57,446 nucleotides of DNA. It comes from Myxococcota bacterium (GTDB lineage Bacteria > Myxococcota_A > UBA9042 > DTJE01). A model generated the notes under the pieces. The model had not been told where the DNA came from. It was given only the letters and a program-made list of their open reading frames with translations, and did not search any database. Each line of letters begins with the position of its first letter. The first letter of the stretch is position 1. A program made the position numbers and the translations under genes. The stretch covers positions 1 to 57,446 of the forward strand of contig JAGOKF010000017.1 of the NCBI GenBank assembly GCA_017994695.1, read 5' to 3'. Positions 1-57,446 of this stretch are shown here, piece by piece.

Positions 1-40
1 CCACCTCGGTCCACTGCCCGTTGAGCCAGAACGCCGGCAT
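1..40 (-). CDS. Start of an unidentified gene, cut by the window edge
   Basis: Only the first 13 codons are visible (MPAFWLNGQWTEV). The ATG overlaps the TGA of the upstream TetR gene by one base (TGATG), which implies a shared transcript and translational coupling. A GGGAGG sequence inside the end of the TetR gene could serve as ribosome site. The opening resembles the first strand of class IV aminotransferases, but 13 residues are too few to assign a function. Confidence 0.5.
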   Translation of the reverse strand, partial: MPAFWLNGQWTEV

Positions 41-693
41 CACGAAGTCCCTCCCCCACAGGAGGCTCCCTGCCCCCCGCCCCCCAACGCCGCCCCGTGG
101 AGGAACAGGTCCAGGATCCGCGCCGACAGGTCCTCCAGGCTCCGGGACTGGCGGAATCGTCCCATCGCCAGGCCCCGGGCGAGGCCCAGGAGCGCCTGGG
201 CCAGCTCGTCCGGTTCCTGACGCCGCAGGATGCCCTCCCGGATGCCCTGCTCCATCAGGGCCGCGAGTTCCCGCATCAGGCGGTCCAGCACCTCGTGCAT
301 CCGGTGCACCTTGTCCCCCTGGACCCCCACCGAGTCCCGGAGGAACTGGGGGGAGTCCCGGAGCGTCTCGAAGAAGCCCCGGCTTTCCTCGCTGAAGAAC
401 ACGAACCGTTCCACGTAGGCGCGGACCTTGTCGCAGAAGGGGCCGTCCCCCCGGACCAGGGATTCGATCTCCCGGCAGACGTCCAGCAGGCGGCGGTGGT
501 GCAGTTCCAGGATCAGGTCCGCCTTCCCCGGGAAGTAGTTGTACACGGTCCCGACCGCCACCCCGGCGGCCTGGGCGATCTCCTCGATCCGGGCGTTCAG
601 GTACCCCCGGGACTCGAAGACCTTCGCGGCGGCCTCCAGCAGACGATCCCGGACCCTCTGGCGGGCCTCGGGAGAGAGCGGCATCCTTCCCAT
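40..693 (-). CDS. TetR/AcrR-family transcriptional regulator
   Basis: The protein is about 217 residues, the usual size for this family. The N-terminal helix-turn-helix is clear: an LLEAAAKVFESRGY helix, then IEEIAQAAGVAVGTVYNYFPGKADL, split here as IEEIAQAAGV followed by AVGTVYNYF and PGKADL. The C-terminal ligand domain is divergent, as is normal for TetR proteins. I chose the ATG at 693 because AAGGGAGG lies just upstream; a second ATG at 684 is also possible. The gene is divergent from an RND efflux operon, so it most likely represses that operon and itself and is released by a toxic ligand. Its 3' end is fused by TGATG to the next gene, so it also sits at the head of a second operon. Confidence 0.9.
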   Translation of the reverse strand: MGRMPLSPEARQRVRDRLLEAAAKVFESRGYLNARIEEIAQAAGVAVGTVYNYFPGKADLILELHHRRLLDVCREIESLVRGDGPFCDKVRAYVERFVFFSEESRGFFETLRDSPQFLRDSVGVQGDKVHRMHEVLDRLMRELAALMEQGIREGILRRQEPDELAQALLGLARGLAMGRFRQSRSLEDLSARILDLFLHGAALGGGGQGASCGGGTS

Positions 694-728
694 CCCCCCT
701 CCCTTGCCTCCGGACAGGAGGCTCCCCG

Positions 729-805
729 ATTCTACCCCATTTCTCGCCACATAAATGAACACCCATTCAAAAAATCTTGACAGGCCCCTGGCGACACCCT
801 ATCGT
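729..805. promoter_or_regulatory. Divergent tetR / RND efflux promoter region with candidate TetR operator
   Basis: On the plus strand TTGACA at 777-782 and TATCGT at 800-805 are separated by 17 bases and would drive the efflux operon. On the minus strand TAGAAT (729-734) is a plausible -10 for the regulator. Between them TGAACACCCATTCA (756-769) is an imperfect palindrome with TGAA/TTCA arms just upstream of the -35, a natural place for the TetR repressor to bind. The operator role is inferred. Confidence 0.6.
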
Positions 806-853
806 CTGCTGCCGCCGGCAGGAAGCGGCAAGGCTTTCTCGGGGGACCGGATC

Positions 854-1738
854 ATGAGACGACTGGGCGCTGGATGGATCGGGTTGGCGGCCATGGCGGC
901 CCTGGGCTGCCGGGAGACCTCGGGCAGGGTGGCGCTGCCGGAACAGCCCTCGGCCCCGCGGGTGATCTCCGGGAATCCGGACGGGAACAGGCCGCCGTCG
1001 GACGGGACGTCCTGGATGAGCGGAACCCTGGAGCCCCAGCGCCGGAGCACGCTGATGGCCCAGGTGCCCGGCGTCGTCCAGAGGGTGATCGCCTCCGAGG
1101 GTCAGCGGGTCCGGGCCGGGGATCCCCTGGTGGTGATCCGGGACGAGGACTACCAGTTGCGCCTCCGGCAGGCCCAGGCCGGCCTCGATGCCGCGGAGGC
1201 CCAGGCCCGGAACGCCGAGTTGCAGTTCCGGCGCCTGCAGGAACTGCGGAACCAGGAGGCCGTTCCCCAGAGCCAGCTGGACGTGGCGGAGGCGGGATGG
1301 AAGGCCGCCCGGGCCCAGATCGAGGTGGCGGCGGCGAACCTGGCGCTGGCCCGGAAGGCCCTCCGGGATACCGTGATCTCGGCACCCTACGACGGCGTGG
1401 TGGTGCGGCGGATGATCTCCGAGGGCGAATCCGCCACGGCGATGCCCCCGACGCCGCTGGTGGTGGTGGAGAAGACCGATCCCCTGGAACTGAAACTGCA
1501 GGTCCCGGCGGCCGAGGCGGACCGGGTGGCGGCGGGGACTCCCCTGAAGATCCGGCTGCCGGCATCGGGACAGGAGATCGACGGCCAGGTGGCCCGGATG
1601 GTCCCCTCGGCGAATCCCGGCTCCCGGGCCTTCATGGCCATCGTCGAGATCCCCAATCCGGACGGGTCCCTCCGGGCGGGAGTCTATGGCGAGGCCCGCC
1701 TGGCCTCCCCGACAAGCACGGGAGGGTCCTCCCGATGA
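854..1738 (+). CDS. RND efflux membrane-fusion (periplasmic adaptor) lipoprotein
   Basis: This 294-residue adaptor belongs to the HlyD/AcrA family. It opens with a lipoprotein signal, MRRLGAGWIGLAAMAALGC, with the acylated Cys at 19. A biotinyl-lipoyl-like half (VPGVVQRVIASEGQRVRAGD) precedes a helical hairpin rich in Ala, Gln and Arg (residues about 95-150). The second lipoyl half (VISAPYDGVVVRRMISEGE) and a beta-barrel follow. The ATG at 854 is preferred to the longer upstream frame because it alone gives a signal peptide. The stop overlaps the permease start (ATGA), so the two are translated together. Together they would form the inner-membrane and periplasmic parts of a tripartite pump; no outer-membrane channel gene is present here. 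Confidence 0.93.
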   Translation: MRRLGAGWIGLAAMAALGCRETSGRVALPEQPSAPRVISGNPDGNRPPSDGTSWMSGTLEPQRRSTLMAQVPGVVQRVIASEGQRVRAGDPLVVIRDEDYQLRLRQAQAGLDAAEAQARNAELQFRRLQELRNQEAVPQSQLDVAEAGWKAARAQIEVAAANLALARKALRDTVISAPYDGVVVRRMISEGESATAMPPTPLVVVEKTDPLELKLQVPAAEADRVAAGTPLKIRLPASGQEIDGQVARMVPSANPGSRAFMAIVEIPNPDGSLRAGVYGEARLASPTSTGGSSR

Positions 1739-4700
1739 AACTCGCCGACGTCTCCATCCGGAGGCCCGTGCTGGCCACCGTGATGATCTCCCTGCTGCTG
1801 GTCTTCGGGATCGTCGCCTATCCGCGGCTGGGCGTGGACCTGATGCCGAACGTCGAGTTCCCCTTCGTGACGGTCACGGTGGTCTATCCCGGGGCGGACC
1901 CGGAGACCATCGAGGACAAGGTGGTGGACAAGCTGGAGGAGGCGGTCAACACCATCAACGGGATCCGGGAACTGCGGTCCACCAGCCTGGAGAACGTCGG
2001 GTTCCTGCTGATCCAGTTCGAACTGGAGCGGAGTGCCGACCAGGCGGTCCAGGACGTCCGGGACAAGGTGTCGGCGGTGCTGCGGGACCTGCCGCAGGAC
2101 CTGGACCCGCCCCTGGTGCAGCGCCTGGACATCAACGCGATGCCGATCCTGACCGCGGCGGTCTTCGGGGATCTGCCGGTGCAGGAACTGACGCGGATCG
2201 CCGATGAACAGGTCAAGCAGCGGCTGCAGGTGGTCCCCGGGGTCGGCAGCGTGGACCTGATCGGTGCCCAGCAGCGGGAGGTCCAGGTCCTGATCGATCC
2301 GGCGCGGATGCAGTCCCACCACCTGGCCCCGGGAGACCTGGCCCAGGCCCTCGCCTACCAGAACCTGGAGGTCCCCGGCGGCAACCTGGACGAGGGTTCG
2401 ACCGAACGGGCCGTGAAGACCCGGGGCGAGGTCCACTCGGCCGAGGAACTGGCCGCCGTCGTCGTCGGGAGCGTCCAGGGAACGCCGATCCGGGTGGGGG
2501 ACGTGGCCCGGGTCGAGGACGCAGCGGCGGAGCGGCGCAGCCACTCGTCGGTGAACGGCCGGTCGGCGGTGGTGCTGTCGATCCGGAAGCAGTCGGGCGC
2601 GAACACCGTGGAAACGGCCCACCGGGTCAAGGAGGAACTGGAACGCCTGAAGGCGCGCCTGCCCGCGGGCGTCTCTCTGTCCATTCCCCGGGACGACAGC
2701 GTCTTCATCGAGCACGCCATCGGGGACGTGCGCTTCGACCTGGCCTTCGGGGCCCTGCTGGCCATCCTGATCGTCTGGGTGTTCCTCCGGGACTGGCGGG
2801 CGACCTTCATCAGCGCCCTGGCCCTCCCCACGTCGGTCGTCGCCACCTTCGGCTTCATGCAGGCCATGGGCTTCACGATGAACCAGATGACGATGCTGGC
2901 CCTGTCGCTGTCCATCGGGATCCTGATCGACGACGCCATCGTGGTCATCGAGGCGATCCACCGGCATCTCCAGATGGGCAAGGGGGCGATGCAGGCGGCC
3001 CGGGAGGCCACCGCGGAGATCGGGCTCGCCGTGATGGCGACCACCGCGGCCATCCTGGCGGTCTTCGTCCCGGTGGCCACGATGAAGGGCATGATCGGGC
3101 GCTTCTTCTTCCAGTTCGGCCTGACGGTGGCCTTCGCCGTCGCCGTGTCCCTCTTCGTCGCCTTCACGCTGACGCCCATGCTGTCGGCCCGGATGCTCCG
3201 GAGGGAGGAGGGACACGGGGCGATCTCCCGATTCCTCGGGGGGCTGCTGGACCGGATCGACTCCCTCTACCGGGGAACTCTGAAGTGGGCCCTGGGACAC
3301 CGGGGCCTCGTCCTGGGGATCGCCCTGCTGTTCCTCCTGGGAACGCTGGCGCTGGTGCCGACCCTGAGGACGGAATTCATGCCCCAGTCGGACCGTTCCC
3401 AGGCCCTGGTCCACGTGGAATTCCCCGAGGGGACCCACCTCCGGGTCACCACCGAGATGATGGAAGCCATCGCCGCCCGGGTCCGGGAGGTCCCGGGGGT
3501 CACCCAGACGATGGTGACCATCGGGGGCGGGTCCCTGGGGGAGGTGAACAAGGGGGACCTCCAGGTGGACCTGGTCCCGAAGGGGCGGCGGACCTACTCT
3601 CAGGAGGAGGCCATCGTGTTCCTCCGAAGGCTGGTCCAGCAGATGGTCCCAGACGCCCGGGTGGCCGTGGAGCCCAACGAGCAGCGGCTGGTCAGCGGCA
3701 CGCGCAATGCGCCGATCCAGTACGTGATCCGGGGCCGGGACCTGGGCCAGGTGCAGCAGGCCGCCGATTCGCTGGCCGACCGCCTGGCCCGGATGCCGGG
3801 GTTCGCCGGCGTGGACACGACCCACCGGGGGGGCAGGCCCGAGGTGGCCCTGTTGGTCGACCGGCAGCGGGCGGCGGACCTGGGAGTGATGGTGGGCCAG
3901 GTGGCCGGGACCGTCCGGACCTTCTTCGCCGGGGACAAGGCGACCGAGGTCACGATGGACGGGGACCGCGTGGACGTGCGCCTGCGGCTGGATGACGCCT
4001 GGCGGCGCGGTCCGTCGGACATCCCGGGTCTCGCCGTCCGGTCCACGACGGGAAACCTGGTTCCCCTGGCCCAGCTGGTCCGGCTGGAGGAGGGGACCGG
4101 ACCGAGCCGCATCGAGCGCCTGCAGCGGGAGCGGCAGGTGACGGTGATGGCGGACCTGGAGGGGATCGCCCAGGGGAACGCGATGAAGCAGGTGGAGGCC
4201 GTGGCCCGGGAGGTGCTTCCGGAGGGGGTCACGGGGGAGTGGGCCGGCATGAACAAGGTGATGGAAGAGTCCTTCGGATACCTGATCACCGCGCTGATGC
4301 TGGCGGTGGTGATGGTCTACCTGATCCTGGCGGCCCAGTTCGAGTCCTTCCTGCACCCCTTCACGATCATGATGTCCCTGCCCTTCTCCCTGGTGGGTGC
4401 CTTCCTGGGCCTGCTGATCACCGGCAAGACCCTCAACATCGCCACCTTCATCGGGCTGATCCTGCTGATGGGCCTGGTGGTGAAGAACGCGATCCTGCTG
4501 GTGGACTACGCGAACCAGCGGAAGGAGGCCGGGGACTCCACCCGGGAGGCCCTGCTGAAGGCCGGGCCCATCCGGTTGCGGCCGATCCTGATGACGACCG
4601 CGGCGATGATCTTCGGCATGCTGCCGGTGGCCGCCGGTCTGTCCGAGGGGAGCGAGATCCGCAGCCCGATGGCGGTGGCGGTCATCGGGGGGCTGATCAC

Positions 4701-4785
4701 CTCGACGCTGCTGACCCTGGTGGTCGTTCCGGTGGTCTACTCCCTGCTGGAGGGGATCCGGGAATCCCGCAGGTCCCCCGCCTGA
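1735..4785 (+). CDS. RND-family efflux permease (AcrB/CzcA superfamily)
   Basis: The 1016-residue protein is full length for a proton-driven RND pump. It starts MKLADVSIRRPVLATVMIS, the typical first membrane helix. It carries the two periplasmic porter repeats and the membrane blocks GILIDDAIVVIE and LILLMGLVVKNAILLVDYAN, which mark the fourth and tenth helices. The first block contains the paired aspartates of the proton relay (IDDA). The sequence is closer to the HAE (hydrophobe/amphiphile) branch than to heavy-metal pumps, since it lacks the metal-type DFG/E motif. Substrate cannot be told from sequence. It is translationally coupled to the adaptor gene and likely controlled by the divergent TetR protein. 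Confidence 0.95.
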   Translation: MKLADVSIRRPVLATVMISLLLVFGIVAYPRLGVDLMPNVEFPFVTVTVVYPGADPETIEDKVVDKLEEAVNTINGIRELRSTSLENVGFLLIQFELERSADQAVQDVRDKVSAVLRDLPQDLDPPLVQRLDINAMPILTAAVFGDLPVQELTRIADEQVKQRLQVVPGVGSVDLIGAQQREVQVLIDPARMQSHHLAPGDLAQALAYQNLEVPGGNLDEGSTERAVKTRGEVHSAEELAAVVVGSVQGTPIRVGDVARVEDAAAERRSHSSVNGRSAVVLSIRKQSGANTVETAHRVKEELERLKARLPAGVSLSIPRDDSVFIEHAIGDVRFDLAFGALLAILIVWVFLRDWRATFISALALPTSVVATFGFMQAMGFTMNQMTMLALSLSIGILIDDAIVVIEAIHRHLQMGKGAMQAAREATAEIGLAVMATTAAILAVFVPVATMKGMIGRFFFQFGLTVAFAVAVSLFVAFTLTPMLSARMLRREEGHGAISRFLGGLLDRIDSLYRGTLKWALGHRGLVLGIALLFLLGTLALVPTLRTEFMPQSDRSQALVHVEFPEGTHLRVTTEMMEAIAARVREVPGVTQTMVTIGGGSLGEVNKGDLQVDLVPKGRRTYSQEEAIVFLRRLVQQMVPDARVAVEPNEQRLVSGTRNAPIQYVIRGRDLGQVQQAADSLADRLARMPGFAGVDTTHRGGRPEVALLVDRQRAADLGVMVGQVAGTVRTFFAGDKATEVTMDGDRVDVRLRLDDAWRRGPSDIPGLAVRSTTGNLVPLAQLVRLEEGTGPSRIERLQRERQVTVMADLEGIAQGNAMKQVEAVAREVLPEGVTGEWAGMNKVMEESFGYLITALMLAVVMVYLILAAQFESFLHPFTIMMSLPFSLVGAFLGLLITGKTLNIATFIGLILLMGLVVKNAILLVDYANQRKEAGDSTREALLKAGPIRLRPILMTTAAMIFGMLPVAAGLSEGSEIRSPMAVAVIGGLITSTLLTLVVVPVVYSLLEGIRESRRSPA

Positions 4786-4840
4786 ACCGCGTCACCGGCC
4801 CCGGCCACGATCCGGGCGACCCGGGTACCCGCGCCAGACG

Positions 4841-4849
4841 TGCTATTCT
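4841..4849 (+). promoter_or_regulatory. Extended -10 promoter for the methyltransferase gene
   Basis: TGC followed by TATTCT gives an extended -10 element about 27 bases before the ATG at 4876. No good -35 hexamer is visible, as is common with extended -10 promoters. Confidence 0.45.
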
Positions 4850-4875
4850 TGGGCCGGCACGGGAGCGGATGCCCG

Positions 4876-5601
4876 ATGGACCTGCGGGAATACCAGTTGA
4901 TGGCCGCCGTCGAGGATCGCCACTTCTGGTTCTTGGGGATGCGGGCGATCTTCCGGGACGCCTACCTGGACGCCGGGCTCGGACCCGCCTCGGAGGTCCT
5001 GGACGTCGGGTGCGCCACGGGCGGCATGATGCGCTTCCTGGCAGGCCAGGGAAGGTTCATGGGCCTGGACCGGAGCGAGGAGGCGGCCGCGATCGCACGG
5101 CAGCGCACCGGGTGCCCGGTCCTGGTGGGGGATGCCACGGCGATGCCCTTCCCGGACGGCCGTTTCGACGGGGTGATGGCGATGGACGTCCTGGAGCACG
5201 TCGAGGACGACCGGGCGGCCCTGCGGGAGATCCGCCGGGTGCTCCGGCCGGGAGGCCCGTTCCTGGCCTCGGTCCCCTGCCATCCGTGGCTGTTCTCGAC
5301 CCACGACCGGGCCCTGATGCACCTCCGAAGGTACCGCCGGCGGGAGTTCCTGGCCCGACTGGCAGAAGCCGGGTTCCGGCCGGAACGGGTCTCCTGGACC
5401 AACTCCCTGCTGTTCCCCGTGGCGGCGGCGAGCCGCCTCGCACGCCGGATTCTCGGGGACCGGCGGGACGGCCGGAGCGACGCGGGCCTGGAGGTGGGCC
5501 CGGCCAACGGCCTGCTGCTCCGGGTGTTCCGCCTGGAGCGGGTGCTGGGTCGCCGGATCCCGATGCCCTGGGGCCTGAGCCTGCTGGTGGTGTCCCGTTG
5601 A
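4876..5601 (+). CDS. Class I SAM-dependent methyltransferase
   Basis: The 241-residue protein has the Rossmann methyltransferase motifs in order: VLDVGCATGG (motif I, SAM binding), GLDRS with an acidic residue after strand 2, GDATAMPFPDGRFDGVMAMD (motifs II/III) and LEHVEDD. The start MDLREYQLMAAVEDRHFW is typical of Methyltransf_11/UbiE-like proteins often found with glycan or polyketide genes. A W-F/Y-rich C-terminus may bind the acceptor. The gene is alone, with its own extended -10 promoter and no functional partner next to it, so the acceptor is unknown. The ATG at 4876 follows GGGAGCGG and removes a poorly conserved leader. Confidence 0.88.
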   Translation: MDLREYQLMAAVEDRHFWFLGMRAIFRDAYLDAGLGPASEVLDVGCATGGMMRFLAGQGRFMGLDRSEEAAAIARQRTGCPVLVGDATAMPFPDGRFDGVMAMDVLEHVEDDRAALREIRRVLRPGGPFLASVPCHPWLFSTHDRALMHLRRYRRREFLARLAEAGFRPERVSWTNSLLFPVAAASRLARRILGDRRDGRSDAGLEVGPANGLLLRVFRLERVLGRRIPMPWGLSLLVVSR

Positions 5602-5704
5602 CGCCGGGGTCCCCGACGAGCGGGAACACCGGGGGCGGACGAAGACTGGTCAGCCGGAGCGATCCGCGCCACAATAGGCTCCCGGTGACCGAGCGAGAGG
5701 TCCC

Positions 5705-6070
5705 ATGGGCGACGGGAAGTCGGACCAGAGACAGCACCCCCGCTACCAGACCCGCATCTACGGCGTCTTCGGCCGGGACATCGACCTGGACGAGACCGAG
5801 ATGCTGATGATGAACATGAGCGCCGGCGGGGCGTTCGTGCGCACGGACCAGCCCTCCCCCCCGGGCCAGATCGTGGTGCTGCGGATCTACCTGGACGACA
5901 CGGACCGGGAACCCCTCTCGGTGACCGGGGAAGTGGTCTGGTGGCGCGCCCCGGGGCAGGGCAAGGAGCCGGGGATGGGGGTGAAGTTCCAGCGGATCTC
6001 CCCCGGGGACACGGCCCGGTTCAAGGCCTTCCTGGCCCGGCTGATCGAGCGGGAACTCTTCCAGTCCTGA
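5705..6070 (+). CDS. PilZ-domain protein, likely cyclic-di-GMP receptor
   Basis: The 121-residue single-domain protein has both PilZ signatures: an Arg-rich stretch RQHPRYQTR near the N-terminus (the R-x3-R switch) and NMSAGGAFV (the D/N-x-S-x-x-G motif). The C-terminus forms the expected beta-barrel (GEVVWW, PGMGVKFQ). In this family these residues bind cyclic-di-GMP, and stand-alone PilZ proteins adjust motility, polysaccharide export or virulence by protein contact. GAGAGG lies six bases before the ATG. It stands between a methyltransferase and the convergent mnmE gene, so the context does not reveal its partner. Confidence 0.9.
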   Translation: MGDGKSDQRQHPRYQTRIYGVFGRDIDLDETEMLMMNMSAGGAFVRTDQPSPPGQIVVLRIYLDDTDREPLSVTGEVVWWRAPGQGKEPGMGVKFQRISPGDTARFKAFLARLIERELFQS

Positions 6071-6092
6071 CCGCCCCGGGAGGACGCCGGGG

Positions 6093-7439
6093 TCACTTGC
6101 CGACGCAGAAGCGCGAGAAGACCCGGTCGAGGATTTCCTCGACCAGGCGGCTCCCGTCGATCTCCCCCAGGTGTTCCAGAGAACGGCGCAGGGCGGCCGC
6201 CGCGACCTCGAGGGGATCGCCCCGGACCCGGGCATCCCGGGCCTCCTCCAGGCAGGACAGGGCATCCCGGAGGGCATCCTGCTGCCGGTCCCCGATGACC
6301 ACCACGGCCCGGGCATCCGATGCCCGTTCCAGCGACTGCATGGCCAGCCGGGACAGGTGTCCCCGGACCTGGTCCAGCCCCTCGCCCGTCCGGGCGGAGG
6401 TGTCCACCACGGGAACGGGAACCGGGGGGATCCGGACCCGGGGAGGCCCCAGGTCCCTGCGGGTCCGGACCACCAGGTCCACCCGGTCCGGCATCGGTCC
6501 CGGGTCCACCTGCCCGGTCCCGTCGACCACGAAGACCACCACGTCGGCTTCCCGGACGGCCTTCAGGGCCCGCTGGATGCCCTCGGCCTCCACCCGGCCG
6601 GCCCCCTGCTGCCGCAGGCCTGCGGTGTCCCAGATCCAGACCGGCGCTCCGGCCAGCACCGTCAGTTCCCCCACGAGGTCCCGGGTGGTCCCGGGCTCCT
6701 CGTCCACCAGGGCCCGATCGGCCCCGAGCAGCGCATTGAAGAGGCTGGATTTCCCGGCATTCGGAGCCCCCGCCAGGGCCACCCGGACCCCTGCGACGGC
6801 CGGTCGCAGTCGCCGTGCCGAGGCCAGCCAGGCCTCCATCCGCTCCCGGACCTGCTCGACGGCCTCCCAGGCCGCCTCCAGGTCCGTCACGACCCCGTCC
6901 TCCTCCGGGTGGTCCAGGGTCGCCTCGACCTCCGCCAGGGCGTCGATCAGGGTCTCCCGGGCCTCGGAGATCTCCCGGGAAGGCCTTCCCTCGAGGGCCT
7001 GGAGCGCCGCATCGAGGGCCGCCGGGGTTCCCGCCGAGGTCAGCAGGGCCACCGCCTCGGCCTGCACCAGGTCCAGGCGCCCCGAGGCCATCGCCCGGCG
7101 GGTGAACTCCCCGGGGCGTGCCGCCCGGGCTCCGGCGGCCAGGCACGCCGAGAGCACGCCCTGGAGGACCAGGGGGCCGCCGTGGCAGTGCCACTCCACC
7201 GACTCCTCGCCGGTGTAGGAGCCCCCTGCGGCGAAGAACACCCCCAGGGCGTCGTCCAGCAGGCGGCCCGTCTCGGGGTCCCGGAGGCGTGCCCGCACCA
7301 GGCGGCGCAGCGGAGGCGGGTCCGGGAGGTCCGGGCAGCATTTCCGGGCCACCTGCCAGGCCCCCTCACCCGAGAGGCGCACGATGCCGATGGCCGCTGA
7401 GCCGCTGCCGGTGGCGATGGCCGCGATGACGTCGGTCAT
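6093..7439 (-). CDS. mnmE: tRNA uridine-5-carboxymethylaminomethyl modification GTPase MnmE
   Basis: MnmE works with MnmG to modify the wobble uridine of certain tRNAs. The 448-residue protein is the usual length. The folate-binding N-terminal domain starts TDVIAAIATGSGSAAIGIVR. The GTPase domain has the P-loop GAPNAGKS at about 224-231, the GTTRD switch and DTAGLR. The invariant C-terminal Cys motif is present as CVGK. The ATG overlaps the stop of the upstream methyltransferase gene as ATGA, so the two are coupled. MnmE sits here away from its frequent partners rnpA, yidC and jag. The identification is firm. Confidence 0.97.
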   Translation of the reverse strand: MTDVIAAIATGSGSAAIGIVRLSGEGAWQVARKCCPDLPDPPPLRRLVRARLRDPETGRLLDDALGVFFAAGGSYTGEESVEWHCHGGPLVLQGVLSACLAAGARAARPGEFTRRAMASGRLDLVQAEAVALLTSAGTPAALDAALQALEGRPSREISEARETLIDALAEVEATLDHPEEDGVVTDLEAAWEAVEQVRERMEAWLASARRLRPAVAGVRVALAGAPNAGKSSLFNALLGADRALVDEEPGTTRDLVGELTVLAGAPVWIWDTAGLRQQGAGRVEAEGIQRALKAVREADVVVFVVDGTGQVDPGPMPDRVDLVVRTRRDLGPPRVRIPPVPVPVVDTSARTGEGLDQVRGHLSRLAMQSLERASDARAVVVIGDRQQDALRDALSCLEEARDARVRGDPLEVAAAALRRSLEHLGEIDGSRLVEEILDRVFSRFCVGK

Positions 7440-8542
7440 GGGCCGGAACTCCGGTGAGGGCCCGGGACTTCCCGAGGGTCCACGAAATCGAATCCCTCCG
7501 AGGAACTGCCCGGGTACAGGCGCCCAGTCCTCGGATTCCGCAGGCCCGACGCCTCCGGTTGGAGGGGGCCGCGGTCCTCTGGACAGCGGAAGAGGGCGGG
7601 GAGAGGCTGCGGGGAATCCCCCCCGGGATTTCCCGCCTTCCGGGCCGACACCCCGAAGGAACTGAAGCGATCCGGCGGCAGACGGCCACCGACCAGCCAG
7701 GCATCCAGTCGATCCAGGGCCTCCCGGACCCGACCGTAGACTCCGGGAGGCGGCAGGCGGCCCAGCAGGCGCACCGACAGGTGGTCCCACAGAGAGAGGG
7801 GAGGAGTGGCCAGGAAGCCCCGGGCATCGATCCGGACCTCGGCGAACCCCGCCTGGACCAGACACTCCCGGAGGCGGTCCTGGTCGAAGACCCAGAGGTC
7901 CGTGAAGGCCGGCGGCGGACCGGTCCCGGGATCCCGGGCGTCCGCCGGAAGGCCCAGCAGGCGGCGCCGGGCCGCGGCGATGGGCCGCCGGAGCAGTCCC
8001 TCGAGGCGCTCGGCCGAGACGGTCGGCTCGTGGGTCAGCAGCAGCACTCCCCCGGGGCGGAGGACCCGGTGGACCTCCCGGAGGAAGGCCGGCACGTCAG
8101 GCAGGTGGTGCAGCATGGAATTGCCCGCCACGCAGTCCACGGACCCGGCAGGCAACGGCAGCCGGTGGACATCGGCCCGGGCGGTCCAGACGCCCTCGAC
8201 AGCCTCCTCGGCCAGGTGCCGCCGGAGAGCCGCCAACTGGGCGGCGCTGAGGTCCACCGAGAGGCACTGGCGGAAGGCCCCGACCGACATCAGAGCCCGG
8301 GTCAGCAGTCCCGACCCGCACCCCGCGTCCACCAGCATGTCCCGGCGGGGCGGCGGCAGCCGATCCAGGCGGTCCAGGACCATCCGGGTCCACCACCCGG
8401 CCGGCCGGTGGTCGTGGCCCTGGCGGTAGGTGTCATCCAGCGCGGCGTTGGCCCGGATGACCAGGTCGCGGCCCTGATCGTCCAGCCGATAGGGCCCGGC
8501 CAGGTGTTCCTGGAGCCAGGGCCGGACGGTGCCGTTCAGCAT
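7436..8542 (-). CDS. SAM-dependent methyltransferase with a Trm112-like C-terminal tail
   Basis: The 368-residue protein has a class I methyltransferase fold: LVDAGCGSGLLTRAL (motif I), an acidic SVDLS, and NSMLHHLPDVPAFLREV followed by LRPGGVLLL. The last 60 residues (LFRCPEDRGPL, RNPRTGRLYP, GFDFVDPRE) look like the small Trm112/YcaR zinc-ribbon fold fused to the enzyme. Only one Cys remains, so metal binding has probably been lost. GAGAGG lies near the ATG at 8542. The stop overlaps the mnmE start, which hints that the enzyme may act on RNA or the translation apparatus, though that is only positional evidence. Confidence 0.85.
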   Translation of the reverse strand: MLNGTVRPWLQEHLAGPYRLDDQGRDLVIRANAALDDTYRQGHDHRPAGWWTRMVLDRLDRLPPPRRDMLVDAGCGSGLLTRALMSVGAFRQCLSVDLSAAQLAALRRHLAEEAVEGVWTARADVHRLPLPAGSVDCVAGNSMLHHLPDVPAFLREVHRVLRPGGVLLLTHEPTVSAERLEGLLRRPIAAARRRLLGLPADARDPGTGPPPAFTDLWVFDQDRLRECLVQAGFAEVRIDARGFLATPPLSLWDHLSVRLLGRLPPPGVYGRVREALDRLDAWLVGGRLPPDRFSSFGVSARKAGNPGGDSPQPLPALFRCPEDRGPLQPEASGLRNPRTGRLYPGSSSEGFDFVDPREVPGPHRSSGP

Positions 8543-8802
8543 CCCGCCACCTCTCCCGGAAGGGGTTTTCCCCTGTCCCGGCCGTCACGTCAAGCGCACT
8601 GCTTCCAGGTTCCGCCCGTCCAGGTGGCGCAGGAGCGCCTGGTCAAGTCGTTGCGCCGTTTGACGCGGTCCCGTGTCCGCTCCCCGCAGGCCGCGCTGCA
8701 CCGGGCGTCGGCCTCCGCGCCCCTCCTCAACCCCACGATCCCGAGCAGCAGGTTTCGCGGCATGTCCGGATCGCCCGGGACCGCCCCTTCCGGCACCCCG
8801 CA

Positions 8803-9276
8803 TCAGCGGGCCCGGACGAGGGCCGGCCCGCCCCGGGCATCGACCCGGACGGTGCCGCGGTAGTGGAGCCATTTCAACTGCAGGACGGCCTCGAGCGTCA
8901 TCTGGCCCCCCGCCTCCCAGAGGCTCCCCTCGACCACCCGGATGGTTCCCCGGCTTCCCAGGGCCTCGAAGGTGCAGGGCGGGGCCCCGTCCAGCAGGTA
9001 GCGTCCCCGGGGGGATTTCCAGGCCGGGAACCGGCAGGACTCCCCCGAGGCGACGTGCACCAGCACCACCACCGGCTGTCCCCGGGCGTCAGGTTCCACC
9101 CGGGCGTGGATCCGGGTGAAGAGGCGATCCTTGCCCGCGGGGTTGTGGGGGTGGGCCTCCAGCACCACGACCGGTCCCCGGAGCACGTGGTCCCCGGGGC
9201 CAGGGTCGGGCCTGCGGGCCTGGGCCGAGGAGACCGGGAGGATCAGCAGCAGCGCGATCCACAGGGGCGACTTCAT
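8803..9276 (-). CDS. Secreted protein of unknown function
   Basis: I do not recognise this 157-residue protein. It begins with a clear Sec signal peptide (MKSPLWIALLLILPVSSAQA, cleavage after AQA) and the remainder is beta-rich, with GPVVVLEAHPHNPAGKDRL and RVEPDARGQPVVVLVHVASG. Two Cys residues (ESCRF and APPCTF) could form a disulfide bond. The ATG at 9276 is chosen because it starts the signal peptide; the frame is open further upstream. It lies between lepB and a methyltransferase on the same strand, separated from lepB by about 120 bases, so it could be co-transcribed with the signal peptidase. Confidence 0.7.
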   Translation of the reverse strand: MKSPLWIALLLILPVSSAQARRPDPGPGDHVLRGPVVVLEAHPHNPAGKDRLFTRIHARVEPDARGQPVVVLVHVASGESCRFPAWKSPRGRYLLDGAPPCTFEALGSRGTIRVVEGSLWEAGGQMTLEAVLQLKWLHYRGTVRVDARGGPALVRAR

Positions 9277-9399
9277 CGGGAGTCCCCGCAAGAGGCGGCC
9301 GTTCGACGGGAGGGCGACGGGGGATATTTCCCGGCCGGGACCGCCCGCCGGGAAGGGGTTCCCGGGGCCGGGCAAACCGGGCTCCGGCCGGGCGGGGAG

Positions 9400-10365
9400 T
9401 CAGTGGATCGCCTGGAACCATCGCCCCGGGGGCCACCAGCGAACGAGCGCCTTCCCCTTCGTGTTCTCCACGGGCAGGAACCCCCAGTAGCGCCCGTCGC
9501 TGCTGTTGTCCCGGTTGTCCCCCATCACGAAGACGTACCCGTCGGGGACCACCACGTCCGGGACCCCGCCGTCCCCGGACCCGTCCATCGGCCAATCCGG
9601 GAGGTTGCGGCATCCGGCCCGGAGGTTGGCTTCGGTCTGGGCCAGGTGCTGGGTGACGAACTCCACGCCGCCCAGGCGCTCCCGCTGGCGCTGGCACTGG
9701 CACCGGGCCAGCGTGGCGTCGTCGCAGGGACCCGCCGGGCCCAGCACCTCGACCGGCACGGCCTCCCCGTTGATGTAGAGGCGGTTGTCCTGGAGCCGCA
9801 CCCGGTCCCCGGCCACGGCGACCACCCGCTTGATGAAGTCCTTGCCGTGGTCCTCCCCGGGGCCGGGGTACTCGAAGACCGCGATCTCCCCCCGCCGGGG
9901 GGACCGGCCCTCGACGATCCGGTAGTGGGTGAAGGGGATTCGCAGTCCATAGAGGAACTTGTGGACGAAGAGGTGGTCCCCCACCTGGAGCGTCGGGATC
10001 ATCGACCCCGTGGGGATCTTGAAGGCCTCGAACAGGAAGGCCCGGATCAGCAGGGCCAGCAGGACGGCCCCTCCCAGGGACCGGAGGCTTTCCAGGAACG
10101 ATGCCTTCTTCAGCACCGGGTGATGCTGCTTCAGGTCGGCCTGGACCGCCGCGGCCGCCTTCGCCAGGGGCCCCTCCTCGGAGGCCTTCAGGGCCTCTTC
10201 CAGGGCCTTCAGGTGGTCCGCGAATCTTTTGCGATCGGCCTCGGCCAGGCGCCCCCCGCGGTACTTCAGGATCTGGGAGGCCTCCTTCCACAGTTTCCGG
10301 GCCTCTCGAAACGTCGGACTCGCCAAGGATTCCCCCCGTTGGCATCGGAGGGGGACATTACCCAC
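9400..10365 (-). CDS. lepB: Signal peptidase I
   Basis: The 321-residue protein removes signal peptides from exported proteins at the inner membrane. All catalytic boxes are present: IPTGSMIPTL with nucleophile Ser at about 121, RRGEIAVFEYP, KDFIKRVVAVAGD with the general base Lys at about 179, and GDNRDNSSDGRYWG. One membrane helix lies just before the Ser (about 97-115). The first 85 residues form a charged, Ala/Glu/Lys-rich helical extension absent from most LepB proteins. The annotated start is GTG; a TTG at codon 14 preceded by a G-rich tract is an alternative. The insert between the Lys and GDN boxes is long and holds four Cys residues. Confidence 0.95.
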   Translation of the reverse strand: MGNVPLRCQRGESLASPTFREARKLWKEASQILKYRGGRLAEADRKRFADHLKALEEALKASEEGPLAKAAAAVQADLKQHHPVLKKASFLESLRSLGGAVLLALLIRAFLFEAFKIPTGSMIPTLQVGDHLFVHKFLYGLRIPFTHYRIVEGRSPRRGEIAVFEYPGPGEDHGKDFIKRVVAVAGDRVRLQDNRLYINGEAVPVEVLGPAGPCDDATLARCQCQRQRERLGGVEFVTQHLAQTEANLRAGCRNLPDWPMDGSGDGGVPDVVVPDGYVFVMGDNRDNSSDGRYWGFLPVENTKGKALVRWWPPGRWFQAIH

Positions 10366-10479
10366 CCGGGGCCGCGGATGTCAAACCGCCCGGATCTTCC
10401 GGTTCCCGGAAAGACCGGGACGGCGAGGAACGGCCCTGGGGCCACCGGCGTGGCTTCGGCGACGAAGGCGGGCTTCCGT

Positions 10480-10508
10480 TTGGCAGTCGCCTCCCCGGCG
10501 GATAGACT
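10480..10508 (+). promoter_or_regulatory. Promoter of the amidase gene, apparently leaderless
   Basis: TTGGCA (10480-10485) and TAGACT (10503-10508) are 17 bases apart. Transcription would start about seven bases further on, at or next to the ATG at 10516, leaving no room for a ribosome-binding site. Confidence 0.55.
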
Positions 10509-10515
10509 GGCGGGC

Positions 10516-11364
10516 ATGGACGGCTCCCGATCCCGAGTCCCGCCACCGTGGGGATCCGGTCGCTTCCGGCCCGCCCTGATCGCGGCATGCCTGCTGGTTT
10601 CGGCGGGCCTTCCGGCCCGGGCGTCCCCCCCGGCGGTGGCGGCGGATCCGGCACACCGCCCCCTGCGGGTGGTGCTGGACCCCGGGCACGGGGGCCTGTC
10701 GAACGGCGCGGTGGGCGTGGCCGGGATCCCCGAAAAGCGCCTGACGCTGCAACTGGCCTTGCTGGTCCGGGACCTGCTGGCCCAGGAGCCTGGCATCGAG
10801 GTGGTGATGACCCGGGACCAGGACGTGGACGTGGACCTCGCCGCCCGCCCCCGCGTGGGGCAGCCGGCGGACCTCTTCGTGAGCCTCCACCTGAACGCCG
10901 CGCCGTCGGCCCAGCCCCGGGGCATCGAGACCTACTTCCTCGGGCCCGCCAGCGATCCGGGGGCCTCCCAGGTGGCCGAGCGGGAGAACGCCGAGGCCGT
11001 GGACCCCGGTCCCCTGGCGGAGGACACCGACGTGGCGGAGATCCTGGCGGACCTGTGGCGGGTCGGGGTCCAGATGCGATCGGCCCACCTGGCCCAGGAA
11101 GTCCAGCAGGGCATGGCCCGGGCCGTTCCGGGGGCGGTCAACCGGGGTGTCCGCCAGGCCAACTTCGCGGTCCTTCGCCTGTCGCCCGTTCCGGCCATCG
11201 TGGTGGAGGCGGGCTTCCTGACCCATCCCCAGGAGGGAAGGCGGCTGGCCGACCCGTCCTACCTGGGCCGGCTGGCCCGGGGCATCGCCCGGGGGATCCT
11301 GCGCTATGCCGGCGCCACCGCCCGGGAGCGCCAGGCGATGACGACCGGCCGTCAGTCCCCCTGA
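10516..11364 (+). CDS. N-acetylmuramoyl-L-alanine amidase (Amidase_3 family)
   Basis: The 282-residue zinc amidase cleaves the bond between MurNAc and the peptide stem of peptidoglycan. The expected ligands are visible: VVLDPGHGG (first His), EKRLTLQLA (Glu), LFVSLHLNA (second His) and VVEAGFLTHP (catalytic Glu). A signal peptide is present (FRPALIAACLLVSAGLPARA), so it acts in the periplasm. An insert between the second His and the last Glu (about residues 150-210) resembles the regulatory helix that keeps AmiA/B/C inactive until divisome activators bind. No LysM or AMIN domain is present. The gene ends 13 bases inside the convergent hflX gene. Confidence 0.95.
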   Translation: MDGSRSRVPPPWGSGRFRPALIAACLLVSAGLPARASPPAVAADPAHRPLRVVLDPGHGGLSNGAVGVAGIPEKRLTLQLALLVRDLLAQEPGIEVVMTRDQDVDVDLAARPRVGQPADLFVSLHLNAAPSAQPRGIETYFLGPASDPGASQVAERENAEAVDPGPLAEDTDVAEILADLWRVGVQMRSAHLAQEVQQGMARAVPGAVNRGVRQANFAVLRLSPVPAIVVEAGFLTHPQEGRRLADPSYLGRLARGIARGILRYAGATARERQAMTTGRQSP

Positions 11365-12989
11365 CCCAGCAGGGCCCCGATCCTTCGCCGCACGGGTTCC
11401 AGCGTCCGGGCGTCCTTCGCGCAGCAGGGAATGCCCCCGAGATCCTCTGCGAGTTGTTGCAGGCGATCGGGATCCCGGACCCGATCCGCCTGGTTCAGCA
11501 GCAGCAGGACCGGCCGGCGGTCCAGTTCCCACTCCCGCAGGATGCGCCGGACCGAGGCCACCTGTTCCTCCAGGTGGGGGTCGGCCACGTCGGCCACCAG
11601 CAGCAGCGCACGGGCCTCCCGGACCTCCTCCAGGGTCGCCCGGAAGGCCCCCTCCAGTTCCGCCGGGAGATCCCGGATGAACCCCACGGTGTCGGCCAGC
11701 AGCACCTCGCTCCCCTCCTCCAGCCAGGTCCGGCGCACCGTCGGGTCCAGCGTCGCGAAGAGCCGGTCCTCCGCCGGCACGCTGGCCCCGGTCAGGGTGT
11801 TGAACAGCGTGCTCTTGCCGGCGTTGGTGTAGCCCACCAGGGCGACCAGGGGCACCCGGGCCTCCTGCCTGCGACGCCGGGTCTCGTGGCGACGGCCGGC
11901 GAGTTCCTCCAGGCGCTTCTCCAGCAGGCGGATCCGGTCCCGGGCCCGGCGCCTCTCCATCTCGAGGCGGGTCTCCCCGGGACCCTGGGCCCCGATGCCG
12001 CCGGTCAGCCGGGAAAGGGCGTCGTCCTTCTCCGACAGGCGGGGCAGGTTGTATCGCAACTGGGCCAGTTCCACCTGGAGCCGACCCTCGGGACTCCGGG
12101 CATGGCGGGCGAAGATGTCGAGGATCAACTGGTTCCGGTCGATCACCCGGACCTCGGTGACCTGGGCGATGGAACGCTGCTGGGACGGGGTGAGGGGCCG
12201 GCCGAACACCAGCAGGTCCACGCCCTTCATCAGGCCGGTCATCGCCAGTTCCCGGACCATGCCCTTGCCGACCAGGAAGGTGGGGTCGGGCCTCGCCCGG
12301 CGCTGGACCGCGGTGTGGACCACCACGAGGCCCGCGGTCCGGCAAAGGGACCGGAGTTCCGCGGTCTCCCAGTCCACGTCGGTCCGGGAATCCAGGACCG
12401 GCAGCACCACGATCGCCGCGTCCCGGACCCCGGGAACCCCCCGGTGTCGCAGGGCTCCGGTGGTCCGCCGGATCTCCTCCTCCAGTTCGCGGATCCGGTG
12501 GGCGAAATCCCCCGGAAGGGCATTGGCGTAGCGGACCGGTTCCACCTCCCAGAGGCGGCCCTCGCGGTTGTCGGGGAGCAGCCGGGCGACCTCCACCTTG
12601 GGCATCGCGCCGCTGCCCTGGGGCATCACGGCGACCAGGGCATCCAGGGACATCATCCGCAGCGTTTCCAGGTCCGCTTCCAGGTTCCCCTGGCCGTCGG
12701 GCCGGGCATGGACCAGGCGCAGGCCTCCCAGGCGTCCCGGACCCACCCGCTGGCGGGCCCACCGGGGCACCAGGAGGCGCACCGCGTCCCCGACCACCAC
12801 CTCCTGGACCCCGCCCCGGCGGTCCACCAGGCATCCGACTCTTCGCCCGGTGGCCTCCACGGCCTCCTGGAGGGCCATCGCGAAGGAGGGGGTCACCGCG
12901 GACTCGGCCCCGGCTCCCCGGTCCGCCAGGCGTTCCAGCAGGCGCAGGGTCGCCGGCCGCAGCCCCAGCAGGTTCCCCGAGACCTTCAC
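11352..12989 (-). CDS. hflX: GTPase HflX, long form
   Basis: HflX binds and splits stalled or stress-inactivated ribosomes. The 545-residue protein has the HflX signature region (GPGETRLEMERRR, LEKRLEELAGRR) and a GTPase domain with GYTNAGKSTLFN, DPTVRRTW and DTVGFIRDLP. It is longer than the E. coli protein because of an N-terminal domain of about 150 residues seen in some long HflX proteins. The start is a GTG overlapping the TGA of the upstream NtrC gene (GTGA), so HflX production is coupled to that two-component system. Its 3' end overlaps the convergent amidase gene. Confidence 0.95.
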   Translation of the reverse strand: MKVSGNLLGLRPATLRLLERLADRGAGAESAVTPSFAMALQEAVEATGRRVGCLVDRRGGVQEVVVGDAVRLLVPRWARQRVGPGRLGGLRLVHARPDGQGNLEADLETLRMMSLDALVAVMPQGSGAMPKVEVARLLPDNREGRLWEVEPVRYANALPGDFAHRIRELEEEIRRTTGALRHRGVPGVRDAAIVVLPVLDSRTDVDWETAELRSLCRTAGLVVVHTAVQRRARPDPTFLVGKGMVRELAMTGLMKGVDLLVFGRPLTPSQQRSIAQVTEVRVIDRNQLILDIFARHARSPEGRLQVELAQLRYNLPRLSEKDDALSRLTGGIGAQGPGETRLEMERRRARDRIRLLEKRLEELAGRRHETRRRRQEARVPLVALVGYTNAGKSTLFNTLTGASVPAEDRLFATLDPTVRRTWLEEGSEVLLADTVGFIRDLPAELEGAFRATLEEVREARALLLVADVADPHLEEQVASVRRILREWELDRRPVLLLLNQADRVRDPDRLQQLAEDLGGIPCCAKDARTLEPVRRRIGALLGQGD

Positions 12990-14368
12990 TCGTCCTTCCC
13001 CAGCCCGTATTCCTTCAGTTTGTAGAGCAGCGCCCGATGGCTGATCTCCAGCAGGCGGGCCGCCCGGGTGCGGTTGCCCCCGGTGGCCTCCAGGGCCTGG
13101 AGGATCAGGTGCCGCTCCAGCGTCCGGGCGTTCCGCTTCACCGAGAGCCCGGCCAGGGGGAGCATCGATCGGGGTCCGGGGCCCTGAACCTCCCGGGTCA
13201 GTTGTTCCGGCAGGGCCTCCTCGGTCACCTCGCCCCCGTCCGACAGCACCACCGCCCGCTCCACCAGGTTCTCCAGTTCCCGGACGTTCCCCGGCCAGGA
13301 ATAGGCCATCAGGGCCCGCATGGCCCCGTGGGTGAATCCCCCGCCGCAGTCCCGGAGACCCAGGCGGTCCCGGGTCCGCTGGAGGAAGAACTCGGCCAGG
13401 GCCGGGATGTCCTCGGGACGGTCCCGGAGGGGAGGGATGTGGATCGGCAGCACGTTCAGCCGGTAGAAGAGGTCCTCCCGGAACCGCCCCGTGGCGATTT
13501 CCGCCGAGAGATCCCGAGAGGTGGCGGCGATGACCCGGACATCGACGTGGATGGACCGGACGTCCCCCACCCGCCGGATCTCGGACTCCTGGAGGAAGCG
13601 GAGGATCTTCACCTGGAGGGACACCGGCAGCTCCCCGACCTCGTCCAGGAACAGGGTGCCGCCGTTGGCGGTCTCGATGAGCCCCTTCTTGTTCCCCACG
13701 GCGTCGGTGAAGGCCCCCCGGACGTGGCCGAAGAACTCGCTCTCCATCAGTCCCTCGGGGATCGCCCCGCAGTTGACCGCCACGAAGGGGTGGCGCGCCC
13801 TGGGGGACGAATCGTGGACGAAGCGGGCCAGCACCTCCTTGCCGGTCCCGGACTCGCCGGTCAGCAGCACGGTGGTCCGGTAGGAGGCGATCCGGGCGGC
13901 GGTGGCCAGGACCCGCTTCATCGCGTCGGATCGGGCGATCACCTGGGGCACGCCTCCCCCTTTCCCGACCCGGGACCGGAGTTCCAGGTTCTCCCGGCGC
14001 AGTTGCTCCCGCTCGACGGCCTTCCGGAGGCAAAGGAGCACCTCCTCGCTCTGGAACGGCTTGCTGATGTAGTCGTAGGCACCGGCCCGGAGGGCCTCGA
14101 CGGCCGTGTCCTGGCTACCGTAGGCCGTCATCACGATCACGGTCAGCAGGATCCCCCGCTGCTTGAGAGCCTGCAGGAAGGCCATCCCGTCCATGCCGGG
14201 CATCTTCAGGTCGCAGAGGCACAGGTCGAAGCGGCTCCGTTGCAGCAGGTCCAGGGCGTCCTCGGCCGAGGCGCAGGTGGTCACCTGGTAGCCCGCCCGG
14301 GAGAGGACCACCAGCAGCATCTGGAGGAATCCGGGCTCGTCGTCGATGACCAGGACCCTCAGGCTCAT
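12986..14368 (-). CDS. NtrC-family sigma-54 response regulator with GAFTDA loop
   Basis: The 460-residue protein has a receiver domain (LVIDDEP, phosphoacceptor Asp53 in LCDLKMPG, Lys in SKPF), an AAA+ domain with Walker A GESGTGKE at about 171-178, GGTLFLDEVGELP and the R-finger region RFREDLFYRLNVLP, and a Fis-type HTH (NRTRAARLLEISHRALLYKL). The loop that contacts sigma-54 is GAFTDA at 218-223 instead of GAFTGA. It is followed 19 bases upstream by its kinase gene and overlaps hflX downstream, forming a kinase-regulator-hflX operon. Confidence 0.95.
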   Translation of the reverse strand: MSLRVLVIDDEPGFLQMLLVVLSRAGYQVTTCASAEDALDLLQRSRFDLCLCDLKMPGMDGMAFLQALKQRGILLTVIVMTAYGSQDTAVEALRAGAYDYISKPFQSEEVLLCLRKAVEREQLRRENLELRSRVGKGGGVPQVIARSDAMKRVLATAARIASYRTTVLLTGESGTGKEVLARFVHDSSPRARHPFVAVNCGAIPEGLMESEFFGHVRGAFTDAVGNKKGLIETANGGTLFLDEVGELPVSLQVKILRFLQESEIRRVGDVRSIHVDVRVIAATSRDLSAEIATGRFREDLFYRLNVLPIHIPPLRDRPEDIPALAEFFLQRTRDRLGLRDCGGGFTHGAMRALMAYSWPGNVRELENLVERAVVLSDGGEVTEEALPEQLTREVQGPGPRSMLPLAGLSVKRNARTLERHLILQALEATGGNRTRAARLLEISHRALLYKLKEYGLGKDE

Positions 14369-14387
14369 CTCCTCCTCCCCGGGGATG

Positions 14388-15881
14388 CTACCACGAGCCC
14401 GGTTCCTCGGCCTCGGCCGCCTCCCAGAGGTGCACCTGGAACACGGCTCCCCGGTCCGGGGCGTTGCCGGCGGTGATGTCGCCTCCGTACACCTGGAGGA
14501 TCTGGGCGCAGATGGCCAGCCCGAGTCCGGTCCCTTCCCCCGGCGGCTTGGTGCTGAAGAAGGGGTCGAAGACCCGGGCCAGGGCTTCCTCGGGGATTCC
14601 CGGTCCCGTGTCCCGGACCTCGATCTCGATCCGTCGCCCCTCCCGCCGGGCGGTGGTCGTCAGGACCCCCCGGCCGTCCATCGCGTCGGCGGCGTTCATC
14701 CAGAGGTTCAGCAGCACCTGCTGCAACTGGGAGGGGCGGATCTCGACCCAGAGGGGGTCCGCGGGGAGGTGGGTCCGCAGGTCGATCCCGCCGAACTTCT
14801 TGTGGGATCGGACCAGGTTGCGGACGCCGTCCAGGCAGGCCTTCACCTCGGCCCGGGCCCCCTCCTCCCGGCTCGGACGGGCGAAGTCCAGGAGGTCCCG
14901 CAGGATCCCGTGCACCCGGAGGATCGAGGCGTGCACCTGCCCCGCGAATTCCTTCGTCTGGGCCGGGTCGTTGGCCCCGTCCCGCAGGATCTCGGACAGG
15001 CCCAGGGCGATGCCGATGGGGTTCCCGATCTCGTGGGCGATCCCGGCGGCCAATTGGCCCACCGAGGCCAGTTTCTCCGCCTGGATCAGGCGCCCCTTGG
15101 CCCCCCGGAGGTCCGCCCGGATCCGCTCCAGTTCGTCGGCGACCCGGTCGGCCCGGCGCCGTTCCTCGGCCAGTCGCTTCGACAGGTCGTCCAGCGACCG
15201 GGACAGGAGGACCATGTCCCCCACGTCGTCCTCCCCCTGCCAGAGGGTCCGCCGGCGAACCCGGGACGCGGCCGCCGACACGGGACGCACGATCAGGAAG
15301 TAGCCTGCCACCAGGCCCCCCAGGACCCCCAGTGCCGCGACCAGCAGGCTGTAGAGGAGCACCAGGGTCCAGACCGACGGGGGCGACGGGGAGCGGAGCA
15401 CCTGCTCCATCACCAGCAGGCTGGGACGGGTCCCCGGGGCGTCCAGGCGCACCAGGGCCATCCAGGCTCTCCCCGTCATCGCCCTTCCTGGAGGCGGTTC
15501 CTCTGGCGAAGTGAGGGGAACCCGGGCCAGGGCCTCCCCGGACAGGAAGGCCTCCACCGCCAGGTCCAGGGGAACCCCCGCCCGCCGGGCCTCCTCGGGG
15601 AACTCGGGCCTTCCCGGCTCGGTGGACAGCAGCCGGACCGAGATCCCCTCCAGGGACCGGGAGAGGTCCCGGACCCAGTCAGTCCACCGGCTCGCGTCGG
15701 CCGGGGCCCGGGCGGCGGCAAGCCGAGCCCTGGAAAGCACGACCTCCCCCTCGGACCGTTCCAGGCGGGGCATCCAGAGGTCCCGGAGAATGGGGATCAG
15801 CACGGCCCCCGACAGCGTGGTCGCGAACAGGACGACCAGCAGCAGCCGGCCCCGGATGCCCATGGAGGAGAGGACTTTCAC
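14388..15881 (-). CDS. Membrane sensor histidine kinase, NtrB-like
   Basis: The 497-residue kinase pairs with the regulator encoded 19 bases downstream. It has a membrane helix at about 11-31, a periplasmic sensor domain of roughly 140 residues without a recognisable fold, a second helix at about 171-198, a HAMP-like linker and coiled coil, then the H-box AHEIGNPIG (His283). The ATPase domain shows the N-box LLNLWMNAADAM, DTGPGIP, and GEGTGLGLAI. The signal is unknown. An ATG inside codon 7 is an alternative start. Confidence 0.93.
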   Translation of the reverse strand: MKVLSSMGIRGRLLLVVLFATTLSGAVLIPILRDLWMPRLERSEGEVVLSRARLAAARAPADASRWTDWVRDLSRSLEGISVRLLSTEPGRPEFPEEARRAGVPLDLAVEAFLSGEALARVPLTSPEEPPPGRAMTGRAWMALVRLDAPGTRPSLLVMEQVLRSPSPPSVWTLVLLYSLLVAALGVLGGLVAGYFLIVRPVSAAASRVRRRTLWQGEDDVGDMVLLSRSLDDLSKRLAEERRRADRVADELERIRADLRGAKGRLIQAEKLASVGQLAAGIAHEIGNPIGIALGLSEILRDGANDPAQTKEFAGQVHASILRVHGILRDLLDFARPSREEGARAEVKACLDGVRNLVRSHKKFGGIDLRTHLPADPLWVEIRPSQLQQVLLNLWMNAADAMDGRGVLTTTARREGRRIEIEVRDTGPGIPEEALARVFDPFFSTKPPGEGTGLGLAICAQILQVYGGDITAGNAPDRGAVFQVHLWEAAEAEEPGSW

Positions 15882-15944
15882 GGGACAAGGATACGGGCGG
15901 CGTCGCCCCGGGACAACCGGGGGCCCCAGCGGTGCCGAGGATGC

Positions 15945-16490
15945 CTACTGTTTCGCCGAGTGGTGGGGGCACTGGCCCCCGTGGCTGCACTTGCAGCGGC
16001 CGTCCTTCTTGCAGGGGCAGTCCTTGCAGGCGGCGCAGGCCTTGCCGTCCTTGCAGGGGCAGGTCCCGTCCTTCTTGCAGGGGCAGTCCTTGCAGCCGCC
16101 GGCCGTGCCGGCCTTGCCGTCCTTGCCGTCCTTGCAGGGGCAGGTGCCGTCCTTCTTGCAAGGGCAGTCCTTGCAGGCGGCGCAGGGCTTGCCGTCCTTG
16201 CAGGGACAGGTTCCGTCCTTCTTGCAGGGGCAATCCTTGCAGCCCTCGCAGGCGGGAACCGGGTCGCTTCCCTGGGCCGCCGCCGCAGGACAGCCTCCCG
16301 CACCCTGGCCGCAGGTCCCCTCGCCAGCGGCCTTCGCATGGGGACATCCCCCTTCCGGCGCCCCGAAGACCGCCGGGGCGTCCTTTCCTGCCTTGGCGCC
16401 GCAGCCGCACCCCTCGCAGGCGTCGCTCCGGCCCGGAGTGGCCATCACGAGGAGAAACGCAATTCCCAGACCCAGGATCGTCGATTTCAT
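15945..16490 (-). CDS. Exported Cys-rich metallothionein-like repeat protein
   Basis: The 181-residue protein has a signal peptide (MKSTILGLGIAFLLVMATPGRSDA) followed by about 30 Cys residues. Four copies of CKDCPCKKDG-[T/R]-C-[P/K]-C follow one another, joined by CKDGK linkers; the Cys spacing C-x2-C-x-C-x5-C-x-C recalls metallothioneins. His residues appear near both ends (GGCPHAK, CSHGGQCPHH). A role in binding metal ions in the periplasm or outside the cell is inferred, not shown. The gene stands alone after the kinase operon, with its own promoter and a hairpin covering the ribosome site. No homologue comes to mind with this exact repeat. Confidence 0.85.
   Translation of the reverse strand: MKSTILGLGIAFLLVMATPGRSDACEGCGCGAKAGKDAPAVFGAPEGGCPHAKAAGEGTCGQGAGGCPAAAAQGSDPVPACEGCKDCPCKKDGTCPCKDGKPCAACKDCPCKKDGTCPCKDGKDGKAGTAGGCKDCPCKKDGTCPCKDGKACAACKDCPCKKDGRCKCSHGGQCPHHSAKQ
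16001..16243 (-). repeat. Four in-gene tandem repeats of about 66 bp
   Basis: The plus-strand word CCGTCCTTCTTGCA recurs starting near 16000, 16066, 16147 and 16213. Steps are 66, 81 and 66 bases; the middle step contains an extra 15 bases (five codons). All steps are multiples of three, so copy-number changes would keep the frame. Confidence 0.85.
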
Positions 16491-16495
16491 GGTCG

Positions 16496-16512
16496 CCTCT
16501 TTCGAAAAGAGG
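16496..16512 (-). promoter_or_regulatory. Hairpin enclosing the ribosome site of the Cys-rich gene
   Basis: CCTCTTT and AAAGAGG form a perfect 7-bp stem with a 3-base loop directly before the ATG. The AGAGG that would be the Shine-Dalgarno sequence, five bases from the ATG, lies in the stem. Confidence 0.55.
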
Positions 16513-16517
16513 AGGGA

Positions 16518-16548
16518 ATTCTAGCGGAAGCCCCCCCGTCGCTGTCAA
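16518..16548 (-). promoter_or_regulatory. Promoter of the Cys-rich gene with a 19-base spacer
   Basis: Read on the minus strand, TTGACA (16548-16543) and TAGAAT (16523-16518) are near consensus but 19 bases apart. A spacer this long is typical of promoters that need MerR-type activators, many of which sense metals. Confidence 0.55.
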
Positions 16549-16649
16549 ACGGCCGGAGCGATCCCCGAACCCGTTGGCCGCTCCCCTCTGTCCCGTCCGT
16601 GGTCCAGCCTGGGCCCCGGAGTCCGTTTCGGCGGGCCGGAATCTGCCAT

Positions 16650-16677
16650 TTGACACGCTGGGGATTTTCACTACAAT
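16650..16677 (+). promoter_or_regulatory. Promoter of the rplU-rpmA-obgE operon
   Basis: TTGACA (16650-16655) and TACAAT (16672-16677) are separated by 16 bases, giving a start about 30 bases before rplU. Confidence 0.7.
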
Positions 16678-16712
16678 CAGCCCTCCGTTCGGGTGGTGGT
16701 CGGAGGACCGAC

Positions 16713-17027
16713 ATGTACGCAGTGATTCAGACCGGTGGAAAGCAGTACCGCGTGGCCCCGGGGGACGTGATCGAGGTCGAGAAGCTCCCGGTGGACGAGG
16801 GGGCCGAGGTGACCTTCGACCAGGTCCTGCTGGTGGGGTCCGAGAGCGAGACCCGGGTGGGGCAGCCCCTGCTCCAGGGCGCCAGGGTGTTGGCCCGGGT
16901 CGTGAAGAACGGCCGGGCGCCGAAGGTCCTGGTGTTCAAGATCAAGCGGCGCAAGAACTACCGTCGGAAGCAGGGACATCGCCAGGCGTTCACCCGCCTG
17001 AGCATCCAGGACATCCAAGTGGGGTAG
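16713..17027 (+). CDS. rplU: 50S ribosomal protein L21
   Basis: The 104-residue protein matches L21 along its length: MYAVIQTGGKQYRV at the start, KVLVFKIKRRKNYRRKQGHRQ split here as KVLVFKIKRRKNYRR and KQGHRQ, and a final TRLSIQDIQV. L21 binds 23S rRNA domain III. It is the first gene of the usual L21-L27-ObgE operon and is preceded by CGGAGG. Confidence 0.98.
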   Translation: MYAVIQTGGKQYRVAPGDVIEVEKLPVDEGAEVTFDQVLLVGSESETRVGQPLLQGARVLARVVKNGRAPKVLVFKIKRRKNYRRKQGHRQAFTRLSIQDIQVG

Positions 17028-17030
17028 CAG

Positions 17031-18354
<1,324 letters not shown>

Positions 18355-18389
18355 AGCCCGGGGGGTGGTGGGCCCCGGAGGAGGCGTCG

Positions 18390-18590
18390 ATGGGAGAGCG
18401 GATGTTCACCGGAGTCAAGGTCTTCAGCGCGACCCGGGCCAAGGACCGGGAGGAACTGGGGGAGACGATCACCCGGTGGCTGGCCGAGAATCCCCGCATC
18501 CACCCGGTGGACCGGGTGGTCGTGCAGTCCTCGGACCGGGAGTTCCACTGCCTGACGATCACGATCTTCTACCGGGAAGAAGCCGCTTGA
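18390..18590 (+). CDS. Small conserved-looking protein of unknown function
   Basis: I cannot name this 66-residue acidic-basic protein. Its core, VKVFSATRAKDREELGETI, then RWLAENP, and VVVQSSDREFHCLTITIFY, reads like a small alpha/beta domain ending in a beta hairpin, with a single Cys in EFHCLTI. The ATG at 18390 sits behind a very strong GGAGGAGG site; an in-frame ATG at 18351 overlaps the obgE stop but lacks such a site. It would be co-transcribed with obgE. The -35 of the rpsT promoter overlaps its stop codon. Confidence 0.8.
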   Translation: MGERMFTGVKVFSATRAKDREELGETITRWLAENPRIHPVDRVVVQSSDREFHCLTITIFYREEAA

Positions 18591-18615
18591 CAGGAGGGGC
18601 TTCTCCGCTTATAAA
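18587..18615 (+). promoter_or_regulatory. Strong consensus promoter for rpsT
   Basis: TTGACA (18587-18592) and TATAAA (18610-18615) with a 17-base spacer form the best sigma-70 promoter in the window. Confidence 0.8.
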
Positions 18616-18650
18616 GACTGCCCGTTTCGCCCGGAGGGCAGGGAGGTTCC

Positions 18651-18902
18651 ATGGCGAATCACAAGTCGGCGTTGAAGCGGCATCGGCAGAGCCTGAAGGC
18701 TCGCGCCCGGAACATGCACTACCGGTCCATGGCCCGGACTGCCGTCAAGAAGGCCCGGAACGCCCCGAAGAAGGACCAGGTCGAGGCCTTCCGGGACGCG
18801 GCCTCGGTGCTGGCCCACGTGGCCGCCAAGGGAGTCATCCCCCGCCGTCGGGCGGCCCGGAAGATCTCGCGGCTGGCCCGTGCCCTGAACCAGACCGCCT
18901 GA
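18651..18902 (+). CDS. rpsT: 30S ribosomal protein S20
   Basis: The 83-residue, strongly basic helical protein begins MANHKSALKRHRQSLKARAR, the standard S20 opening, and continues with KGVIPRRRAARKISRLARAL. S20 binds 16S rRNA early in 30S assembly. It has its own strong promoter and GGGAGG ribosome site. Confidence 0.97.
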   Translation: MANHKSALKRHRQSLKARARNMHYRSMARTAVKKARNAPKKDQVEAFRDAASVLAHVAAKGVIPRRRAARKISRLARALNQTA

Positions 18903-18988
18903 GCGTCCCCTTCCGGCGGCCCTCCCGGCCCGACCTCCGGGTCGTCCCCCGTCCCTCCGCGGCTGCAGCCCCCCGGCATCCCTTCCGC

Positions 18989-19016
18989 TTGCCCGGCGGA
19001 TTCGGTGTGCTAGACT
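18989..19016 (+). promoter_or_regulatory. Promoter of the KH-domain gene
   Basis: TTGCCC (18989-18994) is 16 bases from TAGACT (19011-19016); TG at 19008-19009 adds an extended -10 element. Confidence 0.5.
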
Positions 19017-19073
19017 GGGATCAGTCCTCTTCTGGAAGATCCGAATGCGACATCTCGAGGGGAGGAAGCGGCG

Positions 19074-19304
19074 ATGCGGGAGTTCGTCGAGACGGTGGTG
19101 AAGGCGCTGGTGGACCGGGAGGACGAGGTCCGCCTGAACGTGGTGGAGAGCGAGTCCACGGTCGTGATCGAACTGCGGGTGGCCAAGGAGGACATGGGCA
19201 AGGTGATCGGGCGGGACGGAACGATGGCCTGGGCCCTCCGGACGCTGGTGTACAACGCCGCCGCGAAGTGGAAGAAGCGGGCCATCCTCCAGATCCTCGA
19301 CTGA
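19074..19304 (+). CDS. khpA: KH-domain RNA-binding protein (KhpA/YlqC type)
   Basis: The 76-residue protein is a single KH domain. The RNA-gripping loop is GKVIGRDG in the canonical G-x-x-G position, preceded by VVIELRVAKEDM. KhpA in Gram-positive bacteria works as a dimer with KhpB/Jag in RNA binding and envelope control; a similar RNA role is likely here. In many genomes khpA lies next to rpsP and rimM, but here it stands after rpsT with its own promoter. Confidence 0.9.
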   Translation: MREFVETVVKALVDREDEVRLNVVESESTVVIELRVAKEDMGKVIGRDGTMAWALRTLVYNAAAKWKKRAILQILD

Positions 19305-19310
19305 CCTGGG

Positions 19311-20225
19311 TCACCGGCCCCGCCAGGCCCTTCGGGCCAGCACCAGGGCGCCCAGCACCCCCGACCGGCTGCCGAGACCCGGGGCCACCAGGAAGTCCTC
19401 GAGGTTTCCCGACAGGCGGGGGTGGCGCAGGTAGCCGGCGATCCTCCGGGCGAGGCGTTCCCTCACCCGGGGCAGCAGTCCCGGGGCCTGCATCACGCCG
19501 CCTCCCAGGATCACCCGCCCGGGGGACAACACCAGGGTGATCGCCGTCACCCCGGCGGCCAGGTAGTCGGCTTCGAGGTCCCAGACCTCCGGCCGTTCCC
19601 GGAGTTCCTCCCCGGGACGGCCCCACCGCTGCCGCAGGGCGGTGCCCGAGGCGAGTCCCTCCAGGCAGTCCCCATGGAAGGGGCAGCAACCGGGGAAGGG
19701 GTCCCGTTCCGGGTCCCGGGGGACCGGCAGGTGTCCCATCTCGGGGTGGACCAGGCCGTGCAAGAGGCGGCCCTCGGCCATCCCTCCGCCCCCGATGCCG
19801 GTGCCCACGGTCAGGTACACGAAGGTCCGAAACCCCCTGGCGGCGCCCCACCGGTGCTCCCCCAGGGCCGCGCCGTTCACGTCGGTGTCGAACCCCACCG
19901 GCACGCCCAGGCGCCGGCCCAGGGTCCCCGCCACGTCCGCTCCCTGCCACCCGGGCTTCGGGGTGGTGGTGACGTGCCCGAAGGTCGGGGAGGCCGGGTC
20001 CGGGTCCACGGGGCCGAAGCAGCAGACCCCCAGGGCGCCCAGGGGACCGAGGCGGTCGGAGGCCCGTGCAAGGGCGTCCCCGACCTGGGCCAGGGTCTCC
20101 GCGGGACCCGTGGTGGGGATGCGGATCTCCGCCCGGACGTCCCGGGGCCCGGTTCCCACCAGGCAGGCGACCTTGGTGCCTCCCAGTTCGACGCCCGCCA
20201 GCAGGGGTCGGGGTCTTCCGGTCAT
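19311..20225 (-). CDS. ROK-family sugar kinase
   Basis: The 304-residue protein has the ROK features: GVELGGTKVACLVG (phosphate 1), FDTDVNGAALGEHRWGAARG with the catalytic Asp in the D-x-D-V-N motif, TVGTGIGGGGM, and the zinc site HPEMGHLPV...CPFHGDCLEGLASG with its His and three Cys. This zinc form groups with fructokinase, glucokinase and GlcNAc/mannose kinases. It is 25 bases after the GH31 gene on the same strand, so it probably phosphorylates the sugar which that enzyme, or the divergent GH2 enzyme, releases. The exact sugar is not readable from sequence. Confidence 0.92.
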   Translation of the reverse strand: MTGRPRPLLAGVELGGTKVACLVGTGPRDVRAEIRIPTTGPAETLAQVGDALARASDRLGPLGALGVCCFGPVDPDPASPTFGHVTTTPKPGWQGADVAGTLGRRLGVPVGFDTDVNGAALGEHRWGAARGFRTFVYLTVGTGIGGGGMAEGRLLHGLVHPEMGHLPVPRDPERDPFPGCCPFHGDCLEGLASGTALRQRWGRPGEELRERPEVWDLEADYLAAGVTAITLVLSPGRVILGGGVMQAPGLLPRVRERLARRIAGYLRHPRLSGNLEDFLVAPGLGSRSGVLGALVLARRAWRGR

Positions 20226-20250
20226 CCTCCCCCTCCAGGGTCGGGACGCC

Positions 20251-22566
20251 TCAGCGAATCGACACCCCCTCGGCGGCCAGGGCTCCGGGGAGGGACGCCT
20301 CGAGCGGGGACCCGGCCCGCAGGAACACCGGGGGCTGTCCCAGGGGGGCCTCGACCGTCCCCTCGCTGCCCGTCCCTCGGGCCCCCTCCCGGACCTCGCC
20401 GGTCCACAGGTGCCTCCAGGATCCGGGGGGCCACCACACCGAACGCAGGATGGGCCCGTCCCCGTTCCCCGGTTCCAGGACCGGGGCCACCAGCAGGTCG
20501 GGACCCAGCAGGAACTCGTCGGACACGGTCCAGGCCCGGGGAACGTCCGGGTAGTGCATGGCCAGGTGCCGCACCACGGGCCAGCCCCGATCGGCGGCCT
20601 CCCGGAACAGCGTCCGGCGGTAGGGTGCGAGGGCCCGGTAGATGCGGGTGAACCGCCCGAAGTGGTCCGCCAGCGGGTCGTCCTGGTACACCTGGGCATT
20701 GCGCCCGGGCTGGTTGCCTTCGTGGGTGCGCAGCAGGGCGGTGAAGGCGTTCATTTCCACCCAGCGCATCAGCAGTTCGGGGCTCCGATCCACCGGCGGA
20801 TCAACCAGGGGAACCCCCGTGTAGCCCCCGGCATCGGAGTGGTTCAGGGCGATGCCGCTGAACCCCCCGTTCAGGAGCCCGTGCAATGCGCTCCGCAGGC
20901 CGTCGAAACGGTCCCAGGTGACCGTCTGGTCCCCTTCCCACTGCATCCCGCTGAAGGCCGGGGTCCCCGTGAAGCCGGACCGGTGGAAGACCAGGGCCTC
21001 TGGGACCATGCCGGCCTCCTCCAGGGCCTCCCGGTTCAGCCGGGCCCACTCGACCGGATAGCGGTTGTGCCACCGGGAGGCCAGTTCCCCCGAGGCAAGC
21101 ACTGCGTCGAAGGGAAGGGCCTCGGCGAAGTCGGCCATCCACCCCGCGCAGCGGGCCCGGCCCAGCAGTTCGTCCTTCAGGACCCCCTTCATCCAGGTCC
21201 GGGCCGGCTCCGACGAGAGGTCCAGCAGCGTCACCTCGAAGACCCCCTGGCGGATCCGGTAGGGCTCCCCCGACGGGGTCCGGACGACGTGCCCGGCCTC
21301 CAGCGCTTCCCGGTAGAGGTTGCGGGTCGCCGGGTCCGCGTCGGGGGGCAGGTCCCGGAACATCGGGTTCACATAGCAGAGGGGCCGGATGTCCGCCTGC
21401 CGGAGGGAGTCGGTCCAGTCCTCCCAGGCGGCCTGCCGCGAGGGCGCCAGGGACCAGTTCCACAGCACCTGTTCCCCGATCACCGTCCGGGCGGTGCCGC
21501 ACCAGGTCTGGTTCCACACCGCCGCGATCCGGCTTCCGTGGGCCCGGAGGAAATCCACCCGTTCCAGGCCCTCGGGGAGGTCCCGGGCCAGGGCCACCAC
21601 CGCCCCCTGGTCGATCCAGGCCGGGGGCTCCCGCATCCGGCCCGTGAACTCGGTGAGGCGTTCCAGGAGTTCCAGCGGCGTGGTCCCGTGGAACATCCGC
21701 ACCCGGACCTCCGGGGCCCAGGCCCGCACCTCGATGCGTCCCGGCGAGGAGAGATCGAACCAGGAGACCTCGGTGTTCTCCAGCAGGAAGGACCGCCCGT
21801 CGGCGGACAGCAGGTGGGGGACCGGGTGGTAGGTCGCCGACTCGTCCCCCGAGGACCCGGGGGACAGCATCTCCATCGTCTCGCGGATGGCCGGTTCCCC
21901 CCGCCCGATCCCCTGCTCCCGGACCAGCACCGGCACCACCCGGCCCCGGAGGTCCAGCGTGTCGTGGGGGAACTGCTCCCCGAGGCCCAGGACCGGCGCC
22001 TCGGGGTCCGAGGCAATGGCCAGGGCCCAGGCATCCGCCGGCGTCCCGGTGGACCGGACCTCCAGGATCAGGTGATCGGGTCGGGGCTCGCAGGCACGGA
22101 TCTCGTACCGGAGGCCCTCGCAGGAGGATCCGGCCTCCCCGGATCCTCCCTCGAGAACCAGGTTGGCACCTTCCTGGCGGACCCGGGTCGGGGGCCCCGC
22201 CCGGCAGGTCCCCGTGACCTCCTCCCGGGCATCGAAGGCCCCCTGGAGTTCCTTCACCTCCAGACGGCCCCAAAGGGCCTTCAGGCGCCCGGGACCCGAC
22301 AGCGCGAAGACCCTCCGGTCCGGTTCCCGAAGATGGGACACCTCCAGGTCCCCGTCGGCCAGGACCGTCACCCGGAAGTCCCCGGCCGGGTACGTCCCGG
22401 GCGCCGCGGGCCGCCAGGCCGCCGACACGTTGCTGAAATCGCAGGGCAGGGCGACCTGGGGGACGTCCGGACCCTCCTGGAGATCCCCGGGACCCGGCGT
22501 CGTCGCGCCGCATCCCGGCAGAAACCAGAGCAGGCAGAGCAGCCGCCCGATCCGTTTCCGATCCAT
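20251..22566 (-). CDS. GH31 glycosidase lipoprotein, related to sulfoquinovosidase YihQ
   Basis: The 771-residue protein has a lipobox (LLWFLPGC, Cys19), so it is anchored in the envelope. The barrel carries AGWMADFAEALP with nucleophile Asp479, WEGDQTVTWD with acid Asp546, NHSDAGGYTG, and AFTALLRTHEGNQPGRN. These blocks match YihQ more closely than ordinary alpha-glucosidases. Against E. coli YihQ (from memory) the Gln, Trp and Tyr of the sugar pocket are kept (Q353, W369, Y582), but the sulfonate-binding Arg301 is Gln366. It is therefore an alpha-glycosidase whose substrate may not be sulfoquinovose. It is followed by a ROK kinase gene. Confidence 0.9.
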   Translation of the reverse strand: MDRKRIGRLLCLLWFLPGCGATTPGPGDLQEGPDVPQVALPCDFSNVSAAWRPAAPGTYPAGDFRVTVLADGDLEVSHLREPDRRVFALSGPGRLKALWGRLEVKELQGAFDAREEVTGTCRAGPPTRVRQEGANLVLEGGSGEAGSSCEGLRYEIRACEPRPDHLILEVRSTGTPADAWALAIASDPEAPVLGLGEQFPHDTLDLRGRVVPVLVREQGIGRGEPAIRETMEMLSPGSSGDESATYHPVPHLLSADGRSFLLENTEVSWFDLSSPGRIEVRAWAPEVRVRMFHGTTPLELLERLTEFTGRMREPPAWIDQGAVVALARDLPEGLERVDFLRAHGSRIAAVWNQTWCGTARTVIGEQVLWNWSLAPSRQAAWEDWTDSLRQADIRPLCYVNPMFRDLPPDADPATRNLYREALEAGHVVRTPSGEPYRIRQGVFEVTLLDLSSEPARTWMKGVLKDELLGRARCAGWMADFAEALPFDAVLASGELASRWHNRYPVEWARLNREALEEAGMVPEALVFHRSGFTGTPAFSGMQWEGDQTVTWDRFDGLRSALHGLLNGGFSGIALNHSDAGGYTGVPLVDPPVDRSPELLMRWVEMNAFTALLRTHEGNQPGRNAQVYQDDPLADHFGRFTRIYRALAPYRRTLFREAADRGWPVVRHLAMHYPDVPRAWTVSDEFLLGPDLLVAPVLEPGNGDGPILRSVWWPPGSWRHLWTGEVREGARGTGSEGTVEAPLGQPPVFLRAGSPLEASLPGALAAEGVSIR

Positions 22567-22729
22567 CCCCGCCCTCCCGGAACCGGGTATATCACGGGGG
22601 GTCGGCGATCCGCCAGACGGGCGCGCATTCCCGGCGAACCCGCCGCCACAGGCGTGGCCGGACCTTGACCGGACCCCGCACCTCTGCGAAGGTCGCCCTC
22701 GCTGCGAATTCCCGGAGAGGAGCGGGGCC

Positions 22730-25510
22730 ATGGCAGGGGGATTCCACCGGCGGCGATGGACGGGATTTGGCGCGCTGGCGGTCTGGCTGGCCCTCGGGGG
22801 GTGCGGGACGGACCGGGAAGGCCCCGCCGGGGACGTCCCGGGGGACGGGATCGACCTGCCGGGGCCACAGGACCTCTCCGGGGAGGCGACGGAGGTTCCG
22901 GGACCGCTGCCGAGGGTCCTGCCCCTTCCCCAGTGGAGAATCGCAAGCAGCGAGGAAGTCGGGGAAGACGGCGGGGCGATCTCGCTTCCGGGCTTCGACG
23001 ATTCCCGGTGGATTCCCGCCCGGGTCCCGGGAACCGTCGCCGGGGCTCAGGAGGAGGCGGGCCTGCTCGGAGACCCCCGCTACGGTCGCAACCTCCAGTC
23101 CCTGCCGGGGTGGACCTGGAGTTTCCTCCCGATGCCGCCCGACAGCCCCTACAGCGTCGGCTGGTGGTGGCGGACGGAGTTCGAGGCCCCGGTCCGGGAG
23201 GAGGGACAGCGTCACTGGCTGGTCTTCGAGGGCATCAACTACCGGGCGGAGATCTGGGTGAACGGCCGGCGGGCCGCCTCGCCGGACCAGGTCGTCGGCA
23301 CCTTCCGGGAGCATCGCCTGGACGTCACGGACCTCCTGCCCGCCCGGGGGCCCTGCGCCGTGGCGGTCCAGGTCTTCGCCCCGGACATCTTCACCGACCT
23401 GGCGATCCATTTCGTGGACTGGAATCCCGAGCCGCCGGACTACAGCATGGGCCTTTGGATGCCCGCCCGGGTCGAGGTCCGGGGACCGGTCATGATCCGG
23501 GACCCGGCCGTGACGACCCGGCTCCTGCCCGACGGTGCCGCCGACCTGTCCCTGGTCGCGGTCCTGTCCAATGCCCGGGACCTCCCGGCGGACGTGCGGA
23601 TCTCCGGCCGCTTCGGGGAGACGGCGTTCGATCACGAGGTCTCGCTGGGTCCCGGCGAATCCCGGGAGTTCGCCTGGACTTCCGCGGACATCCCCGCCCT
23701 GCGGGTGCCCGACCCGGTCCTCTGGTGGCCCTATGCCTGGGGGGATCCCCATCTCTACCGGATGGACCTGGAGGTCCGGGTGGACGGGGTCCTGTCGGAC
23801 GCCGCCTCCTTCGACTTTGGCATCCGGGAGGTCACGGCCGAGGTGATGCCTCCGAACCAGTTGCTGTACCGGATCAACGGCCGCCCGATCCTGATCCGGG
23901 GCGCGGGGTGGGTGCCGGACCTCTTCTACCGACACGACCCCCGACGGGACCGGGACGAGATCGCCTACGTGAAGGACCTGGGCCTCAACGCCATCCGGCT
24001 GGAAGGGAAACTCGAGGACCACGAGTTCTACGACCTCTGTGACCGGGAGGGCATCCTGCTGATGGCCGGCTGGTGCTGCTGCGACGCCTGGGAGGACTGG
24101 GAACACTGGGGGGACGAGCAGCGGTCCGTGGCCCGGGCCTCCCTGGAAACGCAGCTGCGGCGCCTGCGGCGCCATCCGAGCGTCTTCACCTGGCTCAACG
24201 GATCCGATTTCCATCCTCCCCCGGACGTCGAGCGGATGTACCTGGAGGTGGCCCGGGAGGCCCGGTGGGACCTGCCGGTGGTCTCCAATGCCACCGAGAC
24301 GCCCTCGACCGTCTCGGGCCCTTCGGGGATGAAGATGACGGGACCCTACCACTGGGTCCCCCCGGCCTACTGGTACCTGGCCGTGCCCCGGGACCCGATG
24401 GACCTCGCGGGACGGGTGGACTGGGAGTGGATGTACGGGGGGGCCTTCGGCTTCAACAGCGAGTCCAGTCCGGGCTTCTCGATCCCTCCCCTGGACAGCC
24501 TGATGCGGATGATGCCCGAGGGGGATCTCTGGCCCCCGGGCGACACGTTCCTGTTCCATTCCGGGGGCCTCGGATCGGCCCCCGAGAGGCTGCGGGTGTA
24601 CCTGGACGGGATGAACGCCCGCCTGGGACCCCCCGACGGGGTCGCGGACCTGGCCCGGAAGGCCCAGGTGTTCCAGTACGAGGCCCACCGGGCGATGTTC
24701 GAGGCCCAGGGCCGCAACAAGCACGTCGCCACCGGCCACATCCAGTGGATGCTGAACAACGCCTGGCCCGGGTTGATCTGGCAGTTGTACGACTGGTTCC
24801 TCCGTCCCGGGGGGACCTACTACGGCGCTCGGAAGGCCCTCCGGCCCCTCCACGTCCAGTACGCCTACGACGACCGGGGGGTCTGGGTGGTCAACTCGAC
24901 GATCCGGGACTACCGGGGCCTCCGGGTGGAGGCCGCCCTCTACGCCCTCGACGGCACCCGGGTCGCAGACCGGTCCTCCGTCGTCGAGGACCTCCCGGGG
25001 GACGGGAAGACCCTCGCCCTGTCCCTGGCACCGGACATCGACGACCACGCCCAGACCCTGGCCCCGGTGTTCTTCGCGGACCTGCGGTTGCGGGATGCGG
25101 CAGGGGCCGAGATCGATCGGAACACCTACTGGCTCACGATCGCCGAGGATGCCTTCATCTGGGAGCCCACCCCGGACAACCTGCCGAAGGTGCAGGTGGC
25201 GGACCAGTCGGCCCTGGCGTCCCTGCCTCCCGTCTCCCTCCGGCGGGATCCGTTCACGGTCGATCGCCAGGGGGACGAGGTGGAGGTCGTCCAGACGCTG
25301 CGGAACGACACGTCGGCCATCGCCTTCTTCGTCGAGGTGACGCTCTGGGACCTCGAACGCGGTCTGCCAGTCCTTCCGATCCTCTGGGACGACAACGACC
25401 GGACGCTGTTCCCCGGCGAGACCGCCACCTGGCGGGGACGGGTCCGGGCCGACCGGGTGGAGGGAAGGACCCTGGAAATCCGGGTCACCGGGTGGAACGT
25501 CGTGCCCTGA
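22730..25510 (+). CDS. GH2 exo-beta-D-glucosaminidase-like lipoprotein
   Basis: The 926-residue protein starts with a lipobox (LAVWLALGGC, Cys25). Sandwich domains flank a TIM barrel. The sequence follows exo-glucosaminidase CsxA: WLNGSDF with the acid-type Asp493, SGMKMTGPYHWVPPAYWY, GGAFGFNSESSPG with nucleophile Glu578, and MLNNAWPGLIWQLYDW. CsxA removes glucosamine from chitosan ends; close relatives act on mannosyl-glycoprotein cores, so the substrate remains open. GGAGAGGAG precedes the ATG at 22730. It is divergent from the GH31-ROK operon with a shared 163-base control region, suggesting common induction. Confidence 0.9.
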   Translation: MAGGFHRRRWTGFGALAVWLALGGCGTDREGPAGDVPGDGIDLPGPQDLSGEATEVPGPLPRVLPLPQWRIASSEEVGEDGGAISLPGFDDSRWIPARVPGTVAGAQEEAGLLGDPRYGRNLQSLPGWTWSFLPMPPDSPYSVGWWWRTEFEAPVREEGQRHWLVFEGINYRAEIWVNGRRAASPDQVVGTFREHRLDVTDLLPARGPCAVAVQVFAPDIFTDLAIHFVDWNPEPPDYSMGLWMPARVEVRGPVMIRDPAVTTRLLPDGAADLSLVAVLSNARDLPADVRISGRFGETAFDHEVSLGPGESREFAWTSADIPALRVPDPVLWWPYAWGDPHLYRMDLEVRVDGVLSDAASFDFGIREVTAEVMPPNQLLYRINGRPILIRGAGWVPDLFYRHDPRRDRDEIAYVKDLGLNAIRLEGKLEDHEFYDLCDREGILLMAGWCCCDAWEDWEHWGDEQRSVARASLETQLRRLRRHPSVFTWLNGSDFHPPPDVERMYLEVAREARWDLPVVSNATETPSTVSGPSGMKMTGPYHWVPPAYWYLAVPRDPMDLAGRVDWEWMYGGAFGFNSESSPGFSIPPLDSLMRMMPEGDLWPPGDTFLFHSGGLGSAPERLRVYLDGMNARLGPPDGVADLARKAQVFQYEAHRAMFEAQGRNKHVATGHIQWMLNNAWPGLIWQLYDWFLRPGGTYYGARKALRPLHVQYAYDDRGVWVVNSTIRDYRGLRVEAALYALDGTRVADRSSVVEDLPGDGKTLALSLAPDIDDHAQTLAPVFFADLRLRDAAGAEIDRNTYWLTIAEDAFIWEPTPDNLPKVQVADQSALASLPPVSLRRDPFTVDRQGDEVEVVQTLRNDTSAIAFFVEVTLWDLERGLPVLPILWDDNDRTLFPGETATWRGRVRADRVEGRTLEIRVTGWNVVP

Positions 25511-25526
25511 CCCCTCCGGCGCACGG

Positions 25527-25562
25527 TGTGGGATTTTCCCACAGGCCGTGGGAACTCCCCAC
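25527..25562. promoter_or_regulatory. Tandem palindromes, candidate NtrC-type activator sites
   Basis: TGTGGGA-TTT-TCCCACA (25527-25543) is a perfect 7-3-7 palindrome. GTGGG-AACTC-CCCAC (25548-25562) is a second, similar one. Centres are 20 bases apart, about two helical turns, and lie about 120-140 bases before the predicted sigma-54 start. They could instead end transcription of the GH2 gene, but there is no T-run. Confidence 0.5.
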
Positions 25563-25649
25563 ATCGGCCCGGCTCCGTCCTGGCCTGCCCATCGCCTTTT
25601 CTTGAGCGAATCCGGCCGGATGCCGGCCCGGGGGCATGCTCCATCTCCC

Positions 25650-25663
25650 GGATCGATTCTTGC
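25650..25663 (+). promoter_or_regulatory. Candidate sigma-54 (-24/-12) promoter
   Basis: CGGATCG-ATTC-TTGCG keeps the invariant GG (25650-25651) and GC (25662-25663) at the required ten-base interval, with TTGC intact. The outer bases match less well. Confidence 0.45.
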
Positions 25664-25702
25664 GTCTCCCTGGAGAGGAGCCGTCTGGACGGGAGGTGGG
25701 CC

Positions 25703-25816
25703 ATGAACGAGATGCAGGCGATGGCGATCATGGCGACGAACCTGCTGGCCGCAGCGCTGGTGCCGCTGGTGCTGCTGGTGGCGGCCCTGAAGGATGCCGG
25801 AAGCCTGACCCGGTAG
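25703..25816 (+). CDS. 37-residue membrane peptide
   Basis: The peptide begins MNEMQAMAIMATNLLAAALV, continues PLVLLVAALKDAG and ends SLTR; residues about 8-29 would span the membrane. It is led by a very strong ribosome site (GGGAGGTGG, seven bases before ATG) and lies 28 bases after the predicted start of a sigma-54 promoter. It is followed by, and convergent with, the NtrC-type regulator gene. I know no family for it. Small size, strong ribosome site and dedicated promoter support a real gene; its function is unknown. Confidence 0.65.
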   Translation: MNEMQAMAIMATNLLAAALVPLVLLVAALKDAGSLTR

Positions 25817-25833
25817 CCGCCCTCTCCCCCGCC

Positions 25834-27203
25834 TCATTCCCGGGATGATCGCCGGTCGATGTCGTAGCGTCGCATCTTCTCGTAGAGGGTCGATCGATCG
25901 ATGCCGAGGATGGCCGCGGCCTCGGTGATGTTCCACCGGGTCCTCTGGAGCACCGCCCGGATCACCTGGGCCTCGACCTCCCGGAGGGGCAGGTTCGCCG
26001 GGGGTTGCCAGGAGTCGGGAACCGCCTCCTCCCGGAGGAACCGGAAGTCCTCCTCGCCGAGTTCGTCCCCCCGGCAGGTCACCAGGGCCCGTTCCACGGC
26101 GTTCTCCAGTTCCCGGACGTTTCCCGGCCAGCGGTGAGCCTGGAGGGCCGCCAGGGCTCCCGGCGTCCAGCGGGGAGGCGGCCGTCCCTGCTCGGCGGCC
26201 AGCCGTGCCCCGAAGTGGAGGGCCAGCAGCCGGATGTCCTCCGGGCGGTCCCGGAGGGCCGGCACCTGGATGTGGATCACGTTCAGCCGGTAGAACAGGT
26301 CCTCCCGGAAGCGCCCCTCCCGCACCGCGGCCCGCAGCGGGCGGTTCGTGGCCGCGATGAAGCGCACGTCCACGGCGATCTCTTCGTTGCCGCCCACCCG
26401 GAAGAAGCGTCGCTCCTGGAGGACCCGCAGGAGGTCCACCTGGACCTTCGGCGAGATGTCCCCGATCTCGTCCAGCAGCAGGGTGCCCCCGTCGGCGATC
26501 TCGAACTTCCCCCGCTTCCGGGCCTGGGCCCCGGTGAAGGATCCGGCCTCGTGGCCGAAGAGCTCCGATTCCAGCAGGGTCTCGGTCAGGGCGGCGCAGG
26601 ACATCTTCACGAAGGGCCGCCCGGCGCGATTGCCTGCCTCGTGGATGGCCCGGGCGAACATCTCCTTGCCGGTGCCGCTCTCCCCCTCGATCAGCACCGT
26701 GCTCCGGAGGTTCGCCACCTCCTCCACCAGGGCGAAGAGGGCGTGCATCCGGGGGCTGGCGCTCAGGATGCCGTGGAAGGCCTCCCCCCGGGCGACCGCC
26801 GCCGGGACGTCATCCGGGGGCCGCTCCCCGACCCGGCGCAGGGCGGCGATCCGCTGGAGGATCAGGGAGACGTCCTCGGGGTCGAAGGGCTTCAGGACGT
26901 AGTCCGCCGCACCTTCCTTCATCGCCTCCACCGCGGTGTCGATCGTGCCGTAGGCGGTGATGATCACGACCGGGAGGTCGGGACGGATGGCTCTCAATCG
27001 TTTCATGGTCTCGATCCCATCGATGCCCCCGGGCATCTTCAGGTCCACCAGGCAGGCCAGCCAGTCGGGTCCCGGCACCAGGGTCGAGGCCTCCTCGCCC
27101 GAGGCGGCGGTGACGGTCCGGTACCCGTCCTCGGCCAGCCACGCGGCCAGGGATTCCCGGACCACCGGCTCGTCGTCCACGATCAGCACCACCGGGCGGT
27201 CGG

Positions 27204-27207
<4 letters not shown>
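25834..27207 (-). CDS. NtrC-family sigma-54 response regulator
   Basis: The 457-residue protein has a receiver domain (LIVDDEP, Asp55 in LVDLKMPG, Lys in LKPF), an AAA+ domain with GESGTGKE, the sigma-54 contact loop GSFTGA at 222-227, GGTLLLDEIGDI and REDLFYRLNVIHI, and a Fis-like HTH (WNITEAAAILGIDRSTLYEK). Its ATG overlaps the kinase stop (ATGA), so the pair is made together. A likely target is the convergent sigma-54 promoter 170 bases beyond its 3' end, with palindromic sites further upstream. Confidence 0.95.
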
Positions 27208-28856
<1,649 letters not shown>

Positions 28857-29055
28857 CCGACCTCCCCGGACAGGCACCCTGCCCCCACAAGGTAGATCAG
28901 TTGCCGCCCGGAAGGAACCGCAACGGTTGCCCCGGAGCGGAGGTCCGGGACCGGGCGACGCTGCCACCGTTGGCGTCCGGGGACGCAAGGCGCACCGTGG
29001 ATCGGGGGAACGGCGGGGAGGGGCCCGGGAAGCGCGGTGCGGGTCCCCCGGGGGC

Positions 29056-30765
29056 TCACCGGGGAACGGGGAAGGCCCGCACGCGGACCTCGGAGAGTGC
29101 GCGTGCCTTGGAACGCAGGGGCGCGAGGACCTCCAGCAGCCATCCGGCGACGGTTTCCGGAGTCCCAAGGGGTCCGGCAGCCGCAGGGGCATCGGCACCG
29201 TCTTCCCCGTCCGCGGATGGGGCGCCCCGTGCCTGGTGGACGGGGATGCCGATTCGGCCCAGGGACTCGCGAAGGCATCCTCCCGATGGGGGGACGGCCT
29301 CGTCGCGGGCCGCTTCCCCGTCCGGGGCCGCCGTGTCGGACACCAGCACCGCGGCGACGGGAATCCCCTCCACGGAGGACAGGGACGCCAGGGCGCGTGC
29401 CAGGGCGGCCGGGGTGCCGGGGCGCCATTTCCGGTCCGGTGCGGATCCCGTCGCGTCTCGCCTCTCCCCAGGGAAGAGCGCCAGCAGACGGGCGGCCAGT
29501 GACGAGAAATCCGCGAGGGACCTCAAGGCGAGGGGAGGGGCCGGGTGCCAGGAACGAGGCTCTCCGGGTGGTGAAGGAGGGACCCCGTCGTCGGGACCGC
29601 CTGGAGGATTCCGGTCCTCGCAGGGGAGGCCCGGGGCCAGGTGGAAGACGATCCCCACCACCCGTTCGGCCTCGATCCACTGCCGGATCCGGTTCCATGT
29701 CCGGCCTTCGTTGCCTGGGGGAATCGGGATGGCCAGGTGCCACAATCCCGGATCCCGGCGATTCATCGCCTGGAGGACCGCATCCCGGGATTCCGCGTCG
29801 GGAAGCCCGGCATGGGCGAACCGCAGGTGCAGCACCGCCAGCGGGAACGGGCCCCCCAGGGCCCTCGGCGGGGGGACCGGGATCGGATCGCCGGGACTCT
29901 GGGGTCCCGGAATGGCCTGGTCCCCGGATTCCCCCACCGGTGGGACTGGGGGAGTTGCAGGGGCCCGGATCGCGGAGGGCGCCGGCGGCAGGGCCAGCCG
30001 GCAGAAGGCCTCGGCGATCACCAGGAGCCCCAGAAGTCCTCCGAGGCCTTTCCCGGCAGCCCGGACGGCCTCCCGCTTTCCTCCCGGCACCGCGCCCCAG
30101 CGAAGGCCCAGGCCCAGGACCGTGCCCGCCAGCAGCAGGTCCCAGAGCACTTTATAGGCGGACAGGGCCCACCCGATGCCCCCGGATGCCAACGATGGCA
30201 CCAGCAGCAGGATCCATCGCCCGGCAGGGGTGGACGCCGTCGGCCATCCCTTCGCGAGACGACCGCCCAGCCACCCGCCCGCGACCAGAAGAAGCAGCGC
30301 CACGAGGATGGAAACCAGCCCGGCGATCCATCCGGGAGCCTCCGCCCGCGAACCCCCGTCCCCGGACTCCCGAGAGGAGGGCGGTGGTCGTTCCGGGGCG
30401 CGGGGATCAGGGAGGGCTTCGGGAAGGGCGTTCCAGAGCCGGGAGGACGGGATTTCCGCCAGGCGATCGGCCCATGCCGTGGCCAGGGAGTCGGGAATCC
30501 CGCTGGGGACCACCAGACACAGGGCGCCCGCCGGTCGTCCGGGACAGTCGGGCGCCTGGGCGCGCAACTCGAGGTCCTTGCAGTCGAAGACCTCGGAACA
30601 GATCCGGGCCGTCAGTCGATCCTTTCGGGCAGTCACCGACTCGACCCGGATCCCGGGAAGGTCCCGGAGGGCCTCCAGCACCCGTTCCGGGGAATCGACG
30701 CGCAGCACGCAGTTCCCGCCGCCGCAGACATCGAGGACGCCCAGGATCAGGGGCAGCCAGGCCAT
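29056..30765 (-). CDS. Membrane protein of unknown function
   Basis: I do not recognise this 569-residue protein. The N-terminal 130 residues look periplasmic: a short signal-like start (MAWLPLILGVLDVCGGG), several Cys residues (CVLR, ICSEVFDCKD, PDCPG, ALCLVV) and a beta-rich pattern. Three to four membrane helices follow (about 150-255), then a Pro-rich linker and a soluble C-terminal domain with alternating strands (PLAVLHLRFAH, LWHLAIPIPP, VVGIVFHLAPG, IPVAAVLVSD). That pattern resembles a von Willebrand-A-like fold, but the metal motif is absent. It is divergent from another membrane protein gene. Confidence 0.65.
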   Translation of the reverse strand: MAWLPLILGVLDVCGGGNCVLRVDSPERVLEALRDLPGIRVESVTARKDRLTARICSEVFDCKDLELRAQAPDCPGRPAGALCLVVPSGIPDSLATAWADRLAEIPSSRLWNALPEALPDPRAPERPPPSSRESGDGGSRAEAPGWIAGLVSILVALLLLVAGGWLGGRLAKGWPTASTPAGRWILLLVPSLASGGIGWALSAYKVLWDLLLAGTVLGLGLRWGAVPGGKREAVRAAGKGLGGLLGLLVIAEAFCRLALPPAPSAIRAPATPPVPPVGESGDQAIPGPQSPGDPIPVPPPRALGGPFPLAVLHLRFAHAGLPDAESRDAVLQAMNRRDPGLWHLAIPIPPGNEGRTWNRIRQWIEAERVVGIVFHLAPGLPCEDRNPPGGPDDGVPPSPPGEPRSWHPAPPLALRSLADFSSLAARLLALFPGERRDATGSAPDRKWRPGTPAALARALASLSSVEGIPVAAVLVSDTAAPDGEAARDEAVPPSGGCLRESLGRIGIPVHQARGAPSADGEDGADAPAAAGPLGTPETVAGWLLEVLAPLRSKARALSEVRVRAFPVPR

Positions 30766-30840
30766 CGGGATACCCCGCGGTTCCGACCCCAAGCGTAGCA
30801 CGACCGGGTCCGGGGCCGGTCCCGGCGAGGCCGGGCGCCG

Positions 30841-30849
30841 TGGTATGCT
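30841..30849 (+). promoter_or_regulatory. Extended -10 promoter for the membrane protein gene
   Basis: TGG followed by TATGCT gives an extended -10, placing the start about 20 bases before the TTG start codon at 30876. Confidence 0.4.
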
Positions 30850-30875
30850 GTCGGCGCCTCTTCCCGGGGGAGTCC

Positions 30876-32444
30876 TTGTCCGGCCCGATCCCGCCCGTTT
30901 CCCGGTCCATCCGGATGGTGGTGGTGCTGGGGTCCCTGGTGCTGGTGGCGGCGACGTTCCTTCCCTATGCCGCCCAGTGGAGCCGGCGGGACGACGGGCG
31001 GGTCTTCACGGGCCTGCTGGTCCGGGTGCCGGACGGGTGCAGTTACCTGTCCTTCATGGACCAGCACCGGGAGGGGGCCCTGCTGGTCCGCAACCGGATG
31101 GCCCTGGACTCCCCGGGCACGCTGCTTCCCAACCCCGCCTGGATGCTCCTGGGAGGCATCGCGGGGATCTCGGGGCTTCCCCTCATCGCGGTCTATCATG
31201 GCGGGAGGGCGGTGCTGGCTCTGGCCTGGTTGGCGGTGCTCTGGGGACTGTGCCGTCGGGCGATGCCGGAACGGCCCAGGACCGCCCTGGCGGCCTTCCT
31301 GATGGCGGCGGCGGGGAGCGGACTGCTCTGGATCCGTGCCCTCGGCCTGGAGGTCGAGACCGCCGACTGGATTCCGGAACTCTGGACCTGGCCCTCGATC
31401 CTGCTGTACCCCCACTTCGCCCTCTCCCTGGCCCTGGCCGGCGGCGGGATCCTGGGCTGGTGGCGGTTCCAGGACCAGGGCCGGCGCCGGGACCTCGCGG
31501 TCGCCTGCACCTGCGGGGTCCTGCTGGGCCTCGTGCATCCCTACACCGCGCTGGCGCTGCTGGCGGCCCTGGTCCTGTACGGGGTGGCCGGGTACCGGCT
31601 TCTCCCAGCGGGGGCGACCCGGGGGGCGGGTCCGCTGGCGGTCGGGATGGCCGCGGGCCTGGCACTGCTGGGCAGCCAGTGGTGGTGGTCCCCGGCGATG
31701 CGTTCCTGGGCCGACGCCAACGTGATGCCGTCCCCGCCGCCGCTGCAGTACCTGCTGGGCCTGGGCCTGCCGGGACTCCTGGCCCTGGGAGGGATGATCC
31801 ACCGGACCCGGACCCGGACCTGGGATTCCCGGAGCCTCTTCCTGCTGGCCTGGATCGTGGCCGCCTTCGGGCTGGCCTACGCATCGCCGATCTTGAAGGT
31901 GGAACGGCGCTGCGTCGAGGGAGTCCACGTGGCCGTCTGCCTGCTGGGAGCCCAGGCGGTCGGTCCCTTCCTGGAGCGGCGATCCCGTCGGGTCGCGGCC
32001 ATCCTGTTGGCGGCCCTGGCCCTGGCGGTGATCCCCACCAACGTCGGCGTGGCCTTCCGGGAGGCGACCTCTCGGGTGCCGGGCCGGGTGCATGACGACT
32101 GGCCCGAACTCTTCCGGCGGGTGCGGGACCTTCCCGGTCCCCGGACCGTGCTGGCGGACGCCCGCACGGGGATGTTCCTGGCGGGGTTCGCCGGCGCGTC
32201 GGTCTTCGCGGGCCACGACCAGCTGACCCCGGACCTCCCCCGGAAGGTCGAGTCGCTGAAGGCCTTCCTGGAGCAGCCGGCCCCCTGGTCCCACCGGCGG
32301 GAGTTCCTCCGTCGGATCGGCGCCCGGTGGCTGGTCACCGACCCCCGGCGGCCGCCCCCCGGGGCCGGGGAGGAGGGCGGGCTGCCTCCGGAGGGACCGG
32401 TCGCCTCGGGGCGCACCTGGGCCATCTGGGGGCCCTTCGACTGA
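30876..32444 (+). CDS. Polytopic membrane protein, GT-C glycosyltransferase-like
   Basis: The 522-residue protein has about ten membrane helices, with a short periplasmic loop after the first helix (SRRDDGRVFTGLLVRVPDG) and a soluble C-terminal domain of about 110 residues (DDWPELFRRVRDLPGPRTVL). That layout is common in GT-C and PMT-like glycosyltransferases and in uncharacterised relatives; the Asp pair in the first loop (RRDDG) would suit a lipid-linked sugar enzyme. The assignment is tentative. A TTG start at 30876 follows GGGGGAG; an ATG at 30915 has no ribosome site. Confidence 0.6.
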   Translation: MSGPIPPVSRSIRMVVVLGSLVLVAATFLPYAAQWSRRDDGRVFTGLLVRVPDGCSYLSFMDQHREGALLVRNRMALDSPGTLLPNPAWMLLGGIAGISGLPLIAVYHGGRAVLALAWLAVLWGLCRRAMPERPRTALAAFLMAAAGSGLLWIRALGLEVETADWIPELWTWPSILLYPHFALSLALAGGGILGWWRFQDQGRRRDLAVACTCGVLLGLVHPYTALALLAALVLYGVAGYRLLPAGATRGAGPLAVGMAAGLALLGSQWWWSPAMRSWADANVMPSPPPLQYLLGLGLPGLLALGGMIHRTRTRTWDSRSLFLLAWIVAAFGLAYASPILKVERRCVEGVHVAVCLLGAQAVGPFLERRSRRVAAILLAALALAVIPTNVGVAFREATSRVPGRVHDDWPELFRRVRDLPGPRTVLADARTGMFLAGFAGASVFAGHDQLTPDLPRKVESLKAFLEQPAPWSHRREFLRRIGARWLVTDPRRPPPGAGEEGGLPPEGPVASGRTWAIWGPFD

Positions 32445-32596
32445 ACCTCGTTCCGATGGCATTCCGCCTGGACACCGGCTGGACCGTCCAGCCCGTCCCG
32501 CGCCCTGGACTGGTGCAACCTGCCGGAAGCACGACGTTCCTGCCCTGGCACGGCCCGTGAAGAACGGGGGAATCGTCCTCCCGGGGAGCAGGATCG

Positions 32597-34123
32597 ATGA
32601 ACGTCCGGGTGCGATCGGCGGTGCTGGTGGGCATCGAGGGCATTCCCGTGGACGTGGAGGTGGACGTCCATCCGGGGATCGGCCACTTCGACATCGTGGG
32701 CCTTCCGGAGACGGCCGTCCGGGAGTCGAAGGTCCGGGTGCTGTCGGCCCTTCGGAACCTGGGCTACCGGGCCCACACCCGCTGGGTCACCGTGAACCTC
32801 GCCCCGGCCGACGTCCGGAAGCACGGGTCGATCTACGACCTGCCGGTGGCCCTGGGCGTCCTGGCCTGCCTGGAGGCGTTTCCCGCCGGGGCCATCCAGG
32901 GCATGCTGATCCTGGGGGAACTGTCCCTGGACGGGGAGATCCGCCCGGTTCCGGGGGTGCTCCCGATGGTCGCCGCGGCCCGGGACCAGGGAACCCTGGA
33001 GGTGCTGGTCCCCCAGGCCAACGGGGCCGAGGCCGCCCTGGTCCAGGGGGTCCGGGTCCGGACCGCCAGGAACCTGCCGGACCTGATCGACGCCCTGGCA
33101 GGGCGCGGGAGGCTCGAGGAAGGGCCTGCCGGGCCCGTCCCGGAGGAAGGACCCCGGTGCGGGGCCGCCGACCTTGCGGAGGTCCGGGGCCAGGCCCACG
33201 TGAAGCGGGCCCTGGAGGTGGCCGCGGCGGGTCGCCACAACCTGCTGATGGTGGGGCCCCCCGGGTCCGGGAAGACGATGCTGGCCCGCCGTCTTCCGGG
33301 CCTGCTGCCCCGGATGACCGAGGCCGAGCGGCTCGAGGCGACCAAGGTCCACTCGGTGGCCGGCCTGCTGCGGGGACGGGCCGCGCTGCTGGTCGATCGC
33401 CCCTTCCGTGCCCCCCACCACACCGCCTCCGCCCCGGCCATCGCCGGCGGTGGCAGCCGTCCCCGTCCCGGGGAGATCAGCCTGGCCCACCAGGGCGTCC
33501 TGTTCCTCGACGAACTCCCCGAGTGGCGCCGGGAAGTGCTGGAGGTGCTCCGACAGCCCCTGGAGGAGGGTCGGGTGACCATCAGCCGGGCCCAGGCGGT
33601 GGTCACCTGGCCGGCCGACATCCTGCTGGTCGCGGCCATGAACCCGTGCCCTTGCGGCTGGCTCGGGGATTCCCGTCATGCCTGCCGGTGCTCCGAGCCG
33701 GAGGTCGCCCGCTACCGGGCGAGGCTCTCGGGGCCGCTGCTGGACCGGTTCGATCTTCATGTGGAGGTGCCCGCGGTTTCCTACCGGGATCTGGCCGGGG
33801 GACCGCCGGGGGAGCCCTCCAGCGCGGTCCGGCAGCGGGTCGAGCGGGCGGTCGGGATCCAGCGGCGGCGGCTCGGCCCCGGGGGCCCGGGCTTCAACGG
33901 GCGCATGGAACCTCCGCATGTGAGGCAGCACTGCCGCATCCCGCCCGAGGCGGGGCGGTTGATGGAGGCGGCGGTGGATCGCCTGGGCCTGTCGGCGAGG
34001 GCGGTGGATCGCGTGCTGAAGGTGGCCCGGACCATCGCGGACCTGGACGGGTCCGAGGAGATCCGGGTCGTGCACGTGTCGGAGGCCATCCAGTACCGGA
34101 TGCTGGACCGGGCCTCCCCCTGA
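32597..34123 (+). CDS. comM: ComM/YifB-type AAA+ ATPase (Mg-chelatase-like)
   Basis: The 508-residue protein has the ComM N-terminal domain (FDIVGLPETAVRESKVRVL, TVNLAPADVRK), Walker A GPPGSGKTMLARRLPG, the RAPHHTASAPAIAGGG motif and NPCPCGWLGD, with a C-terminal helical domain. ComM is a hexameric helicase that extends recombination branch migration during natural transformation. Its position 81 bases upstream of recA on the same strand supports a shared role in homologous recombination, possibly DNA uptake; no other competence gene is visible here. Confidence 0.95.
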   Translation: MNVRVRSAVLVGIEGIPVDVEVDVHPGIGHFDIVGLPETAVRESKVRVLSALRNLGYRAHTRWVTVNLAPADVRKHGSIYDLPVALGVLACLEAFPAGAIQGMLILGELSLDGEIRPVPGVLPMVAAARDQGTLEVLVPQANGAEAALVQGVRVRTARNLPDLIDALAGRGRLEEGPAGPVPEEGPRCGAADLAEVRGQAHVKRALEVAAAGRHNLLMVGPPGSGKTMLARRLPGLLPRMTEAERLEATKVHSVAGLLRGRAALLVDRPFRAPHHTASAPAIAGGGSRPRPGEISLAHQGVLFLDELPEWRREVLEVLRQPLEEGRVTISRAQAVVTWPADILLVAAMNPCPCGWLGDSRHACRCSEPEVARYRARLSGPLLDRFDLHVEVPAVSYRDLAGGPPGEPSSAVRQRVERAVGIQRRRLGPGGPGFNGRMEPPHVRQHCRIPPEAGRLMEAAVDRLGLSARAVDRVLKVARTIADLDGSEEIRVVHVSEAIQYRMLDRASP

Positions 34124-34157
34124 CGGAAGCGGACGCCCCGGAGAGGGCGACCGAGGA

Positions 34158-34172
34158 TCGAAGGCGGTTCGA
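34158..34172 (+). promoter_or_regulatory. Palindrome upstream of recA, possible SOS operator
   Basis: TCGAA-GGCGG-TTCGA is a perfect 5-5-5 palindrome 32 bases before recA. It resembles the CGAAC-N4-GTTCG class of LexA sites, but its spacing is one base short, so the match is weak. Confidence 0.35.
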
Positions 34173-34204
34173 AGGAGGGCCCGAAAGGCCAGGAGGAGGA
34201 GAGC

Positions 34205-35236
34205 ATGTCCAGGAACGAGGAGAGGAAGAAGGCCCTGGAGGCGCTGATCGTCGCGATGGACCGGCAGTTCGGCAAGGGAAGCGTGATGCGGTACGGCGAG
34301 GGGCCCGTCGAGCCGGTGGCGACCTTCCCGAGCGGGTCGGTGGCGCTGGACCTGGCCCTCGGGACGGGGGGAGTGCCCCGGGGCCGGGTGGTGGAGATCT
34401 TCGGGCCCGAGTCCTCGGGCAAGACGACCCTTTCCCTGGAGATGATCGCCCAGGTCCAGCAGGCCGGGGGAGCGGCGGCCTTCGTGGACGCCGAGCACGC
34501 CCTGGATCTCTCCTACGCCCAGCGCTTGGGTGTCCGGGTCGAGGACCTGCTGCTGAGCCAGCCGGACTGCGGGGAGCAGGCCCTGGACATCGTCGAGGCC
34601 CTGGTGCGCAGCGGCGCCCTGGACCTGGTGGTGGTGGACTCGGTGGCCGCCCTGACTCCCCGGGCGGAGATCGAGGGGGAGATGGGCGACAGCCACGTGG
34701 GCCTCCAGGCGCGGCTGATGAGCCAGGCCCTGAGGAAACTGGTGGCGGCCTGCCATCGCCAGGGCTGCACGGTGCTGTTCATCAACCAGTTGCGGATGAA
34801 GATCGGGGTCCTGTTCGGCAACCCCGAGACCACCACGGGCGGCAACGCGCTGAAGTTCTACGCCAGCGTGCGGCTGGAGGTCCGGAAGGCCGGCACCCAG
34901 AAGGGCGACGCCGGGGAGGTGACGGGAAACCGGGTCCGGGTGAAGGTGGTGAAGAACAAGGTGGCACCGCCCTTCGGGGAGGCCGAGTTCGAGGTGGTCT
35001 TCGGGGAGGGGATCAACCACGTCCTGGAGACGCTGGAGATCGGGGAGCGCCTGGGGGTGGTGGAGAAGTCGGGGGCCTGGTACTCGTTCCGCGGGGAGCG
35101 GATCGGCCAGGGACGGGACCAGGCGGACCGGCGGATCCGGGGCGACGAGGCGCTCCGGACCGCCCTGGAGTCGGAGGTCCGGGCCGCCCTGGAGGCCCGG
35201 CGGCCCGGGGTCCCGGCGGCGGCCCGGGCGGCGTGA
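34205..35236 (+). CDS. recA: Recombinase RecA
   Basis: The 343-residue protein has all RecA landmarks: [11 protein letters not shown], the Walker [39 protein letters not shown], the L2 loop [23 protein letters not shown] and [11 protein letters not shown]. The L2 loop is written here in full because it is the single-strand DNA-binding element (20 residues or fewer per block in the family alignments: [15 protein letters not shown]). Minor differences from E. coli include Cys in [14 protein letters not shown] strong GGAGGAGGAG site precedes the ATG. It could be read with comM or from its own promoter. Confidence 0.98.
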
Positions 35237-35252
35237 CCCGGACGAGGCAGGG

Positions 35253-37478
35253 TCAGGGGTCCGGGATTTCCCGGACCAGGGCCAGGGCCCCGGCCTTGTC
35301 CATCGGCTGGTTGTCGTTGCCGCAGCGCGGGGACAGGCAGCAGGAGGGACATCCCTTCTCGCACCGGCAGGTCCCCAGGACCTCCCGGGCCATCCGGATC
35401 ATCCGGGGGAGGTCCTGGAAGGCCCGCTCCGACAGGCCGATGCCCCCCTCCCACCCGTCGTAGAGGAAGACGGCGGGGCCCCCGGTGTCCTCGGAGACCA
35501 GCGTGCTGAAGCCCGCCAGGTCCGCCGGGTCGCAGTGCAGCGCCAGGGGGGCAAGCCCCACCAGGACGTGCTCCAGGGCGTGGAGGGCCCCCAGGAGATC
35601 CTCGATTCCGGGCCGGGGACCCGGGGCCAGGTCCAGCCGGATCCCGACGGTCTGGAAGGTCCGCTGGGGCAGGTCCAGGTCCTCCCGGCCGATCACGTGG
35701 TCGTGGCGCTTCCGGAGATAGCCGGTGACCTGCCAGGTCATCTCCAGGTCTCCCAGGGACGCCTCGAAGGGACCGAGGGACCGGCGGTCCCGGGGAGGCC
35801 GGGACCGGGCCGTCTTGTCGGTGATCGCCACGGTCCAGTAATCCACGTCCTGCCTGCGGACCACGGCCCGGGACCCCGGGAGGTCCAGGTGCTCCACGCG
35901 CCAGGTGCGGCCGCCGTGGAGGTAGATCGCCCCGGGGAAGGCCTCCCGGAGGGCCCGATCGAGGTCGAGGGTCTCCAGCACCGATCCGTCCAGGGCGTCC
36001 TCCAGCACGACCTGCCGGTCCCCGATGCGGTCCAGGCGCACCGCGTCCTGGGGCCGGGTGAGCCCCCCGTGGACGAAGCCCGCCGAGGTCCGGCGCAGCA
36101 GCCCCTGGCGGGCGAGGCCCTCGGCCATTCCGGCCGCCAGGGGGTCGTCTGCCGGCTGGACCGGCAGCTCGGTAGCGGCGCACAGCAGGTGGCCCGCGAC
36201 GACGTGGGGATTCCGGAGGTCGATGGTCGCCCGCTCCCAGGCCCGATCCAGCAGCATCTCCGGGTGGTGCAGCAGGTACTGGTCCAGGATGTCCGGGAAG
36301 GCGAGGAAGATCCCCAGGGAGGGCCCCCCCCGGCGCCCGGCCCGGCCCACCTGCTGCCAGAACCCGCTCTGGCTTCCGGGCCAGCCGGCCACGATCACCG
36401 CGTCCAGGTCCCCGACGTCGATGCCCAGTTCCAGGGCCGTGGTGGACACCACGCCCCGGAGGCGACCCTCCCGGAAGTCCCTTTCGAGGGCCCGGCGCTC
36501 CTCGGGGAGATAGCCCGCCCGGTAGGGCGCGATGGGGAGTTCCCGTCCCCGGCGGTCCTGGGCCACGAGGCTCGCGATCCACTCGGCCCCCCGGCGGGAC
36601 TGGGTGAAGCACAGGGTCTTCAGGCCCTCCTCCACCAGGCGGCACAGCAGCGTCCTGGCCAGGACGAAGGGGGACGGTCCCTCGGGGCTGCCTCCGTCCC
36701 AGAACACCAGGATCCGGGGGCCGGCCCCGGCACCGTCCCGGTCGATCACCGAGGCGGGGCGCCCGGTCAGGGCCCGGGCGTGTTCCGCGGGGTTCGCGAT
36801 GGAGGCCGATGCGAGGACCCACCCCGGGCGGCCTCCGTGGGCCCCGATCACCCGGTCCAGCCGTCGGAAGACCTGGGCCACGTGGGATCCGAAGAGGCCG
36901 GTGTAGCGGTGGGCCTCGTCCACCACGACCATCCGGATCCGGGAGAAGAAGCGGTGCCACTGGTGGTGGTAGGCCAGGGCCTCGTGCATCTCGTAGGGGT
37001 TGGTCAGGACGACCCGCGACTCCTGGCGGATGCGGGGCCGCCGTGTCCGGGGCGTGTCCCCGTCATAGACCGCCGGTTGCAGTTCCAGGCCCGACTCCCG
37101 GTCGGCCCGCTGCAGCACCGTCCACTGGTCCTGGCTCAGGGCCTTCAGGGGGTAGAAGAGCATCGCCGTGGCCTCCTCGTCCCGGGCCAGGGCCTCCAGC
37201 AGGGGCAGCAGGAAGGCCCAGGTCTTTCCCGAGGCGGTCGGCGTGCACAGGAACAGGTTCTCCCCGGCCCGGAAGCGTTCCAGGGCCTCGGCCTGGTGCC
37301 CGTACAGGGACGGGAATCCGAAGCGATCCAGGGTCCGCCGCACCGCCGGGTGCAGGTCCGCGGGCAACGGCACCAGGGAGGGAGGGCTTCCCGGGATCCG
37401 GAAGATCTGCCGGTGGCATGGACCGAGCAATGGGTCCTGGCAGGTCCGTTCCAGGGCGGCGTCGATGGGCGGGGTCAC
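35253..37478 (-). CDS. DEAD/DEAH-box helicase with DUF1998 domain, MrfA-like
   Basis: The 741-residue SF2 helicase has the Q-motif region PSLYGHQAEALE, Walker A CTPTASGKTW, the DEAH box VVVDEAHRY, ASASIANP, and motif VI QQVGRAGRRG. The C-terminal DUF1998 module ends in a Cys cluster (GTCRCEKGCPSCC) that in relatives binds metal. Bacillus YprA/MrfA, with the same layout, unwinds DNA in mitomycin-adduct repair together with the exonuclease MrfB. Here the MrfB-like gene lies directly upstream and the start GTG overlaps its stop (GTGA), so the pair is coupled. The gene is convergent with recA. Confidence 0.9.
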   Translation of the reverse strand: MTPPIDAALERTCQDPLLGPCHRQIFRIPGSPPSLVPLPADLHPAVRRTLDRFGFPSLYGHQAEALERFRAGENLFLCTPTASGKTWAFLLPLLEALARDEEATAMLFYPLKALSQDQWTVLQRADRESGLELQPAVYDGDTPRTRRPRIRQESRVVLTNPYEMHEALAYHHQWHRFFSRIRMVVVDEAHRYTGLFGSHVAQVFRRLDRVIGAHGGRPGWVLASASIANPAEHARALTGRPASVIDRDGAGAGPRILVFWDGGSPEGPSPFVLARTLLCRLVEEGLKTLCFTQSRRGAEWIASLVAQDRRGRELPIAPYRAGYLPEERRALERDFREGRLRGVVSTTALELGIDVGDLDAVIVAGWPGSQSGFWQQVGRAGRRGGPSLGIFLAFPDILDQYLLHHPEMLLDRAWERATIDLRNPHVVAGHLLCAATELPVQPADDPLAAGMAEGLARQGLLRRTSAGFVHGGLTRPQDAVRLDRIGDRQVVLEDALDGSVLETLDLDRALREAFPGAIYLHGGRTWRVEHLDLPGSRAVVRRQDVDYWTVAITDKTARSRPPRDRRSLGPFEASLGDLEMTWQVTGYLRKRHDHVIGREDLDLPQRTFQTVGIRLDLAPGPRPGIEDLLGALHALEHVLVGLAPLALHCDPADLAGFSTLVSEDTGGPAVFLYDGWEGGIGLSERAFQDLPRMIRMAREVLGTCRCEKGCPSCCLSPRCGNDNQPMDKAGALALVREIPDP

Positions 37479-38563
37479 GGGACCTCCCCCGCCCTCTCGG
37501 CCAGGGCGACCCACAGGGCCACGGTGTCCAGGAGATCCAGGCGGTTGTGCCAGACGATGGCCGCTAGCAGCCCCGCGGCCTCCTCCGGATCCCGCAGATA
37601 CTCCTGGTACAGCACGGGAACCAGGGCCCCGGGGAGATCCTCGGCCCGATCGCGTCCCAGGACCTCCCGGGCCAGCGTGGAAAGACGGGCGTCGGAGGCC
37701 GCCTCCCGGAACGCCCGGCGGGCCGGCGGCAGCAGGTCCACGTGGGCCGGGTCGAAGGGCCAGGGATGGCCCCAGTAGGAGGCCCGGCCGCAGAGGCAGG
37801 GCCAGTCGAAGGACCGGCCGTTGAAGGTCAGGACCACCCCGGTCCGATCCATTTCCCGGGCCAGGGCTTCCACCAGGGCCGGTTCCCCGTCGGGGCCCGA
37901 GACGACCCACTGGACCACGCGGATTCGGCCCTCTTCCGGCCGGGCGGTGCCGGCCACCACGATGGGACTGCCCCCGAACAGGCCGCCGGTCTCGAGGTCC
38001 AGCACGCACAGGTCCCCGGGGTCCCCCAACAGCGGAATCGCCGCCACCAGGGGGGATGAGGGACCCAGCCGCCGGGCCAGCTGCCCCGCCAGCCAGGCCA
38101 CGTCCCCCCGGTCCAGGTGCCGCAACCAGGACCGGGCATGACGGCCGAACCGGGGGTGTTCCCCCAGGTCCTCCAGGGCCCCGATCCCCCCCCGGCGCAA
38201 CCGGTCCGCGGTCCGTTCCCGGATGCCGGGGATCGCCTCCAGCAGCCCCCCGAGCCGGCGACGCAGGGCCTCGGGCGGGCACCGCGGCGGGAGGAAGTCC
38301 CGGGTCTCCTCGACCCGCCAGAGGTCCGGGCCCGCCCGGGAGGTCCCGGGGCCCAGCAGGTCCCCGAGGGGGCGTCCCCGTCCCCGGTCCAGCCAGGATC
38401 GCCGAAGCCGATCCCCGTCAGGCGAGGGGGAAGCCGGGACCGGGACCGCCCGGGAGTCCCCGAGGCGGGGCCCGCGGCGGGCCAGGTCCCCGTCCCTCTG
38501 GCGCAGGGCCTCCAGCCGCTCCCGCAGCAGCCGGGCCACCTCGTCCTTTCGATCCGCCGGCAT
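37475..38563 (-). CDS. RNase-H-fold 3'-5' exonuclease, MrfB (YprB)-like
   Basis: The 362-residue protein has a helix-hairpin-helix-like stretch (AIPGIRERTADRLRRGGI) followed by a DEDD-type nuclease domain: CVLDLETGGLFGG (ExoI Asp/Glu), LTFNGRSFDWP (ExoII-like), HVDLL, and a late IVWHNRLDLLDTVAL holding the last His/Asp pair. This is the YprB/MrfB arrangement. It is translated with the MrfA-like helicase downstream. GGAGG lies eight bases before the ATG at 38563. The pair probably acts in repair of DNA adducts, by analogy with Bacillus. Confidence 0.88.
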   Translation of the reverse strand: MPADRKDEVARLLRERLEALRQRDGDLARRGPRLGDSRAVPVPASPSPDGDRLRRSWLDRGRGRPLGDLLGPGTSRAGPDLWRVEETRDFLPPRCPPEALRRRLGGLLEAIPGIRERTADRLRRGGIGALEDLGEHPRFGRHARSWLRHLDRGDVAWLAGQLARRLGPSSPLVAAIPLLGDPGDLCVLDLETGGLFGGSPIVVAGTARPEEGRIRVVQWVVSGPDGEPALVEALAREMDRTGVVLTFNGRSFDWPCLCGRASYWGHPWPFDPAHVDLLPPARRAFREAASDARLSTLAREVLGRDRAEDLPGALVPVLYQEYLRDPEEAAGLLAAIVWHNRLDLLDTVALWVALAERAGEVP

Positions 38564-38607
38564 CGGACGTCCTCCCGGGGCATCATGCAGACCGTCGCCG
38601 GGCCGGG

Positions 38608-39952
38608 TCAAGGGGATCCGGGGCGGCCGGGGGTCGGGTCCCTGGGACGCAGCGCCGCGATGCCGAAGCGGCCCGCCAGGGAGGGTGGGATCCCGTGGCA
38701 GTAGCGGTCCTGGGGGCAGCCCCGGCAGGCCCGGGCCTTCACCCGCCGGTCGGGGGCGGGGGGCACCGGGGATTCCGGGTCCAGGTAGTCGATGTCCGTT
38801 CGCGGCGCCATGCCGGCCAGGTCTTCCGGGGTCGGCAGCACCGGCGCCGGGTCCCGGAGGATGCACAGGGGCGGCGCGCAGTCCCCGAGGAAGGGGTCCA
38901 CGGTCCGGTCCAGGGCCCGGCAGGCCTCGAGGGCCCGGTCCAGGGCCGGCCCCATCTCCTCGAGCGGCACGGCCAGGTCGGGGGCCTTCCGGTGGCCCAC
39001 CTCGTTCATCATCGTCAGGAAGAAGGTCGCGGCGTCGTCCGAGGGGCCCAGGATGTCCGCGACGAATCGCACCGTGTCCGGGAGGTCCGGGAGGTTCAGG
39101 CGGGTCAGCACCACGTTCACGGTGACGGCCAGGGGGGGCATCGCGGCGGCCAGGTTCCGGAGGCCCTGGACGGCCCGATCGAACTGCCTCCGGCTCCGGG
39201 TGATCCGGTGGTACACCTCGGGGCGATGGGAATGGAAACTGACCAGGACCCGGCGGACGCCCAGGTCCCGGATCTCGAGGACCCTCTCCGGGTCGGCGAA
39301 CCGGACCCCGTTGGTCTGCAGCCCGATCCGGGCGGCTCCCAGGTCCCGGAGGGTCCGCAGCAGGACCGTGAAGCGGGGATGGATCGAGGGCTCCCCGCCG
39401 GTCAGCATCACCTGGTCGGTATCGGGCCGGAGGATCGGCCGAAGCAGGTCCGGCAGGTCCGCCGGGTCCAGGCGCCTCGGTCCCAGCCGGACGAAGCAGA
39501 AGGGGCAGCGCTGGTTGCACCGGAACTCCACCCGCAGGAGCAGTTCCCGGCTGCGCCCCCCCCCCGATCTCGATCCACCGGTCGGTCCCGGTCTCCCGGC
39601 GTTCCTCGGAATGTTCGGGCAGGTCCACGCCCAGGGGCATTCCGGGACGAAGCCGCTCGGGCAGGGAGTCCAGCGCCCGCAGCAGCCGCTCCATCTCGTC
39701 ACCCGACAGGACGACCCCCGGCGCTTGCCGGTAGCGGATGCGGAACCCCTGGGCCTCCCGGTAGAAGGCCTCTCCCGGAAGGACGCCCGGCGGGAGCACC
39801 TCCACCAGGAACCGCGGGTTCGATCCGGGATCGGATCGTGCCTCCACGAGGAGTCCCGGCCCCGGAGGCAGCATGCGGACGAAAAATCCGGCCGCGGCCA
39901 GAGCCTCTTCAAGACATTCCCGGCAGGTGCTGGAAGCCAGGCGGCCCTCCAT
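38608..39952 (-). pseudogene. Radical SAM enzyme gene split by a frameshift at a G10 tract
   Basis: Two open frames together make one plausible protein of about 447 residues. The first 130 codons run from ATG 39952 (MEGRLASSTCRECLEEALAA) to the homopolymer; the remainder, in another frame, holds the radical SAM core FRCNQRCPFCF (C-x3-C-x2-C for the iron-sulfur cluster), VMLTGGEPSIHP, and a Cys-rich tail (CAPPLCIL, CRGCPQDRYCHG) like an auxiliary-cluster domain. Nine Gs instead of ten (39556-39565) would restore the frame. No other damage is visible, so phase variation or a base-calling error fits as well as decay. Substrate is unknown. Confidence 0.75.
39556..39565. repeat. Homopolymer tract of ten C/G
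   Basis: Ten consecutive C (plus strand) lie inside the radical SAM gene exactly where its two frames meet. Confidence 0.9.
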
Positions 39953-40007
39953 GAAGGGGCGTCCGGGGCGCTTTGCAGGCCCTAGGAAGACCAGCGAGCC
40001 CCCGGAA

Positions 40008-41174
40008 CTAGTCCCCCATCAGCAGCGTCATGTCGTCCATCTCGTCCAGAGAGACCCCGTGCCTGCGGAACTCTCGCACCAGGATCTCCCGGGTCTCCTG
40101 CGCGAAGGAATCGGTCATGGCAAACTCGAGTCGGTGCTGTCGATACAGCGGCGCGACCCTGTGCAGGGCGTGCATGCGGTCGATGCGAGCCGCCCGGACC
40201 ATCGGGGCCAGGCGCGAGACCAGGCCCATCGGGTCCATCGGGAGCATGGGCTGGATCACCACGAAGGTCGTGATGCCCTCTCGATGCAGTGTCTCCAGGG
40301 CCTCGAGGCGGTCCTCGATGGGGTCCGCTCCCGGCTCGAAGAGGGCCCGCATCCGGTCGTCGTCGGTGGGAATGGAGAAGCCGACCGCGATCCGCCGGAA
40401 GCGTCGGAACAGGTCGAGGTCCCGGAGCACCAGCGATGCCCGGGTCAGGATCATCGGTGCAAAGCCGGTTCCGGCCAGGACCTCCAGGCAACCCCGCGTG
40501 ATGCCGAATCGCCTCTCGGCCGGCTGGTAAGGATCGGTCAGGACGGGACTGAATCGGACCGGTCCCGGTGGATATCGCCCGACCTCTTCCGCAAGGACCT
40601 GGGGGGCGTTGACCTTCACGTCAAGCCACCGGCCCCAGGGCAGGGCGGGGAGCCCCTCCAGTTCCCGGGCCCAGTCGGCTCTCTCGGCCACGAAGCAGAA
40701 ATCGCAGCCGATCAGGCAGCCCGAATAGGGATTGACGTAGTACTGGCCCAGACCTTCGGGAATCAGCACCCGATCGACCTTCACCGAACGGACCAGCGAC
40801 TGCCGACTGATGGTCAGGCGGTCGGGCTTCTCGAAGGAGGCCTCGAAGGCAAGGACCCTCTGCACCACCCGTTCCAGCATTTCCAGCCCCGCGGCGTCCA
40901 GAGGCCGGGACCCGAAGGGCCACCACAGGGTCACATCGAACCACCTCGTGCGGGCATGGAAGGGTCGGCGATCGTCGGGACGTTCCAGTTCCACGACCAG
41001 GATCCGGTCCCCGTTGCGAAGGGTCAGGGAGGGGCCCTGCTCCGACTCCCAGGTGACAGCCTCCCAGCCTGCGGGCAATGCCCCCGGAGCGAAGAGAGGG
41101 GAGAACAGGTCCCGGACGAGGTCGTCCAGGAAGCGCGATCCGGGGAGGGGGATTTCCGGTGGTCGGTTCGGCAT
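40008..41174 (-). CDS. Radical SAM protein of the SplB/Rv2578c group (COG1533)
   Basis: The 388-residue protein has the cluster motif NPYSGCLIGCDFCF (C-x3-C-x2-C) and the group marker WLDVKVNAPQVLAEEV, followed by FSPVLTDPYQPAER and ILTRASLVLRDLDLF, which form the barrel. Spore photoproduct lyase is the best-known relative, but this protein lacks the full set of SPL residues, so repair of thymine dimers is only a possibility. About 100 N-terminal residues form a separate domain (TWESEQGPSLTLRNGDRIL). The ATG at 41174 is preferred as the start of conserved sequence. It is 55 bases upstream of the frameshifted radical SAM gene. Confidence 0.85.
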   Translation of the reverse strand: MPNRPPEIPLPGSRFLDDLVRDLFSPLFAPGALPAGWEAVTWESEQGPSLTLRNGDRILVVELERPDDRRPFHARTRWFDVTLWWPFGSRPLDAAGLEMLERVVQRVLAFEASFEKPDRLTISRQSLVRSVKVDRVLIPEGLGQYYVNPYSGCLIGCDFCFVAERADWARELEGLPALPWGRWLDVKVNAPQVLAEEVGRYPPGPVRFSPVLTDPYQPAERRFGITRGCLEVLAGTGFAPMILTRASLVLRDLDLFRRFRRIAVGFSIPTDDDRMRALFEPGADPIEDRLEALETLHREGITTFVVIQPMLPMDPMGLVSRLAPMVRAARIDRMHALHRVAPLYRQHRLEFAMTDSFAQETREILVREFRRHGVSLDEMDDMTLLMGD

Positions 41175-41227
41175 CGCGACCGTCCCCTTCAGCCGGATTC
41201 CAAGTATCCGTGTCGCAAGGATGCCGG

Positions 41228-42110
41228 TCAAGGAAGAGTGGAGTCCACGGACGTGGTGCAAGGAGACGTCTTTCGGAGCGAAGCGACGATCGAACGAGCC
41301 CCCGCCCGCGAACGGACCACGAAGGTTGGCCGAACTCCTCCACGGCCAGGGGTCACGGCCGACCGCAGTCCTCCCGGTCGCCCCCGGGCCCGATCCTGGT
41401 CCGGGAGGTGGATCGCCAGGGCCCCGTCCTCCAGGGAGGCGTCGAAGACGTCCAGTTCCTCGACCACGACGTCGGTCCAGGCCCCACCCTCCTGCCCGGC
41501 CCGATCCCGGACGACGTAGGACAGTCGGTGACTGCCCCGAGACAGCACGACGCCTTGCAGCGACTCCCCGGTCCCGAGGGGACCGTCCCGGTCCGACGAC
41601 CAGGAGCCCGGGGCCAGCATCTCTCCTTCGGGGTCGTAGGACTCACCCCGCAGGGTCCAGGGTGTCCCCGGCGCCGCCCGCGTCCCCGGGTGCCGGCCAG
41701 GCCACCCGGACCACCGGGGGCCGATCGGGGGCCCGGAGATGGTCCACCTGGTCCTGGGCAGTCCGGATGCCGTCCGTGGCCAGAACCCGGATCGACACGG
41801 TCCCGCTTCCTTCCAGGAAGCCCGCGTCGAAGGTCGCCGAGTTCCCCTCCACGGTCCCGGACGCCTCGACGAAGGCCTCCGTCCCGGCTGAACTGGACGC
41901 GGTACTGGACCTGCTGGTGGAAGGGCACGATCCCCCCGGGATCCGCCGTCTCGGAATCCCCGCCGTCCCACCGGACCTCGAAGGTGCCGTCCAGCAGGGC
42001 CCCGGGGGACGGGCCGTTCCCCGCCGATTCGATCATTCCCCAGGTGAAGATGCGGCGCACCGGGGCCCCGGCAGGCGATTGACAGGGGGCCCGTTCTGCC
42101 TCTATGAGGA
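41228..42110 (-). pseudogene. Decayed gene with Ig-like (PKD/cadherin-type) domains
   Basis: Three minus-strand frames carry one continuing protein. The first piece (about 42110-41880) reads GTFEVRWDGG and VQYRVQFSRDG. A shift near 41880 leads to GSGTVSIRVLATDGIRTAQD. A shift near 41660 leads to SYDPEGEMLAPGSWSSDRDG, then PLGTGESL and SRGSHRLSYVVRDRAG. The last block is typical of Ig-like repeats in large surface proteins of myxobacteria-like genomes. There is no credible start codon, and the upstream end abuts the divergent DUF819 gene. I read this as the tail of a truncated surface protein. Confidence 0.6.
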
Positions 42111-42134
42111 ACTCGACCCTGCTGGCGACCGGCG

Positions 42135-43265
42135 ATGTCCGCGAGTCCCCTGCCCGAGACCCTCGCTTCCTTCGGCCTGCCGCTGCTGGCCATCGCGGCC
42201 GCCCGGCGCTGGGCATGGGCCCGGACCGTGGGGCCCGGGGCCCTCTGCTATCTGGGGGGAATCCTGCTGGCCAACCTGCCGGGGGTGACGCCGGCCCCGG
42301 AAGTCTTGGAGCCGATCGCCTGGGGGACCGTTTCGCTGTCGATTCCCCTGCTGCTATTCTCGATCGACTTCCCCCGGTGGTTCCGGCTGGCCCGGGGGGC
42401 CCTGCTGGCCTTCGGGCTGGCCACGACGGCCTCGGTGGCGGTGCCCCTGGCCCTGGGAGGCCTGCTGGGATCGCGGATCCCCCATGCCCCCGAGGTGTCG
42501 GGGATGCTGGCGGGGGTGTACATCGGCGGAACGCCGAACATGGCGGCCCTGGCGGCGGCCTTCGGGGTCCCCGGGGACGTCTTCGTCAGCACCAACGCCG
42601 CGGATTTGCTGTGGAGCGCGATCTACCTGACGCTGGTGATGAGCGTCGGACCCCGGTGGCTCGGTCGCTGGTTCCGGAAACCGCAGGCCGCGGAAGGCGT
42701 CCGGGACGACGCGCGGTGGGCCCCCGAGACGCCGGCCCGGTGGAGACACCGGCTGTCGGGCCTGCTGCTGGCCGGGGCCTGCGCCGGGACGGGGGCCCTG
42801 ACCTTCCGGCTGGTCCCGGGGGGCTTCGGGATGGCCGCCGCGGTGCTGGCCACCACCACCCTCGCCTCGGCATGCTCGCTGGTGCCCTTCGTGCGAACGC
42901 TGCCCGGCACCTGGTCCTCGGGCCAGTACCTGCTGCTCTGCTTCTGCACGGCCGCCGGGGCGATGGCGGACATGACCCGCCTCGTGGCCACCGGCCCGGC
43001 CTTCCTGGGATTCACGGCCCTGGTGATCGGGCTGGTCGCGGTGCTGCAGTTCCTGCTGATGGGCCTCTTCCGGGTGGACCGGGACACCGCCATCGTGACC
43101 AGCGTGGCGACGATCATGAGCCCCCCCTTCGTGGTCCCGGTGGCGGATCGCCTGGGAAACCGGGAGGTGCTGCTGACGGGCATCCTCGGCGGCCTGGTGG
43201 GGTACGCGGTGGGCAACTACCTCGGCATCGCCGTCACGGCCGCCCTGCGCTGGTGGGGTTCCTAG
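42135..43265 (+). CDS. DUF819-family membrane protein
   Basis: The 376-residue protein has about ten membrane helices. The signature GVYIGGTPNMAALAAAFGVP followed by NAADLLWSAIY marks the DUF819 (YjcL-like) family, whose relatives fall near anion or carboxylate transporters. A second half repeats the arrangement (LLCFCTAAGAMADMTRL, TGILGGLVGYAVGNYLG), indicating an inverted two-repeat fold. The transported substance is unknown. The gene stands alone after a decayed gene. Confidence 0.85.
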   Translation: MSASPLPETLASFGLPLLAIAAARRWAWARTVGPGALCYLGGILLANLPGVTPAPEVLEPIAWGTVSLSIPLLLFSIDFPRWFRLARGALLAFGLATTASVAVPLALGGLLGSRIPHAPEVSGMLAGVYIGGTPNMAALAAAFGVPGDVFVSTNAADLLWSAIYLTLVMSVGPRWLGRWFRKPQAAEGVRDDARWAPETPARWRHRLSGLLLAGACAGTGALTFRLVPGGFGMAAAVLATTTLASACSLVPFVRTLPGTWSSGQYLLLCFCTAAGAMADMTRLVATGPAFLGFTALVIGLVAVLQFLLMGLFRVDRDTAIVTSVATIMSPPFVVPVADRLGNREVLLTGILGGLVGYAVGNYLGIAVTAALRWWGS

Positions 43266-43310
43266 CGTCCGGGGCCCGATCGCACCCCGGCCGCCCTCCG
43301 GAACGCCGAC

Positions 43311-44897
43311 TCAGTGGCAGCAGCAGTCCGAATCGGCGCAGCCCAGCCCCACCTTCAGCGTGAACGGACCCCAGTCCTGCTGGTCGTCGAAGGCCGATGC
43401 CCCGTCCACCACGACCGTGTACCACCCGGTCTGATCCGCCCGCCAGGTGATCGTTTCGGGCTTGCCGTCCCCGGCGTCGTACCGGCAGGCGAGGAGGTCC
43501 GTCTTCCAGGAGGAGGCGCAGGAGGTCCCCCGGTAGAGTTTCAGGCTCACCTGGAAGGTGGATGTCTTGGGCGTGGCGGTCAGGGTGATGTCGTCGCCCG
43601 CCCGGAGCCACACCCGGTAGAACAGATCGTACCTGGCGTCCCAGCAGTCCGGGCCCCCGATGGAGGGAAGGTCGTCGTTGTTCCCCTGGCCGGTGGTGTC
43701 GCCGCTGGTCGTGAAGCCCGCCGCCGCCGCGGTCCGGCCCACCACCTTGGGCGTCGAGCAGGTCTTCCCGGCCGGGGCGAGGTCGCTGGCGCAGCCCTGG
43801 GTGCCGGCACAGGGATCGAAGCAGGTGCCCTCGGCATTGCAGCGCCAGTAGGCGGGGCAGTCGGAATCGCCCCGGCACTGGCGGCAGGCGCCGGACCGGC
43901 AGAAGGGGGTCGCGACCGGGCACGGGATGCAGGAGAGGCCGCAGGCGTCGTCGGTGTCGCAGGCGATGCAGGCCCCTTCCAGGCAGCGCCGACCGGCCAG
44001 GCAGGACCCCGCCTGGCAGACGCAGGATCCGTCCCGGCAGGCGGGGGTCTCGCCGGTGCAGGCCAGACAGCCGGGGCCACAGTGCGCCGGGTCGTCGAGA
44101 GCGCAGGGAACGCACTCCCCCTGGTTGCACCACTGGCCCCCGGGACAGTCCCCCGGTTCCCGGCACTGGCGGCAGCGTCCCAGCACGCACCGGGGAGTGT
44201 CCAGGGGGCAGGGCTGGCAGGTGGACCCGCAGGCGTCGTCGGTGTCGCATCCCTTGCAGAGACCGTCGATGCAGAAGAGGTCCCCGCAGGAGTCCTCCCG
44301 GCAACGGCAGCCGCCCATCCAGCAGTCGGGATGGGACCCGGGACAGGCCAGGCAGGTGACCCCGCAATGGTCCGGGTCGTCGTCCCGGCACCGCTCGCAC
44401 TGGCGGGTCGCCGGGTCGCACCAGAACCCGGGTCCGCAGTCCACGTCGCCGACGCACCGGACGCAGCGTCCCTGGTCGCAGATGGGCGTCCCGGTGCCCA
44501 GGCACCGCCGGCAGTCCTCCCCGCAGGCGGTGTCGAAGTTGCACGGCTGGCAGGTGCCGTCCAGGCAGAGGGACCCGGGCCCGCAGGCCGGCCCCCCGCC
44601 GCATCCGGCCGGCAGGTCCGCCGGGGGTCCCTGGTCGGGAGGCAGGACGTCGCCGCCGGCACCCGGGTCCTCCCCCGGGGCGGCATCGGTCCCGGGTCCC
44701 CCGTCATCGGGAAGGTCCTCCGGCAGCCCCGGGTCCTGCCCGGAACCCGGATCGACCGCGGGCCCCGGGTCGCGGCCGGCGTCCGCGGGCACGCCGGGGT
44801 CCGGGAAGACGATCGGGAGGTCCGTTCCGGAGGAGGAGCCCCCTCCACAGGCCAGGGTCCACAGGGACAGCCAGAGAATCCATCGGCGTCCGCGCAT
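43311..44897 (-). CDS. Cys-rich repeat lipoprotein
   Basis: The 528-residue protein has a lipobox (SLWTLACGGG), then an Asp/Pro/Gly-rich linker (residues 20-98), then about 270 residues of Cys-rich repeats such as CDTDDACGSTCQPCP and CRQCREPGDCPGGQWCNQGEC that look like tandem EGF- or stefin-like disulfide modules. A C-terminal beta-sandwich of about 140 residues (FYRVWLRAGDDITLTAT, GWYTVVVDGA) resembles the bacterial pre-peptidase C-terminal fold and ends CADSDCCCH. Such proteins are usual at the surface of myxobacteria-like bacteria; function is unknown. It lies 25 bases after the methyltransferase-like gene and may share its transcript. Confidence 0.85.
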   Translation of the reverse strand: MRGRRWILWLSLWTLACGGGSSSGTDLPIVFPDPGVPADAGRDPGPAVDPGSGQDPGLPEDLPDDGGPGTDAAPGEDPGAGGDVLPPDQGPPADLPAGCGGGPACGPGSLCLDGTCQPCNFDTACGEDCRRCLGTGTPICDQGRCVRCVGDVDCGPGFWCDPATRQCERCRDDDPDHCGVTCLACPGSHPDCWMGGCRCREDSCGDLFCIDGLCKGCDTDDACGSTCQPCPLDTPRCVLGRCRQCREPGDCPGGQWCNQGECVPCALDDPAHCGPGCLACTGETPACRDGSCVCQAGSCLAGRRCLEGACIACDTDDACGLSCIPCPVATPFCRSGACRQCRGDSDCPAYWRCNAEGTCFDPCAGTQGCASDLAPAGKTCSTPKVVGRTAAAAGFTTSGDTTGQGNNDDLPSIGGPDCWDARYDLFYRVWLRAGDDITLTATPKTSTFQVSLKLYRGTSCASSWKTDLLACRYDAGDGKPETITWRADQTGWYTVVVDGASAFDDQQDWGPFTLKVGLGCADSDCCCH

Positions 44898-44922
44898 CGC
44901 GTCTCCTCCGCGGGGGTGTCCG

Positions 44923-45714
44923 TCAACGGGCCGCGGCCCGGCAGGGTTCCCCCGATCCGGTTCCCCCGTCGGGCCCCTCGGGAAGGATCGGCCGGAGATC
45001 CCCCCCGATCCCGGACCGGACCGCGAGGTCCGGGAAGGTCCCGAGGCAGGGATCGGGACGCGCCTCCGAGGGGACCTCCACCGACGCGATTTCCGGCACG
45101 GACCCCAGGGTCCGGGGCCCCACCCGCCGGGGAAGGAAGCGCCCGGTGGCGGCGACATAGCGGTCCCAGGCCTCCCCGAACCGGTTCGCCAGCAGGCGCT
45201 CCTCCCGGGGCAGGCGCAGGGTGATCAGGATCAGGATCACCGCGATGCCGATCCCCCCGATGCCCGCGTTGGCGGACACCAGGCCCGAGGCCGCGAAGAA
45301 CAGCAGGTAGGCCGCGTAGATGGGGTGCCGGATGAAGCGGTAGGGCCCGGTCTCCACGAGCCGGTGGTCGGCCCGCAGTCGCAGGGTGGGGCTGAAATAG
45401 ACCCCCAGGGCCCGGTGGGCGGCCACCAGCAGGCACAGGGCGCACAGGGACAGGGGCACCCCGGCCAGGCGCACCCAGGCCGGCAGTCCCACCGAGAACC
45501 GGTCCGCCTCGGGGCGCCCGGCGGCGTACATCCCCACCAGGACCACCAGGGACAGGGTCAGGACCAGGCGCAGCAGCACCGTGAACCACCCCTCGGCCCG
45601 GACCCGGGGCGGGGCCGCGACGGTCCCCGTCACCCACTTGAAGTGGAACCGGATCCCCGCCAGGGCCGTGAACTGGGCGATGACCAGCCAGCGGAACAAG
45701 GTGTCCAGTTCCAT
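44923..45714 (-). CDS. Isoprenylcysteine carboxyl methyltransferase (ICMT)-like membrane protein
   Basis: The 263-residue protein has five membrane helices and the ICMT/PEMT hallmark ETGPYRFIRHPIYAAYLLFF, followed after one more helix by REERLLANRFGEAWDRYVA, the residues that bind the SAM cofactor in this superfamily. Bacterial members methylate lipids, isoprenoids or exported Cys. About 60 extra residues at the C-terminus (VPSEARPDPCLGTFPD) are not part of the family. It heads a likely operon with the Cys-rich lipoprotein gene, but a substrate link is speculative. Confidence 0.82.
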   Translation of the reverse strand: MELDTLFRWLVIAQFTALAGIRFHFKWVTGTVAAPPRVRAEGWFTVLLRLVLTLSLVVLVGMYAAGRPEADRFSVGLPAWVRLAGVPLSLCALCLLVAAHRALGVYFSPTLRLRADHRLVETGPYRFIRHPIYAAYLLFFAASGLVSANAGIGGIGIAVILILITLRLPREERLLANRFGEAWDRYVAATGRFLPRRVGPRTLGSVPEIASVEVPSEARPDPCLGTFPDLAVRSGIGGDLRPILPEGPDGGTGSGEPCRAAAR

Positions 45715-45826
45715 GGGTCCCGGGCCCCGGGAGACCCGGTCACTCTACCCCGAATGGCGCCTTGCGAACAAGGTTCGCCCCGGGAGGGGCCTCCGGGCGA
45801 CGGGAATCCGGGTGGGATGGCCCCGG

Positions 45827-45855
45827 TTGACCCCTGCCCCGGCCGTGGTTACCTT
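45827..45855 (+). promoter_or_regulatory. Promoter of the outer-membrane protein gene
   Basis: TTGACC (45827-45832) and TACCTT (45850-45855) are 17 bases apart; the start would lie about 35 bases before the GTG at 45896. Confidence 0.5.
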
Positions 45856-45895
45856 GCGCCATCGGCCCCGGACAGAACCTGGACGGAGACGCCCC

Positions 45896-47377
45896 GTGCG
45901 AACGTCGCCCCTGCTGCCCTCCTCGATCGCGGCCCTCCCGGTCCTGCTGGCCGGCCTGGCGGCCCCGGCCCTGGGAGCCACCTTCCTGGAGTTCGCCGGG
46001 GCCCCCCCGTCGGCCCATCCCTTCGTCGGGCGGGTCCTGCCAGGGGGACCCGATGCGGCCTACTTCAACCCCGCCCTGTTGCCCGAGGTGCCCAGGCAGT
46101 TCAGCCTGGGGCTGTTCTACCTGTGGCAGGACCTGGACGTGTCCCTGGACGCCCGCCCTGCCGGCGCCGATGTGCCCGGGACGATCTACGACGCGCGCCT
46201 TCCCGATCCCGGCGGCGGCACCCGGCGCCTGGAGGACCGCCCCATTCCCACGGCCAGGCTGCCCCGGGCGAGGGGTTCCGGGGACTCCTCGGGAGGCCGC
46301 CTCTACCTGCACCTGGGCGCGGTGATGAAGTTCTGGAAGGACCGCGTGGCCCTGGCATTCCTGGGAGCGCTGCCCGCGGCCCAGTTCCAGGCCCAGCGGC
46401 CCTTCTACGTGGACGAGCGGGAGCAGGCCTTCTCGAACTCCCTGCACTTCGAGCGCCTGGAGGACCGCCTGGAGGCCAACGCCTTCGTGCTGTCCCTGGC
46501 GGTGCGCCCGATCCCCCAGATCAGCCTGGGAGCCGGGGTCCGCATCGCCACCGGGTCCAGGGTCCAGAACGAGATTTACGTCCCCGACTCGGGCAACCAG
46601 GGGACCTCCCTCTCCGACTCGGAGATCGTCGTCGGCACCCGGATCACCGGCCACGTCGGGGTGTCCGCCCGGCCCTGGAAGGGGCTCCGGGCCGCGGTGA
46701 CGGTCCACCTGGAGGAGTCCTCCCGGAGCACCACGAAGACCCGGACCCGGTTCTGGAACGAGGACGGCACCTCGGCCGAGGGCAACACGTCCGAGACCTC
46801 CCGGGTCTTCCTGTGGGAACCGCTCCGGGTGGGGTTCGGCGCGGGGTGGGACGGCGACCCGTCGGGGGTCGTGGACGGGTGGCGGGTCGGGGTCGGCGGG
46901 CTGTGGCAGCAGTGGTCCCGGTATTTGGATCGCCAGGGGGAGAGGCCCGCCGACCGCTGGAAAGACACGGTGTCGGTGTCCGCGGGAGGGGAGGTGACCG
47001 TCCGGGGTCACCGGCTGGCCGCGAACCTGGCCTGGGACCCCACGCCGGTGCCGGACCAGGCGGGGCGCAGCAACTACGTGGACTCGGACCGGATCGGGGG
47101 CAGCCTGGCCTGGGAGGCCTCCTGGCCCGTGGGCCGGGTGCGCCTGGGGGCCCAGGTGGGCCTGGAGGTCCAGGGGCTCCTGCCCCGGCGGACGGTCAAG
47201 GACCCCGGGGCGGCGAATCCCGTCCGGGACGAGTTCCCCGACGCGGCGGTGGACGCCGCCACCGGGCAGCCGGCGGCCGGCGCCGAGGGGCTCCAGACCA
47301 ACAACCCGGGCTGGCCCGGATGGAAGTCCCGGGCCTGGATGGTCGGGGGCGGCGCGGCCGTGAAGGTGTTCTTCTAG
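45896..47377 (+). CDS. FadL/OMPP1-like outer-membrane barrel protein
   Basis: The 493-residue protein has a signal peptide (SIAALPVLLAGLAAPALGA), then the FadL-type opening with GPDAAYFNPALLPEVPR, which corresponds to the N-terminal hatch motif (A-x-x-NPA). Alternating strands fill the remainder (LGAGVRIATGS, RVGVGGLWQQWSRY) and it ends AVKVFF with the terminal Phe needed for BAM insertion. FadL relatives let hydrophobic molecules cross the outer membrane. The start is a GTG behind GGAG. A lipoprotein gene and a DUF2141 gene follow on the same strand. Confidence 0.82.
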   Translation: MRTSPLLPSSIAALPVLLAGLAAPALGATFLEFAGAPPSAHPFVGRVLPGGPDAAYFNPALLPEVPRQFSLGLFYLWQDLDVSLDARPAGADVPGTIYDARLPDPGGGTRRLEDRPIPTARLPRARGSGDSSGGRLYLHLGAVMKFWKDRVALAFLGALPAAQFQAQRPFYVDEREQAFSNSLHFERLEDRLEANAFVLSLAVRPIPQISLGAGVRIATGSRVQNEIYVPDSGNQGTSLSDSEIVVGTRITGHVGVSARPWKGLRAAVTVHLEESSRSTTKTRTRFWNEDGTSAEGNTSETSRVFLWEPLRVGFGAGWDGDPSGVVDGWRVGVGGLWQQWSRYLDRQGERPADRWKDTVSVSAGGEVTVRGHRLAANLAWDPTPVPDQAGRSNYVDSDRIGGSLAWEASWPVGRVRLGAQVGLEVQGLLPRRTVKDPGAANPVRDEFPDAAVDAATGQPAAGAEGLQTNNPGWPGWKSRAWMVGGGAAVKVFF

Positions 47378-47439
47378 GGCCCGGCGGGAACCGTTCGCAG
47401 ACGCCTGCGGACGGGGACCCCGGGAAGGAGGATCGGGGC

Positions 47440-48321
47440 ATGGGCAGGGCTTCCTGGTGGTGGGTGGGCATCCTGGCGACGGCCTGCGGCGCCGCCTCCC
47501 CGGCGGGGACGGACCTCGCTTCCCCGGACGCGCCTCCTCCCGATGCCGCGGTCGGGGACCCGGACGGGTCCTCCGACCCCGGAATCCTCCTGGACGGGGA
47601 ACCCGGAACGCCTGCCGACACCCCCTGCGTCCCGGCCCCCTTCCCGGGATCGCCTGCGGGGACCTGGGCCCAGGTCCAGGTCCGGGAGGCCGTCGTGAAC
47701 TCCCCCTCGCTGGCCGACGTTCGCCGGACTTACACCACGCTGGCCCTGTGGACCGTCACCGGCGACGGGGAGGACCTCGAGGTGCGATCCACGGTCTGCG
47801 AGGTCCGGACCGACAGCCCCGACAGCCCCGTCAAGACGATCATCCCCCTGGCCCTGGTCCGGTCGATCCCGGAACAGGACCTGCCCTGCTCGGCCCGGGC
47901 CGAGGGGGAGGGCTGGCACCTGGTACAGGATCGCCACGTGGAAATCCGGGGGGCCGTGCTGGCCCACCCCGACACCGACCCCCTGCCGACCGACCCCGGG
48001 GACCCGGCGGTGGTGGACCAGGACCGGGACGGCCAGCCGGGCGTGACGGTGCTGCTGACGGGGCTCGTGGACGGTGCGGTGTACGTGGTCCAGCGGATCT
48101 GGACCGAACTGGAGGGGTGCTCGGACGCGGCCGGCGGCTTCCAGGGAAGCGTCTCCTGGGGGGAGGATCAGGTGGTGCTGGGGGCGGACAACCCGGTCCT
48201 GGTCATGCAGTCGGTGATCACGCCGATCCCGGGCGCCGGGCGGTTTTGGATGAGACCCGTGCCCCCCGGGACGGACTGCGACTACCTGGTGGCGCACCGC
48301 CAGGAGATCCTTGGCGAATGA
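47440..48321 (+). CDS. Lipoprotein of unknown function
   Basis: The 293-residue protein has a lipobox (WWVGILATACGAA) and an Asp/Pro-rich linker like the other lipoproteins of this window. The folded part is a beta-rich domain without a recognised family: GTWAQVQVREAVVNSPSL, YTTLALWTVTGDG, VVDQDRDGQPGVTVLLTGLV (a calcium-type D-x-D-x-DG loop) and WTELEGCSDAAGGFQG. The four Cys pairs suggest disulfides. GGAAGGAG precedes the ATG. It follows the FadL-like gene by 62 bases and precedes a DUF2141 gene by 12, so these three probably form an operon. Confidence 0.75.
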   Translation: MGRASWWWVGILATACGAASPAGTDLASPDAPPPDAAVGDPDGSSDPGILLDGEPGTPADTPCVPAPFPGSPAGTWAQVQVREAVVNSPSLADVRRTYTTLALWTVTGDGEDLEVRSTVCEVRTDSPDSPVKTIIPLALVRSIPEQDLPCSARAEGEGWHLVQDRHVEIRGAVLAHPDTDPLPTDPGDPAVVDQDRDGQPGVTVLLTGLVDGAVYVVQRIWTELEGCSDAAGGFQGSVSWGEDQVVLGADNPVLVMQSVITPIPGAGRFWMRPVPPGTDCDYLVAHRQEILGE

Positions 48322-48333
48322 CGGGAGGCGGAC

Positions 48334-48831
48334 ATGGCCGGAAGACCCCTGGGAATCTGGATCCTGCTGGCGCTCCTGGGCGCCGCGGCCACGGGCCGGG
48401 CCCAGGGCCTCCCGTCCGCCGAGGCCGGCACCGGGGACGGGCAGGACGGGAAGGAGGAGGCCAGGGCCCGGCTCGTGGTGGTGCTGGAGGGTCTCCGGAA
48501 CCGGTCGGGAGTCGTCCGGCTGGCCCTCTACGGGGGGGAGGCGGGCTTCCCGTCGGACCACGCCCGGGCAGTCCGGGGCGCCACCGAGGAGATCGGGGGC
48601 CCCGAGGTGCGGGTGGTCTTCGAGGGCCTGGCGCCCGGGACCTACGCCCTGTCGGTCTTCCACGACGAGGACGGGGACGGGAGACTGAAGCGGGGGATCT
48701 TCGGGATCCCCACCGAGGGCATCGCCTTCTCCCGGGACGCCCGGAACCCCGTGGGCCCCCCGAAGTGGAAGGACGCGAAGTTCGAAATCCCACCGGGCCA
48801 GACGACCATCACCTGCCACCTGCGCTACTGA
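48334..48831 (+). CDS. DUF2141-family exported protein
   Basis: The 165-residue protein has a signal peptide (GIWILLALLGAAATGRAQG) and the DUF2141 domain: LVVVLEGLRNRSGVVRLALY, FEGLAPGTYALSVFHDEDGDG, LKRGIFGIPTEGIAFS and a final TTITCHLRY. The family is small, periplasmic and has no assigned activity; the fold resembles transthyretin-like carriers. It ends seven bases inside the convergent PLP-enzyme gene. Confidence 0.9.
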   Translation: MAGRPLGIWILLALLGAAATGRAQGLPSAEAGTGDGQDGKEEARARLVVVLEGLRNRSGVVRLALYGGEAGFPSDHARAVRGATEEIGGPEVRVVFEGLAPGTYALSVFHDEDGDGRLKRGIFGIPTEGIAFSRDARNPVGPPKWKDAKFEIPPGQTTITCHLRY

Positions 48832-50339
48832 CCCGCCGGGGATCCCCGATCCAGGGCCTTGCGGAGGCGCAGGAAGGCCGCCACCGCCTTCCCCACCAGG
48901 GGCGGAAGGGCCGGTTCCTCGGTCCCGGGGGACCCCGGGGAGGTCTCCGACAGGTCCCCGGAAGCATCCTCAATCACCGACGGGCCCCGGGGCGGCCGGT
49001 ACATCCCCAGCAGGAAGGCCTGGACGTTGCGCCTCACGAGGCCCCGGAGGGGGACGCCGGCGATCATGCCGTAGAGGGGCGCGCTTCCCTCGGAGGCCGA
49101 CTCGGGATGATCGAGGACATGCCGGCAGGCCTCCCGGAGATCCCGCAGGAACTCCCCGGCCACCTCCCCGTGCCCCGGGTTCAGGATCAGGTGGATGCCC
49201 GCCGGGTTCTGGAGGCGATCGACATGCCACCCCCGGCGGTCCATCTGGTCGGCCACCGCGTATGGGTCGGGGCCCCCCGGAGCCGCGCCGATCCCCATCA
49301 CGGGGATGGCCGGGCTGCCCAGCAGGCGCAGTCCCGGGATTTCCTCGACGCCCTCCCGGAAGACCCGGGCGATTTCCATCAGTTGCCGGGCGTTGCGCCC
49401 GTAGCCCTCCCGGCCCAGGGAGGCCAGGGCCGCCCAGGCCGCCGCGATGGGCCCCCCGGGACGGGTCCCGGCCAGGGTCGGGGAGACGTAGACCCCGCCG
49501 CACCAGTCGGTCTCCACCGTGAACTGGTGCCGCATCCACCCCCCGGACCGGTACAGGATCAGGGAGGCCCCCTTCGCCCCGTAGCCGTACTTGTGCACGT
49601 CGGCCGAGATCGACGTCACCCCGGGGACCCGGAAGTCCCAGGGGGGGATCTCGCCGTGGCGACACCCGGGGGGCAGGGTTTCCACGAAGGGCAGCAGGAA
49701 GCCCCCCAGGCAGGCGTCCACGTGGAGGGGGATCCCCTTCCGCCGGGCGATGTCGCCCAGTTCGGGAACGGGGTCCACCACGCCGTAGGGATAGCAGGGG
49801 GCGCTGGCGACCAGCCCGATGGTCTGCCAGCCGATGCGCCGGTCCAGGGCCCGGAGGTCCACCCGGAAGTCCGGGCCCAGGGGGACCCGGCGGATCCGGA
49901 CCCCGAAGAGGTGTCCCGCCTTGTAGAACGCCGCGTGGGCCGACGCGGGGACCAGCACCTCGGGCCGCAGGACCCAGGGCCGGTGGGCCCGGGCCCACTC
50001 CCGCATGGCCAGCACCGCCAGCAGCAGGCTCTCGGTCCCCCCCGAGGTCAGCGTGCCCACCACCTCGTGGTCCCCATGGAACAGGTCCGCGGCCATCGAC
50101 ACCGTCTCGGCCTCCAGGCGCCGGAGGCTCCGGAAGGCCATGGGGTTCAACGCATTGGTGTGCAAAAACCGCCCGGCGACCTCCCGGATCAGGGCCTCGT
50201 GGTCCTCCGAGTGGCGGTACACCAGCCCGAAGAGCCGGTGGTGCCGGTAGTCGGCGTCCCCGCGTTCCAGGCGATCCAGGGCCTCGAGGACCCGGGCGGC
50301 CGGGGCCCCCTCCGAGGGCATGGGAACGGGCGGCTGCAT
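48825..50339 (-). CDS. PLP-dependent lyase of the sphingosine-1-phosphate lyase group
   Basis: The 504-residue protein is a group II decarboxylase-fold enzyme. TSGGTESLLLAVLAMR binds PLP phosphate, HVDACLGGFLLPF supplies the Asp (208) that contacts the pyridine N, and SADVHKYGYGAKGASL carries the Schiff-base Lys250. The blocks VPGVTSISADVHKYG and SPTLAGTRPGGPIAAAW are specific to S1P lyase rather than glutamate decarboxylase. S1P lyases split phosphorylated long-chain bases into an aldehyde and phosphoethanolamine, so the host may make or meet sphingolipids. GGAGG precedes the ATG at 50339. Confidence 0.88.
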   Translation of the reverse strand: MQPPVPMPSEGAPAARVLEALDRLERGDADYRHHRLFGLVYRHSEDHEALIREVAGRFLHTNALNPMAFRSLRRLEAETVSMAADLFHGDHEVVGTLTSGGTESLLLAVLAMREWARAHRPWVLRPEVLVPASAHAAFYKAGHLFGVRIRRVPLGPDFRVDLRALDRRIGWQTIGLVASAPCYPYGVVDPVPELGDIARRKGIPLHVDACLGGFLLPFVETLPPGCRHGEIPPWDFRVPGVTSISADVHKYGYGAKGASLILYRSGGWMRHQFTVETDWCGGVYVSPTLAGTRPGGPIAAAWAALASLGREGYGRNARQLMEIARVFREGVEEIPGLRLLGSPAIPVMGIGAAPGGPDPYAVADQMDRRGWHVDRLQNPAGIHLILNPGHGEVAGEFLRDLREACRHVLDHPESASEGSAPLYGMIAGVPLRGLVRRNVQAFLLGMYRPPRGPSVIEDASGDLSETSPGSPGTEEPALPPLVGKAVAAFLRLRKALDRGSPAGQ

Positions 50340-50367
50340 GGCGTTCGCCTCCGGGGGTCGGGACCCC

Positions 50368-50373
50368 AGTGTA
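50368..50373 (-). promoter_or_regulatory. -10 element for the PLP lyase gene
   Basis: TACACT on the minus strand lies 29 bases before the ATG at 50339. The -35 is not clear. Confidence 0.35.
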
Positions 50374-50426
50374 GCCTCATCGGGCCCGATCGGGCAGGGT
50401 GTCGTCGGGGGAAACGGCGGCGCGGG

Positions 50427-52691
50427 TCAGAGGTCGTAGAGGGCCCCGTCGCCGTCGAGGCGGGCGACCTCCCGGCCCTCGATCCGCAGGCGGAAGGTCC
50501 CCCGGCGGCCCTCGTACTCGTTGACCCCCTTCACGAGGCAGGACCGGAGGCGGTCCCGGGAGGCGTCGTCGCCCAGTTCCAGGTGCAGGACCCCCGAGGC
50601 CTTGCCGCCCAGTTCCATCTCCAGGTCCCGGGCCGGATCGGCCAGGCGGACCCGGCAGGTCCTCTGGTCCCGGCCGAAGTGGAAGAAGAACAGGAACCGG
50701 TGGCGGCCGTCCCGGTAGGGATAGACCCGGAGGGCCGGATCATAGCGGATCCCGGGCTCCCAGCCGGCCCGGCGCAGGAATCCCAGGAAGGCCCGCTCGT
50801 CGCCGAAGAGGTTCCCGGTGCCGTAGACCAGGCGGCCCTTCGGCTGCTCCTCCCCCCGCTGCAGCGCCCGGAGGAAGTCGCGGAAGATCGTGCAGGGGGC
50901 CATCTCCTCGTCGTAGAGGGGCAGTTCCCCCGACGCGATCAACGTGCCCCCCTGTCGGACGAAGTCCACCAGGATCTGCTGGTCGCGCCGGGACAGGAAG
51001 AAGGCCAGGGGGATCGCCGCCCGGCCCTTCTCCAGCAGGTCCGGCAGCGTCAGCGACGGCAGTTCGGCGATGCCGTACTGGATGCCGTGGAGGTTGCAGA
51101 AGCCCATCGCCGGCTCCAGCACGCCCGCCCCGACCCGCGGCACCGCGTGGGGGACCTGCCAGTGCCGGGGGCTGCCGTCGGGGACCCAGGAGGACACGGC
51201 GGCATGCTCGGGGACGATCAGGAACCACAGGTCCATCGGGATCTCGGCCGACAGGAACGCCTCTCCCTCCCGGGCGAACCACTCGTTCAGCAGGGCCATG
51301 GCCTCGTACATGGGCCCGGTCTCGCCGTTCTCCCCGATGGGGGCGTCGGAGGGGAAGGTGCGGTGCTGCTTCTGGGTGGTCCGGTCCAAGTCGTCGAGCC
51401 AGTAGCCGTGGCAGACCCCCGTGAAGACCACGTACCCGGTGCAACCACCGGCCACCGACGCGAGGGTCTGGAAGACCGGGATCACCGGGTAGCGGGACAT
51501 GGGGTGGTAGAGGGTCGCGAAGCCCCAGTTCTCCTCGACGTTGATCCCCCGGCGCCGCCTTGCGGTGTGGATGTAGCGGTGGAAGACCTCGTTGTCGCCC
51601 ACGTCGGGCTCGGGGGGCGTCCGGGCGTCGGGGACGTTGTAGGCCGCGACCCCGAGCCAGGAGATCATCCCGTAGTGGTACACGTCCCGGTCCTGGTCCA
51701 CCCGGTTCTGGGCGAACCACCACTCGGGATACAGGTGCAGGTATTCCCGGGGGCTGTCCTTCGTGGACGCCTCGACCTGGTCCGGGACGTTCTCGTCGAT
51801 GGGCGGCGTGATCCCCGCGAAGTTGCTCAGGTACGGCAGGTCCACGCCCAGGGCCTCCCGGTAGCGGGCGTAGAGGTCCCGCCTCTGCCGCCACTGGAAC
51901 TCCCCCCAGTCGGCCAGGGCCAGGGCCTCGCCCCGGTGCCGCACGACCGGACGGGAGGGATCCGGTCGCGGCGGCTGCACCGCCTCAAAGAACCGGTGCT
52001 CGGTCCCGTGGACCCGGTTGTAGCGTTCGATGGTGCCGTACTTCTGCCGGATCATCCGGTGGAAGGCCCGGACCTGGGGGGCGTCGTAGCCGTAGTGCCA
52101 GGGGGCGTCGTTGCTGGTGCAGTAGATCGTCTCGTCGTTCAGTTGCAGGGCGATGATCCGGCCCTCGGGGGCCGCGTGGGGCCGCAGCACGTCGCCCACC
52201 TGCCGGAGCCACTCCCGGGCCAGGGCGTCGTAGGCCGGGTCGTCGGGGCTGGGCAGTTGCGTGTGGTCGTATTCCCAGTATAGTGGCTGGCCGTTGTGAA
52301 TCCGGACCGGCTCGATGCCCGGGTTGAAGGAGGGGGAGGCGAGGTCCGGCAGGCCCCCGATGTTCAGTTCGCTATGGACGAAGGGCCCGGGCTTCGCCAG
52401 CATGTACAGGCCCTTGTCGGTGCACAGCCGCAGGAAGTGCCGCAGGTCCCGGGAGTCCAGCGTCCGGCCGTCGAAGTCGTAGCCCGGGTCCCCGGTGGCC
52501 GGGTCGTGGACCAGGTGGTGCCGCCAGGGGATGTAGAAGCAGACCACCTGGACGTGGGCCGCCTTCAACTGGTCCAGGCGGTCGGACCAGTGGGCCCGCT
52601 GGTCCCGGTAGTACTGGTACTCGGCCCCCAGGAAGAAGAAGGGACGCCCGTCGCGGTAGAACCGCCCGTTCCGGTACTCGATGCGCTCCAT
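50427..52691 (-). CDS. GH35/GH42-like glycoside hydrolase
   Basis: The 754-residue protein has no signal peptide and so acts in the cytoplasm. The barrel starts with GRPFFFLGAEYQYYRD and VVCFYIPWRHH, followed by YDFDGRTLDSRDLRHFLRLC and PGPFVHSELNIGGLPDL, the usual opening of beta-galactosidases. The acid-base residue is expected at Glu187 in ALQLNDETIY, where GH35 has Q-x-E-N-E. A later block (INVEENWGFATLYH) could supply the nucleophile Glu. Domains of about 250 residues follow, with a Rossmann-like trimerisation type (RQGGTLIASGELPLY) and a small beta module. Sugar specificity is not known. Confidence 0.78.
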   Translation of the reverse strand: MERIEYRNGRFYRDGRPFFFLGAEYQYYRDQRAHWSDRLDQLKAAHVQVVCFYIPWRHHLVHDPATGDPGYDFDGRTLDSRDLRHFLRLCTDKGLYMLAKPGPFVHSELNIGGLPDLASPSFNPGIEPVRIHNGQPLYWEYDHTQLPSPDDPAYDALAREWLRQVGDVLRPHAAPEGRIIALQLNDETIYCTSNDAPWHYGYDAPQVRAFHRMIRQKYGTIERYNRVHGTEHRFFEAVQPPRPDPSRPVVRHRGEALALADWGEFQWRQRRDLYARYREALGVDLPYLSNFAGITPPIDENVPDQVEASTKDSPREYLHLYPEWWFAQNRVDQDRDVYHYGMISWLGVAAYNVPDARTPPEPDVGDNEVFHRYIHTARRRRGINVEENWGFATLYHPMSRYPVIPVFQTLASVAGGCTGYVVFTGVCHGYWLDDLDRTTQKQHRTFPSDAPIGENGETGPMYEAMALLNEWFAREGEAFLSAEIPMDLWFLIVPEHAAVSSWVPDGSPRHWQVPHAVPRVGAGVLEPAMGFCNLHGIQYGIAELPSLTLPDLLEKGRAAIPLAFFLSRRDQQILVDFVRQGGTLIASGELPLYDEEMAPCTIFRDFLRALQRGEEQPKGRLVYGTGNLFGDERAFLGFLRRAGWEPGIRYDPALRVYPYRDGRHRFLFFFHFGRDQRTCRVRLADPARDLEMELGGKASGVLHLELGDDASRDRLRSCLVKGVNEYEGRRGTFRLRIEGREVARLDGDGALYDL

Positions 52692-52715
52692 GGGACACCT
52701 CCCCGTCGCCGGCGG

Positions 52716-52744
52716 AGTCTACCCCAGGCGGGGGCCTTCCCCAA
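52716..52744 (-). promoter_or_regulatory. Promoter of the glycoside hydrolase gene
   Basis: On the minus strand TTGGGG and TAGACT are 17 bases apart, about 25 bases before the ATG at 52691, with GGGGAGG as ribosome site. Confidence 0.4.
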
Positions 52745-52826
52745 GGGGGCCGGGAGCCGCCCGTCCGGCCGCCGATCGGCGGGCCCTGCCGGCAGCCCGG
52801 TTCGGCCTTCTCGGACGCCTCTCTGA

Positions 52827-53078
52827 CGGAGGTGGCCCACCCAGAGCGGGCAGATCCTCGTTGTACGAGACACGGAGACCACCGTCCGGGCCCTGGATCC
52901 CCCGTGCACGCACCAGCAGTATGTCATGCGATGGAACGATGGGAAGAGGAAGGTCGTCTGCCCGTGTCACGCCCCGGGCTTCGGCCTGGACGGCACGGTG
53001 CTGGAGGGGCCGGCGCCGAAGCCCCTGAAGGTCATCGCGGCGAGTCTGGATGGGGAGTGGTCGTGCTGGGTCTGGGGG
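52827..53078 (+). pseudogene. Orphan Rieske [2Fe-2S] domain fragment
   Basis: The plus-strand frame after the TGA at 52824 reads QILVVRDTETTVRALDPPC, then the first ligand pair CTH, then VVCPCHAPGFGLDGTVLEGP with the second pair CPCH, then APKPLKVIAASLDG. Both halves of the Rieske cluster site are intact and the Pro-loop (GPAPKPL) is conserved. No ATG, GTG or TTG lies before the first ligand, and the N-terminal strand is missing. The frame then runs on into low-complexity codons to 53522. It is best read as the remnant of a ferredoxin or oxygenase component. Confidence 0.55.
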
Positions 53079-53138
53079 ACCGACCCCGGGGCGGGGCTCC
53101 AGGGATGGGCCCCGAATCGGGACTTTCCGGGGAATTCC

Positions 53139-53285
53139 CTACGACCCGCAGACCGCGCCGCTGCAGGCCAGTCCCGGTCAGCGGTCCGTGTCCGAGATGC
53201 AGGGGGCTCCAACCGGAGCGCAGGGGCACGTCCCGCAGTCGCAGGAACGCCCGCCGCTGGGCGCGTCCCCGGTGCCCGGCGGCAT
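53139..53285 (-). pseudogene. Possible remnant of a Cys-rich surface protein
   Basis: A minus-strand frame reads RSCDCGTCPCAPVGAPC, ISDTDR, a TGA at 53178-53180, then PGLACSGAVCGS and a TAG. The pattern C-x-S-D-x-D-C-x-P-G-L-x-C-x-x-G-x-C is typical of the disulfide modules in the lipoprotein at 43.3-44.9 kb, with the Cys replaced and a stop beside it. No start codon with a ribosome site is apparent. Confidence 0.25.
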
Positions 53286-53394
53286 GGCGGAGATCCTGTC
53301 GGGAACGTTCCGATGAGAGGCCGATCCCGACCGGTCGGTCCGACACCGGTCAGACCGCTCGGAAGCGGTGGCGGTCTTGATCCGGCAAGAGCAG

Positions 53395-53434
53395 ATTGGC
53401 ATTTTGCCAATACTACATCTGTCATTTTGACAGA
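53395..53434. promoter_or_regulatory. Two 7-TTT-7 palindromes before the ATPase gene
   Basis: ATTGGCA-TTT-TGCCAAT (53395-53411) and TCTGTCA-TTT-TGACAGA (53418-53434) are perfect inverted repeats with identical three-base centres, 23 bases apart. The second covers a TTGACA hexamer. Confidence 0.65.
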
Positions 53435-53455
53435 CATGGTCCGTCATGATAGATC
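53427..53455 (+). promoter_or_regulatory. Promoter of the ATPase gene
   Basis: TTGACA (53427-53432) and TAGATC (53450-53455) are 17 bases apart. The -35 sits in the second palindrome, so a protein bound there would block it. Confidence 0.45.
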
Positions 53456-53482
53456 TTCCCGGTCCTTCTGCCGGAGACGAGG

Positions 53483-54697
53483 ATGCCTGCCTACCGTCCC
53501 CGCGAGATCGTGCCGTTGCTGACCCGTGCCCTGGCCTCGATGCCCGTCGTGGTCCTGACCGGCATGCGCCAGGTCGGGAAGACGACGCTGTTGCGATGCG
53601 ATCCCTCGCTGAAGGATCGGCGCTACCTGACCCTGGACGACTTCGACACCGAGGCCGCGGCGCGGTCGGACCCGGCGTCGCTCCTGGCCGGCACGGACCC
53701 CGTCACGATCGACGAGGTCCAGCGGGCCCCGGACCTGCTCCGAGCGATCCAGGCCGAGGTCGACCGCGACCGGAGTCCCGGCCGGTTCCTGCTGTCGGGG
53801 TCCGCCAACCTGCTGCTGGCGTCGGGCGTGTCCGAGTCCCTGGCCGGACGGGCCGTGTACCTTGAACTGGGGCCGCTGACGTCGAGAGAGGTAGCGGGAC
53901 GCACTGGGCAGGCGCCGGTCCTTCTGGACGTCCTGGAGGGCCGCATCCCGGACGGTCCGTTCGACCGCCTCACGCGGCAGGCGGTGGCCCTGGGCGGCAT
54001 GCCCTCCGTCGCGCTCCGAGACGCAGACCCCGACCTGTGGTTCCAGGGATTCGAGCACACCTACCTCGAACGCGACGTGCGATTGCTCGCCCGCGTCCCG
54101 GACCTCCCGCAGTTCCGTCGCTTCCTCCGCCTGGTGGCGCACCGCACCGGCAGCCTCGCTTCCCTGTCCGAGATCGGGCGCGACGCCGCGGTCACCTCGG
54201 CCGTCGCGGGTCGCTACCTGGGCCTGTTGGAGGCGTCCTTCGCGGTCCATCGGCTGCCGCCGTTCCTCCGCAGCCGGGTGTCCCGCCTGGTGAAATCTCC
54301 GAAGATCTACCTGGCCGATTCCGGCATCGCCACCCACCTGACCGGGTCCCGGATGGTGACCGACCCGAGCGACCGGCTGGCGGGCCCGCTGCTCGAGACC
54401 TTCGTCGCCCAGCACCTGCGCGCACTGCTGGGGGCCTGGCGGCCCGGGGCACACCTCGGGTTCTGGAACATCCAGGGACGGCACGAGGTCGACTTCGTGA
54501 TCGAAGAAGGGGACCGCTGTGCCGCGATCGAGGTCAAGGACGCGGCCCGGTGGAGCGACTCGGACCTTTGCTCCCTGCGGCGCTTCCTGGAGGTCGTGCC
54601 CGGCTGCGTCGCCGCCGTGCTGGCATGCGACACCCCGCGGGTCGTCCCGCTCGGGGACCGCCTCTGGGCCATGCCGCTCGGCCGCCTGCTGGCCTGA
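53483..54697 (+). CDS. AAA ATPase with C-terminal DUF4143 domain
   Basis: The 404-residue protein has Walker A LTGMRQVGKTTLL, Walker B-like TIDEVQRAPDLL, sensor FLLSGSANLLL, and the DUF4143 domain with YLERDVRLLARV, SPKIYLADSGIA and LGFWNIQGRHEVDFVIEEG. The last block, with E-V-D-F and a later AIEVKDAARW, resembles a PD-(D/E)XK nuclease core. The family is widespread, often mobile, and its role is unclear; some members have been suggested to be toxin-like or defensive. It follows a stretch of decayed genes and uses more CGC Arg codons than its neighbours, consistent with transfer. Confidence 0.9.
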   Translation: MPAYRPREIVPLLTRALASMPVVVLTGMRQVGKTTLLRCDPSLKDRRYLTLDDFDTEAAARSDPASLLAGTDPVTIDEVQRAPDLLRAIQAEVDRDRSPGRFLLSGSANLLLASGVSESLAGRAVYLELGPLTSREVAGRTGQAPVLLDVLEGRIPDGPFDRLTRQAVALGGMPSVALRDADPDLWFQGFEHTYLERDVRLLARVPDLPQFRRFLRLVAHRTGSLASLSEIGRDAAVTSAVAGRYLGLLEASFAVHRLPPFLRSRVSRLVKSPKIYLADSGIATHLTGSRMVTDPSDRLAGPLLETFVAQHLRALLGAWRPGAHLGFWNIQGRHEVDFVIEEGDRCAAIEVKDAARWSDSDLCSLRRFLEVVPGCVAAVLACDTPRVVPLGDRLWAMPLGRLLA

Positions 54698-54797
54698 CGG
54701 CGTATCGGGCCCTGGGCCGGCGCCCCGGAAACCTCCGCGGCCGTCCCGATCCCCCCCGGGAACGCTCCGCGACCCGCGGGATCGTCCGGGACCGGGA

Positions 54798-57290
54798 TCA
54801 AAGCGCCTCGGCCAGCACCTCGAGGGTGTAGTCCGCGTCCCAGGGCCGGGACAGGAAGCCGTCGCCGGCATCCACGACCAGATACCAGGTCCCCGGGGCC
54901 AGCGTGGCGGAGACCTGGGTCGCCAGGAAACTGTCGGTGCCCACGGCGCAGGCCTGCTCCTCCGACGCCCCGCAACCGGGGCCGAAGATCGCGATGGCCG
55001 GGGTGCTGCCGTCCGGAGCCAGGGCCCGGGCCGTGACCGTGGCGGCGGCGCCCAGGACGAAGGCATGGGCCGTGTCGGCTCCGGCCAGGGACCAGGAACT
55101 GCACGAAAGGAACAGGTCGTTGCGCCGCCCCCGGGTGGTGTTGTGGAAGACCACCGGCACGCCGACCGCGAGCCCCTGGCCGCCGTTCAACAGGAAGGCG
55201 TCCGGGCAGTCCTCGCCCGATCGGCCCCCGGTGCAGGCGACGTCCTGGAAGCAGCCCGGGTCCTGGCAGTCGGTGAGGCCGTCCTCGTCCTGGTCCGCCC
55301 CGTCATCGCAGTCCTCGGGGGTCCCGGCCGCCTCGAACCACGCATCCAGTTGCACGGTCACCGGCTCCCCGCGGCCGTCCGGGCCCCGGCTGCCCGCATC
55401 CACCACGACCACGTAGGACCCCGGGTCCAGCACGGCGGACCAGTGGGCCAGCCCCAGCAGCGCCTCGCCGCATCCCACCAGGCTGCCCGGATCGCAGGGC
55501 GCCTTCATCACGTACAGCGCCGGGGTCTCCTCCAGGAACTCCCGGGACTCCGCGGAGATCCCGACGGCCATCCGGTCGGCCAGCGAGAACGAGAAGGTCG
55601 CATCGGGGCCCCCGGCCGACAGCGGCGCGCAGGACGCCGACAGGTCGTCGCCCATCCCGGCGGTCGAGACGTATCCCGTCCAGTGCAGCCCCTCGGTCCC
55701 CACCGCGGCCAGCGAGATCGGCCCGGGCCCGCCCATCGGCACCGGGTCCACGCAGGACTCGCCGTCGTGCCCCCCCGTACAGGCGGCGCTCCGGAAGCAG
55801 TCCTCGTCCTCGCAATCGACCCAGGCGTCGGCGTCGTTGTCGTTCCCGTCCCCGCAGGCCGATTCCGGCTCGGTCCCGCAGAGGAACTGGATCCGGTAGG
55901 CCCCCGTCTGGAAGACCGTCGCGTCCAGCAGGATCCGGTAGTCCTGGTTGGCCCTCGCCCGGAAGCCCGCCCCCTGGGGGTCCGTGGTGTGCCAGATCGT
56001 GACCCCCCCCACCGAATAGAACTCGTCGCAGGACCTTCCCGGCTCGCCCAGTTTGAAGTTGACGTTGAAGTAGTCAGTGCCGCCGGGCTCGGGCCCGAAA
56101 TAGACGGCGACGTTGGTGGGCTGCAACACCTGGAAGGAGTACCAGTCCGCGTCCCCGGCCGAGGCCAGCCTCCCGTGGACGGTGTCCCCGCAGGAGAGCA
56201 CCGCCTCGACGGCGCATCCCTGGCAGGCGGCGTCCCCCTGGCAGTCCTGGTCCAGGCAGTCGGTCTCGCCGTCCAGGTCGTCGTCCTGCCGGTCGTTGCA
56301 CAGGGACTCCGTCGCCGGGGGCGCCTCGAAGGTGAAGGTGATGCCGTAGGGGCCCCCGGCAGCCGCCGGGGCCGTCATCGAGTCCACGACGTAGAGGTAG
56401 TCCCCCGGTGGCAGCGGCCACGCCAGCACCGCCTCGGCGTCCCCGCCCACGGCGCAGTCCAACCGCTGGTCGGGGCGGCATCCGTCCCGGTACAGCATCA
56501 GCACCGCCCCGGGACTCCCATCGGGGTCGTCCCCGTCGAAATCGGCTTGGACCAAGACCCGCATCGGCGACCCCAGGACCAGGTGCCAGGCGGCGTCGGG
56601 GCCGCCGGTCTGGAGCACGCAGTCGGGCTGGTAGTGATCCCCCATGCCCGTCGTGTCGTGCCGGTAGGACAGGGTCCGGCCCGCCATCTCGGCCGTGACC
56701 GGCCGGCCGTCGTGAACCGGAAGGGCATTCCGGCAGACGTCGCCGGCCGGCAGTTCCCGGCAGCCCGGGTCGGCGTCGCACTGGGGATCGTCGCAGTCGA
56801 TCCGCAGGTCGCCGTTGTCGTCCACCCCGTTGCCGCAGGTCTCGGGCCGGCAGCCGGGTACCGGCGTGTGCCGGCAGGTCCCGCCCTGGCAGACGTCCAG
56901 TGTGCAGGGGTCCCCGTCGTCGCAGTCGGCTGGCTGGCAGGCGGGCGGCGTGTCCTCCGGGCCGGCCCCGTCGTCGCCGGAAAGGTCGGCCGGCAGGTCC
57001 GCGGGGTCGATGCCACCGTCCGCCGGGACCTCCGTGGGCGAGTCCACCGGGACGTCTGGGGAGGACGGGTCCTCCCCTTCGTCACCGACCGGGTCCGTCC
57101 CCTCGTCCTCGCCGGGGAACAGGTCCGGGACATCCGGTCGTGCCGAGTCCCCGGGCTGGTCGCCCTGCACCGCGTCCGGGAGAGGAACGTCGGCTCCCGG
57201 GTCACCGCCCGGATCCGTCCCGCCGGCCCCGCCGCCGCAGGCGGCCAGAGTCCACGAAATCGCCCACGCCACGCCCAGGATTCGCTTCAT
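54798..57290 (-). CDS. Large Cys-rich D-x-D-x-DG repeat lipoprotein
   Basis: The 830-residue protein has a lipobox (GVAWAISWTLAAC) and an Asp/Pro-rich linker, then repeats joining a short Cys motif to a beta-sandwich. The motif occurs at least four times: CGNGVDDNGDLRIDCDD, CNDRQDDDLDGETDCLD, CGDGNDNDADAWVDCED and CDDGADQDEDGLTDCQD; it is expected to bind calcium and form disulfides. The sandwich domains (YLYVVDSMTAPAAAGG, YVVVVDAGSRG, WYLVVDAGDGF) resemble bacterial pre-peptidase C-terminal folds. Such proteins are typical of myxobacteria-like genomes. No enzyme domain is visible; an adhesive or surface role is likely. Confidence 0.88.
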   Translation of the reverse strand: MKRILGVAWAISWTLAACGGGAGGTDPGGDPGADVPLPDAVQGDQPGDSARPDVPDLFPGEDEGTDPVGDEGEDPSSPDVPVDSPTEVPADGGIDPADLPADLSGDDGAGPEDTPPACQPADCDDGDPCTLDVCQGGTCRHTPVPGCRPETCGNGVDDNGDLRIDCDDPQCDADPGCRELPAGDVCRNALPVHDGRPVTAEMAGRTLSYRHDTTGMGDHYQPDCVLQTGGPDAAWHLVLGSPMRVLVQADFDGDDPDGSPGAVLMLYRDGCRPDQRLDCAVGGDAEAVLAWPLPPGDYLYVVDSMTAPAAAGGPYGITFTFEAPPATESLCNDRQDDDLDGETDCLDQDCQGDAACQGCAVEAVLSCGDTVHGRLASAGDADWYSFQVLQPTNVAVYFGPEPGGTDYFNVNFKLGEPGRSCDEFYSVGGVTIWHTTDPQGAGFRARANQDYRILLDATVFQTGAYRIQFLCGTEPESACGDGNDNDADAWVDCEDEDCFRSAACTGGHDGESCVDPVPMGGPGPISLAAVGTEGLHWTGYVSTAGMGDDLSASCAPLSAGGPDATFSFSLADRMAVGISAESREFLEETPALYVMKAPCDPGSLVGCGEALLGLAHWSAVLDPGSYVVVVDAGSRGPDGRGEPVTVQLDAWFEAAGTPEDCDDGADQDEDGLTDCQDPGCFQDVACTGGRSGEDCPDAFLLNGGQGLAVGVPVVFHNTTRGRRNDLFLSCSSWSLAGADTAHAFVLGAAATVTARALAPDGSTPAIAIFGPGCGASEEQACAVGTDSFLATQVSATLAPGTWYLVVDAGDGFLSRPWDADYTLEVLAEAL

Positions 57291-57349
57291 CCCGAACCTC
57301 CCCCATTCCAGATCCGTCGATGTACCGCACCCGGTTCCCTGGACACAAG

Positions 57350-57377
57350 TTTGTACCTGACGACGCCCGCCGGTCAA
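57350..57377 (-). promoter_or_regulatory. Promoter of the large lipoprotein gene
   Basis: On the minus strand TTGACC (57377-57372) and TACAAA (57355-57350) are 16 bases apart, placing the start about 50 bases before the ATG at 57290. Confidence 0.5.
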
Positions 57378-57446
57378 GGGGGGAGTCGACGCCGACGTTC
57401 ATGCGGCCTCCTGGGGGCAGTCCCTGCGGGCCTGAGCTGGGCTCCG

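Follow-up and report, generated by a model that had tools for sequence, protein, structure and literature searches.

A radical SAM gene split between two frames at a ten-base G tract in a Myxococcota genome: a probable length error or chance mutation

We find that a radical SAM gene in the assembled genome of a Myxococcota bacterium is divided between two reading frames at a run of ten G residues, and we consider it very probable that this break is an isolated discrepancy in homopolymer length, either a miscall or a recent non-adaptive slippage indel, at a tract that is not a switch. An error or a chance mutation is favored because the break is isolated, relatives of the gene are intact and free of the tract, the gene shows no decay, and long tracts mark weak points of the assembly. 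The case is an ordinary one. The features concerned lie within the window, that is, the whole 57,446-nucleotide stretch of DNA analyzed, and are as follows (the sister is a related metagenome-assembled genome described below).

39566 to 39952, minus strand: 129-codon N-terminal part of the gene, starting at ATG (from the translation; homologous to the N-terminus of the sister ORF, L010:1132-2457).
39556 to 39565, minus strand: G10 homopolymer, the junction of the two frames (from the tract position, the sister comparison and the frame scan).
38608 to 39555, minus strand: radical SAM part with PF04055 and a stop at 38608 (from the ORF, its translation and the PF04055 match).
37475 to 38563, minus strand: downstream exonuclease-like gene (from the ORF, with a Met at 38563; the sister orthologue also follows the gene).

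The tract reads as C10 on the plus strand at 39556-39565 and therefore as G10 on the coding minus strand. By translation, the N-terminal frame runs on the minus strand from 39952 to 39566, ends in TDRWIEI and then enters the tract, while the radical SAM frame runs on the same strand from 39564 to 38608 and begins GGGRSRELLLRVEFRCNQRCPFCF. As an earlier note had claimed from the letters alone, the two parts meet exactly at the ten identical bases, with their frames one base out of step. A codon-usage frame scan places strong coding signal on both sides of the tract (scores 29.8 and 32.7), in different frames of one strand. GC makes up 72% of the window, and Markov models (orders 1 to 5) predict between 0.4 and 7.5 runs of at least ten bases, of which one was seen. 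The G10 run is thus not above chance expectation, and it is the frame break that is unusual. The shifted frame meets no stop and stays open for 825 codons (ORF 37475-39952, minus strand). From the N-terminal part it passes through the radical SAM region out of frame and reaches the exonuclease-like gene in frame; it stays open because a GC content of 72% leaves few chance stops. If the G10 length is real, the exonuclease frame is the one that the N-terminal part enters. The break is read from the assembled length only, and the wording "switched off" used earlier for the gene is therefore too strong.

In the radical SAM part, a PF04055 match (E 1.4e-25) is accompanied by the CxxxCxxC motif, present as CNQRCPFC; both this motif and a C-terminal Cys-rich region are intact. 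No NCBIfam model reached its cut-off for this part, and an identity as MoaA (GTP 3',8-cyclase) is not supported, with TIGR02666 scoring 74 bits against a cut-off of 284. The N-terminal part (39566-39952) has no Pfam or NCBIfam match, and its PDB matches are all weak, the best at E 0.035. An N-terminal extension at the same place with this type of radical SAM protein is also seen in MAGs of Deltaproteobacteria and Elusimicrobia. We also considered the radical SAM part as a separately translated gene and rejected this, as the two parts are fused in relatives and inspection by eye found no convincing start.

The closest comparison comes from the sister (G001; MAG JPNA_maxbin.075, Deltaproteobacteria), the only other species compared within the genus. 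Its orthologue is 81% identical, and at the site of the tract it reads GGC GGA GGA CGC (GGCGGAGGACGC), which encodes the same Gly-Gly-Gly-Arg without a homopolymer. The sister gene is a single intact ORF, 441 codons long and starting at TTG, and neither the sister nor any other homologue examined has a tract at all. Homologues in a further genome (G012), in another deltaproteobacterial MAG (L075) and in several Elusimicrobia MAGs carry the N-terminal extension and the radical SAM part in one frame, with no G tract at the junction in any of these. This one-frame arrangement holds for most homologues examined; the L077 homologue lacks a recognizable N-terminal part, and the L083 homologue is cut by the start of its contig. 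Since the sister and the distant homologues are single-frame and tract-free, these comparisons suggest that the ancestral gene was most likely a single ORF and that the G run is confined to the present lineage. No second copy of the locus, whether paralogue or strain variant, was found in the same assembly.

On the reading proposed here, the gene is an unexceptional radical SAM gene, encoded together with an N-terminal domain as one ORF. Its three consecutive Gly codons, GGC, GGA and GGA in the sister, are all GGG in this lineage, giving a long G run by composition, and the assembled length of that run is one base out of frame.

The earlier note had also raised the possibility of a phase-variable contingency locus, in which replication slippage turns the gene on and off. 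The length and position of the tract would permit reversible switching, but neither the sister nor any homologue has the tract, its length does not exceed what composition predicts, the product resembles a cytoplasmic radical SAM enzyme, and the other coding tracts of both genomes are in frame; we give this explanation very little credence. The related idea of a new lineage-specific poly-G slippage site in an uncultured deltaproteobacterium, at which the gene would be phase variable or dependent on RNA slippage, possibly with an alternative fusion of the N-terminal part to the exonuclease, seems to us highly improbable. Were the length both real and variable, a radical SAM enzyme of an uncultured lineage would be under the control of a poly-G switch.

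Both parts of the gene appear to be maintained. Against the sister, the N-terminal part is 67.5% identical with a dN/dS of 0.39, and the radical SAM part 81.5% identical with a dN/dS of 0.30; this comparison revealed no other frameshift or stop in the gene. These sequence comparisons show purifying selection on both sides of the tract, and the gene, if broken at all, has not long been in decay, although dN/dS spans the whole divergence of the two species and is compatible with a very recent loss. The observation that the gene is otherwise undamaged, including the cluster Cys residues, therefore holds: there is no second lesion.

Preserved selection would also be expected if transcriptional slippage at G10 gave a fraction of in-frame mRNA, leaving the gene partly active despite its DNA. 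There is precedent in disrupted ORFs rescued by slippage at runs of nine A or T bases, termed "pseudo pseudogenes", and the same work takes conservation of the run among homologues as the mark of purposeful slippage (PMC1088944). Homologues do not share the G10 run, the precedent concerns A/T runs rather than G runs, and the explanation presupposes that the DNA tract length is real. Slippage rescue, another of the options first proposed, is thus possible in principle, with the lack of conservation counting against programmed use, and we regard it as very improbable here.

The second branch of the favored reading, next in likelihood after a miscall, is that a real, recent one-base slippage insertion inactivated the gene in the sampled strain, making it a young pseudogene without regulatory meaning. 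G10 is a known type of mutable sequence, and so recent an event needs no time for decay. The surroundings of the gene bear on this reading. Compared with the sister, the window carries an inversion of about 31 kb between 8.8 and 39.9 kb (8808-39928), flanked by collinear sequence from 0 to 8.6 kb and from 42.1 to 52.7 kb, and one breakpoint of this inversion lies at most about 60 bp from the 5' end of the broken gene. The gene therefore has a different upstream region from its sister orthologue. The gene immediately upstream (about 40008-41261, minus strand) resembles PA0069/Rv2578c radical SAM proteins, below family cut-offs, and the sister lacks an equivalent gene at this position. The breakpoint could be a reason for relaxed selection on the gene, and it is the chief point in favor of a real mutation. 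Against this stand the undamaged state of the rest of the gene and the fact that assembly is least reliable at long G tracts; on balance, we consider a young pseudogene unlikely, while taking it seriously.

The other long tracts of the genome provide a control for the isolation of the break. The assembly contains 43 G/C tracts of at least nine bases (34 of nine, eight of ten and one of eleven), and we applied the codon-usage frame scan to 41 of these, omitting two at contig starts, and to the 33 tracts of the sister. Across the two genomes, 27 tracts lie clearly within a gene and in frame, and a clear break was seen at one, that at 39556-39565. A second ten-base tract, a C tract at C92:16099-16108 (L061 1501-1510), also seems to join two frames of one helicase-like gene, and the signal to the right of the tract is weaker; this gene has no close homologue among 16 related genomes. 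Both suspected breaks thus fall at tracts of ten, and none is clear at tracts of nine. The apparent break at the second tract lends some weight to a young pseudogene and is a counterpoint to a sequencing error, as it could mean that slippage is real.

The positions of the long tracts point to the assembly itself. Five of the nine tracts of at least ten bases are found 150 bp or less from a contig end, where about 0.1 would be expected (binomial P ~3e-8), as do eight of all 43 (about 0.5 expected; P ~4e-8); the contigs with a long G/C tract at an end are C2, C20, C65, C94, C96, C113, C129 and C144. This enrichment indicates that the assembly is prone to failure at long runs of G, and other homopolymer-related calls in it deserve suspicion. 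The pile-up fits a loss of read quality and would also fit true length heterogeneity in the population. Short-read consensus errors at ten-base tracts are uncommon given good coverage. Illumina indel rates, which may not be those of the platform used for this genome, climb steeply with homopolymer length, by about 1,000-fold per base over lengths of 2 to 15 (PMC3334598), and most singleton frame transitions are expected to stem from sequencing errors, not from true indels, where the gene has a full-length homologue (PMC3711429). Several marks of such an error are present: full-length homologues are intact, the gene has no other damage, and, indirectly, the assembly is unreliable at such tracts, as the five of nine near contig ends illustrate. 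We therefore infer that the tract length was probably, though by no means surely, miscalled during sequencing or assembly. Among the three options put forward for this locus, error is the best supported, given an isolated break, tract-free relatives and contigs that end at long tracts, while the absence of the tract from relatives speaks against a contingency locus.

More broadly, these results advise caution in calling contingency loci or pseudogenes from just one draft assembly when the genome has 72% GC. Most of the question is settled by inexpensive controls: a sister species, the other coding tracts and how far the tracts lie from contig ends.

Like the poly-G contingency loci of Campylobacter and Neisseria, the radical SAM gene has an intragenic poly-G tract of about ten bases whose length sets the frame; unlike them, its tract is not conserved, it does not stand out as a surface or modification gene, and the other coding tracts are in frame. 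It shares with the "pseudo pseudogenes" a one-base frame offset at a slippage-prone run and single-ORF homologues elsewhere (PMC1088944), but the run here is of G rather than A/T and the case is known from DNA alone. The gene also resembles the singleton frameshifted genes of the GeneTack class (PMC3711429): although an error would here be read from assembled sequence and not from raw reads, the gene has in common with that class a homopolymer break that occurs as a singleton and is not conserved, together with full-length homologues in a single frame.
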